Assembly (NCBI GenBank): GCA_027622595.1
Contig: JAQBZZ010000011.1
Coordinates: 1 to 43,088 of the forward strand
DNA: 43,088 nucleotides
Direction of reading: 5' to 3'
Source: Chloroflexota bacterium
GTDB taxonomy: Bacteria > Chloroflexota > Dehalococcoidia > Lucifugimonadales > UBA2985
The translations under genes and the position numbers were made by a program. The notes beneath the pieces were generated by a model. That model made no database searches and was not told the DNA's origin. It was given only the letters and a program-made list of their open reading frames with translations. Shown here piece after piece: positions 1-43,088 of the stretch. Every line of letters begins with the position of its first letter. Within the stretch, counting starts at the first letter, position 1.

Positions 1-118
1 CAAGATGGTGGACGCTATCTTGGAAAAGGTCGCTCTTTGTAAAGCCGTTATTGTAACACCACACTAGGTCATGGGTCTGATCTTGCAGTCACCCACGACT
101 TCATCATATGATCATACA

Positions 119-286
119 ATGTTACCAAGACGCTTCAGCCGTTACTTGTTTTGGATCGCTTTTCCCGCGGGGCTGGTCGCTGTTTTTGCCTTCGACTGGT
201 GGGTAGGACTGCTTGTGTTCTGGTCTGTTTCGATTACACCGGGCTTGGTTTATGGCATCTATATGAGATTGAAGCGAAGGCACTAG
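119..286 (+). CDS. small hypothetical membrane protein (about 2 TM)
   Basis: ORF 71..286; hydrophobic segments YLFWIAFPAGLVAVFAF and WWVGLLVFWSVSITPGLVYGIYM, then a basic C-terminus (MRLKRRH). Internal ATG at 119 is a plausible start. Confidence 0.45.
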   Translation: MLPRRFSRYLFWIAFPAGLVAVFAFDWWVGLLVFWSVSITPGLVYGIYMRLKRRH

Positions 287-397
287 GCTGTGCCCACACT
301 GCTCCCATTGCAAGATGTCCAATTCCTACGTTGGTCCGAACCATCACACAGTAACTGACACCCATGCAATAACATCTGGAATGAAGGTTGGTGTCCC

Positions 398-664
398 ATG
401 AACCAGCCGCGATCATCTGATGACCAGGAAAGAAGAATGTCTCATTTTGTGGAAGTCTCCTATAACGATGATCAGGACTCCAGAGGCCTGGACCCAACCC
501 TGATCGACCTGGCCAACAAGTACTACGGCAGTCCTTCTAATCGAGGTGCCAGCGATGATAGGCGTAACCTGGAGTTCCTATTCCCTCACTATGAGCAGGC
601 GTCCGCTTTCATGGCCGATATCCAGACGTATTTACCACAGGTAAGCGTTGACCGGGTATCCTGA
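398..664 (+). CDS. hypothetical protein
   Basis: 88-aa ORF with no competing ORF of better quality; no family recognised. Confidence 0.4.
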   Translation: MNQPRSSDDQERRMSHFVEVSYNDDQDSRGLDPTLIDLANKYYGSPSNRGASDDRRNLEFLFPHYEQASAFMADIQTYLPQVSVDRVS

Positions 665-677
665 AAATAGGCTCGGA

Positions 678-707
678 TTGACCACCTTACAGGGGCCGGC
701 GTATACT
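678..707 (+). promoter_or_regulatory. sigma70-like promoter for the downstream HbpS/GlcG-like gene
   Basis: TTGACC (678-683), 18-nt spacer, TATACT (702-707), followed by GGGAGGATG SD and ATG at 749. Confidence 0.5.
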
Positions 708-748
708 CCCGTCGTCCGAAATATTAGTTGGATGGGAGGATGTAAAAC

Positions 749-1144
749 ATGGCTATCACACTGAGCGAGGCACAGAAGATGCTGGATGCAGCCCTGACCA
801 GCGCCAGCGCCATTGGAGTGAAGGGGAGCATCTGCGTTGTGGACACCCAGGGTATTCCTTTGGCGTTAGCCCGCATGGATGGCGCTCGATTCTTTACCGC
901 GGACGTGGCCCATGGCAAGGCTATGGTCTCCGCTTTCTTCGGCCAGCCCAGCGCTGCCCTTGCAGAGCGAGCGAGCACTCCCTTCTTCTCATCATTCAAC
1001 CAGATGAATGGAGGCCGCCTATTCTTCGTTCAGGGCGCAGTGCCGGTTACCCAGAATGAGGAACTCGTCGGCGCCATTGGAGTCAGTGGTGGCAGCGCCC
1101 AACAGGACGAGGACATAGCCAAAGCGGGTCTCGAAGCCCTCTAA
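749..1144 (+). CDS. heme-binding protein, GlcG/HbpS (DUF336) family
   Basis: Motifs GSICVVDTQGIPLALARMDGA, AHGKAMVSAFFGQPS, GAVPVTQNEELVGAIGVSGGSAQQDEDIAKAG are typical of the GlcG/HbpS fold. Confidence 0.85.
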   Translation: MAITLSEAQKMLDAALTSASAIGVKGSICVVDTQGIPLALARMDGARFFTADVAHGKAMVSAFFGQPSAALAERASTPFFSSFNQMNGGRLFFVQGAVPVTQNEELVGAIGVSGGSAQQDEDIAKAGLEAL

Positions 1145-1177
1145 CCCCGACCATATTTTTGCACACGCCGCATAAGA

Positions 1178-1214
1178 TTGAGGGGTTATATGCGTCTAGC
1201 ATATAACCCCTCAA
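1178..1214. terminator. perfect inverted repeat between convergent genes; probable bidirectional terminator
   Basis: TTGAGGGGTTATATGC (1178-1193) gtcta GCATATAACCCCTCAA (1199-1214), between a + gene ending at 1144 and a - gene ending at 1291. Confidence 0.7.
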
Positions 1215-1290
1215 AAATCCTTGTTACCATCCCCTGCTTTGGCAACCTAGCCACATTGCAGGAAGCCCACTGGTCTACAAAGAGCCAGCC

Positions 1291-3966
1291 CTATACAATG
1301 CCTCCCTCGGCCAAGACTGCCAACTCAGCCTTGGACAGGCCCAACTCTCCGCACAGAATCTCTTCGTTATGCTCTCCGATGAGAGGCGCACGCCTGGATA
1401 TCTTCCAGGGCGAGCCGTTGAAGATACCGGCGGGCCCTGGGTAACGGAAAGTCTTACCAACCTCCGGATGCTCGACCGAGGTCCAGAACCCACGGTCATC
1501 CAGGTGCGGGTCATCCATCACCTCGTCAGGAGAGCGGACGGCTCCCATATTGAAACCCCGCTTCTGACCACCGTGGTATATCTGGTCTCGCGAAGCGCTA
1601 CCAAGCAGCATCATGAATAGCTCATTGTCGGTGATGACTTCAGGGTCCCGCTCCTTCTCATCGATGAGGTCAACGGGCAGTCCGAGTTCCTCGTACCACC
1701 CACGCAACACCTTTAGCTGATCCCCTGTTATTCTGGTTACTATCTGAGCGCCCACGTTAATGTACTTGCCGTCTCCACACATGTGCTGAGCCGGTTGATT
1801 GGGGACAGCGGCAGCATGGCGACCAGTCTGACGCTTAACCACATTCTTGGCGTATATCCAGGTATTCACATGCATTTCGGTGGTCAGAGCGCAGGACTCA
1901 TGGACGGATACATCGATGTACTGTCCGCGACCGGTTGATGACCGGTACATCAGAGCCGCCTCTATGGCAATGCAGGCGAAGTGGCTTCCAGTGTGCCACG
2001 CCTGTCCCCCGCCGGGTGCGATGGGCGGGGCATCTGGCAGGTCCACATCAGAATAGCCGCAGCACGCCATCTGACCGCCGGCGGCCAGATGCAGCAGGTC
2101 GCTGGACAGATAGTCCTTCCAGGGCCCTGTCTGGCCAAATGGAGTCAGCGAGCACATGGTCAGCCCTGGGTTGTTCTTTTTCAGATCCTCGTAGCCCAAC
2201 CCAAGAGAGGCCATGTACCCGGGCTTGAAGGTCTCAAGGACAACGTCAGCCTTCTCCACCATCCGGCGGAACAACCGACGTCCGTCCTCTGTCTCCAGGT
2301 CAAGGGTAACCCCGCGCTTGGAGGTGTTGTAGTGCCAGAAATACAGGCTCCTCTCACGGTGCGGCATGTCCTGGTAGAAGGGCCCAATTGTTCTGGCCGC
2401 CTCACCGCCGGGCGGCTCTATCTTAATGACATCCGCTCCCATATCGCCCATGAGCTTGCCGGCCCACTGGCCCTTCTCATCGGAAAGTTCCAGCACGCGC
2501 AGGCCATCCAAAGCCCCGCCACCAGGTGCTATAACCGGTGCAGGTGCGGGATTTGGCCCCGCCTTGAGACCCTTCCACTCCACAGGAGAGGGGTCGTCGA
2601 TCATCTCCTGTATGTACGGATAGTGAGTCCTGTCAAAGTCCTTTGGCCAGAATGTCCCGTCCTCGAAGCCTGCCACCAACTCCTCGTGGCTGATGCCCAA
2701 CAGCCCCTCGAAGACGTACTTGTTGTGCTGGGCTACCAGAGGCCCTGTCTGGTGATTGTAAGGAGGTGTCTCCGACATTGTGAAGGGAGCATTTTGCAAT
2801 GGGAATCTGCCCAGGACAGGGTGCTCCATATCTATATACATCTTCCTATCTCGCAACTGGGGATCGTTCTCAACCCGGTCTTCGTTGCTCTGAACGGGCA
2901 TCGAAGGCACTCCAGCCGCCTGACACAACTCCATGATCTCGTACTTGCCAAGGGTCTTGGTCCAAGCCTCTATGCCCTGGTCCAGTTCTTCCTGGTGCTC
3001 CAGACGACCCGCGAGTGTGGCAAACTTCTCGCTGGTGGCCCAAGCAGGTGAGCCCATGACCCCCACCAGCCTCTGCCACTCCTCGTCGGAAAAGCAGACT
3101 ATGGTGCACCAGTCGTTGTACTCACCGGGGCTGGTGCGGTAGGCATTGTGGGGCGCTACGGTCCGTTCACGGTAGTTGTTCACCAGGGGCGTGCCTGGCC
3201 AGTGGGCCCGGTTGCCCGCCGGAAAGCCTTCGCGTATGGCGGAACGACCATTGACCTCTTTGTCCAAGAACACGGCTCCGTTGAGAGGGACTCCGGTTAT
3301 CCATTGGGACTGGTCTACGTGCTGACCCTGACCGGTCATGTTGCGGTGGTACAGGGCGCTGAGAGCGTAAATAGCCCCGAAATAACCGCCTGTGTCGTCC
3401 ATGTAGGACCAGCCCCAGCCTGCTGGCGGCTGGCCTGGAAGCCCCGACGTGTAGGTCAGACCTGACAAGGCCTGAGCGATGGGGCCCATAGTTTGATAAT
3501 CTTTGTCGCGCCCGGTGTGCCCGAAGCCTGACATGGACAGATAGATGATGTCCGGGCGGAGTTTCTTCATCTCCTCGTAGCCGAGACCCCACTTCTCCAA
3601 TACACCGGAGGCGAAGTTCTCAATTACTATGTCCGAGACAGCCACCAGGCGCTTGATGAGATCGAAGCCTCGTTCCGTCCTAGTGTTGAGGGTTATGCTT
3701 AGCTTGTTGGCATTGTTATCGCTAAAATGGCCGGATGTGTTAAGCGTTGGCTCAAAACCCGGCACGGGCTGCCCTCCGATGCCCCGGGTGTTGGGGCTCT
3801 GTGGCCACTCGACCTTTACGACCTCGGCACCCAACGCTCCGAGCCAGCGGTTGCACCAGGGACCTGCTCGGACCCAGGTAAAATCCAGGACTCGAATGCC
3901 CTCCAAGGCTCTCGGTGTAGTTGATACTCTCGTTTCGGTCTGTACCATTGCTTTACCTCCTGCCAA
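1291..3966 (-). CDS. CoA transferase family III (CaiB/BaiF), two tandem domains in one chain
   Basis: 891 aa. Domain 1 has LEGIRVLDFTWVRAGPWCNRWLGALGAEVVKVE and domain 2 has LDGLRVLELSDEKGQWAGKLMGDMGADVIKIEPPGGEAAR; both have the LGLGYE.. / LSMSGFG / SLTPFGQTGP family motifs. Confidence 0.9.
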   Translation of the reverse strand: MAGGKAMVQTETRVSTTPRALEGIRVLDFTWVRAGPWCNRWLGALGAEVVKVEWPQSPNTRGIGGQPVPGFEPTLNTSGHFSDNNANKLSITLNTRTERGFDLIKRLVAVSDIVIENFASGVLEKWGLGYEEMKKLRPDIIYLSMSGFGHTGRDKDYQTMGPIAQALSGLTYTSGLPGQPPAGWGWSYMDDTGGYFGAIYALSALYHRNMTGQGQHVDQSQWITGVPLNGAVFLDKEVNGRSAIREGFPAGNRAHWPGTPLVNNYRERTVAPHNAYRTSPGEYNDWCTIVCFSDEEWQRLVGVMGSPAWATSEKFATLAGRLEHQEELDQGIEAWTKTLGKYEIMELCQAAGVPSMPVQSNEDRVENDPQLRDRKMYIDMEHPVLGRFPLQNAPFTMSETPPYNHQTGPLVAQHNKYVFEGLLGISHEELVAGFEDGTFWPKDFDRTHYPYIQEMIDDPSPVEWKGLKAGPNPAPAPVIAPGGGALDGLRVLELSDEKGQWAGKLMGDMGADVIKIEPPGGEAARTIGPFYQDMPHRERSLYFWHYNTSKRGVTLDLETEDGRRLFRRMVEKADVVLETFKPGYMASLGLGYEDLKKNNPGLTMCSLTPFGQTGPWKDYLSSDLLHLAAGGQMACCGYSDVDLPDAPPIAPGGGQAWHTGSHFACIAIEAALMYRSSTGRGQYIDVSVHESCALTTEMHVNTWIYAKNVVKRQTGRHAAAVPNQPAQHMCGDGKYINVGAQIVTRITGDQLKVLRGWYEELGLPVDLIDEKERDPEVITDNELFMMLLGSASRDQIYHGGQKRGFNMGAVRSPDEVMDDPHLDDRGFWTSVEHPEVGKTFRYPGPAGIFNGSPWKISRRAPLIGEHNEEILCGELGLSKAELAVLAEGGIV

Positions 3967-4116
3967 AATGCCCTACGGCACGATTTCCGCTGCTATCCAA
4001 AGATATTGTTGCTAACCTGTTTACAAGGTGCCCACAAATCAAGCGATTATGCGGACGGTTCCATTTTAACCTAAGAACAAGACCCAGTCGACCCTAAATT
4101 TCCGATTAATGAACGG

Positions 4117-4674
4117 CTAGCTGAAGTCTGACAGCTCGACTATCCTGGCCTTCGATCCCTCCGTCGACAGCTCCAGAATGGCCACCTGACCAAGCCGACG
4201 AACCTGTCTCGGCAGGCTTGGACTGCCGGGGTTCACAAGCAGGACTCCCTGATGTTCTTCCACGACGGCATGGTGAGTGTGACCGAACACTATAATATCG
4301 ACCGCGGCACCAAATACATGGTGCACCGCTTCAGGCAGGCTTTTGGCGGAGGAAAACTCCCTTTGGATGGACCCGGCCATTACCTCGCCACCCATGCCTG
4401 GTATTATGAGATCGTGGACCATGCCTATGGTATAGCCCTCCAACTCGAATACACGCTTTTCAGCAACCCTGGGGTCATCTTTAAAGTGGGCCTGTGAGCC
4501 CAGTTCAACTGCTGTCACGGGCGCTATTTGCTCCAGCCAGTCCAGACACGAAGAGATGTAGATGTCCCCCGCATGGAGGATGAGATCCACTCCTTCAAAG
4601 GCCTGAACTACTTCCCGCGGGGGCTCCTTGCCAGTCCCAGGGGTATGAGTGTCCGAGATCACACCGATTTTCAT
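4117..4674 (-). CDS. metallophosphoesterase, YfcE/MJ0936 family
   Basis: MKIGVISDTHTP, LILHAGDIY, VFGHTHHAVVEEHQGVLLVNPGSPSLPR. Confidence 0.9.
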   Translation of the reverse strand: MKIGVISDTHTPGTGKEPPREVVQAFEGVDLILHAGDIYISSCLDWLEQIAPVTAVELGSQAHFKDDPRVAEKRVFELEGYTIGMVHDLIIPGMGGEVMAGSIQREFSSAKSLPEAVHHVFGAAVDIIVFGHTHHAVVEEHQGVLLVNPGSPSLPRQVRRLGQVAILELSTEGSKARIVELSDFS

Positions 4675-4747
4675 GTTTAAAGACCACCTCAGTTATAATT
4701 GAGTCTGACATGCACCATGAGACCAGCCCGTCTTGAAAAGCAGGGTC

Positions 4748-4780
4748 TGTTCGGAGCATTGTAATGGCGCGCTCCGAACA
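4748..4780. promoter_or_regulatory. 10-bp-arm inverted repeat in a divergent intergenic region
   Basis: TGTTCGGAGC (4748-4757), 13-nt spacer, GCTCCGAACA (4771-4780), between a - gene (metallophosphoesterase) and a + gene (CBS protein). Confidence 0.45.
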
Positions 4781-4955
4781 CGTCAATTGCCGTTGCCTTT
4801 GGTGGGTAAATTGAAGACACAGATGGGGTGAAAGAGGTAATATTATCAGACTAAGATGAGTGCTTTGGGCAAAAAGCATAGACAATGCCACAGTAAAGCA
4901 GTGGTTGAGAACTGAGGTATGCCCCGACCTGCAAATTTGGGATGGAGACAATCAA

Positions 4956-5411
4956 ATGAACGCACAGGATATAATGACCAGCCCTGTGGTCACGACCACG
5001 GCAGATTCAACAGTTGAGACGGCGGCGAAACTCATGCTGGAGCATGGTACAAGCTGCCTTCCTGTTCTGGACAACAAGGGACAACTGGTGGGCATTCTGA
5101 CCCACACGGACTTCGGCTTCCATCGCAAGTTTCTGCCGATGGCTGGCCACCTGTACACCCTGATGGGCTCCTGGGTCAAACCGGAAACCCTGGAGGAAGT
5201 TGCCAAGGCGGTGAGCAGCAGAAGCGTAAGCGAGGTGATGAGTCATCCGGCAATTACTGTACAGGAAGACACGCCTGTTGCCGAAGTGGCAGACCTGATG
5301 ATTCAGAAGAACATCAGCAGGCTCCCCGTGGTGCGAGGCAAGGCACTGGTAGGCATAGTCACCAGGCACGACTTCGTCAAGCTGATGGCGATGTCTCCAA
5401 CCCAGGACTAG
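4956..5411 (+). CDS. CBS-domain pair protein
   Basis: MNAQDIMTSPVVTTTADSTVETAAKLMLEHGTSCLPVLDNKGQLVGILTHTD and a second CBS SVSEVMSHPAITVQEDTPVAEVADLMIQKNISRLPVV; start chosen at internal Met of ORF 4860..5411. Confidence 0.88.
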   Translation: MNAQDIMTSPVVTTTADSTVETAAKLMLEHGTSCLPVLDNKGQLVGILTHTDFGFHRKFLPMAGHLYTLMGSWVKPETLEEVAKAVSSRSVSEVMSHPAITVQEDTPVAEVADLMIQKNISRLPVVRGKALVGIVTRHDFVKLMAMSPTQD

Positions 5412-5420
5412 CCCGCGCAA

Positions 5421-5440
5421 GGCGTGCCCTGCACCCACAT
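5421..5440. repeat. dispersed GCAGGGCACGCCCTGCACCCA element, copy 1 (partial)
   Basis: GGCGTGCCCTGCACCCACAT shortly after the CBS gene stop. Confidence 0.55.
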
Positions 5441-5520
5441 ACCGGACGGTACGCTGCGCTGTTAGCCTGCACCTAACCAAGGGATGATGTGGCCTGATGG
5501 CATTTTGAGCGCCCCATATT

Positions 5521-5630
5521 TCATTCCGAGGAGCGGAGCGACGAGGAATCTAGGACTTATGCCCTTAACAGGCATGGTGCGCCTTAGATTCTGAGGTCGT
5601 CTCGACTTGTCGATACTACCTCAGAATGAC
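5521..5630. repeat. imperfect inverted-repeat intergenic element
   Basis: TCATTCCGAGGAGCGGAGCGACGAGGAATCTAGG ... CCTTAGATTCTGAGGTCG...CTACCTCAGAATGACA; ends are complementary. Confidence 0.6.
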
Positions 5631-5671
5631 ATGGATATATGTGCGCGTTCTGACAGGATAATCGTGTACCG

Positions 5672-5887
5672 TTATGCAGCGCGGCCACCCCACCTGGCGC
5701 TTCCGGATGAGGCCAGAACCTTCTCAACCTCGTCCGCGACCTGAACGGACATGGAATACTTTAGCACAACCTCCTCCACCTCGCTCAGGTAATAGGCACA
5801 CTGAACGCAGGTCACGTAACGCCCGTACAAATCCTGATTCTCGGAGAGATCACCGTTACAGCGGGGACAACTTTTCAGCCAAACCAT
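5672..5887 (-). CDS. small zinc-ribbon-like protein
   Basis: MVWLKSCPRCNGDL...VTCVQCAYYL gives two CxxC pairs; AGGAGG SD just upstream of the internal ATG at 5887. Confidence 0.6.
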   Translation of the reverse strand: MVWLKSCPRCNGDLSENQDLYGRYVTCVQCAYYLSEVEEVVLKYSMSVQVADEVEKVLASSGSARWGGRAA

Positions 5888-5924
5888 GTTATGTCCTCCT
5901 ACTTTTAAAATCTCTTGTATCGGC

Positions 5925-6338
5925 CTAAGCATGGCTTTCTCCACGCTTTGCCGCTATAAGCCCTTCCAGGGTCCCAACCAGCTCCCAGGGATCGAAGGGC
6001 TTGGTCATAAAGTGATTCCCCAATGGCCCATAACGAGTCACAGCTTCATCCTGGTTCAGAGCTGATATCACCACCCATACCGGTAGCCCCCTGGGTTGTT
6101 GAGCGAAATTGCGGAGGTGGCAAAGGACTTTGCCTTCCAAGCCATCCGACAGGCCAAGGTCCAGGACTACTGCGTCCGTGGGCTGCTGGTCCAAAACCCG
6201 GATGGCCTCCATACCTGTAGTTACCTCGGTGACATTGAACCCCGTGGTCCGCAGGGCAATACGGAGCATCCTCCTCACACTCTGGTCATCCTCTATTACA
6301 AGGACATTTGGGGTTACGCCGTAGTTGGAGTTTTCCAT
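5925..6338 (-). CDS. response regulator receiver domain protein
   Basis: NVLVIEDDQSVRRMLRIALRTTGF, DAVVLDLGLSDG, HFMTKPFDPWELVGTLEGL; start at internal Met. Confidence 0.88.
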   Translation of the reverse strand: MENSNYGVTPNVLVIEDDQSVRRMLRIALRTTGFNVTEVTTGMEAIRVLDQQPTDAVVLDLGLSDGLEGKVLCHLRNFAQQPRGLPVWVVISALNQDEAVTRYGPLGNHFMTKPFDPWELVGTLEGLIAAKRGESHA

Positions 6339-6558
6339 GTTGCTCTTTATCTCTCGGCAGACGTGAATCCAATGCCGCTGTATCTGCTCCTTACTACTCA
6401 ATGCAGTCTCATGTTACACAGAGGCCATGCAGTCTTCGTGAATATCTACCAGCGTGATGTGAAGAAATCGTGAACGTAGAGGGCAAAGTTCGTGTCTTAG
6501 AGAAAATGCACGGAGCACAAATGCCACTAGTATGTTGCCCCCGAAGTTTGCCGCGAAT

Positions 6559-6657
6559 GTCATTGCGAGTCCGCCGCAGGCGGACGTGGCAATCTGGTTG
6601 CGGGGTGCACACCCGTCCCCCAGATTGCTTCGTCGGCTGTTGCCTCCTCGCAATGAC
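6559..6657. repeat. MITE-like inverted-repeat element
   Basis: Terminal GTCATTGCGAG (6559-6569) and CTCGCAATGAC (6647-6657), with internal complementary CAATCTGG / CCAGATTG. Confidence 0.7.
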
Positions 6658-6741
6658 GATTTATAGGGTATTGCAAGGACACCAGACTGGTGTCGCAGGG
6701 GGAATACCGCTGGGGAGAAGGGCGCGTGAACTTGAGGGGAG

Positions 6742-9693
6742 CTAGGACCTTGGCATTCGGTAGCCGACCTGGGGCTCGGTGAAGATATATCTAGGGTGGC
6801 GGGCATCATCGCCAAGCTTGCGACGCAGGTTACGGACGAAAGAACGGATCAGGTCCGTCTCTCCAGAGTAGTCCTGCCCACACACACTGTGCAGTATCTG
6901 GTCATGAGTCAAGACCCGGCCTGCATGAATCGCCAGTTCGTACAGGAGTTTGTACTCCGTAGCGGAGAGGGTGATGGGCTGACCCGAAACGTTGACGCGA
7001 CGCTCTGAAAAGTTAATGCTCATATCTCCCACCTGTAGAGGCGGCTTCACGTCCATAGTATCTGGCATGGCACGGCGCCGTAGGGCAGCCTCTATGCGGG
7101 CCAGCAACTCCGAAGGAGAGAAGGGCTTGGTGATGTAGTCGTCTGCTCCCATTTTCAGGGCCTTGACGGCATCTTCATCGTTGCTGCTGGCGGTCAGAAA
7201 GATCACCGGCACCCCTGAGAACTCTCTAATCCGCTGGAGAAGCTCAAAACCACTGATTCCCGGAAGAACAATGTCTAGCAGGACAAGGTCAGGCTCTTCC
7301 TGTTCCATCAACTCCATGACCTTGGAAGGGTCGCCGGTCACAATTGCATGGTAGCCTTCTTCATCAATGGCACGTTGCAGAAGGCGAAGGTTCTGAGGCT
7401 CATTGTCAACGGCCAGGATTCGCGTCCGTTCTCCCGTACGACGGACCCTGCCGAAAAGCTGTGTCCTATGCGTGGTGTCCGGCAGAGTTGCGCTTGTTGC
7501 TTCAACCGCCACCGGCAGAGTGAAGCTGAAGGTAGCACCCTGCCCCTCCCCCGGGCTGTCCACCCATATATGCCCACCATGGGCCTCTACGATCCCTTTG
7601 CAGATGGCAAGCCCAAGGCCACTGCCCGAGAGTTTGCTTCCACTGTCGTCATGCACCTGTGAGAATTTCCTGAACAGGTTGGGCAGCTTCTCCTTTGGAA
7701 TGCCCCTACCCTGGTCACGAACATGCACCGCTACCACACCATGCTCGTACGCCACGTCTATTGAAATTGGGGATGCGGCTGGAGAGAATTTGGCGGCGTT
7801 GCCCAGAAGGTTCCCAAGCACCTGAACGACCCTTCGCCGGTCTGCCTTGACCATGGGAAGGTCATCGGCCAGGCTGAGACGCACATCCTGTGAACCACCG
7901 GCGCGGGTAAGGTAGGCTATGGCTTCATCCACCACCTCGCACAGTTCCATTGGTTCTGTATTCACCGACATGGAGCCTGCCTCAATACGAGTCATGTCCA
8001 GAATGTTGTCCACCAGGTCCCTGAGCCGGTCCGCCTGCTCATCGATGATCTCAAAGAACTCCCGCGTATCCTCGGCATTGAATGGCCTACGGCTTCCCGA
8101 CACGGTTGCCGCCGAACCTTTGATGGCCGTGAGCGGTGTCTTCAGTTCATGGCTCACCATACCCAGGAACTCGCTGCGGAGCTTGTCTATCTCCTCCAGG
8201 GGTGTGATGTCCTGAATAACCGCTATGGCAGAGATGATCTGGCCGCGGGTGGAGTAGACCGGTGTGGCATTGATGAGAGTGGGAACGGTATGCCCGTCTG
8301 AGACCTCGATGCGGACCTCTTCAGCCCGCACGGTTTCTCCACGGTACAGTGCACGCTGGAGTGGCAGCTCCTCCGGCTCATATGCGCTGCCATCGGGCCG
8401 CCTGTAAACGGCAACCTGCTCGAAGAACTCCAGATGATCGTTCGTCTCGTGAGACAGACCCAGGATGCGTTGGGCTTCCCGGTTCACCACCACCACACGC
8501 CCGCTGCCGGCCTCGACGACAAAAACGCCAACCGGAGATGTGTCAATCAGGGCCGCTAACCGCTGGCGCTCCAGCTCGGCCTCCTCCAAGAGCTTACCCC
8601 GCTCTGCAGCCAGTTTCTCAATGTGCTGCTGAGCCTCCTTCATTGAGGTGATGTCCCTGAACCGGATTACCGCCCCTGTGACCTCTCCTCTTCCGGTATA
8701 TATGGCATGTATAGGAGAAGCGCTGCACACAACGGGAAGGCTGGCACCACTGGCACGGGTTATGAGAAGCTCCTCGCCGTCTACAAGCTCACCCAGCAAT
8801 GCCCTGCTCAAGGGGTGGCTTCCCCGTGGAATGGGGTCACCGTCCGCGGTGAGGCATTGCGCCTCCAGAGTCTCCAGGTTTTCAGAGGGGCCAAACGAGC
8901 GCTCCATCATCTCTTCGGCCCGGCGGTTTGCCTGTAACTGGCCCGTTGCCTTCTCGATATAGACCATACCGTTGGGGGCATCGTTGAGAATTGCATCCAG
9001 GCGATGTCGTTCCCTGTCCACCGTGTTGTGCAGCTGAGCGTTGTGAATCGCCACGGCCGCCTGGGCCGCAAGGAGCAGGAGGAGCACCTCATCCTCCTGT
9101 GTGAACTCCTTCCCATTCGCCTTCTCGGTGAGATAGAGGTTGCCCAAGACCTCGTCCCCCTGACTGACGGGGATGCCGAGGAAGGTCTTCATGGGTGGGT
9201 GATTGGCAGGAAAGCCCACCGCCTGAGGATGCAGTGACAGGTCAGACAGTCTAAGAGGTTCCTGCTCGTGGGTAAGCCATCCCAGCAGGCCCAAACCCTG
9301 GGGTGGCTCACCAATGCGATTTCGCTCTCTGTCGGTTATGCCGTGGGTAATGAACTCCTGGATCGCACCAAAGGGGTCGGACACCAGCAGCGCTCCGTAT
9401 CGTGCGCCGGTGAGGTCACATGCTGCGTCCACGACCGTTTGCAGAACGGTGGACAGGTCAAGGCTGGACGTCATACGACGGCCAAGCTCGCTGAGCAGCG
9501 ATAGCCGTTCACCAGGAAGACTGTTCTCCTTCCCCGTGCCGACTCTATGTTTTGATGTCTCTTTCAATGAGGTCTCGCATCTCAGAAAAGAGGGTCTACA
9601 AACTGGGGTGAGTATACCATACAAGGCATTTGAACCACTGGTTTGGTCCCGCTCCGGGCTCAGATTGACGGCTTGGCCGTGATTTCCTGTCAT
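6742..9693 (-). CDS. GAF-PAS-PAS-HisKA-HATPase-REC-OmpR-type winged-helix hybrid sensor/regulator
   Basis: FLGMVSHELKTPLTAIKGSAATVSG (H box), DQGRGIPKEKLPNLFRKFSQ / GSGLGLAICKGIVEAHGG (ATPase), ILAVDNEPQNLRLLQ..LVLLDIVLPGISGFELL..FLTA..DDYITKPFSPSELLARI (REC), LSATEYKLLYELAIHAGRVLTHDQIL..VRNLRRKLGDDARHPRYIFTEPQVGYRM (Trans_reg_C). Start uncertain; ORF opens at 9948 but that overlaps the divergent gene. Confidence 0.92.
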   Translation of the reverse strand: MTGNHGQAVNLSPERDQTSGSNALYGILTPVCRPSFLRCETSLKETSKHRVGTGKENSLPGERLSLLSELGRRMTSSLDLSTVLQTVVDAACDLTGARYGALLVSDPFGAIQEFITHGITDRERNRIGEPPQGLGLLGWLTHEQEPLRLSDLSLHPQAVGFPANHPPMKTFLGIPVSQGDEVLGNLYLTEKANGKEFTQEDEVLLLLLAAQAAVAIHNAQLHNTVDRERHRLDAILNDAPNGMVYIEKATGQLQANRRAEEMMERSFGPSENLETLEAQCLTADGDPIPRGSHPLSRALLGELVDGEELLITRASGASLPVVCSASPIHAIYTGRGEVTGAVIRFRDITSMKEAQQHIEKLAAERGKLLEEAELERQRLAALIDTSPVGVFVVEAGSGRVVVVNREAQRILGLSHETNDHLEFFEQVAVYRRPDGSAYEPEELPLQRALYRGETVRAEEVRIEVSDGHTVPTLINATPVYSTRGQIISAIAVIQDITPLEEIDKLRSEFLGMVSHELKTPLTAIKGSAATVSGSRRPFNAEDTREFFEIIDEQADRLRDLVDNILDMTRIEAGSMSVNTEPMELCEVVDEAIAYLTRAGGSQDVRLSLADDLPMVKADRRRVVQVLGNLLGNAAKFSPAASPISIDVAYEHGVVAVHVRDQGRGIPKEKLPNLFRKFSQVHDDSGSKLSGSGLGLAICKGIVEAHGGHIWVDSPGEGQGATFSFTLPVAVEATSATLPDTTHRTQLFGRVRRTGERTRILAVDNEPQNLRLLQRAIDEEGYHAIVTGDPSKVMELMEQEEPDLVLLDIVLPGISGFELLQRIREFSGVPVIFLTASSNDEDAVKALKMGADDYITKPFSPSELLARIEAALRRRAMPDTMDVKPPLQVGDMSINFSERRVNVSGQPITLSATEYKLLYELAIHAGRVLTHDQILHSVCGQDYSGETDLIRSFVRNLRRKLGDDARHPRYIFTEPQVGYRMPRS

Positions 9694-9794
9694 ATATATG
9701 GCAATACCTGGGTGTTGCCATGTACGCGTCAGGTCTTTAACATGTGGGTGGCAACCGATTGTTGGGCAGGCCGCTGGCGGAAAGGAAATGGGAC

Positions 9795-10904
9795 TTGAAC
9801 GACAGGCATCGCAACGCCACTTACAAGGAGTATTTGAAGGGGGAACTGCAAGCAGCCGCGGTATACGAGGCGATGGCTGACGCAGAAGCAGATTCCGAAA
9901 GGGCAGGGGTGTTCCGTCAGTTGGTCCAGGCAGAGATGCGCCACGCATCCAGGTGGGCGGAAAAGCTGGGCATGGACACTGCCACCCTTGTACCAGCCAG
10001 TTCCGGCATTCGGCTTCGCTTCCTCAGGTGGGCGGCACGCCGGTTCGGGACAAACAGAATGGTGCCACTGCTTCTAAGGGGAGAGGCCAAAGATATCAGC
10101 ACCTACTCCCTTGACCCGGAGGCCCACGACCTGGCCAAGGAGGAACGAGAGCACGGTCGTACACTCAGGAACCTTTCGAACGGACAGGACAGCACAGAGA
10201 CGATACGAGTCGAAAGAGGACATTTTAGCGGCACAAGCGGCAGCCTGAGGGCTGCGGTGCTGGGAGTGAACGACGGGCTTGTGTCCAACTTCAGCCTTGT
10301 GATGGGTGTGGCGGGTGGAACCGGCGATACGAACATCGTGCTCCTGGCGGGGGTTGCAGGTCTGCTGGCAGGAGCCTTCTCCATGGCAGCCGGGGAGTAC
10401 GTGTCCATGCGTTCCCAGCGGGATGTGTATGAGCACCAGATAAGCCTGGAGAAGGCCGAGATTGAGATGTGGCCGGAGGAGGAAGAGGAGGAGTTGGCCC
10501 TGATCTACCAGGCGAAGGGACTCTCCAAAGAGGAGGCGGAGACTATAGCGAAACGTGTGATGTCAGACCCGAAGGTAGCGCTGGATACCATGGCCAGGGA
10601 AGAGTTGGGGCTGAACCCATCGGAGTTGGGTTCGCCCTGGGGAGCCAGTCTCAGTTCTTTTGCTGCCTTTGTCACCGGGGCCTTAGTCCCCATTATTCCT
10701 TACCTCTTTGGAGCCACTGGTCTGGCCATCCCGATAAGTGCCGTCCTCAGCGCAGGCGCACTGCTGACCGTTGGCGGAGTGCTGGCATGGATGACCGATA
10801 GGAGTGTTGCGTCGGGAGCACTGCGTATGGTCATCGCAGGCAGTGCGGCGGCGACAGTCACCTTTGCCGTTGGAAGCCTCATCGGCACCTCCCTATCCAC
10901 CTAG
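9795..10904 (+). CDS. rubrerythrin/ferritin-like domain fused to VIT1/CCC1-type metal transporter
   Basis: N-terminal YKEYLKGELQAAAVYEAMADAEADSERAGVFRQLVQAEMRHASRWAEKLG (ferritin-like), then LRAAVLGVNDGLVSNFSLVMGVAGGTGDTNIVLLAGVAGLLAGAFSMAAGEYVSMRSQRDVYE (VIT1). Likely TTG start at 9795; ORF opens at 9744. Confidence 0.9.
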   Translation: MNDRHRNATYKEYLKGELQAAAVYEAMADAEADSERAGVFRQLVQAEMRHASRWAEKLGMDTATLVPASSGIRLRFLRWAARRFGTNRMVPLLLRGEAKDISTYSLDPEAHDLAKEEREHGRTLRNLSNGQDSTETIRVERGHFSGTSGSLRAAVLGVNDGLVSNFSLVMGVAGGTGDTNIVLLAGVAGLLAGAFSMAAGEYVSMRSQRDVYEHQISLEKAEIEMWPEEEEEELALIYQAKGLSKEEAETIAKRVMSDPKVALDTMAREELGLNPSELGSPWGASLSSFAAFVTGALVPIIPYLFGATGLAIPISAVLSAGALLTVGGVLAWMTDRSVASGALRMVIAGSAAATVTFAVGSLIGTSLST

Positions 10905-10960
10905 AATACGCGGGATACGCGCCGGTGCCTCACACGTACTCTCGAAAAACCGTGCCCCTG

Positions 10961-11956
10961 TTATGACGCCAGCCGGAATACGACGAGTAGTCCCAGCATA
11001 TAAATGCCAAAAAATAGCGGGGCGCTGGCGGTGAAGGAAGAACGTTTCAGCGGCCCCCACTTCGTAAGTTGGATCGTACCCAGGCCCGTGAGAAGGACGG
11101 CAAACAGCCCTGCACTGATGCTGCTGATGCCAACGTCCGCAAAGAGAGAGCCGCCAGGGTAGAACAGGTCCGCTACACCCAGGGCCGCGATGTTAAAGGA
11201 GTTGGTCCCGTATATAGTGGCTACGGCCAGATCTGGGGATCCAATTCGCAGGGCAGTGAAGACGGCGGTCAGCTCCGGCAGGGAGGTCACGAAGGCGAGG
11301 GCCAGCACGCCTATGAAGCTTGCACCAATACCCGTCAGATCGGCTATACGGTCGGCGGTGAGGGCCAGAAGTGGACCAGACACGAGGATCACAGCCGCGC
11401 AGGCTGTGAACACCATCCAGGCCCATCGCAGGGAGTGGGAAGGAGCTGCATCGTCGGACTGCTCTTCTTCTATGCCCGCGCTGAATCGGCGCACAGCACT
11501 CGACACGACCACATAGGTGGTAAGAATCGCCACCCCAGGTATGCTCACGGCCAGCAATGTGACGTCGGCTTTCAATACGGCAAATAGGGTAGCCAGGCCT
11601 GTTAAAGCAACGGCGGATAAGGCCAACCATGCTTGCTGAGGCGCCAGCTTCTGCAAGACCTGAGCCCCGCCCATCAGGGCCAGCATGACCGTCAGTTTGC
11701 TCACGTTGAGCGTGTTGGCCCCAAACACGTTCCCCGCGGCCAGATCAGCGGACCCCGCCAGGGCCGCAGCTACACCAGTAGCCAGCTCCGGCAGGGATGT
11801 GGCCCCGGCCAGAAGCAACGATCCCACCCAGAGACGCCCAAGACCCATCCTGGATGCAATGATGTCTGCGGCAGTTGTCAGGAAAACGGCCGCCACTACT
11901 ATGGCCACGGCAGCCAGTGAGAACAGCCCCAGGGCTATTGGAAGACTTATGGTCAT
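10961..11956 (-). CDS. sodium/calcium exchanger family (CaCA) membrane protein
   Basis: Two inverted half-repeats: GSLLLAGATSLPELATGVAAALAGSADLAAGNVFGANTLN and ASFIGVLALAFVTSLPELTAVFTALRIGSPDLAVATIYGTNSFN. Confidence 0.9.
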   Translation of the reverse strand: MTISLPIALGLFSLAAVAIVVAAVFLTTAADIIASRMGLGRLWVGSLLLAGATSLPELATGVAAALAGSADLAAGNVFGANTLNVSKLTVMLALMGGAQVLQKLAPQQAWLALSAVALTGLATLFAVLKADVTLLAVSIPGVAILTTYVVVSSAVRRFSAGIEEEQSDDAAPSHSLRWAWMVFTACAAVILVSGPLLALTADRIADLTGIGASFIGVLALAFVTSLPELTAVFTALRIGSPDLAVATIYGTNSFNIAALGVADLFYPGGSLFADVGISSISAGLFAVLLTGLGTIQLTKWGPLKRSSFTASAPLFFGIYMLGLLVVFRLAS

Positions 11957-11968
11957 ATGGTCACAGGC

Positions 11969-14638
11969 CTAAATCTCCCGGCCTTCGTAGTCCACCAGGC
12001 TCACTGGGAGACCAATATCCCGCAGGCCAGGCTCTATGACTTCTCGGTCCCCGACCACCAACAGCGTCAGGCGGTCGTTCGCTATGTGTTCCAGGGCCGC
12101 ACGCCTCACGTCCTCCAGAGACACCGCCTCGATTTTGGCAGGGAATGTGCGGTAGTAGTCAGCAGGAAGGTCAAATGACACCAACTGTGCCAACTCCTCC
12201 AGTATCTGCCAGAACGTTTCGAAGGATGAGGGAAAGTGGCGTAGCAGGGCAGCCTTGGCCCCATCGAACTCCGCCTCAGTCACGGGCCGACCACCACCAA
12301 TATCATGGAACTCCTGTATGGTCTCCTGCACCGCCTCTCGGGTGACGTCCGTCTGAACCGCGCCCCCTGCCATCAGCAGTGACGACCGACGGTGCCATTC
12401 GATCCAGGAGTTATAACCGTAGCTGTATCCCTTGTCTTGACGCAGGTTGAGGTTTAGCCGGGCCGTGAACTGGCCGCCAAACAGGTGGTTCAACAAGACT
12501 AAGGCCTGGTAATCCGGATGTTGGCGCTGCACCCCTGTAAGGCCGAACCGAATCACCGATTGGGCTGCTCCGGGTTTGTCCATCAGATATAGAGTGGTGG
12601 ATGCTGGCTTTGAGCCGTTTGTAGCTTCCACCAGGGTATCTGTCAGGGTATCTGTCCTTTGCCCACGGGCCTTCCAGTTTCCCAGATGCTCTTCCGCCAG
12701 CTTTGTGACCTCTTCCAGGGAGATATCTCCCACCACCGCAAGGGTGGCGCTCTCAGGGCTGTAGTTTCCGGCAAAGAAGCCAACCAGGTCATCGCGAGAG
12801 AGCGCCGCAAGGGCATCCTCGGTCCCGCTGAGGGGGTGGCCGTAGGAGGTCTCTCTTCCGTAAATGAGACCGGACGCTACACGACCCGCCAGGGCCGTTG
12901 GGTCGTCGCGTATACGGCGCAGAGACGTCAGTCTCTCGGTGCGCAGCCGGGTTATCTCCTCTTCGGGGAAGGTGGGGTTCTGCACCACGTCTGCCACCAG
13001 TTCCAAGGCCTTGGGGAGGTGCCTGGACAGAATCTCGGCGGCCAGCACGGTCCGTTCCCTACCGTTCACAGCGGAAAGTTGGCTGCCCATGAACTCGAAC
13101 TCGTCTGCAATCTGCTGGCTGGAGCGGCTTGTCGTTCCCTCTTGGAGCATGGCAGCAACGAAGGCGGCCAACCCCGGCAGGGCCACGGGGTCTTTTGCAC
13201 CACCCGTATCCAGAAGCAGGCCGAAGGCCACCGCGGGAAGCTCGCGCTTCTCCACCACCAGCAGGTCAAGGCCATTGGCCAAACGGTGGCGCTGTGCGAC
13301 TGGAGGCACGAATGGGCGGAGCGCAGTAGGTGACGGTTGGATGGTGCGGTCGATGGAAGTGCTAGCATGACTTCGCGATGGCTCCGGGAGCACCACCATC
13401 CGTACATGGCGTACTGCCAGGTACTCGTGGGCCACACGGCTCACGTCATCTGGTTGGACCGCCAGATAGCGCTCCGCGTCTCGATTAATCAATTCCGGGT
13501 CGCCAGCAAAGACGTTGAATGAGTTGAGCCGGTTGGCCTTCCCTCCAAAGCCGCCGATGGTGGCCATCTGGCGGATGTGCTGCCACTCAATGCGGTTCTT
13601 GGTCCCTGCCAGCTCATCAGGAAGCGGAGGATTATCACACATGCGCTGTATCTCGATAAGGGCTGCTTCTTCTACCTCCTCAGCCGTATGTCCCGCGGCG
13701 GCTGTCACATCGATCTGAAAGTCCCCTGCTATCTCCGATGACCCGTGTCCAACGGAGACGCTCTGGGCAATGCGACGCTCATACACCAGAACACGGTGCA
13801 GCCGAGAGCTTTTGCTACCGCCCAATATGGCGGCCAGGACTGAAAGAGGGGCCTCGTCCTGATGGAACCGCGGTATCGTAGGCCACACCAGGGACAGACG
13901 AGGGAGAAGCACTCTGTCATGCAGTGTGAGGCTCACATGACCCTGAAGAGGAGAGTCGGTGCGTCCGGCACGAGGGAGTGCAGGGCCGGGTGCCAGACTC
14001 CCAAAGTATCGCTCCACCATCTCCCTGGTCTCCTCCAGTTGAAAATCGCCCGCGATGGCCAGGCTGGCGTTGGAAGGGGTGTAGAACCTCTGGAAGAAGG
14101 CCTTGGCGTCTTCCACCGTAGCCGCATCCAGGTCTTCATGGAACCCAATGGTGGGCCAGTGATACGGATGAGGCAGGGGATATACGGCCTCCTGAAGATG
14201 GATTGAGGACACGCCGTAGGGACGGTTCTCATAGCTCTGTCGACGCTCGTTCTTCACCACGTCGCGCTGGATGTCGAACCTGCGCTGGTCAAGGGCATCC
14301 AGCAGAAACCCCATGCGGTCCGATTCAAGCCAGAGGGCCAGTTCCAGATAGTTGGATGGGAGGTTTTCCCAGTAGTTGGTCCTGTCCGGAGTGGTGGAGC
14401 CGTTCAACGTAGCCCCTACATCTTGCAGAGGCTCGAAGTATCCACTGTCGTGGTGCTTGGAACCCTCAAACATGAGGTGCTCAAAGAGATGGGCGTACCC
14501 AGTCTTGCCCGGCCTCTCGTCCTTGGAACCAACGTGGTACCAGACGTTGACCGCCACCATGGGTAATGAGGCGTCCTGGTGAAGAATCACGTCGAGGCCG
14601 TTGGCCAGGGTGATCTTTTCGAAAGAGATGGGCTGCAT
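11969..14638 (-). CDS. M16 family zinc peptidase, two M16 units in one chain
   Basis: HxxEH motif in GKTGYAHLFEHLMFEGSKH; FFQRFYTPSNASLAIAGDF; the second unit RHRLANGLDLLVVEKRELPAVAFGLLLDTGG lacks HxxEH. Confidence 0.92.
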   Translation of the reverse strand: MQPISFEKITLANGLDVILHQDASLPMVAVNVWYHVGSKDERPGKTGYAHLFEHLMFEGSKHHDSGYFEPLQDVGATLNGSTTPDRTNYWENLPSNYLELALWLESDRMGFLLDALDQRRFDIQRDVVKNERRQSYENRPYGVSSIHLQEAVYPLPHPYHWPTIGFHEDLDAATVEDAKAFFQRFYTPSNASLAIAGDFQLEETREMVERYFGSLAPGPALPRAGRTDSPLQGHVSLTLHDRVLLPRLSLVWPTIPRFHQDEAPLSVLAAILGGSKSSRLHRVLVYERRIAQSVSVGHGSSEIAGDFQIDVTAAAGHTAEEVEEAALIEIQRMCDNPPLPDELAGTKNRIEWQHIRQMATIGGFGGKANRLNSFNVFAGDPELINRDAERYLAVQPDDVSRVAHEYLAVRHVRMVVLPEPSRSHASTSIDRTIQPSPTALRPFVPPVAQRHRLANGLDLLVVEKRELPAVAFGLLLDTGGAKDPVALPGLAAFVAAMLQEGTTSRSSQQIADEFEFMGSQLSAVNGRERTVLAAEILSRHLPKALELVADVVQNPTFPEEEITRLRTERLTSLRRIRDDPTALAGRVASGLIYGRETSYGHPLSGTEDALAALSRDDLVGFFAGNYSPESATLAVVGDISLEEVTKLAEEHLGNWKARGQRTDTLTDTLVEATNGSKPASTTLYLMDKPGAAQSVIRFGLTGVQRQHPDYQALVLLNHLFGGQFTARLNLNLRQDKGYSYGYNSWIEWHRRSSLLMAGGAVQTDVTREAVQETIQEFHDIGGGRPVTEAEFDGAKAALLRHFPSSFETFWQILEELAQLVSFDLPADYYRTFPAKIEAVSLEDVRRAALEHIANDRLTLLVVGDREVIEPGLRDIGLPVSLVDYEGREI

Positions 14639-14809
14639 ATTTTCTCCCGCGCCACTCAGAAAGAGCTACGGCGGCATATTACAAAAGTATTCACAAGATT
14701 ATAGCTTGGCTGGGGCCATCATGCCAGTCGCTCTCCTGCTTGATAGCCACCGAAATGTGGTACGCTACTGGTGTACAAATCATCGGATACGTGACTAAGG
14801 GGAGCAGTT

Positions 14810-15892
14810 ATGGATAATATCGAGTCTCTGTTGGAGGAACTGACAAACGCCGACGGCCCTTCAGGGTTTGAAGGCCCCGTCAGGTCCATAATGCAACGAG
14901 AGTTCTCTCCCCTTTGCAGCCACATGGAAACGGATGGCATGGGTTCGCTCATGGCAAGGCTGGGCGAGGACGACGGCCCTCCTCGAATAATGATGGCGGC
15001 CCACATGGACGAGGTTGGCCTTATGGTCAAATTCGTCACCGCCGAAGGCTATGTCAGGTTCCAACCCCTCGGCGGGTGGTTGGACCAGGCCCTGATCAAT
15101 CAGCGTTGGGTCATTCTGACCAGGAATGGGCCTGTACAAGGCGTATCTGGCATCAAAACCCCCCACGTCATGACCACCGAGGCCCGCAACCAGGTCTTCA
15201 AACGGGACCAGATGTTCATAGATGTGGGTGCCGACAGCCTTGAGGATGCTGAGGAACGTTTGGGCATTCGTCCAGGAGACCCCATTACGCCCGATAGCAG
15301 GTTCACCATCCTCAGTGGAGGCTCGCTCTACATGGCCAAGGCCTGGGACGACCGCATTGGCCTTGCGGTCATGGTGGAGGTCATGCGCCGCCTCAAGAAC
15401 CTTCCCCCACCAAATACCCTCTATGCGGTGTCCACAACGCAAGAGGAAGTGGGCCTTCGAGGTGCCCATACGAGCAGCTATCGAGTGGAGCCCGACATCG
15501 GAATTAACCTTGAGGCAGGCGTGGCAGGGGACTATCCTGGCATCTCACAGGAGGAGTCCCAGGAACGTGTTGGGAAAGGCCCCGCCATCTTCCTCCACGA
15601 TACCTCCATGATGCCAAATCTGAAGCTGCGGGACCTCTTTATAGATGTGGCCAAGGAGAAAGAAATACCTATCCAGTTCGATGTTCTGAACGGCTACGGC
15701 GAGGATGGCGCCGAGATTCAGCGGTCCCGGGGTGGTGCCCCAACCATCAACATAGCTGTTCCCACCCGCTATCTGCACAGCCATTACGGGGTTATCAGCC
15801 GCCAGGACTTCGATCACACACTGGAGTTGATAGTCGCGGTGATCCAGCGTCTGGATGCCGCGACAGTCCATGACCTGAAGAGCTTCGACTAG
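14810..15892 (+). CDS. M42 family metallopeptidase (aminopeptidase/endoglucanase family)
   Basis: ADGPSGFEGPVR, MMAAHMDEVGLMVKFV, AWDDRIGLAVMVEVM, VSTTQEEVGLRGA, HSHYGVISRQD. Confidence 0.92.
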   Translation: MDNIESLLEELTNADGPSGFEGPVRSIMQREFSPLCSHMETDGMGSLMARLGEDDGPPRIMMAAHMDEVGLMVKFVTAEGYVRFQPLGGWLDQALINQRWVILTRNGPVQGVSGIKTPHVMTTEARNQVFKRDQMFIDVGADSLEDAEERLGIRPGDPITPDSRFTILSGGSLYMAKAWDDRIGLAVMVEVMRRLKNLPPPNTLYAVSTTQEEVGLRGAHTSSYRVEPDIGINLEAGVAGDYPGISQEESQERVGKGPAIFLHDTSMMPNLKLRDLFIDVAKEKEIPIQFDVLNGYGEDGAEIQRSRGGAPTINIAVPTRYLHSHYGVISRQDFDHTLELIVAVIQRLDAATVHDLKSFD

Positions 15893-15916
15893 CAGACGTT
15901 GTTCATGGGAGGAGAG

Positions 15917-17551
15917 ATGCAGAAGCTAAACATCGGAGTTGGCGTGTTGAGTGGAGTGCTCCTTACGGCTCCTCTGCTGGGCATAATGTACCTGGCAAAC
16001 GAGTGGACTGGACTGCCGTTCGCCCCGTTTGACCTGTTTGACTGGATCACCCGTGTGCTGCCAGGCCCGCTGATTACCTTCGGCATTGACTTCATGATAG
16101 ATGCGTTGCGGCTGATGGGATTGAGCGTGGCCGGCACGGCGAAGACAGCCGAGCACATCTCGGCTGTCCTGAACTTCTTTGCCGCGGGAGCGGTGGTTGG
16201 AACACTATTCTTCGTGTTCTTCAGATTTCGTGCAGTGTGGCCGGACCTGACATCTGGGCTGGTGGTGGGCGCCCTGGTTGGACTCCCAATGACAGCCATA
16301 AGTATTGCGATCACCCAATCAACCGTCCAGCCTCTCCTGATCGTGTTGTGGCAGATGGGGCTGTTCCTGGTGTGGGGTGTAATGTTGAGGGAGGCATACA
16401 TCCGCACGAACCCTGGTTATGGGCTTCTATCGGCAGATGAGGGGCAACCGGACACGGTCCACATGATCGACCGGCGAAGCTTTCTAATTCGCCTCGGCGC
16501 TGCCAGTGCCACCATCACTGTTGCCAGCAGCTCCCTTGGCAACCTGCTGTCCCGGGCAGCACGCCGTGAGATTGAGGACGAACGGGATGCCTCCATGACA
16601 CACCAGACCGAGCAGAGCATCGGGCCGTCCTTTCCAAATTCCGACGATCCCGTGATGCCGGCTCCCGGGACGCGACCCGAGTACACCCCTTTGAAAGACC
16701 ACTACAAGGTGTTTATCAGAACAAGCACCACGACCATTGACGGGGCAACATGGTCGCTGCCCATTTTCGGCCTTGTTGAGAATCCCCAAATACTCAGCCT
16801 GGAGAATATCCGCAACAACTATGAGCCACGCGACCAGTACGTGACGCTATCGTGCATCTCCGGTCGGATAGGAACATCCCTGATTAGCACCACCAAATGG
16901 ACTGGCGTGAGCCTGCAAGATATCCTTGCCGATATCAAGCCAACAAATAAGGCACGCTATCTGGATATGACATGCGGCGACGGGTTCCACGAGACGGTTG
17001 CCCTTGACCTGATCGCATCAGACCAGCGTATCATGCTCTGCTATGACTGGGACGGCAATCCACTTCCCATTGACCACGGGTTTCCGCTGCGGATATGGAT
17101 TCCCGATCTTTACGGGATGAAACAGCCCAAATGGATAACCGAAATAGAAGTCGTGGAGGACCTCAATGAAGGTTACTGGGTCAAGCGCGGCTGGGACCCG
17201 GTGGCCAGGGTCACAGCGACTTCTGTCATAGATACCGTGGCCGTGAATGCCGTCTACGAGAACAACGGCCAGCAGTTGGTCCCGATTGGAGGCATCGCGT
17301 TCGCAGGAGCACGGGGGATTTCCAAGGTTGAAGTCCGCACAGATGATGGCGCCTGGCAGGAGGCCAACTTGAGAGCGCCGCTGTCAGAAACAACCTGGGT
17401 CCTGTGGCGGTACGACTGGCCCTTCACGGCCGGCAATCACGTAGTAGAGGTACGATGCACCGAAGGTGACGGCACTCCTCAGATTGAGGAGTCGCGCGGC
17501 AACCATCCCAGCGGCGCAACGGGCATCCACGGCAAAGAGGCGCGGCTCTAG
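15917..17551 (+). CDS. sulfite-oxidase/MsrP-like molybdopterin oxidoreductase with N-terminal membrane domain
   Basis: N-terminal TM segments, then HMIDRRSFLIRLGAASATITVASSSL (Tat-like) and molybdopterin domain YVTLSCISGRIGTSLISTTKWTGVSLQDIL..GDGFHETVAL..HGFPLRIWIPDLYGMKQPKWITEIEV; C-terminal dimerisation-like region. Confidence 0.85.
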   Translation: MQKLNIGVGVLSGVLLTAPLLGIMYLANEWTGLPFAPFDLFDWITRVLPGPLITFGIDFMIDALRLMGLSVAGTAKTAEHISAVLNFFAAGAVVGTLFFVFFRFRAVWPDLTSGLVVGALVGLPMTAISIAITQSTVQPLLIVLWQMGLFLVWGVMLREAYIRTNPGYGLLSADEGQPDTVHMIDRRSFLIRLGAASATITVASSSLGNLLSRAARREIEDERDASMTHQTEQSIGPSFPNSDDPVMPAPGTRPEYTPLKDHYKVFIRTSTTTIDGATWSLPIFGLVENPQILSLENIRNNYEPRDQYVTLSCISGRIGTSLISTTKWTGVSLQDILADIKPTNKARYLDMTCGDGFHETVALDLIASDQRIMLCYDWDGNPLPIDHGFPLRIWIPDLYGMKQPKWITEIEVVEDLNEGYWVKRGWDPVARVTATSVIDTVAVNAVYENNGQQLVPIGGIAFAGARGISKVEVRTDDGAWQEANLRAPLSETTWVLWRYDWPFTAGNHVVEVRCTEGDGTPQIEESRGNHPSGATGIHGKEARL

Positions 17552-17640
17552 AGCTGGTAATTGCGGTCTGACGTGAACATCAACGGAGATTGATGCTGGA
17601 GCAGGGTTGTGGACTTATCAGGATACAGAGGAAAATCGTG

Positions 17641-17849
17641 AAAATAAAGAACCCCGAAGCTTTGCGGTCAAAGACCGTCTCAGTGGACTGAGCCGAGAAC
17701 TTCGGGGTTCAGTGCCTGCCGGTATTCCGTAAACGGATACCGAGCGTCTTTTTGTCCGGTGCCGTCTACGCTACAGACACCTCACTAGCAGTCCATCTAT
17801 CAGATAACAAAATATTGATCACCTCCTTTCTTAGTGTACCAATACGATA
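17641..17849 (-). ncRNA. candidate structured RNA / leader with extended Shine-Dalgarno and terminator-like multibranch stem
   Basis: Minus strand: AGAAAGGAGGTGATC (17817-17831), TTG-initiated 14-codon ORF 17810..17766, hairpins 17720-17742, 17679-17692, 17665-17677, outer stem GAACCCCGAAG/CTTCGGGGTTC (17700-17710 / 17649-17659) followed by TTTATTTT. Possible weak promoter TTGCAC-18-TATCGT (17873-17844). Confidence 0.55.
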
Positions 17850-17927
17850 CACCATGCTCTGGAGTTAGTGCAATAGTTTGTCGATTCGCTTGTTCAGAGC
17901 CACATTGCGTCAAACTAGAAGACATTA

Positions 17928-18569
17928 TCAGCCCTCGCCAGCGACCTCTTCATTCCGTACAGTTTCGGCCACCTTTTTGAAAAGCTCATAGGGTTGAGCG
18001 CCTGAGAAGAAGTACTTGCCGATGATGAAGGATGGTATGCCGTTGACCCCTATTGAGAGAGCTTCATCGTACTGTTCCTGGGCCTGGGCGGTGTAGTGGC
18101 CGGTGTCCAGGATTTCCTTCATCTCATGAGCGTTGAGACCCACCTGCTCCCCCAGTTGCTGGAGCACTGAGAGCTGCCCCAAATCGGCTCCATCCTCCCA
18201 GAAAGCCTTGTAGCACACCCTGTGGAATTGCTCGAAGAGGCCCTTGTCCTTCGCAAACTCAGAGGCCTCGAAGGCCATACGTGTGTTGGGCGTGAGCGGG
18301 GCACGCCGCATGGTGAGTCCTGCCTCATCTGCGACATCGCCGATATGACCTGTGAGGGGTGCGCCCACCTTTTCGCCCTCTCTGAGCGGCCTCACATTGC
18401 CCTCAGGAGGTATGTCGGGTCTGAGATAGAAGCTCTTATAGCTAGTTTCGAGGGGATATTCCTGCGCTAGCTGGTCCAACCTGGCCAGTCCTATGTAGCA
18501 CCAGGGTCAAATGTAGTCGTACCAGACGGTGACTGGAATGATGTTGCTATTGTGTTTGGGTGTTGTCAT
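17928..18569 (-). CDS. FrnE/DsbA-family oxidoreductase, probable selenoprotein (in-frame UGA at 18507-18509 as Sec in UPWC)
   Basis: Reading through UGA gives MTTPKHNSNIIPVTVWYDYI[U]PWCYIGLARLDQLAQEYPLETSYKSFYLRPDIPPEG...; ATG at 18569 has a GGAGG SD. The ORF track starts only after the UGA, at 18479. Confidence 0.8.
18471..18488 (-). promoter_or_regulatory. candidate bacterial SECIS hairpin
   Basis: RNA CUGGCC-AGGUU-GG(A)CCAG begins 18 nt after the UGA; apical loop contains GGU, as in the E. coli fdhF SECIS loop. Confidence 0.55.
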
Positions 18570-18760
18570 GGATTTCCTCCTTGTTCTCCTTCGCTTTGGA
18601 AGCAAGGGCCAGTCCTTGTATCCTCCCTGGATTCAATAGACCTACCTATTGTAGTTGAAGTGCGCCGTCCCCGCCAAGCACCCAGGAGACATTACCATGC
18701 AGGACAATGTTGTACAATCGGCATATGCATGCCTTCGCTGATAAGAACGACAATGAGTTC

Positions 18761-19315
18761 ATGGGACAGATGCAACGAATAGTTGTCGTGGGTTCAACGG
18801 GTTCCGGCAAGACAACCCTGGCTCGACAACTCTCACGGCTGTTGGATGTCCCCCACATAGAGTTGGATTCCCTTAACTGGGAGGCCAACTGAACCGCCGC
18901 CCCGACGGATGTTTTTCGACAGCGAGTGCACAATGCCTTGGAAGGCGATACGTGGGTGGTAGACGGCAACTATACCGCTGTGCGCGACCTGGTGTGGCCA
19001 GGGGCGACTGTTCTCGTTTGGCTCAACTACCCTCTAAGGGTGCCGATTTGGCGTCTACTGCGACGGACATTACGTCGCACATTTGGCAAGGAGGAACTCT
19101 GGAATGGAAACCGTGAGCGATTTCTAACTCAGTTTCTCAGCCGGGACTCCCTGTTCCTGTGGCTGCTCCGCACGTACTGGCGTAGACGCCGTACACTTCC
19201 CATTCTCTTTGAGCAACCCGAGCATTCCCATCTTGAGGTGGTTATTTTGCGCTCCCCGAGAGCAACTCGTGATTGGCTATCTGCCATGGAGGCCACTGAC
19301 ACCCGCGCGGAATAG
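18761..19315 (+). pseudogene. P-loop (adenylate-kinase-like / topology-modulation-type) kinase interrupted by in-frame TGA at 18890-18892
   Basis: IVVVGSTGSGKTTLARQLSRLLDVPHIELDSLNWEAN*TAAPTDVFRQRVHNALEGDTWVVDGNYTAVRDL...; both halves are in the same frame, TGA where this family usually has Trp. Confidence 0.7.
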
Positions 19316-19445
19316 CGGGTTGCCACGGGCGAATACCTCTCGCAACGACGAGGGATTGGTCTTGCCACTGGTGGGTTATGCGTGAAGAAACCAGAACTTT
19401 TCAACTTCTACTTCGGCTCTTAGACTAAGGGTTTCATGGTAAGGG

Positions 19446-20024
19446 TTATGACAGAGCCCTGCCAATGATCGCACCTACTCGTTTCTCGGCGAGCCTTTTG
19501 TGTTTCTCGATGATTCTTTGGTTAGCGAGACCACCAGAGATGGCCTCATCCTCAAGGCGCTTGCAGTGATCCAAACACCCGTCATGGAAGGAGGCGATTT
19601 CGGACTTCACAGTGGCTCGTGCCTCTGAGGCTGTTAAGTGGCCAATTTGCAACTCATCTAGAATATGAGTCAATCGAATCCGAAGGTCACTTAGGTAAAC
19701 ATCAGCCAGAATAAGACGCTCCCTCTTATCTTCGTCCCATTTCACTAGCCCGGACACTATCATTGCTTGAGGATCGTTCCATTCAACAGGATTTCCCTTA
19801 AACCCCCAGAGGCGAGCCTCGTTCTCGCGCAGGCCAGAGATCAGCGCATCCATATACTCGCGAAGGTTGTCGTCAAACCGGTCGAGAGTCGCCTTGTTAT
19901 GTTCAGTGACCTTGAGGGCGCTCGTGAGTCCTTCCCAAAGCCTGATTTGGAAGTGTGTCTCTTCAATCGCCCGCCTCACGTCTCTCTTGCGAACCTGCCT
20001 ATCGGCCCACTCACGAAATCCCAT
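19446..20024 (-). CDS. hypothetical protein, helical
   Basis: 192-aa ORF, charged, predicted helical; no family recognised. Confidence 0.5.
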   Translation of the reverse strand: MGFREWADRQVRKRDVRRAIEETHFQIRLWEGLTSALKVTEHNKATLDRFDDNLREYMDALISGLRENEARLWGFKGNPVEWNDPQAMIVSGLVKWDEDKRERLILADVYLSDLRIRLTHILDELQIGHLTASEARATVKSEIASFHDGCLDHCKRLEDEAISGGLANQRIIEKHKRLAEKRVGAIIGRALS

Positions 20025-20086
20025 TCCTCGGTCGCCTCCTGCTATGAATGAGATGTTGGCGAACTTATTGCCATTACGCTAAATGG

Positions 20087-20161
<75 letters not shown>

Positions 20162-20193
20162 CCATGCAAGATTAAAGCGGAGCTACCCGAGTG

Positions 20194-21432
20194 TCAAGAA
20201 ACCGCTGGTGTGGACGGCCCTTCCTCGGACGGAAGGGCAAGCAGCTTCACCACCCTGTCCAGTATACTATGGCCCACCTGGTACTTGGTCATCAGCGGCA
20301 GATCTTCGACGCCTCCGTCCGTGTCCAGGATGGCGACCTTGTTATTGTCAACGTTGAAGCCGCTATCGGTGGCGGTTATGTCGTTGGCGACGATGAGGGC
20401 AAGTTTTTTGTCCGTGAGTTTCTTGCGGGCGTTATCCAGAAGATTTTCGCTCTCGGCGGCAAAGCCCACCCGCAGCACCCCTTCGGGCACCTCAAGGAAG
20501 AAGTCGTCGTTCTTCGCCAGATGGAGCACAAGTCCTTCACCAGCATCGTTTTTCCTGATTTTTTGTGAGGCAACCTCGGCCGTACGGTAATCGCTGACCG
20601 CAGCAGCCATGATGAGGGCGTCCGCACCCGCGCAGGCGCTCAGGACTGCCTCCCGCATCTCGGCCACGGTGGTCACGTGCCGCACTTCCACGCCGGCAGG
20701 GTCGGGAAGAGAGGTCGGCGCGGTAACGAGGGTTACTCTCGCGCCGCGGTCGCGGGCCGCCTGGGCCACGGCGTAGCCCATCTTGCCCGAGGAACGGTTG
20801 GTTATCACCCTCACAGGGTCTATCGGCTCCTGGGTGCCCCCGGCGCTGACCACCACCGATTTCCCGGCCATGTCGCCCTGCCGACCCAGTATTCCACACA
20901 GAGTATCCACTATCTGGGGCACCTCCAGCATGCGTCCCATGCCCTTGAGACCAGATGCCAGATATCCCTCCGCTGGCCCTATGATGGTGATCCCTCTCTG
21001 CCGCAGCTTCTCCAGGTTCTCCTGGGTGGCGGGGTTATCGAACATGTAGCCGTCCATTGCAGGGGCGACTACTACGGGCGCGGAGGAAGCCAGTATGGTC
21101 GTGGTGAGGGCGTCGTCTGCAAAGCCGTGAGCTAGTTTGGCGATGACGTGGGCGGTGGCCGGGGCCACCACGATGATATCGGCGCTCTGTGCCATAGCCA
21201 CGTGCGATATCGCCTGCTCCGACTGTACGTCAAACAGGTCGGTAATAACGGGCCTGTGAGTCAGGCTGTGGAATGTAAGAGGCGTGATGAAGTTGGCAGC
21301 ACCCCGGGTGAGGATGACATCCACCAGTGCGCCTTGCTGCGTGAGCTTACTCGCAAGGTCGGCAGCCTTGTAGCAGGCGATGCTCCCCGTGACTCCCAGA
21401 ATGACCTTGCTACCAAAAAGAGGGCTATTCAT
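20194..21432 (-). CDS. coaBC: bifunctional phosphopantothenoylcysteine decarboxylase / phosphopantothenate-cysteine ligase
   Basis: KVILGVTGSIACYKAADLASKL, VVAPAMDGYMFDNPATQENLEKL, VVSAGGTQEPIDPVRVITNRSSGKMGYAVAQAARDRGA. Confidence 0.95.
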   Translation of the reverse strand: MNSPLFGSKVILGVTGSIACYKAADLASKLTQQGALVDVILTRGAANFITPLTFHSLTHRPVITDLFDVQSEQAISHVAMAQSADIIVVAPATAHVIAKLAHGFADDALTTTILASSAPVVVAPAMDGYMFDNPATQENLEKLRQRGITIIGPAEGYLASGLKGMGRMLEVPQIVDTLCGILGRQGDMAGKSVVVSAGGTQEPIDPVRVITNRSSGKMGYAVAQAARDRGARVTLVTAPTSLPDPAGVEVRHVTTVAEMREAVLSACAGADALIMAAAVSDYRTAEVASQKIRKNDAGEGLVLHLAKNDDFFLEVPEGVLRVGFAAESENLLDNARKKLTDKKLALIVANDITATDSGFNVDNNKVAILDTDGGVEDLPLMTKYQVGHSILDRVVKLLALPSEEGPSTPAVS

Positions 21433-22225
21433 GGCGTTCGTCTCCGTGCTCTTTCTTGGTATCGGCGTTGAGTTGGTAGATGAGACGAAGGCCAATCAGG
21501 GTAAGATTCGCGTTCACGGCGTCGAATACGGAGGTCTCCTTCTGAATCAAGGCCGCCAGGCCGCCGGTGGCAACCACCTTGGTATGTTCTCCAATCTCTG
21601 CTTTAAAGCGGTGCACCATCGCCTCCACCATGCCTACGTGCCCGAAAAGGATGCCCGACTGGATGGCGGCCGCGGTGTTTCGGCCAATGGCCGTCTTTGG
21701 CGGTATCAACTCTACGCGCCGCAGCTGAGATGTGCGCTCATACAGGGCTTCAGCGGTGAGGGCAATGCCCGATGCGATGGCTCCCCCAAGGTAGTCTCCA
21801 TCCCTGGAGATGGCATCGAAGACCGTGGCTGTGCCGAAGTCCACGACGATGACCGGCCCACCGTAGAGGCTGTAGGCAGCGGCCGCATCAACCACGCGGT
21901 CGGCACCCACATCACGGGGGTTTTCGTACAGTATCCGCACTCCGGTTCGAGTCCCTGTCCCCACCACCAGTGGAGGGAATCCAAAATAGGTATTGCTCAG
22001 GTCTTCAAATACCTGGGTCAGAGGCGGCACAACGCTGCATATGGCAATACTGTGGACATCCTGGGGCGCCACCCCTTTGAGGGGAAGCAGGCTTCGAATC
22101 AGAAGGCCATACTCATCGGGCAGCTTGTGCGTATCCGTGGCTAAACGCCACGTAGCCACAAGCTCTTCCTCCCGGAAGACCCCCATGGTCACATTGGTAT
22201 TACCGACATCTATGGCCAGAAGCAT
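21425..22225 (-). CDS. coaX: type III pantothenate kinase
   Basis: MLLAIDVGNTNVTMGVF, GADRVVDAAAAYSLYGGPVIVVDFGTATVFDAIS, GGAIASGIALTAEALYERTSQL. Confidence 0.95.
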   Translation of the reverse strand: MLLAIDVGNTNVTMGVFREEELVATWRLATDTHKLPDEYGLLIRSLLPLKGVAPQDVHSIAICSVVPPLTQVFEDLSNTYFGFPPLVVGTGTRTGVRILYENPRDVGADRVVDAAAAYSLYGGPVIVVDFGTATVFDAISRDGDYLGGAIASGIALTAEALYERTSQLRRVELIPPKTAIGRNTAAAIQSGILFGHVGMVEAMVHRFKAEIGEHTKVVATGGLAALIQKETSVFDAVNANLTLIGLRLIYQLNADTKKEHGDERHE

Positions 22226-22260
22226 GGTCACATCCCAAGGGCATTATAGGGAAGATGCCT

Positions 22261-23847
22261 CTACGCATCAACCGAAGCTTGATCAAGCTGGAGTGTACCC
22301 TCTTTCACCTGCTTGATGACTATTGGAAGCCGTGGCAGCAGGTCACTGGCCAGCATGCCCGTATCCCCCATCTCCCGCTTCACCTGCTCTCCGGCAGCCC
22401 CGTGGAGGTAGACTGCGCACGAGGCGGCATCGAAGGCGGAGAGACCCTGAGCCAACAGCCCTGCCATGACTCCAGACAGCACGTCCCCCGTTCCCGCAGA
22501 GGCGAGGCCAGGGTTTGCGAACGGGCTTATCCGTATCCGGCCCTGGGGTGAGCCTACCACGGTGTACGCTCCCTTCAGTACCACCGACTTGTTCCACTGT
22601 ACGGCGCTTTTCCTGGTGGTAATCAGACGTGTGGCGTTGATCTCGCCCACTGAAATTCCCGTAAGCCTGGACATCTCCCCGGGATGGGGTGTCACGACGG
22701 CCTCTCCTCTCAGTCCAGCCCACCATTCCGGTATTCTCGACATGACGTTCAGGGCGTCGGCATCCAGTACCATAGGGATTCCCGGATAGCGGGATGTGAG
22801 GAGGGTCTGTCGAAGCAGCCGTGCCACGTCGGAGCCCTGGCCTAGGCCGCAACCCACAAGCAGCGATTGGTACTTGGATACTTCTGACAGAACGACTTCC
22901 GATGCCTCTATGGACAAAAGACCGTCCTCTTCTGGCAGGGGCAAATAAGTCGCCTCGGTGAGCTTGGCGGCTAGCATTGGCTGCAAGCTTTTGGGTATCG
23001 CCAGTGTGACCAGCCCTGCGCCCACCCGGGTGGCTCCCTGACAGGCCAGGTACGCCGCACCGATGTACTTCATGGAACCAGCGATGACCAGCAACCTGCC
23101 AAAGGTGCCCTTGTGGGAGTCCAGCGGTCGTTTGGGAAGGACGTCCCTTACCCAGTCGGACGTAATAAGCTCCTGGGGCACATCTGCCGCCAGGGACGGA
23201 GGTATGCCGATGTCCACCACCTCCAGTCGTCCCACATGGGCGGCTCCCTGAAAGGCAAAAAAGCCCGCCTTTGGGTATCCCAGAGTTATCGTCACGTCCG
23301 CCGTGGGGCAGTGGGGGTCCGACTCTCCCGTATCCGCATCCAGTCCGGTCGGTATGTCCAGAGCAATGAGTCCAAGTTCCGGCCTGGCGGCCCGCTCGTT
23401 GACCAGCAGAGTGAGGACTTCTGCCAGGGTTCCCTCTATGGGCCGCGGTCTTCCCATGCCGAGGACGGCATCTATGACGAGGCGAGTCTTGGTTAACAGG
23501 CCCTTCAGGAGTGAAAAGCCTGCGTCATCTTCAGCCAGCAGAGGGTTGATACCGCTGTCCAGCAGTAATTGGCGTTTGGGGTCGTCGTCGCTTCGAGGAA
23601 GGACGAGGTAGGCTGTCACGTCTGTGCCCCAGTCACCAAAGTGGCGCGCCGCCACCATTCCGTCGGCACCGTTGTTGCCTGGGCCGACCAGCACCAGTAT
23701 GGGCACGCCACGGACATCGCCAAGGAACTCCCTGGCCTTCTCGGCCACGGCCAGTCCAGCATTCTCCATCAGGGTATCCGTGGAAACACCCTCACGAGCG
23801 CTCTTCTCTTCGAGCAGGCGCATTTCTTCAGTGGTGACTATTTTCAT
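22261..23847 (-). CDS. nnrD/nnrE: bifunctional NAD(P)H-hydrate epimerase / ADP-dependent dehydratase
   Basis: VLVGPGNNGADGMVAARHF, PLDSHKGTFGRLLVIAGS, VTPHPGEMSRLTG, NPGLASAGTGDVLSGVMAGLLAQG. Confidence 0.95.
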   Translation of the reverse strand: MKIVTTEEMRLLEEKSAREGVSTDTLMENAGLAVAEKAREFLGDVRGVPILVLVGPGNNGADGMVAARHFGDWGTDVTAYLVLPRSDDDPKRQLLLDSGINPLLAEDDAGFSLLKGLLTKTRLVIDAVLGMGRPRPIEGTLAEVLTLLVNERAARPELGLIALDIPTGLDADTGESDPHCPTADVTITLGYPKAGFFAFQGAAHVGRLEVVDIGIPPSLAADVPQELITSDWVRDVLPKRPLDSHKGTFGRLLVIAGSMKYIGAAYLACQGATRVGAGLVTLAIPKSLQPMLAAKLTEATYLPLPEEDGLLSIEASEVVLSEVSKYQSLLVGCGLGQGSDVARLLRQTLLTSRYPGIPMVLDADALNVMSRIPEWWAGLRGEAVVTPHPGEMSRLTGISVGEINATRLITTRKSAVQWNKSVVLKGAYTVVGSPQGRIRISPFANPGLASAGTGDVLSGVMAGLLAQGLSAFDAASCAVYLHGAAGEQVKREMGDTGMLASDLLPRLPIVIKQVKEGTLQLDQASVDA

Positions 23848-24208
23848 CGAGGCTCATCACCACGGAGGCTACGGCGTAGTCACGGGAGTGGGAGAGGCTT
23901 ATGGCCACCTGGGTCATACCAATGCGGACCGCCCAGGCGCTGGCCCTGTTGTGAAGCGTTATCTGCGGGGCCTGGCCTCTCTTGCGTGTCACCTCAATGT
24001 CTCGCCAGCCCACGCCGCGAGTGCCCGTACCGAGGGCCTTCATGACCGCCTCTTTGGCGGCGAACCTGGCCGCCAACTGTGGTATGCGTCCCCGACAGTA
24101 GGCCAGTTCGTCCGGAGTGTATATGCGGTTTAAAAAACTCGGCCCCCAGCGTTCGAGCACGCCCTTCAGCCGCCACAGTTCCAGAATATCAACGCCCACG
24201 GTCAGCAT
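23828..24208 (-). CDS. acpS: holo-ACP synthase
   Basis: LTVGVDILELWRLKGVLERWG, ARFAAKEAVMKALGTGTRGVGWRDIEV, ISLSHSRDYAVASVV. Confidence 0.94.
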   Translation of the reverse strand: MLTVGVDILELWRLKGVLERWGPSFLNRIYTPDELAYCRGRIPQLAARFAAKEAVMKALGTGTRGVGWRDIEVTRKRGQAPQITLHNRASAWAVRIGMTQVAISLSHSRDYAVASVVMSLDENSHH

Positions 24209-24300
24209 TCACACCACCCGTTTCTTTTGTATTTTAGGGCTATTTAGACCCCTGGATTATATTCGGACGGTTGAAGCTGTGTCTACAGGAGGGTTGATTG

Positions 24301-24843
24301 CTAAATCGGGTCATTGCCGAAAGGATAAGGAAGCGCTATCCCGAATCGATCTCGGAGCAATTGTATGTCCAGTCGGTCGGTCTCATCGGGTTCATACCCC
24401 GGTTCCCCAGGTTGGTCAGTAGCGCGCAGCGCCTGTTCTTCCGGTGTCAGGCACCGTACCTCTCGACCGTTGATCCATCCAGTGCCTAGCAATCCAGGTG
24501 CAGAGAACACCCATTCACTACCGCCATTACTCTGCTGAACCGCACTGGCATCGCTTCGAAAACGGACGGGATGGAAATCAATGCGACGGTCCGCCGTATC
24601 GCGTACCACAAATCCTTGGGGTAGCTCATCTGTCATAATTGAGAAGCCCAGGCCATGAGTCACCCGCATCGCGGCCTCAATGTCATCTGCCCGAATTATC
24701 ACGTCCAAATCATCGTGTGGGCGTGTCTGCTCTCCCAGTAGGGCATCAATCCCCCAACCACCCTGAACCCACACGTCGACACCAGTCGATTCAAGCGCAT
24801 CTATTACTTCAACCACATCTGCCGCATGCATCATAATAGGCAT
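24301..24843 (-). CDS. nucleotidyltransferase, lincosamide nucleotidyltransferase-like
   Basis: VDVWVQGGWGIDALLGEQTRPHDDLDVIIRADD, DFHPVRF, VRCLTPEEQALRATDQPGEPGYEPDETDRLDIQLLRDRF. Confidence 0.85.
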   Translation of the reverse strand: MPIMMHAADVVEVIDALESTGVDVWVQGGWGIDALLGEQTRPHDDLDVIIRADDIEAAMRVTHGLGFSIMTDELPQGFVVRDTADRRIDFHPVRFRSDASAVQQSNGGSEWVFSAPGLLGTGWINGREVRCLTPEEQALRATDQPGEPGYEPDETDRLDIQLLRDRFGIALPYPFGNDPI

Positions 24844-24986
24844 TGTAGTTGGCGGTCGCTGAGGCTACAAGATCGATGGCATGACTCATGCTACCAGCCC
24901 GAAACTTGCAAGAAATTTCCAGGGTTATCCCTTTGAAGCGGATTGGCATGGTATGATTCCCTTGTCATTCAAAAATGGAGGGGATT

Positions 24987-25274
24987 ATGCCTGGACGAGA
25001 CGGGCGCATGAACGATGCGGAGTACAGCGCCGTAATCAGTCAGCTCGACAAAAATTGGACGGAAGTCAGAGCGTGTCCGATATTTGGGGGCAACAACTGG
25101 CTGGTTCACCCATATGTCACTGTGGCGGCAAACTATACAGGTTCATCCGGTCAATACGTTGGTACGTCTTTCCCCGTAGTCATAGTATATTGTGGAGATT
25201 GTGGTTATTCGGTGCAATTCTTAGCTACTCTACTCGGATTGTACGTGGTTGGTGGGGAGGTGCAAAGTGGCTAA
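24987..25274 (+). CDS. hypothetical protein with C-terminal CxxC
   Basis: GGAGGGG SD before ATG at 24987; IVYCGDCGYSVQFLATLLG; ends GGCTAA overlapping a downstream GTG. Confidence 0.55.
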   Translation: MPGRDGRMNDAEYSAVISQLDKNWTEVRACPIFGGNNWLVHPYVTVAANYTGSSGQYVGTSFPVVIVYCGDCGYSVQFLATLLGLYVVGGEVQSG

Positions 25275-25755
25275 GGACGGAGAGCAGCAATTTATCCAGA
25301 GGGCATCCCAACCGCCCTTTGTGGTGGAGACCGTCTTCGAGTCTGTCCAGGTGGATGTCTCAGTAAATCAATACAGGTTGGAGCTTATTCTGAACGAAGT
25401 ACAGGGTAATCGTGACCGACCCCAATACGATGATGCGTGGCCTTGGGTTGGGGTTGTGCTTGCTTTCCTGTTAGCGTTGCTGCCCACTGACTTCCAGGAT
25501 TACTTAGGGATAGAGGGTGCTGTCTGGGAGGCATTGGCCTTATTCGGCACCTTTGGGTCAGGTTTTCTAGTGCTACGCACAGTCTATAGGGCGTGGAAGC
25601 ACAGAAAAGACGAGATGCGCACAACAAAACAAATTGTAGCGGAACTAGTAGCCGAGATGAGAGAATCCCAAGAGCCTGAGCACACGCATACGCCCAGCTT
25701 CCCTATGAGACGAGTGCCCGATACTCAAGGTGATCAGTCTGCATCAACTGAGTGA
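25267..25755 (+). CDS. 2-TM hypothetical membrane protein, 3' end lies over an IS remnant
   Basis: GTGGCTAA overlap with the upstream stop suggests coupling; TM segments WPWVGVVLAFLLALLP and VWEALALFGTFGSGFLVLRTVY. Confidence 0.55.
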   Translation: MAKDGEQQFIQRASQPPFVVETVFESVQVDVSVNQYRLELILNEVQGNRDRPQYDDAWPWVGVVLAFLLALLPTDFQDYLGIEGAVWEALALFGTFGSGFLVLRTVYRAWKHRKDEMRTTKQIVAELVAEMRESQEPEHTHTPSFPMRRVPDTQGDQSASTE

Positions 25756-25856
25756 GGGTATCCCGAAACAGCCAGGGATTCTCACGATTATTAAACCGCC
25801 ACTCAAGTTCATCCAGATAGGCATCAAGGTGTTTCTCGGAGAAATTTCGTTGTTAT
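25703..25856 (-). mobile_element. C-terminal remnant of an IS1595-like transposase
   Basis: Minus-strand translation *QRNFSEKHLDAYLDELEWRFNNRENPWLFRDTLTQLMQTDHLEYRALVS*; upstream part frameshifted or absent. Confidence 0.75.
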
Positions 25857-25911
25857 GGCTCCGCGCCTATGCTAATATTTCGCTGCATCCCACATGGCAG
25901 GAGAAAAATAG

Positions 25912-26814
25912 GTGAGCGCTGTAATCATCGATGGCAACAAGATTGCCCAGGACGTCCGTAACGAGGTGGCCCAGGGAGTGGCCGAGCTTCAGGCCAAGCA
26001 CGGCATCGTCCCCGGCCTTGCGGCGTTCCTGATTGGCGATGACCCTGCATCTGCCATTTACGTGCGCAACAAGCACAGGGCCTGCCAGGAAGTCGGAATC
26101 TTTTCAGAAACCTTCAAGCTGCCCGCCGACATAACTCAGGATGAACTCATAGGGCGCATACGGGACGTCAACGAGGACGACCGCTTCCACGGCGTGCTGG
26201 TGCAGCTTCCGCTTCCACCCCATATGGACGAGCGGACGGTCATCCTCTCCATGGACCCAGATAAAGACGCGGACGGCCTCCACCCCCTGAGCCTCGGCAG
26301 GCTTGTCGAGGGGAAACCTATGTTCGTTCCCGGCACCCCGGCGGGCATACAAGAACTCCTGAAGCGCACCGACTACCAGACCGACGGCAAACACGTTGTC
26401 ATCTGCGGACGTAGCAACATAGTCGGCAAACCCGCGGCCATCCTGCTGATGCAGAAGGCCGAGTGGGCCAACGCCACCGTCACCGTGTGCCACACGGGAA
26501 CAAAAGACCTTGCCCGATTCACGCGCTCGGCGGACATCCTCATCGTCGCCATCGGCAAGGCCAACGCCATCACCGCGGACATGGTCGGAGAAAACACCGT
26601 CGTAATAGACGTCGGCATGAACAGGGTGCCAGACGACACCAATAAACGGGGATACAGGCTGGTGGGGGACGTTGATTTCGAAGAGGTATCGAAGAAAGTC
26701 GCGGCCATCACTCCCGTCCCTGGCGGTGTCGGCCCCATGACGGTGGCGATGCTCATGCTGAACACGCTCAGGGCGGCACAGCTCAAGGCCCTTGCCGCCG
26801 CTTCCCGCGTATAG
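25912..26814 (+). CDS. folD: methylenetetrahydrofolate dehydrogenase/cyclohydrolase
   Basis: GTG start; DPASAIYVRNKHRACQEVGI, VQLPLPPHMDE, DKDADGLHPLSLGRLV, VICGRSNIVGKPAAILL, ITPVPGGVGPMTVAML. Confidence 0.96.
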   Translation: MSAVIIDGNKIAQDVRNEVAQGVAELQAKHGIVPGLAAFLIGDDPASAIYVRNKHRACQEVGIFSETFKLPADITQDELIGRIRDVNEDDRFHGVLVQLPLPPHMDERTVILSMDPDKDADGLHPLSLGRLVEGKPMFVPGTPAGIQELLKRTDYQTDGKHVVICGRSNIVGKPAAILLMQKAEWANATVTVCHTGTKDLARFTRSADILIVAIGKANAITADMVGENTVVIDVGMNRVPDDTNKRGYRLVGDVDFEEVSKKVAAITPVPGGVGPMTVAMLMLNTLRAAQLKALAAASRV

Positions 26815-26835
26815 CACTTATTCTGCACCCGCTTC

Positions 26836-27903
26836 GTGGCTGAACTCATGCGTACCAGCGATTTCGATTACGCTCTGCCAAAAGAACTCATAGCCCAGAC
26901 CCCCATCGAGCCTCGCGACCACTCATGCCTCTTGGCCGTGAACCTCTCCACGGGCGAGTTTGAGCACCGCCGCTTCTACGAGATAGGCCAGTTCCTCAGG
27001 CCCGGAGACCTGCTTGTGGTCAACGATAGCCGCGTTATTCCAGCGCGCCTCATAGGCCGCAGACTGGGCACCGGCGGCGCGGTTGAGGTGCTGCTGCTAC
27101 AACGGACTGGCGAAGGGACTTGGAAAGCGCTGGTGAAGCCGGGACGACGCCTCCGACCGGGAACCAGGTTTGAGGTGGATGGAGTCGAGGGAGAGGTGCT
27201 GGAGGACGCGGACGGCGGGACGCGGCTGATACGCCTCGACGACGAGGGGGTTATTCAGCGCGCAGGCGAGATGCCCCTTCCGCCATACATCAACACCCCT
27301 CTGGCCGACCGCGAGCGTTACCAGACGGTGTACGCCAGGGCCGACGGCAGCGCGGCCGCTCCCACCGCGGGGCTGCACTTCACCCAGGAACTGCTGGAAA
27401 GCCTTGGACGGGACGGTATCCGCTTCGCCCGCGTCACTCTCCACGTCGGCCTTGACACCTTTCGACCTGTGCAGTCGGAGGAGCCTGAGAAGCACAAGCT
27501 CCACACAGAGTACTTCCAGGTTGGCGAAGATGCGGCCCGAGAGATAAACCTGGCCCGCGCCGAGGGCAGGCGCATAATAAGCGTCGGCACCACAAGCGTC
27601 AGGGTGCTGGAGCAGGCGGCACTTCTTTCCCTTCACGGAAGTCACGAAAACGAAGCTATCTTGGAGCCGGTATCGGGCTGGGCAGACATCTTCATCCTGC
27701 CGGGGCATCGCTTCCGGCTGGTGGACGGGCTAATCACCAACTTCCATCTGCCTCGTTCCACCCTGTTGATGATGGTGTGCGCGTTTGCAGGGCGTGACAC
27801 TTCGCCGGACTCGGGCCGGAGCCTGGTGATGAGAGCCTACGAGGAGGCGATAGGCCAGAGTTACCGATTTTTCAGTTTTGGGGATTGCATGCTGATGCTG
27901 TAG
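26836..27903 (+). CDS. queA: S-adenosylmethionine:tRNA ribosyltransferase-isomerase
   Basis: FDYALPKELIAQTPIEPRDHSCLL, LLVVNDSRVIPARLIGRR, SAAAPTAGLHFTQELL, LHVGLDTFRPV, GLITNFHLPRSTLLMMVCAF. Confidence 0.96.
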   Translation: MAELMRTSDFDYALPKELIAQTPIEPRDHSCLLAVNLSTGEFEHRRFYEIGQFLRPGDLLVVNDSRVIPARLIGRRLGTGGAVEVLLLQRTGEGTWKALVKPGRRLRPGTRFEVDGVEGEVLEDADGGTRLIRLDDEGVIQRAGEMPLPPYINTPLADRERYQTVYARADGSAAAPTAGLHFTQELLESLGRDGIRFARVTLHVGLDTFRPVQSEEPEKHKLHTEYFQVGEDAAREINLARAEGRRIISVGTTSVRVLEQAALLSLHGSHENEAILEPVSGWADIFILPGHRFRLVDGLITNFHLPRSTLLMMVCAFAGRDTSPDSGRSLVMRAYEEAIGQSYRFFSFGDCMLML

Positions 27904-27982
27904 TGGTACCATATGATATCCCGTTTTTTCGCTATTTGGTATGTTTGGTCGGAGAAAACCAGAGAAAGTAAGGAGAGAGAAC

Positions 27983-28747
27983 ATGTGGAACGAACAACAG
28001 ACCGATGCCAATGAAGGCATGACCGCAGAGATGATCACGATCAAGGGATACCAGGGTGACGACGTGCACGCCTACGTTGTAAGGCCAAACGGACCCGGCC
28101 CCTACCCCGGAATAGTGCTTGCACACCACATGCCCGGATGGGACGAGTTCTATCGCGAGACGGCACGGCGGTTCGCCGACCATGGATACGCGGTGATCTG
28201 TCCCGACCTGTTTGACCGGTTCGGGCATGGCTCACCCGTCGACGTGGCGGCAAAGGCGCGCGGCGAGGGCGGAGTCGCAGACGATAGCGTGGTCGGGGAC
28301 TGTCAGGGCGCTCTCGACTACCTGAAGGCGCTGCCAAACTCCAATGGCAAGGTGGGAATCCTTGGAAACTGCTCCGGCGGTCGGCATGCTTACCTTGCGG
28401 CCTGCCGAGGAAAGGGATTCGACGCCATAGTGGACTGCTGGGGAGGGAACGTAGTCATGGCACCTGACCGCCTGACTCCCAACCAGCCAGTTGCCCCGAT
28501 TGAATACACCAAGGACCTACCCTGTCCCATACTTGGCATCTTCGGCAACGACGACCAGAACCCTCCCCCAGACCAGGTGAACACCCTGGAAGAAGAACTA
28601 AAGAAGAACGGCAAGACCTACGAGTTCCACAGGTACGACGGGGCTGGTCACGGCTTCTGGTACTACGACCGCCCGGCATACAGGCAGGAGCAGGCTATGG
28701 ACTCCTGGAACAAGACGTTGGACTTCCTTGGGAAACACCTAGCTTAA
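27983..28747 (+). CDS. dienelactone hydrolase family protein
   Basis: YPGIVLAHHMPGWDEFYRETARRFADHGYAVICPDLF, nucleophile motif GNCSGGRHAYLAA, GIFGNDDQNPP, GAGHGF. Confidence 0.9.
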   Translation: MWNEQQTDANEGMTAEMITIKGYQGDDVHAYVVRPNGPGPYPGIVLAHHMPGWDEFYRETARRFADHGYAVICPDLFDRFGHGSPVDVAAKARGEGGVADDSVVGDCQGALDYLKALPNSNGKVGILGNCSGGRHAYLAACRGKGFDAIVDCWGGNVVMAPDRLTPNQPVAPIEYTKDLPCPILGIFGNDDQNPPPDQVNTLEEELKKNGKTYEFHRYDGAGHGFWYYDRPAYRQEQAMDSWNKTLDFLGKHLA

Positions 28748-28775
28748 GTCCGCGAAAACGAAAGAGAGCGCAGAT

Positions 28776-29042
28776 ATGTGCACAAACATTGTTGAGAGCG
28801 CACAGATTATAGGCAGCGGCAAGGGTTCCAAGGGCTGGTTTGAGTTGAAACGGGCAAACGTGTCCTACGACCATCCCTTTAGCGCCCAGCTTGAAAACGC
28901 GTTGAACATAGACTTTGTGAATAGCGAGATGGGGGTAGATTCCAGGGTTGCCGTTGAGCTGTCGGCAGACTCAGCCCGTCGGCTCATGAAGGCGATAGAG
29001 ACGGCTCTGGAGCGTGGAAGGGTGGAGGCGGGGCTGGAGTAG
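28776..29042 (+). CDS. conserved small protein (resembles DUF6295 from memory)
   Basis: MCTNIVESAQIIGSGKGSKGWFELKRANVSYDHPFSAQLENALNIDFVN...; family name not verified. Confidence 0.6.
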   Translation: MCTNIVESAQIIGSGKGSKGWFELKRANVSYDHPFSAQLENALNIDFVNSEMGVDSRVAVELSADSARRLMKAIETALERGRVEAGLE

Positions 29043-29170
29043 CAATAGCCAAAGCTATTTGTGATTCGTGCCCTTTAGAGAAAGCAGTCGATACGCCGGC
29101 CGCGCCGTTATCGACGCAGTCAGCGTTATTTTTTGTCCGATACCGGTGATATTGCCGAGGGAGATTCTCA

Positions 29171-31486
29171 ATGACCACAACGACAGATCGAGAAAGCAAG
29201 GGGCCACGCCAGTTCAAGGTCGTTGGCACCAGTCCGATACGTCACGATGGCGTGGACAAGGTAACCGGCCGCGCCAAATACGGAGCCGATATCCAGTTGG
29301 TAGGACTGCTGCACGGAAAGATACTCCGCAGTCCCCACTCCCACGCAGTTATATTGTCCATAGACACCAGCAAGGCAGAAGCCCTGCCTGGAGTCAAGGC
29401 CGTGGCCACGGCAAAGGACTTTGGCATAGTGGATGACAGGAAGGTGCTGGACTTCGCAGAGACCCGCGGCAGTTTACGCATGGTGGCGGAGAACGTCCTC
29501 GCCAGCAAGAAGGTGCTCTACAAGGGCCACGCGGTGGCGGCAGTTGCGGCCACAAGTCCTCACATTGCAGAAGAAGCCCTTGGCCTCATACAGGTTGAAT
29601 ACGAGGTGCTGACTCCGGTTTTTGACGTGCGGGAAGCGATGAAGGAGGACGCACCATTGATCCTTGAGAACATCACAACCACATTCCGTGTTGAACGGTT
29701 TGGCGCAGGGGAAGACACGGGGGTCATGAGCAACATAGCCGACCATATCCAATGGAAGCGCGGAGATTTAGAACAGGGCTTCAAGGACGCTCATGTTACA
29801 GTCGAGCGAGAGTTCCATACGAAGATGGTGCATCAGGGCTACATAGAGCCTCAGACATCCACAGGGTTCTGGTCAGCAGACGGACATGTGACTATCTGGA
29901 CTGCTACACAGGGTATTTTCCCAATTCGGGCATCCACGGCGGCAATCCTGGGTATACCGGAGTCCATGGTAAAGGTTGTGCCCATGGAGATAGGCGGTGG
30001 ATTTGGAGGCAAGCAGGTCCCATACCTGGACCCCGTGGTCGCCATCCTCTCCAAGAAATCTGGCTATCCGGTCAAGATTGCCATGACTCGAAAGGAGGTA
30101 TTTGAGGGCACCGGCCCCGCCTCCGGTACCTACATGCGGTGCAAGATCGGTGCCGACAAGAGTGGACTGATCACTGCCGCCGAACTCTATCTTGCATATG
30201 AAGCAGGAGCCTTCCCCGGTTCATCAGTGGGCACAGGAGCAATGGGCGGATTTGGGCCTTACAAAATGGACAACATGCTGGTGGACGGCTATGACGTGGT
30301 TGTGAACAAGCCGAAGACTGCCGCATACCGTGCGCCAGGCCAGCCACAGACAACTTTTGCCGTGGAGTCCGTCATCGATGAGGTGGCCGAGAAGCTGGAA
30401 ATGGACCCCATGGACTTTCGGCTTAAGAACGCAGTCCATGAAGGAGACCGGGCTCCAAGTGGAGTAGCGCATCTCCACTTTGGATGCGAGGAGGTTGAGG
30501 AAGCCATGAAGGCTCACCCACACTACAACGCCCCACTGGGAGGCCCAAATCGTGGCCGCGGCGTAGCCGTTGGATACAGACTCAACGGAGGTGGCAGCGG
30601 GTCCTCGGTAACAATAAACGTAATTGCCGATGGAACTATCAATCTTATCAGCGGCTCTGTGGACATCGGAGGGACTCGCACCTCGGTGGCGATGCAGGCC
30701 GCTGAGGTGTTGGGCATTCCCGTAAAGGACGTGAATCCAACTATCGTCGACACGGACTCCGTGGGTTACACGGGCGGCACCAACGGCAGCCGCATAACAT
30801 TCGACACCGGCCGCGCTGCCATTCTGGCGTCCGAAGAGGTAATTCGACAGATGAGCGCCCGCGCTGCTCGAGTGTGGGAAGTGCAACCAGAGGATGTGGA
30901 ATTTGTAGACGGGACTTTCATCTGCACAAAGAATACCGAGGATAAGTTCAGTTTCAAGGAGCTCGCAAGCAAGCTACCTTCGACAGGAGGTCTAGTCACT
31001 TGCTCAGCCATAGATACCCAAGGAGGTGTGGGAGCACAGTTGGGCGGCCACATGGTGGACGTTGAGATTGACCCTGAGACGGGAAAGGTGAGCATATTGC
31101 GCTACACCACGTTTATAGATGCCGGAAAGGCAGTCTATCCTGCATACGTTGAAGGCCAGATGCAGGGTGCAGCCCTCCAGGGAATTGGCTGGGCACTACA
31201 TGAGGAGTATTTCATAACCGAAGACGGCACAATGGCCAACTCCAGCTTGCTGGATTATCGAATGCCAACGAGCCTTGACATGCCCATGATTGATACCGTC
31301 ATTATTGAAGTGCCAAATCCCCGCCACCCCTTCGGGCTGCGCGCGGTAGGTGAGATTGTCATCGTACCCCCACTGGGCGCGATAGCGAATGCCGTTTCAC
31401 ATGCCATCGGTGTACGCATGACCAGCCTGCCGATGACTCCCGGCGCCATTCTGAAGGCCATTACGGAAAAGAATTCCAAAGCCTAG
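29171..31486 (+). CDS. xanthine dehydrogenase/aldehyde oxidase family molybdopterin-binding large subunit
   Basis: RHDGVDKVTGRAKYGADIQLVGLLHGKILRSPHSHA, GGGFGGKQVPYLDPVVAILSKKSGYPVKIAMTRKEVF, KTAAYRAPGQPQTTFAVES, LRAVGEIVIVPPLGAIANAVSHAIGVR. Confidence 0.93.
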   Translation: MTTTTDRESKGPRQFKVVGTSPIRHDGVDKVTGRAKYGADIQLVGLLHGKILRSPHSHAVILSIDTSKAEALPGVKAVATAKDFGIVDDRKVLDFAETRGSLRMVAENVLASKKVLYKGHAVAAVAATSPHIAEEALGLIQVEYEVLTPVFDVREAMKEDAPLILENITTTFRVERFGAGEDTGVMSNIADHIQWKRGDLEQGFKDAHVTVEREFHTKMVHQGYIEPQTSTGFWSADGHVTIWTATQGIFPIRASTAAILGIPESMVKVVPMEIGGGFGGKQVPYLDPVVAILSKKSGYPVKIAMTRKEVFEGTGPASGTYMRCKIGADKSGLITAAELYLAYEAGAFPGSSVGTGAMGGFGPYKMDNMLVDGYDVVVNKPKTAAYRAPGQPQTTFAVESVIDEVAEKLEMDPMDFRLKNAVHEGDRAPSGVAHLHFGCEEVEEAMKAHPHYNAPLGGPNRGRGVAVGYRLNGGGSGSSVTINVIADGTINLISGSVDIGGTRTSVAMQAAEVLGIPVKDVNPTIVDTDSVGYTGGTNGSRITFDTGRAAILASEEVIRQMSARAARVWEVQPEDVEFVDGTFICTKNTEDKFSFKELASKLPSTGGLVTCSAIDTQGGVGAQLGGHMVDVEIDPETGKVSILRYTTFIDAGKAVYPAYVEGQMQGAALQGIGWALHEEYFITEDGTMANSSLLDYRMPTSLDMPMIDTVIIEVPNPRHPFGLRAVGEIVIVPPLGAIANAVSHAIGVRMTSLPMTPGAILKAITEKNSKA

Positions 31487-31658
31487 CAGAGTAATAGCAA
31501 ATCTCAATATAACCTGTCCATAGGGTGGGTCAGGGCAACCCTATAGTATAAGCACATATCAGCACGTTAAAGCATTGCAGAGTGCTTGAGTGGTGAGCAT
31601 AGTGTCATCACAGACGCAAACGAACAAGTGAGACGGAACACAAGAATTAGGAGAAGTA

Positions 31659-31961
31659 ATGACATACATAGACCCAGTACAGGTATCATCGAAGAACTAC
31701 AAGACGGTGTTGGAAAACGCTCAGGTCCGTGTCCTGGAGATGAACCTGAGCGCAGGTGAGACGGACGTGACCCACTCACATCCCTCCGAAATAGCTTATT
31801 TTGTGAGCGGCGGAAAGGTCAAGATTCACCTACCCGGCGGAGACGCCATGGAGGCCGACATACCAGATGGCCACGTGATGTGGCACGAGGAATGGACTCA
31901 CCAGGTGGAGAATGTTGGCACATCGGACATCAAGGCCATCGTAGTAGAACTCAAACAGTAG
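31659..31961 (+). CDS. cupin-domain protein
   Basis: VRVLEMNLSAGETDVTHSHPSEIAYFVSGGKVKIHLPGGD...HVMWHEEWTHQVENVG. Confidence 0.88.
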   Translation: MTYIDPVQVSSKNYKTVLENAQVRVLEMNLSAGETDVTHSHPSEIAYFVSGGKVKIHLPGGDAMEADIPDGHVMWHEEWTHQVENVGTSDIKAIVVELKQ

Positions 31962-31988
31962 AGCAGAGAGATTGCCCTGGACCACCGG

Positions 31989-32012
31989 AGAGGCCCCGAT
32001 AACTGGGCCTCT
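31989..32012. terminator. bidirectional terminator hairpin
   Basis: AGAGGCCC (31989-31996) cgataact GGGCCTCT (32005-32012) then TTGCT; lies between convergent genes. Confidence 0.7.
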
Positions 32013-32015
32013 TTG

Positions 32016-32384
32016 CTATACAGCGGAGCGGGCCTTTTCCAGGTCGTAGGCGACCACCACCAGCCTAGACTTGGTTCCCGTGTAGACCATGTCTATGTTG
32101 ACTCCAGCGTTGGCTATACGGCGTGCCACCATGCCCAGTTCGCCCGGCTGGTCCTGCATATCGACAGTCAGCACCTGCCGTTCCTGAGTTATCTCAATAC
32201 CGGTCTCATTGAGAGCACGTCGGGCGGCCGCCACGTCTTCCACCAGCACGTGAAGGTAGCTCTTGCCTCCGGAGGGAAAGGAACAGTATCCCTCTATGTT
32301 GATGCCGGCATTACCCAAGGACTCCCCCACTCGTGCCAGGGTGCCTGGGAGGTCATCGATGATAATGGTTATGTCATATGGCAT
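32016..32384 (-). CDS. ACT-domain protein
   Basis: IIIDDLPGTLARVGESLGNAGINIEGYCSFPSGGK and VDMQDQPGELGMVARRIANAGVNIDMVYTGTKSRLVV, tandem ACT signatures. Confidence 0.88.
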   Translation of the reverse strand: MPYDITIIIDDLPGTLARVGESLGNAGINIEGYCSFPSGGKSYLHVLVEDVAAARRALNETGIEITQERQVLTVDMQDQPGELGMVARRIANAGVNIDMVYTGTKSRLVVVAYDLEKARSAV

Positions 32385-32486
32385 GGTCTTGTTCCTTTCG
32401 TATGGTACAGGTCGTCCCTCTAATTGTAATCCCTATGTACATACCTGTCTCGCCAGGGCCGGCAGGGCATTCGATTTTTCCTCTCG

Positions 32487-33749
32487 TCACGGGCCTATCA
32501 CTTCCTGGCCCATGTACGGTCGCAGCACCTCGGGCACTATTATGGAGCCATTGGACTGCTGGTAGTTCTCCATTATTGCTATGAGCACCCTGGGCAGGGC
32601 CAGCCCGGAGCCGTTGAGGGTGTGGACGAACTGGGGTCGAGCGCCTGCCTGGGGCCTGAAGCGGATGTTGGACCGCCGCGCCTGGAAGTCGGTGCAGTTG
32701 GAACAGGAGCTGACCTCCAGCCACTCCTGGCAACCGGGGGCCCACATCTCCAGGTCAAAGGACTTGGCTGATGGGAAGCCCATGTCCCCAGCGCATAGCT
32801 GAACCAACCTGTATGGGATATCAAGACGCCTGCAAACATCCTCCACATCGCCTATCAGCTTGTCCAACTCCCCGTCAGACGCCTCCGGTGCCACCAATTT
32901 GTACAACTCCACCTTGTCGAACTGGTGCACCCGTTTGATGCCACGAGTGTCCTTGCCGGCGGCAGCCTTCTCACGGCGAAAGGCCGGCGTGTGGGCCACG
33001 TAATAGATTGGAAGAGAGCCAGGCTCCAGTATCTCTTCCCTGTGCAGTCCTGTTAGGGGCACCTCTGCCGTAGGAATGAGCCACAGGTCATCCTCGTCAT
33101 CGTGGTACAGGTTGTCCGCGAATTTGGGGAGATTGCCGCTGCCCACCATCGTCTCCCGGCGCACCATGTACGGCAGGTAGACCTCCCTGTATCCATGCTC
33201 ATCCACGTGCAGGTCTATCATCCAGGATATGAGGGCCCGCTGAAGCTTGGCACCTGCGCCGCTGAGGGTGAAGAAGCGGGAGCCGGAGAGCTTTGCCCCC
33301 CTTGATAGATCGATGATGCCCAGGTTTTCTCCAATGTCCCAGTGTGGCAGGGGCGAAAAGTCGAAATCACGAAGTTCGCCCTGAGTCCGCACCACAACGT
33401 TGCCAGACTCATCAGTTCCCGGCGGCACGTCTGCGAGAGGCAGATTTGGCAGCTTGAGCAGCTCCTCATCCAGGCGGGCCTCCACCTCTTTCACACGCTC
33501 CTCCAATGCCCTGATGCGGTCGCCCGCCTGACGCATTTCTTCAACCAGGTTGGTCGGCCTCTCAGACATGCGACCCAACTCCTTGCTGACCTGATTGCGA
33601 TTGGCTCTGAGGTCCTCTACTTCGGTGAGAAGGGAGCGGCGCTCGACATCCAGAGATAGGATTGCCTCCAGCGGGGCTTCCTCACCCTTCCTCTCAAGGG
33701 CCTCTTTTACCGCTTTCGGGCTCTGGCGTATGAGTTCTATGCTGAGCAT
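32487..33749 (-). CDS. serS: seryl-tRNA synthetase
   Basis: MLSIELIRQSPKAVKEALERKG, LIPTAEVPLTGLHREEIL, THTPAFRREKAAAGKDTRGIKRVHQFDKVELYK, SSCSNCTDFQARRSNIRFRP, TLNGSGLALPRVLIAIMENYQQSNGSI. Confidence 0.97.
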   Translation of the reverse strand: MLSIELIRQSPKAVKEALERKGEEAPLEAILSLDVERRSLLTEVEDLRANRNQVSKELGRMSERPTNLVEEMRQAGDRIRALEERVKEVEARLDEELLKLPNLPLADVPPGTDESGNVVVRTQGELRDFDFSPLPHWDIGENLGIIDLSRGAKLSGSRFFTLSGAGAKLQRALISWMIDLHVDEHGYREVYLPYMVRRETMVGSGNLPKFADNLYHDDEDDLWLIPTAEVPLTGLHREEILEPGSLPIYYVAHTPAFRREKAAAGKDTRGIKRVHQFDKVELYKLVAPEASDGELDKLIGDVEDVCRRLDIPYRLVQLCAGDMGFPSAKSFDLEMWAPGCQEWLEVSSCSNCTDFQARRSNIRFRPQAGARPQFVHTLNGSGLALPRVLIAIMENYQQSNGSIIVPEVLRPYMGQEVIGP

Positions 33750-33834
33750 TTTTATGTACCTCTAAATGTGCCTAGCACTTCGCCAATCTCAGGATTGGCG
33801 GTGAAAAGTCCCGCTCGCCATACCAGTGAAAATG

Positions 33835-35322
33835 TTACCTTTCTCTCAATTGAGGAAAGAGTATGACCTCACGGATGGACTCCTGGCCGGTCAGGAGCAT
33901 CGCCAGACGGTCTATTCCCATGCCGAGGCCGCCGGTAGGCGGCATGCCGTGCTCAAGGGCCAGGAGAAAGTCCTCATCCAGACGGTCCATATCCTCGTCC
34001 AGTTCCATCTTCTTCCGCAGGTCCTCCTGATCCATGAACCGCTGCCGCTGCTCATCGGGGTCGTTCAGTTCGCTGAAGGCGTTGGCTATCTCCATGCCAC
34101 CTGCGAACCCCTCAAACCGCTCCACCAGGGAAGGATCATCTGACCTCTGCTTGGCCAACGGCGACATATCCAGGGGATAGTCAAGGAGGAATGTGGGTTG
34201 AATAAGCTGTGGCTCCACGCTGGCCGTAACCAGCTTGTCTATGAGCCTTCCTCGGCTGCTACGCCCCTCCACGTGGATCCCGATGGATTTCATCTTCTCC
34301 TCAAGTGCAGCAACATCCATGAAATCCTGGAAATCTATGCCCGTACAGCGCAGCACCTCTTCCCTCATGGAAACTCTCCGCCAGGGAGGTGCGAAGTCGA
34401 TAACATTCTCGCCGAACTGAACCTTGGTAGTACCAAGCACTTCCTGGGCAATTGTGGACACCATCTGCTCCACCATGACCATCACATCGCTGTAGTCGGC
34501 ATACGCTTCGTAGCTCTCAAGGAGTGTGAACTCTGGATTGTGGTCCTGGTCGATACCCTCGTTGCGGAACACCCGGCCAATCTCGTATACCTTGTCCAGT
34601 CCTCCAACAATGAGACGCTTCAGATAAAGCTCCGTGGCAATGCGGAGATAGAGGTCCATATCCAGGCTGTTGTGATGAGTTGCGAAGGGTTGAGCCATAG
34701 CGCCGGCGGCGACGGGCACCAGCACAGGCGTCTCAACCTCCATGAAGCCCTTGGCATCCAGGAAATGGCGCATGGCCCCGATGATTCTGCTCCGTACCTG
34801 GAAGTTGCGTCTGGCCTCCGGGTTGGTAATCAGGTCAAGGTATCTCTGCCGATGGCGCATCTCTACGTCCGACAGCCCGTGCCACTTCTCAGGAAGAGGC
34901 CTCATTGCCTTGGACAGGAATGTAACCTGGCTGGCCTCCAGGGTTATCTCACCGGTATGGGTCAGGAATAGCGGCCCCTGAGCCCCCAGAAAGTCTCCCA
35001 GGTCAAGGTCCCTGGCCAACTCGTATTCTTGCTCAAGGAGATCACGCCTCAAGTGCACCTGAATGTGCCCTGAGATGTCCTGGATGTTCAGGAAGGTGGC
35101 CTTGCCCATGCCTCTCAACGACATGATCCGCCCCGCTAGAGCAACCGGTGATGTGCGGGTCTGTGCCCCTTCCTCAGCCTCATTGGACTTGAAATATGCT
35201 AACGCCTCACCGATGGTGTGGGTGCGGCGGTAGTGATTAGGGAATGGCTCTATGCCTTTGCTTCGCAGACGCTGGAACTTCTCCCGACGGCTGAGAAGCA
35301 GGTCTCCGCCTTTTCTGACCAT
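33835..35322 (-). CDS. lysS: lysyl-tRNA synthetase, class II
   Basis: GRIMSLRGMGKATFLNIQDISGHIQVH, RQRYLDLITNPEARRNFQVRSRI, GGLDKVYEIGRVFRNEGIDQDHNPEFTLLESYEAYADY, LEHGMPPTGGLGMGIDRLAMLLTG. Confidence 0.97.
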   Translation of the reverse strand: MVRKGGDLLLSRREKFQRLRSKGIEPFPNHYRRTHTIGEALAYFKSNEAEEGAQTRTSPVALAGRIMSLRGMGKATFLNIQDISGHIQVHLRRDLLEQEYELARDLDLGDFLGAQGPLFLTHTGEITLEASQVTFLSKAMRPLPEKWHGLSDVEMRHRQRYLDLITNPEARRNFQVRSRIIGAMRHFLDAKGFMEVETPVLVPVAAGAMAQPFATHHNSLDMDLYLRIATELYLKRLIVGGLDKVYEIGRVFRNEGIDQDHNPEFTLLESYEAYADYSDVMVMVEQMVSTIAQEVLGTTKVQFGENVIDFAPPWRRVSMREEVLRCTGIDFQDFMDVAALEEKMKSIGIHVEGRSSRGRLIDKLVTASVEPQLIQPTFLLDYPLDMSPLAKQRSDDPSLVERFEGFAGGMEIANAFSELNDPDEQRQRFMDQEDLRKKMELDEDMDRLDEDFLLALEHGMPPTGGLGMGIDRLAMLLTGQESIREVILFPQLRER

Positions 35323-35349
35323 GATGGTGTCGTGTACCCCAGTTAGTGA

Positions 35350-35820
35350 CTAATTGATACTCGATATGGTAAGGGTAACCGTCCCCGCAGGTGTTTTTAC
35401 CTGCACTTCTTCTCCCACCTTCTTGTTCAACAGGGCCTTTCCAACGGGGGACTCGTTGGAGATGCGTCCCTGGGCAGGGTCAGCCTCGGCGCTGCCGACT
35501 ATGGTGTACCCTTCCTCATCGCCGTTCTGGTTCAGAAGAGTAACATGACCGCCCAGCTGTACCCTATCGGAGTGTGCAACATCGCCACCAATGATGATGA
35601 CATTGCCGGTAATCTCCTCCAGCGTGAGGATGCGCCCCTCAATAAAGGCCTGCTCATTCTTGGAGTCGTCGTACTCCGCGTTGTCCGCAGTGCCCCCAAG
35701 CTCCTTGGCCTGCTGGATACGCTCCGCCACTCTCTGACGCCGAACCGTCCGAAACTCATCCAGTTCCGCTTCCAGCCTGGTTAGGCCTTCCTTTGTGAGA
35801 TAGTTACCTTTATCCGGCAC
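35350..35820 (-). CDS. greA: transcription elongation factor
   Basis: YLTKEGLTRLEAELDEFRTVRRQRVAERIQQAKELGGTADNAEYDDSKNEQAFIEGRILTLEEIT, ISNESPVGKALLNKKVGEEVQVKTPAG; GTG start at 35820 more likely than the ORF-track start. Confidence 0.94.
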   Translation of the reverse strand: MPDKGNYLTKEGLTRLEAELDEFRTVRRQRVAERIQQAKELGGTADNAEYDDSKNEQAFIEGRILTLEEITGNVIIIGGDVAHSDRVQLGGHVTLLNQNGDEEGYTIVGSAEADPAQGRISNESPVGKALLNKKVGEEVQVKTPAGTVTLTISSIN

Positions 35821-36095
35821 GGAACCCCTCCACAACGCAAAAAACTGAGAGGCGAGCTGTGTTCGGCTTCCCTCAGTTAGACTGTATTGTAAGGGCACTC
35901 CATACGGCTGTAAAGTGTCGATGGGCTTCTCGTTCGGCGACTCCTGAATTATTTTGAAAGGACTCGTTCGTCGTTTCAAGTGAGTCAAAGTAGAAATTCG
36001 TAAGTGGGATACACGGCCCGGCTTTGCTCCCGTAATACTCCTGTGATAAACTCCCGTTATACTATTGGCAACAAGTCATTTAGTAGGATAGTAAT

Positions 36096-36728
36096 ATGAA
36101 CTGGCTGGACATAGTTATTATTGCTCTGTGGGGCATCGGGTTCTTCGTCGGGTGGAGAATGGGGCTCTTCGGGGCTATTTTCACCACCGGAGGCCTTGTT
36201 GTTGGGGTTCTTCTGGCAGGACGCCTCAGCGATAACGTGGCTGAGCTCCTCACCGATTCCATCTCCAGCGATACCATGGCTACCGTCATAGCCTATGGCA
36301 TCATCCTCTTCGCCGTCTTCGTGACGGCTCAGGTCCTCAAAACAATTGTAAAGGGCATGATGAAGATGGTCTTCCTGGGGTGGGTTGATACCGTGGGAAG
36401 CCTGGCACTTGGTCTGGTTATGGGGGTTGTCCTGTCCGGTGCTCTCATCACTGTGACGGCCAGATACTCCAGCGACCTACCATTGGAGTTGCTTGACCTG
36501 GCACCTGGAGAGGTAATCAGCAACCTACCATTGGAGTTCCTAATCGAGAGGTCGGGGATACAGGAAAAGCTGAATAGGGCCATGGTAGAGTCTACCCTGA
36601 TACCTGTGTTCCTGGACATTCGCAGTGCCATTCCTGGTCAGGCCCTTGGCTTTGTTCCAGACGACTTCAATGTAGCATTGGATGTACTAGAGACGCGGAT
36701 AGACAGCCAGCAGGGGGATGGGCCTTAG
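36096..36728 (+). CDS. CvpA family membrane protein
   Basis: MNWLDIVIIALWGIGFFVGWRMGLFGAIFTTGGLVVGVLLAGRL...FLGWVDTVGSLALGLVMGVVL. Confidence 0.88.
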   Translation: MNWLDIVIIALWGIGFFVGWRMGLFGAIFTTGGLVVGVLLAGRLSDNVAELLTDSISSDTMATVIAYGIILFAVFVTAQVLKTIVKGMMKMVFLGWVDTVGSLALGLVMGVVLSGALITVTARYSSDLPLELLDLAPGEVISNLPLEFLIERSGIQEKLNRAMVESTLIPVFLDIRSAIPGQALGFVPDDFNVALDVLETRIDSQQGDGP

Positions 36729-36739
36729 GTTAGTTCCAA

Positions 36740-37249
36740 ATGATTAGTGCGCCAGTCCTTGTGCTGAACCAGAACTATCAGCCACTCAATGTGTGTACGG
36801 TGCGGCGCGCGGTTGTCCTGATGGGTGTCGGGAAAGCCGAGCTCTTGGAAAACGGCCGAGGTGAGGTGCACACTCCCAGTAGCCTCGTTCCCATTCCGTC
36901 GGTGATACGGCTGGTGTACCTGGTCAAGCGGCCACTTCTCCAGAGGAGGCTGTCCCGCAAGGAGGTCTTCCTGAGGGACAACTATACCTGTCTTTACTGC
37001 GGCCGTGAAACAAAGCAACTCACCCTGGACCACGTGATGCCGCGCTACCGTGGCGGAGCTCATACATGGGAGAACGTGGTCAGCGCCTGCGTCTCGTGTA
37101 ACCACCGCAAGGCGGGACAAACACCACAGGAAGCCGGGATGCATCTACCAGGAGAGGTGCGGCCTCCCAGGGTAAACCCCTACTCAATCTTTATACACAA
37201 GCCACTTCAGGACGGGTGGCACAAGTTCATTCCCTGGATGAGCGAGTAG
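36740..37249 (+). CDS. HNH endonuclease
   Basis: VLVLNQNYQPLNVCTVRRAVVLMGVGKAELLE, FLRDNYTCLYCGRETKQLTLDHVMPRYRGGAHTWENVVSACVSCNHRKAGQTPQEAGM. Confidence 0.93.
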   Translation: MISAPVLVLNQNYQPLNVCTVRRAVVLMGVGKAELLENGRGEVHTPSSLVPIPSVIRLVYLVKRPLLQRRLSRKEVFLRDNYTCLYCGRETKQLTLDHVMPRYRGGAHTWENVVSACVSCNHRKAGQTPQEAGMHLPGEVRPPRVNPYSIFIHKPLQDGWHKFIPWMSE

Positions 37250-37277
37250 CAGGGCAGGGCACGCCCTGCACCCACAT
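37249..37277. repeat. dispersed GCAGGGCACGCCCTGCACCCA element, copy 2
   Basis: GCAGGGCAGGGCACGCCCTGCACCCACAT directly after the HNH stop codon; related copies at 5421-5440 and 41571-41595. Confidence 0.7.
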
Positions 37278-37340
37278 TTAGCTGCTGTTTTAATCTACGC
37301 TAGCCCCTTCACTTCACTCAGGGTTTGTGAATATATGTCC

Positions 37341-37362
37341 CCTCCCCCATCGATGGGGGAGG
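37341..37362. repeat. perfect 22-bp palindrome CCTCCCCCATCGATGGGGGAGG
   Basis: Self-complementary over its full length, intergenic. Confidence 0.75.
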
Positions 37363-37457
37363 AAAGGCTCACAAGCTCTCAGGGTGACGGAGTAAGAGGC
37401 GCTAACCACCAGGAAGTAATTAGTAAAATAGGGTTGACCGTCATCCAGCGGTCCTCC

Positions 37458-37679
37458 CTATTTCAAGTCCTCCGGGGTAGCCTTTCTCAGCACCAGCTTG
37501 AAGGGCCCCTTGACCTCGCTGTACATCACCAGGTCCGGGTCTATGACGACCACGGCCGTTTCCAGTCCCTGGTCCGTCTCCACTACCACACTGTCGAATA
37601 GACTTATATCCAGGTCCCCCGGGTCCAGGTAGTGCACCTTATCCATCGGTTGAAAACGAACACCTATCAGCTTTGACAT
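37458..37679 (-). CDS. short PSP1/YaaT-like protein (N-terminal part only)
   Basis: MSKLIGVRFQPMDKVHYLDPGDLDISLFDSVVVETDQGLETAVVVIDPDLV...LVLRKATPEDLK* resembles the N-terminus of PSP1 (YaaT/RicT) proteins; stop before the main PSP1 domain; adjacent to holB. Confidence 0.7.
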   Translation of the reverse strand: MSKLIGVRFQPMDKVHYLDPGDLDISLFDSVVVETDQGLETAVVVIDPDLVMYSEVKGPFKLVLRKATPEDLK

Positions 37680-37714
37680 CTACATCACCTTCTGTTGCCG
37701 GCCTTCAGCCTGGT

Positions 37715-38731
37715 CTACTCTCTTCTTCGCGGAAGGGAGAGCATCAAGACATCCAGGGCCAGCCGCGGATTAACGTTGGCCTCCATGTACCCTATGGTAT
37801 CCCGAGTCATTTTTATGGCCTCTACCACCTGTCGAGAAGAAACCCAGCGCGCGTGGCGCTGCAAGGCTTCGATGGCCGGTGTGTTGGATACAAACTCTCC
37901 CTCACCCTTCTTCAGCACCAGCAGATCACGCCACCAACTGACAGCCATCTTCATCTGCCCAATGGCTTTCTCGCGGTTCCTGGCATAGAGTGTCGCCATT
38001 TCCTCTGCATAGGCGAACCTGTCCTCAAGGTTCTCATCCAGAAGAGATGCCATGCGCTCCAACTCCGCGGCGTAGTCCTCCAAAATCTTGGGGTCTCTGG
38101 CTGCCTCCAGTGCCCATCCGATTCTTCCCTTGGAGAGCCGGGCTAGGTCAATGGCCTCCTGGGGAGGGGTGCCGAGAGCTTGCTGCAACTCATTTGCGAT
38201 GGAACTGAGGGGAAGATGGTTGAGGCCAATCCACTGACAGCGGGAGAGGATGGTGGGCAATATGGACTCGGCGTCGCTGGTCAGCAATATGAACAACACG
38301 GACTCCGGAGGCTCCTCCAGGAGCTTCAACAAGGCGTTGGAAGCCTCCGAGCTGAGCGACGACGCGTCCTGGAATATGAACACACGATATTTCCCATCGT
38401 ACGGCTTCAGGGTAGCCGCGTGCTGCACCTCTCTCACCTGGTCGATGCCTATTTCCCTTCTAATGCCGGTCCCGGACGCATTTGCCACAAGGTCTATCAC
38501 CTGAACGTCCGGGTGCTGTCCCAGGGCTATCCGACGGCACTGGGTACATTCGCCACAGGGACGGTCAGATGGAGATTCTAGGCAGTTCACACCCTGGGCC
38601 AGGTTCATCGCCAGGGTTGTCTTGCCAACCTGGGGCGGCCCGACAAAGAGGTAGGCGTGGGACAGCATGTCCTTCTCCATGCTCTTAGACAACAAGGCGA
38701 CGGCCTCTTCATGTCCCACTACTTTCCACAT
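37715..38731 (-). CDS. holB: DNA polymerase III delta' subunit
   Basis: HAYLFVGPPQVGKTTLAMNLAQGVNC, CGECTQCRRIALGQHPDVQVID, IDQVREVQHAATLKPYDGKYRVFIFQDASSLSSEASNALLKLLEEPPESVLFILLT. Confidence 0.95.
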   Translation of the reverse strand: MWKVVGHEEAVALLSKSMEKDMLSHAYLFVGPPQVGKTTLAMNLAQGVNCLESPSDRPCGECTQCRRIALGQHPDVQVIDLVANASGTGIRREIGIDQVREVQHAATLKPYDGKYRVFIFQDASSLSSEASNALLKLLEEPPESVLFILLTSDAESILPTILSRCQWIGLNHLPLSSIANELQQALGTPPQEAIDLARLSKGRIGWALEAARDPKILEDYAAELERMASLLDENLEDRFAYAEEMATLYARNREKAIGQMKMAVSWWRDLLVLKKGEGEFVSNTPAIEALQRHARWVSSRQVVEAIKMTRDTIGYMEANVNPRLALDVLMLSLPRRRE

Positions 38732-38733
38732 TC

Positions 38734-38788
38734 TTTTGTAATTACTTTGTAAATGTTTTGCAATTTATTTGCAAATATTTTGTGAATG
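38734..38788 (-). repeat. five tandem 11-bp repeats immediately upstream of holB
   Basis: Minus-strand units: CATTCACAAAA TATTTGCAAAT AAATTGCAAAA CATTTACAAAG TAATTACAAAA; consensus NATTTRCAAAA. Confidence 0.85.
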
Positions 38789-38835
38789 TCTCAAGAACGG
38801 CACAGGGTAGTCATTTTGTGCTCATTACCAAAATA

Positions 38836-40131
38836 TCAGACAAGGTCGTTTCGCATCAGGTCTTCGTAGGTCTCACGACGCCTTATGATGCGGGCCTGTC
38901 CATCCTTCACCATGACGATGGCCGACCTTGGCACGAGGTTGTAGTTGCTGGCCATTGACGGCGCATAGGCCCCCGCCGCGGGAACGGCCAGGATGTCTCC
39001 CGGTTCCAGCCTGGGAAGCAGGACATCCCGCAGCAGCACGTCCCCGGACTCGCAGAACTTGCCGGCTATGGATACCATCTCCCACTCCTCCTCCACCATC
39101 TTGTTGGCTATAACCGCCTCGTATTCGGCCTGGTAGAGGGCAGGTCTGATGTTGTCACCCATACCTCCATCGACCGACACGTACTTTCTGACCCCCGGGA
39201 TATCCTTGGTGGCCCCCACGCTGTAGAGGGCCACCCCGGCGCGGCCAACGATGGCCCGGCCCGGCTCGACTACCAGGTGAGGGCTGTCCGGCCCCTGCGA
39301 GCCCTGTAATGGGGACGCGATGGCGTCTGCGTACTCCTCCACCGAGGGTGGTTTCTGGTCACGAGTGTAGGCTATGGCGAACCCTCCGCCGGGGCTTATT
39401 TCTCGCAACGGCAGTCCTACCCGGGAGGCGAAGTCCAGCGTAACCTCCATCCCCTTGGTATATGGTTCCAGCTCAAATATGGGAGACCCAAGGTGGAAGT
39501 GGAGGCCCACCAGGTTTATATTTCTTACCTTCATCGCCTTTTCCACAGCCTCACGTGCCTGTCCCGTCTCGATGGGAAATCCAAACTTGCTGTCCAGCAC
39601 GCCGGTGGTTGTATGAACGTGGGTGTGTGGGTCGATTCCGGGAGAGACCCGCAGCAGAATGTCCTGGACCACCCCTCTTTGCGATGCTATTTCGCCGAGG
39701 ATTTCCATCTCGTGGAAGTTGTCCACAACCACGCGCCCAATGCTGTATTCAAGCGCCATCTCAAGCTCTTCCCGGCTCTTGTTGTTGCCGTGGAAGTAGA
39801 TTTTCCCTGAGGGAAAGTCCACTCTCTGGGCCACCGCCAACTCGCCGCCGGATACCACGTCAAGCCCCATGCCCTCTTCCTTGAGCAGCTGGGCCAGGGC
39901 AACATTGATGAACGCCTTGCAGGCGTATATGACGGTGCTATCGGGGTAACGCTCCCGAAACCCGCCGACGAACTCCCTGCACCTTTCCCGTAGCGTAACT
40001 TCGTCGAAAACGTAGAGGGGTGTGCCGAACTCCGCGGCAAGTTCCGTGACATCACAGCCGCCAACGACCAGATTGCCCTGGGCGCTGACCTCCGTGGTGT
40101 ACGGGAAAAGGGACGCGTTGGGGAAACTCAA
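38836..40131 (-). CDS. lysA: diaminopimelate decarboxylase
   Basis: GTPLYVFDEVTLRERCREFVGGF, YACKAFINVALAQLLKEEGMGLDVVSGGEL, HFHLGSPIFELEPY, EISPGGGFAIAYT, ESGDVLLRDVLLP, GAYAPSMASNYNLVPR. Confidence 0.96.
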   Translation of the reverse strand: MSFPNASLFPYTTEVSAQGNLVVGGCDVTELAAEFGTPLYVFDEVTLRERCREFVGGFRERYPDSTVIYACKAFINVALAQLLKEEGMGLDVVSGGELAVAQRVDFPSGKIYFHGNNKSREELEMALEYSIGRVVVDNFHEMEILGEIASQRGVVQDILLRVSPGIDPHTHVHTTTGVLDSKFGFPIETGQAREAVEKAMKVRNINLVGLHFHLGSPIFELEPYTKGMEVTLDFASRVGLPLREISPGGGFAIAYTRDQKPPSVEEYADAIASPLQGSQGPDSPHLVVEPGRAIVGRAGVALYSVGATKDIPGVRKYVSVDGGMGDNIRPALYQAEYEAVIANKMVEEEWEMVSIAGKFCESGDVLLRDVLLPRLEPGDILAVPAAGAYAPSMASNYNLVPRSAIVMVKDGQARIIRRRETYEDLMRNDLV

Positions 40132-40192
40132 GGGTTTTTCTCCTGGGAACGGAATTGCCGCACGGACTCGCGGGCCGTCCCTTCAAATATCA

Positions 40193-40600
40193 TTACGCGG
40201 GACTACCGATGGTTACGTCTTCCTCGGTGACTGTGCCATCCTCAATGTGAAAGGCCCTTATTGGAGGGTTTTCCCTGTCCAGCAGGGATACCAGTATGTA
40301 TCGGGACTCGGGCCAGGTGGCCAGACGCACATCGGTGGCGGATGGATATGCTTCCGAGTGGGTGTGAGAGTGGTATATGGCGACGATCTCCGACCCGCTA
40401 TCATCTATCTCGTTGTACACCTTGAGAAGCTCTTTTGGGTCCATGCGGTAGCGGTAGGGGCTTGCCTCTATGTTCACCATACGATAGAGTTTCAGCGTTT
40501 CCCCGTCCTTGCCTGCAAGGATGCCGCAACACTCGTTGGGGTCGTCCTCAAGGGCATGGGCCACCATCTCCTTGGCATACTTTGAATCTATGTTCAGCAT
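40193..40600 (-). CDS. JAMM/MPN+ metalloprotease family protein
   Basis: NECCGILAGKDG, IVAIYHSHTHSEAYPSATDVRLA (E..HSHTHSxAxPSxxD JAMM motif). Confidence 0.92.
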   Translation of the reverse strand: MLNIDSKYAKEMVAHALEDDPNECCGILAGKDGETLKLYRMVNIEASPYRYRMDPKELLKVYNEIDDSGSEIVAIYHSHTHSEAYPSATDVRLATWPESRYILVSLLDRENPPIRAFHIEDGTVTEEDVTIGSPA

Positions 40601-40712
40601 CTCACATGCCATTGTAATAGTACGCGGCCATCTTGCCTATACCTTCGCCTATCCCGGCCACATCGACTACCGCGTACCTGCCTGCTATAATGTTCTCTGG
40701 TAGCGCTGGCTA

Positions 40713-40787
40713 GCGGGAGTAGCTCAGCGGAAGAGCCCCGCCCTTCCAAGGCGGCTGTCGTGGGTTCGAATCCCATCTCCCGCTCCA
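40713..40787 (+). tRNA. tRNA-Gly (TCC), CCA encoded
   Basis: GCGGGAGTAGCTCAGCGGAAGAGCCCCGCCCTTCCAAGGCGGCTGTCGTGGGTTCGAATCCCATCTCCCGCTCCA. Confidence 0.96.
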
Positions 40788-40788
40788 T

Positions 40789-40805
40789 CCTTCCGCGGCG
40801 GAAGG
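40789..40805 (+). terminator. hairpin just after tRNA-Gly
   Basis: CCTTCCGC G GCGGAAGG; no strong T tract, so the role is tentative. Confidence 0.35.
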
Positions 40806-40881
40806 ACTCCACCGTTTTCTCAGCAATACCCGCCATTTCTCAAAAGACCTCACGCCATCGTCTCTGGACAATCCTGAAGCT

Positions 40882-41565
40882 GTGACCTCCGTACATTCCC
40901 CAAACAAGAAACAGATAACCCCAAGGGAGGCGTTCCGTCTCCTGGAGAGGGAGCAGGGTGTGGCCGAGTGGGAAACCAGGTACGACGGCATCTCCGAGCT
41001 TCTGTTCACCATACTCTCCCAGCACACCTCCGACCTGAACGCGCTGCGGGCCTTCGAGAGCCTTCGAGATGCCTTCGATGGTGCATGGGAACGGGTGGCC
41101 GAGGCAGACCACGAGGATATTGCAAGGGCCATATGGATCGGCGGTCTATCCAGGGTCAAGGCACCCAGAATCAAGGCGGTGCTCAAGGACATCCAGAGCA
41201 AGCGCGGCAATCTTGAGCTCTCCTTCTTGAAGGAGTTGCCCTTGTCTGAAGCAAAATCGTGGCTTCGAGAGCTGCCTGGCGTAGGGCCAAAGACTGCGGC
41301 CATAGTCCTGTGTTTTGCCCTGGGAATGCCGGCCATGCCCGTGGATACCCACATCTACCGTGTGAGCAAACGCCTGGGATTCATCGGCTCAAAGACCACA
41401 GCTGACCGGGCCCACGACATCCTGGAAGCGACGATTGACCCCGAACAGGTCTTTGCCTTCCACGTTTACCTAATCACTCACGGACGACAGGTGTGCAAGG
41501 CGCGGCGGCCCCTCTGCGAGAAGTGTATTCTCAAGGAAAAGTGCCCCTCTGCCTTCCAGGTTTAG
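40882..41565 (+). CDS. nth: endonuclease III-type DNA glycosylase
   Basis: ELLFTILSQHTSDLNALRAFESL, LRELPGVGPKTAAIVLCFALGMPAMPVDTHIYRVSKRLGF, CKARRPLCEKCILKEKCPS (FeS cluster loop). Confidence 0.93.
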   Translation: MTSVHSPNKKQITPREAFRLLEREQGVAEWETRYDGISELLFTILSQHTSDLNALRAFESLRDAFDGAWERVAEADHEDIARAIWIGGLSRVKAPRIKAVLKDIQSKRGNLELSFLKELPLSEAKSWLRELPGVGPKTAAIVLCFALGMPAMPVDTHIYRVSKRLGFIGSKTTADRAHDILEATIDPEQVFAFHVYLITHGRQVCKARRPLCEKCILKEKCPSAFQV

Positions 41566-41570
41566 GAGGC

Positions 41571-41595
41571 GGCAGGGCACGCCCTGCACCCATAC
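41571..41595. repeat. dispersed GCAGGGCACGCCCTGCACCCA element, copy 3
   Basis: GGCAGGGCACGCCCTGCACCCATAC just after the nth stop codon. Confidence 0.7.
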
Positions 41596-41713
41596 TGAAT
41601 ATAGCGCTGCATAATGTCATTCCTATGTGGGATTGGGCTGAGCCCAGAAAATATTGCCCAGAAACCAGGCAGGCCTTATACTTATGCCCTGCATAAACTG
41701 AGAGGACAAGATA

Positions 41714-42748
41714 ATGAAAGCTGCGATAATCAATGTGACCGGGTATTTCGGAATAGAGCTGGCCCGCCTTCTGCACCGTCACACGGAGGTGGAACTCACC
41801 CAGGTCACAGGGCGGAGCGCGGTTGGTCAGAAGCTGGGCGAGGCCTTTCCCCATCTGGCAGACATTGACCTGGAGATCGAGGCTGAGGTGACCAACAGCG
41901 TCGACGTGGTGTTCTCCGCCCTTCCACAGATCGCCAGCGCCGAGGCACTGATCCCGTTTGTGGAAAAGGGTGTCAGGGCCATAGACGTCAGCGCCGATTT
42001 CCGCCTCAAGGATGCGTCGGAGTACGAGAAGTGGTACGGTGTGCCCCATGCCAAGCCACAGCTTCTTGAGGAGTCGGTCTACGGCCTCCCAGAGCTGAAC
42101 CGGGGTGAGATACGGTCGGCCGCGCTGGTAGCCAATCCTGGTTGCTACCCCACGGGGGCCATCCTGGCCCTTGCCCCTGCCATACACGAGGGGCTGATCC
42201 ATGAGGACATAATCATAGACGCCAAGACCGGTGTGTCCGGGGCCGGCCGCGGCCTCAGCCTCTCGGCCCATTTTTCAGAGGTGAACGAGAACGTCTCGGC
42301 TTACGCGGTGGACGGGCATCGCCACCTGCCAGAGATCACCCAGGAGTTGCGCCGCGTCGGCACCGGCTTTGAGCCAAGGATCACCTTCCTTCCTCACCTG
42401 ATACCGATGACCCGGGGCATCCTGAACTCCTGCTATGCCACACTGAAAGATGGAGCCATCGCCCCAGGCCCTTCTGGAATAGAGGAAATACGAGCCCTGT
42501 ACAAGAGTTTCTACAAGGATGAACCCTTTGCGCAGGTGGTGGACTCGTCACCAATGACCAAGCACACCCTGGGAAACAACAAGTGCATCATATTCCCCAA
42601 CGTGGACCTGCGCACCAACCGCCTGATAGTAATAAGCTGCCTGGACAACCTGGTGAAGGGAGCAGCGGGGCAGGCCATCCAGAACATGAACATCATGTTT
42701 GGTCTGCGGGAAACCGAGGGGCTGGAACAACTGGCGCTTTACCCTTAA
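41714..42748 (+). CDS. argC: N-acetyl-gamma-glutamyl-phosphate reductase
   Basis: AAIINVTGYFGIELARLLHRHTEVELTQVTGRSAVGQKL, VVFSALPQ, IDVSADFRLKDASEYEKWYGVPH, VANPGCYPTGAILALAP, KTGVSGAGRGLSLSAHFSEVNENVSAYAVDGHRHLPEI. Confidence 0.96.
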   Translation: MKAAIINVTGYFGIELARLLHRHTEVELTQVTGRSAVGQKLGEAFPHLADIDLEIEAEVTNSVDVVFSALPQIASAEALIPFVEKGVRAIDVSADFRLKDASEYEKWYGVPHAKPQLLEESVYGLPELNRGEIRSAALVANPGCYPTGAILALAPAIHEGLIHEDIIIDAKTGVSGAGRGLSLSAHFSEVNENVSAYAVDGHRHLPEITQELRRVGTGFEPRITFLPHLIPMTRGILNSCYATLKDGAIAPGPSGIEEIRALYKSFYKDEPFAQVVDSSPMTKHTLGNNKCIIFPNVDLRTNRLIVISCLDNLVKGAAGQAIQNMNIMFGLRETEGLEQLALYP

Positions 42749-42800
42749 TCGGTTGTATCCTGATGTAGAAGACAGCACCTTCACCCGACAGTCTGTGCAT

Positions 42801-42878
42801 GCCCTCATCGTCTAGCCGGCCTAGGACGCCACCCTTTCAAGGTGGAGATCAGGGGTTCGAATCCCCTTGAGGGCACCA
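42801..42878 (+). tRNA. tRNA-Glu (TTC), CCA encoded
   Basis: GCCCTCATCGTCTAGCCGGCCTAGGACGCCACCCTTTCAAGGTGGAGATCAGGGGTTCGAATCCCCTTGAGGGCACCA. Confidence 0.94.
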
Positions 42879-43088
42879 ACATTTAGGCACAAGAAGAGGC
42901 CCTTGTCTCCAAGATAGGGGGCTGTTTCTTAGTTTTGCTACCCATTTGCTACCCTAGTGCCGGAGCAAGAGGTTGTAGGGTGTCAGCACTTATTGGACAC
43001 TTCGGGACCCGAGAGATTGGGGTGAAGGAGCTCCTCGTATAAGGGTGTCTCGTACCTCCTGATTGTACCGCCTCCGCCGCTCAAAAGT

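Follow-up and report, generated by a model that had tools for sequence, protein, structure and literature searches.

The minus-strand gene at 17928..18569 of the window (the whole 43,088-nucleotide stretch of Chloroflexota DNA that was analysed) very probably encodes a selenocysteine (Sec)-containing member of the FrnE branch of the DsbA family, in which SelB and an RNA hairpin would direct Sec to position 21 of a UPWC active site and which is most likely a cytoplasmic oxidoreductase. The computations show a Sec/Cys column conserved among relatives, the Sec machinery in the genome, a selected hairpin after the UGA and the FrnE fold. The initial annotation had claimed that the gene encodes Sec, with UGA replacing the first Cys of a CPWC motif, and the column, the machinery and the hairpin strongly support this claim; of the refuting conditions named there, those that were checked did not hold.

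Re-reading of the DNA gave the same layout as had been proposed (an ATG, a GGAGG Shine–Dalgarno sequence and a single TGA at 18507-18509): on the minus strand the gene runs from the ATG at 18567-18569 to the stop at 17928-17930, with one in-frame TGA between them. The spacing from the start to the U codon is 20 codons in the window gene and also in the relatives L022-L025. The standard ORF, 17928..18479, begins at TTG 18479 and lacks the active-site motif, which bears out the view that standard ORF calling truncates the gene and removes its active site. Among the 127 one-TGA read-through frames listed mechanically in the window, a UPWC-type site occurs only in the frame 18569..17928. The features are as follows.

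17928..18569, minus strand: predicted FrnE/DsbA-like selenoprotein gene, 213 residues, with one internal UGA and TGA as its own stop
18576..18582, minus strand: AAGGAGG as ribosome-binding site, 6 nt upstream of the ATG, read in the sequence
18507..18509, minus strand: UGA codon for the predicted Sec21, position 1 of U-P-W-C; 136 of the 185 relatives read have TGA here
18498..18500, minus strand: codon of Cys24, the resolving cysteine of UPWC, invariant in alignment A1
18471..18488, minus strand: hairpin of SECIS type, CUGGCC-AGGUU-GG(A)CCAG, spanning nt 22-39 when the U of the UGA is nt 1, marked by a six-codon identity in the clade
18478..18482, minus strand: apical loop AGGUU, in which an A-U pair encloses GGU, 24 nt downstream of the UGA, from folding
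18033..18035, minus strand: codon of Pro179 in G-I-P, expected to be the cis-proline opposite the active site, invariant in alignment A1

A profile search of 250 genomes of the order gave a match in 141 of them, and most of the strong matches carried exactly one TGA. In the 110 order loci that were read, the residue-21 column is TGA in 97, TGC or TGT in 12 and TCT in 1; with 75 further loci from the class added, the 185 relatives, which are not mutually independent, have TGA in 136, TGC or TGT in 48 and TCT (Ser) in 1. The Cys/Sec pairing that the initial annotation had suggested looking for is thus present at this column, and the TGA of the relatives stands at one fixed place rather than as random stops elsewhere in the gene. 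On a gene tree built with the column masked we counted 19 changes between Sec and Cys, at least 12 of which are forced by well-supported (starred) branches; the figure of 19 is approximate, the tree having been made by a fast method (FastTree) and containing some long branches.

The search of 251 genomes of the phylum gave many one-TGA matches outside the class, as search-table entries only, and the named genomes scanned gave one locus only. Three genomes, G372, G422 and G360, were rejected as carriers of Sec forms: their TGA lies near the C-terminus and their active site has Cys. Because such entries mislead, those listed with one TGA were counted as Sec only after the locus had been read.

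The family also contains departures from the common pattern. One locus (L121, G218:C27:31580-32167) has the motif UPHS, with Sec and no resolving Cys, and its nearest-scoring relatives are mostly CPHC or CPHS. A second Sec paralog (UPWC, UPFC, UPYC or UPHC) stands beside the main one at L104, L107, L111, L125-L128 and L131, mostly in one family (f36), and two genomes, G206 and G207, apparently have two Sec forms and one Cys form each.

The genome that carries the window (1.67 Mb, 91% complete) contains selB (E 4e-116), selA (E 1e-167), selD (E 2.5e-113) and a tRNA-Sec of 75.8 bits with the anticodon UCA (ARAGORN), so that all four genes for which a search had been suggested are present. The SelD of this genome (L009, G000:C85:9836-10750) itself contains Sec in a known form (MQDEQIRLTSLARCAGU...), and its CAGU site gives the genome a second, classical selenoprotein. 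A set of 60 class loci was chosen by the presence or absence of TGA, blind to selA; selA turned up in 22 of the 27 Sec genomes and in 12 of the 33 Cys genomes (Fisher p 6e-4). The five Sec genomes in which selA was not found are MAGs of 77-90% completeness, and the 12 Cys-form loci in selA genomes indicate that having the machinery does not compel a genome to use Sec here.

Synonymous constraint in the 97 order sequences peaks just after the UGA, at codons +5 (z 8.6), +7 (z 11.2) and +10 (z 6.9); from codon +13 onward none is left. RNAalifold applied to all 97 sequences gave no structure, owing to the mixture of several registers, and explicit registers were therefore counted instead: a stem of 7 pairs at nt 17-35, with three registers allowed, was compared with synonymous shuffles. 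The full 7-pair stem is present in 103 of 136 Sec sequences (76%), against a shuffle mean of 11% and a maximum of 18%, and in 1 of 48 Cys sequences. Most members have the loop at nt 23-25 and use one of the three alternative pairing registers. Pair 21-31 covaries (C-G 55, G-C 18, U-A 4) through the wobble base of Gly and the first bases of Leu, Val and Ile, and folding is better than in synonymous shuffles in Sec forms and not in Cys forms (Mann-Whitney p 2e-17). Judged by these comparisons of sequences, selection maintains the hairpin after the UGA in Sec forms only. At one further locus (L185, G447:C1:1382287-1383880), two neighbouring stem pairs have changed together (GGCAAGGGACUUGUCGA), a compensatory case.

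The hairpin that the initial annotation drew in the window stands at 18471-18488 as drawn, starting 18 nt after the UGA and folding at -7.7 to -8.8 kcal/mol. Taken alone it is not significant: the folding energy of the single sequence has a synonymous-shuffle p of about 0.10, and all six pairs also form in 7% of shuffles. Once relatives are compared it is well above chance, and the synonymous constraint and covariation found in them add to the original claim. The published bacterial SECIS model has a loop of 3-9 nt, a stem of 4-16 bp, a distance of 16-37 nt from the UGA, an MFE of -7.5 or below, a G in the first two loop positions and the pattern N1-G-[G|U]-N-N2 (PMC13188914). The window element, for which a check against such a model had been proposed, fits these limits of loop, stem, first G, spacing and energy, with a loop of GGU or AGGUU, 6-7 bp and one bulge, a distance of 24 nt and the folding energies given above; its apical loop AGGUU also agrees with the N1-G-[G|U]-N-N2 pattern.

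In the clade of the window gene (L021-L024), only 5 of the 7 pairs can be made in the family registers, and the hairpin at nt 22-39 is formed instead. The same codon is used by all four members at 22 of 102 shared residues (22%) over the gene, and the sole run of more than two identical codons comprises six codons, +7 to +12, which are exactly nt 22-39. The outgroups L025 and L152 have register B at UCGGCCUGGCCAGGCUCGA, which makes a shift inside the window's clade the simplest reading. We consider it somewhat probable that the SECIS shifts its position within the coding sequence while the protein remains unchanged: in this clade the palindromic CUGGCCAGG would have been re-paired a few nucleotides downstream, the old 5' arm and loop becoming the new 5' arm and the old 3' arm becoming the loop at nt 28-32. 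If true, this lineage, in which Sec and Cys have been exchanged many times, would offer a natural experiment on how much displacement of the SECIS SelB tolerates. The fdhF SECIS of E. coli likewise has an in-frame UGA followed by a hairpin with a G-rich apical loop and a bulged base; the position of the loop and the side of the bulge differ from those in the window, and we claim no sequence similarity between the two.

Residues 13-199 of the read-through protein match Pfam DSBA (PF01323; E 1.1e-31) and include the active-site UxxC; besides Sec21, the only cysteines of the protein are Cys24 and Cys119. In a profile search against PDB sequences FrnE was the best match (E 1.4e-42). The AlphaFold model (pLDDT 95.5, pTM 0.90) has as its nearest solved folds FrnE of Deinococcus radiodurans (5coh/5co3/5cp1, TM about 0.8) and SCO1869 of S. 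coelicolor, which are also the nearest by sequence, so that the FrnE-type assignment of the initial annotation is confirmed both by sequence and by fold. All 33 sequences of alignment A1 share D18, P22, C24, G174 and P179 and have U or C at residue 21, and residues 18-30 are among the most conserved stretches; the U/C-P-W-C motif is kept nearly throughout the relatives. In the predicted model the first strand starts at residue 11, and by eye the sequence shows no obvious leader, which would suit a cytoplasmic site.

None of the 18,950 NCBIfam models matches the window protein above its cut-off, and among the 33 relatives NF041057 and TIGR00411 are the sole models that match at all; the family is thus covered by no NCBIfam model. 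NF041057, the Rcas_1661 family thioredoxin-like (seleno)lipoprotein ('DsbG-like', UxxC), is likewise a thioredoxin-fold selenoprotein family, but it is a different one, its match to the window protein being weak (35.9 bits against a cut-off of 190) and limited to residues 97-202 in the C-terminal half.

D. radiodurans FrnE (DR_0659; PDB 5cnw, 5co3, 5coh, 5cp1, 5xwh) has been described as a disulfide reductase of the cytoplasm that shows stress phenotypes; a C-terminal CX4C motif aids its regeneration (PMC8945050). It shares the fold and 28% identity with the window protein; its CPWC aligns with UPWC, Sec replacing the attacking Cys, and a cytoplasmic location is presumed for both. The window protein has no CX4C, so recycling must differ. 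The motif is found in many FrnE proteins and is missing in those of D. maricopensis and S. roseofulvus (PMC8945050); it is therefore optional in the subfamily, and its absence here bears on no defining feature. By analogy with the Deinococcus protein, the most likely role of the window protein is that of a thiol-disulfide oxidoreductase in the cytoplasm, with Sec as the nucleophile.

Several other explanations of the UGA were weighed. To standard annotation the gene would look like a shortened ORF lacking an active site, as expected of a pseudogene or of a TGA produced by a sequencing or assembly error; since 136 relatives, drawn from many genomes, have their TGA in this very column, 48 have Cys there and the protein is conserved on both sides of the codon, neither a read error nor a random stop fits, and we regard this explanation as refuted, its probability being negligible. 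It is equally hard to credit that the UGA is read as another amino acid, such as Trp, through an altered genetic code or a suppressor tRNA: the reading frame does continue past the UGA, but the column pairs with Cys and not with Trp, the gene's own stop is TGA, tRNA-Sec(UCA) and SelA/B/D are in the genome, and the SelB-type hairpin is selected only in UGA forms. That the UGA is a genuine regulated stop, the functional product being the shorter protein from the TTG, is very improbable. The mechanically called ORF for such a product does exist; however, it would lack strand 1 and the entire active site, including the highly conserved residues 18-30, its TTG overlaps the hairpin loop, and an ATG with a Shine–Dalgarno sequence lies upstream at a kept distance.

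A further explanation accepts the selenoprotein and concerns its function: it could be an isomerase or glutathione transferase of the HCCA isomerase/kappa-GST branch instead of a disulfide oxidoreductase. Structures of that branch have the same fold and profile E values of 1e-17 to 1e-6, but the FrnE match is far better and the U/C-P-W-C motif persists almost throughout, and we consider this assignment unlikely.

In the selenoprotein reading with FrnE-type function, SelA and SelD would charge tRNA-Sec(UCA), and SelB would bind the hairpin just 3' of the UGA and bring Sec to position 21; translation would then run on to give the 213-residue protein with its U-P-W-C active site. By family chemistry, the Sec21 selenolate would attack the substrate disulfide and Cys24 would resolve the mixed selenenyl-sulfide. 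The redox activity itself is suggested by homology to D. radiodurans FrnE.

As for earlier descriptions of such proteins, COG2761, one of the labels under which they were reported, is the FrnE COG. The window gene shares with the published DsbA-like selenoproteins the Pfam DSBA domain, the UxxC motif, Cys homologs and a downstream bacterial SECIS, and by its Pfam/COG labels it would belong to the same subfamily as the published form 1 (type sequences AACY01178397 and NIP15863.1). These proteins were reported from the Sargasso Sea in 2005 as 'DsbA-like' selenoproteins (COG2761, UxxC, 9 sequences; PMC1088965), from GOS in 2008 as 'DsbA 1' (pfam01323, UxxC, 63 sequences; PMC2398784), in 2016 as 45 sequences in 41 bacteria, among the top 20 bacterial families (PMC5029168), and in reviews of 2022 and 2026 as 'DsbA-like protein form 1' (PF01323, NIP15863.1; PMC9312934, PMC13188914). 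With the DsbA-like UxxC family (PF01323/COG2761) established since 2005, the window gene is a further member of a known family, and the novelty implied by the initial annotation is correspondingly lower.

Neither PMC5029168 nor PMC13188914 mentions Chloroflexi/Chloroflexota or Dehalococcoidia in its main text, and as far as titles, abstracts and term counts tell, neither a FrnE selenoprotein nor a Dehalococcoidia/SAR202 selenoprotein of this family has been reported in the group. Apparently new are how widely the family occurs in Chloroflexota, how often Sec and Cys have been exchanged, and the displacement of the hairpin. Chloroflexota commonly carry Sec-FrnE, and the finding corrects a gene that automatic annotation probably truncates. 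Together, the repeated exchanges and the shifting hairpin provide dense comparative data on why Sec is kept and what SelB needs in the RNA.

A scan of the flanking genes in 40 neighbours (alignment A2) revealed no conserved operon. The sole recurring neighbour is a HAD-family hydrolase, which adjoins the gene in 8 of the 40. In the window, the convergent neighbour at 15899..17551 on the plus strand is an oxidoreductase that has a molybdopterin-binding domain (PF00174) and is hydrophobic in its N-terminal part, and beyond it, at 14810..15892, lies an M42 aminopeptidase.
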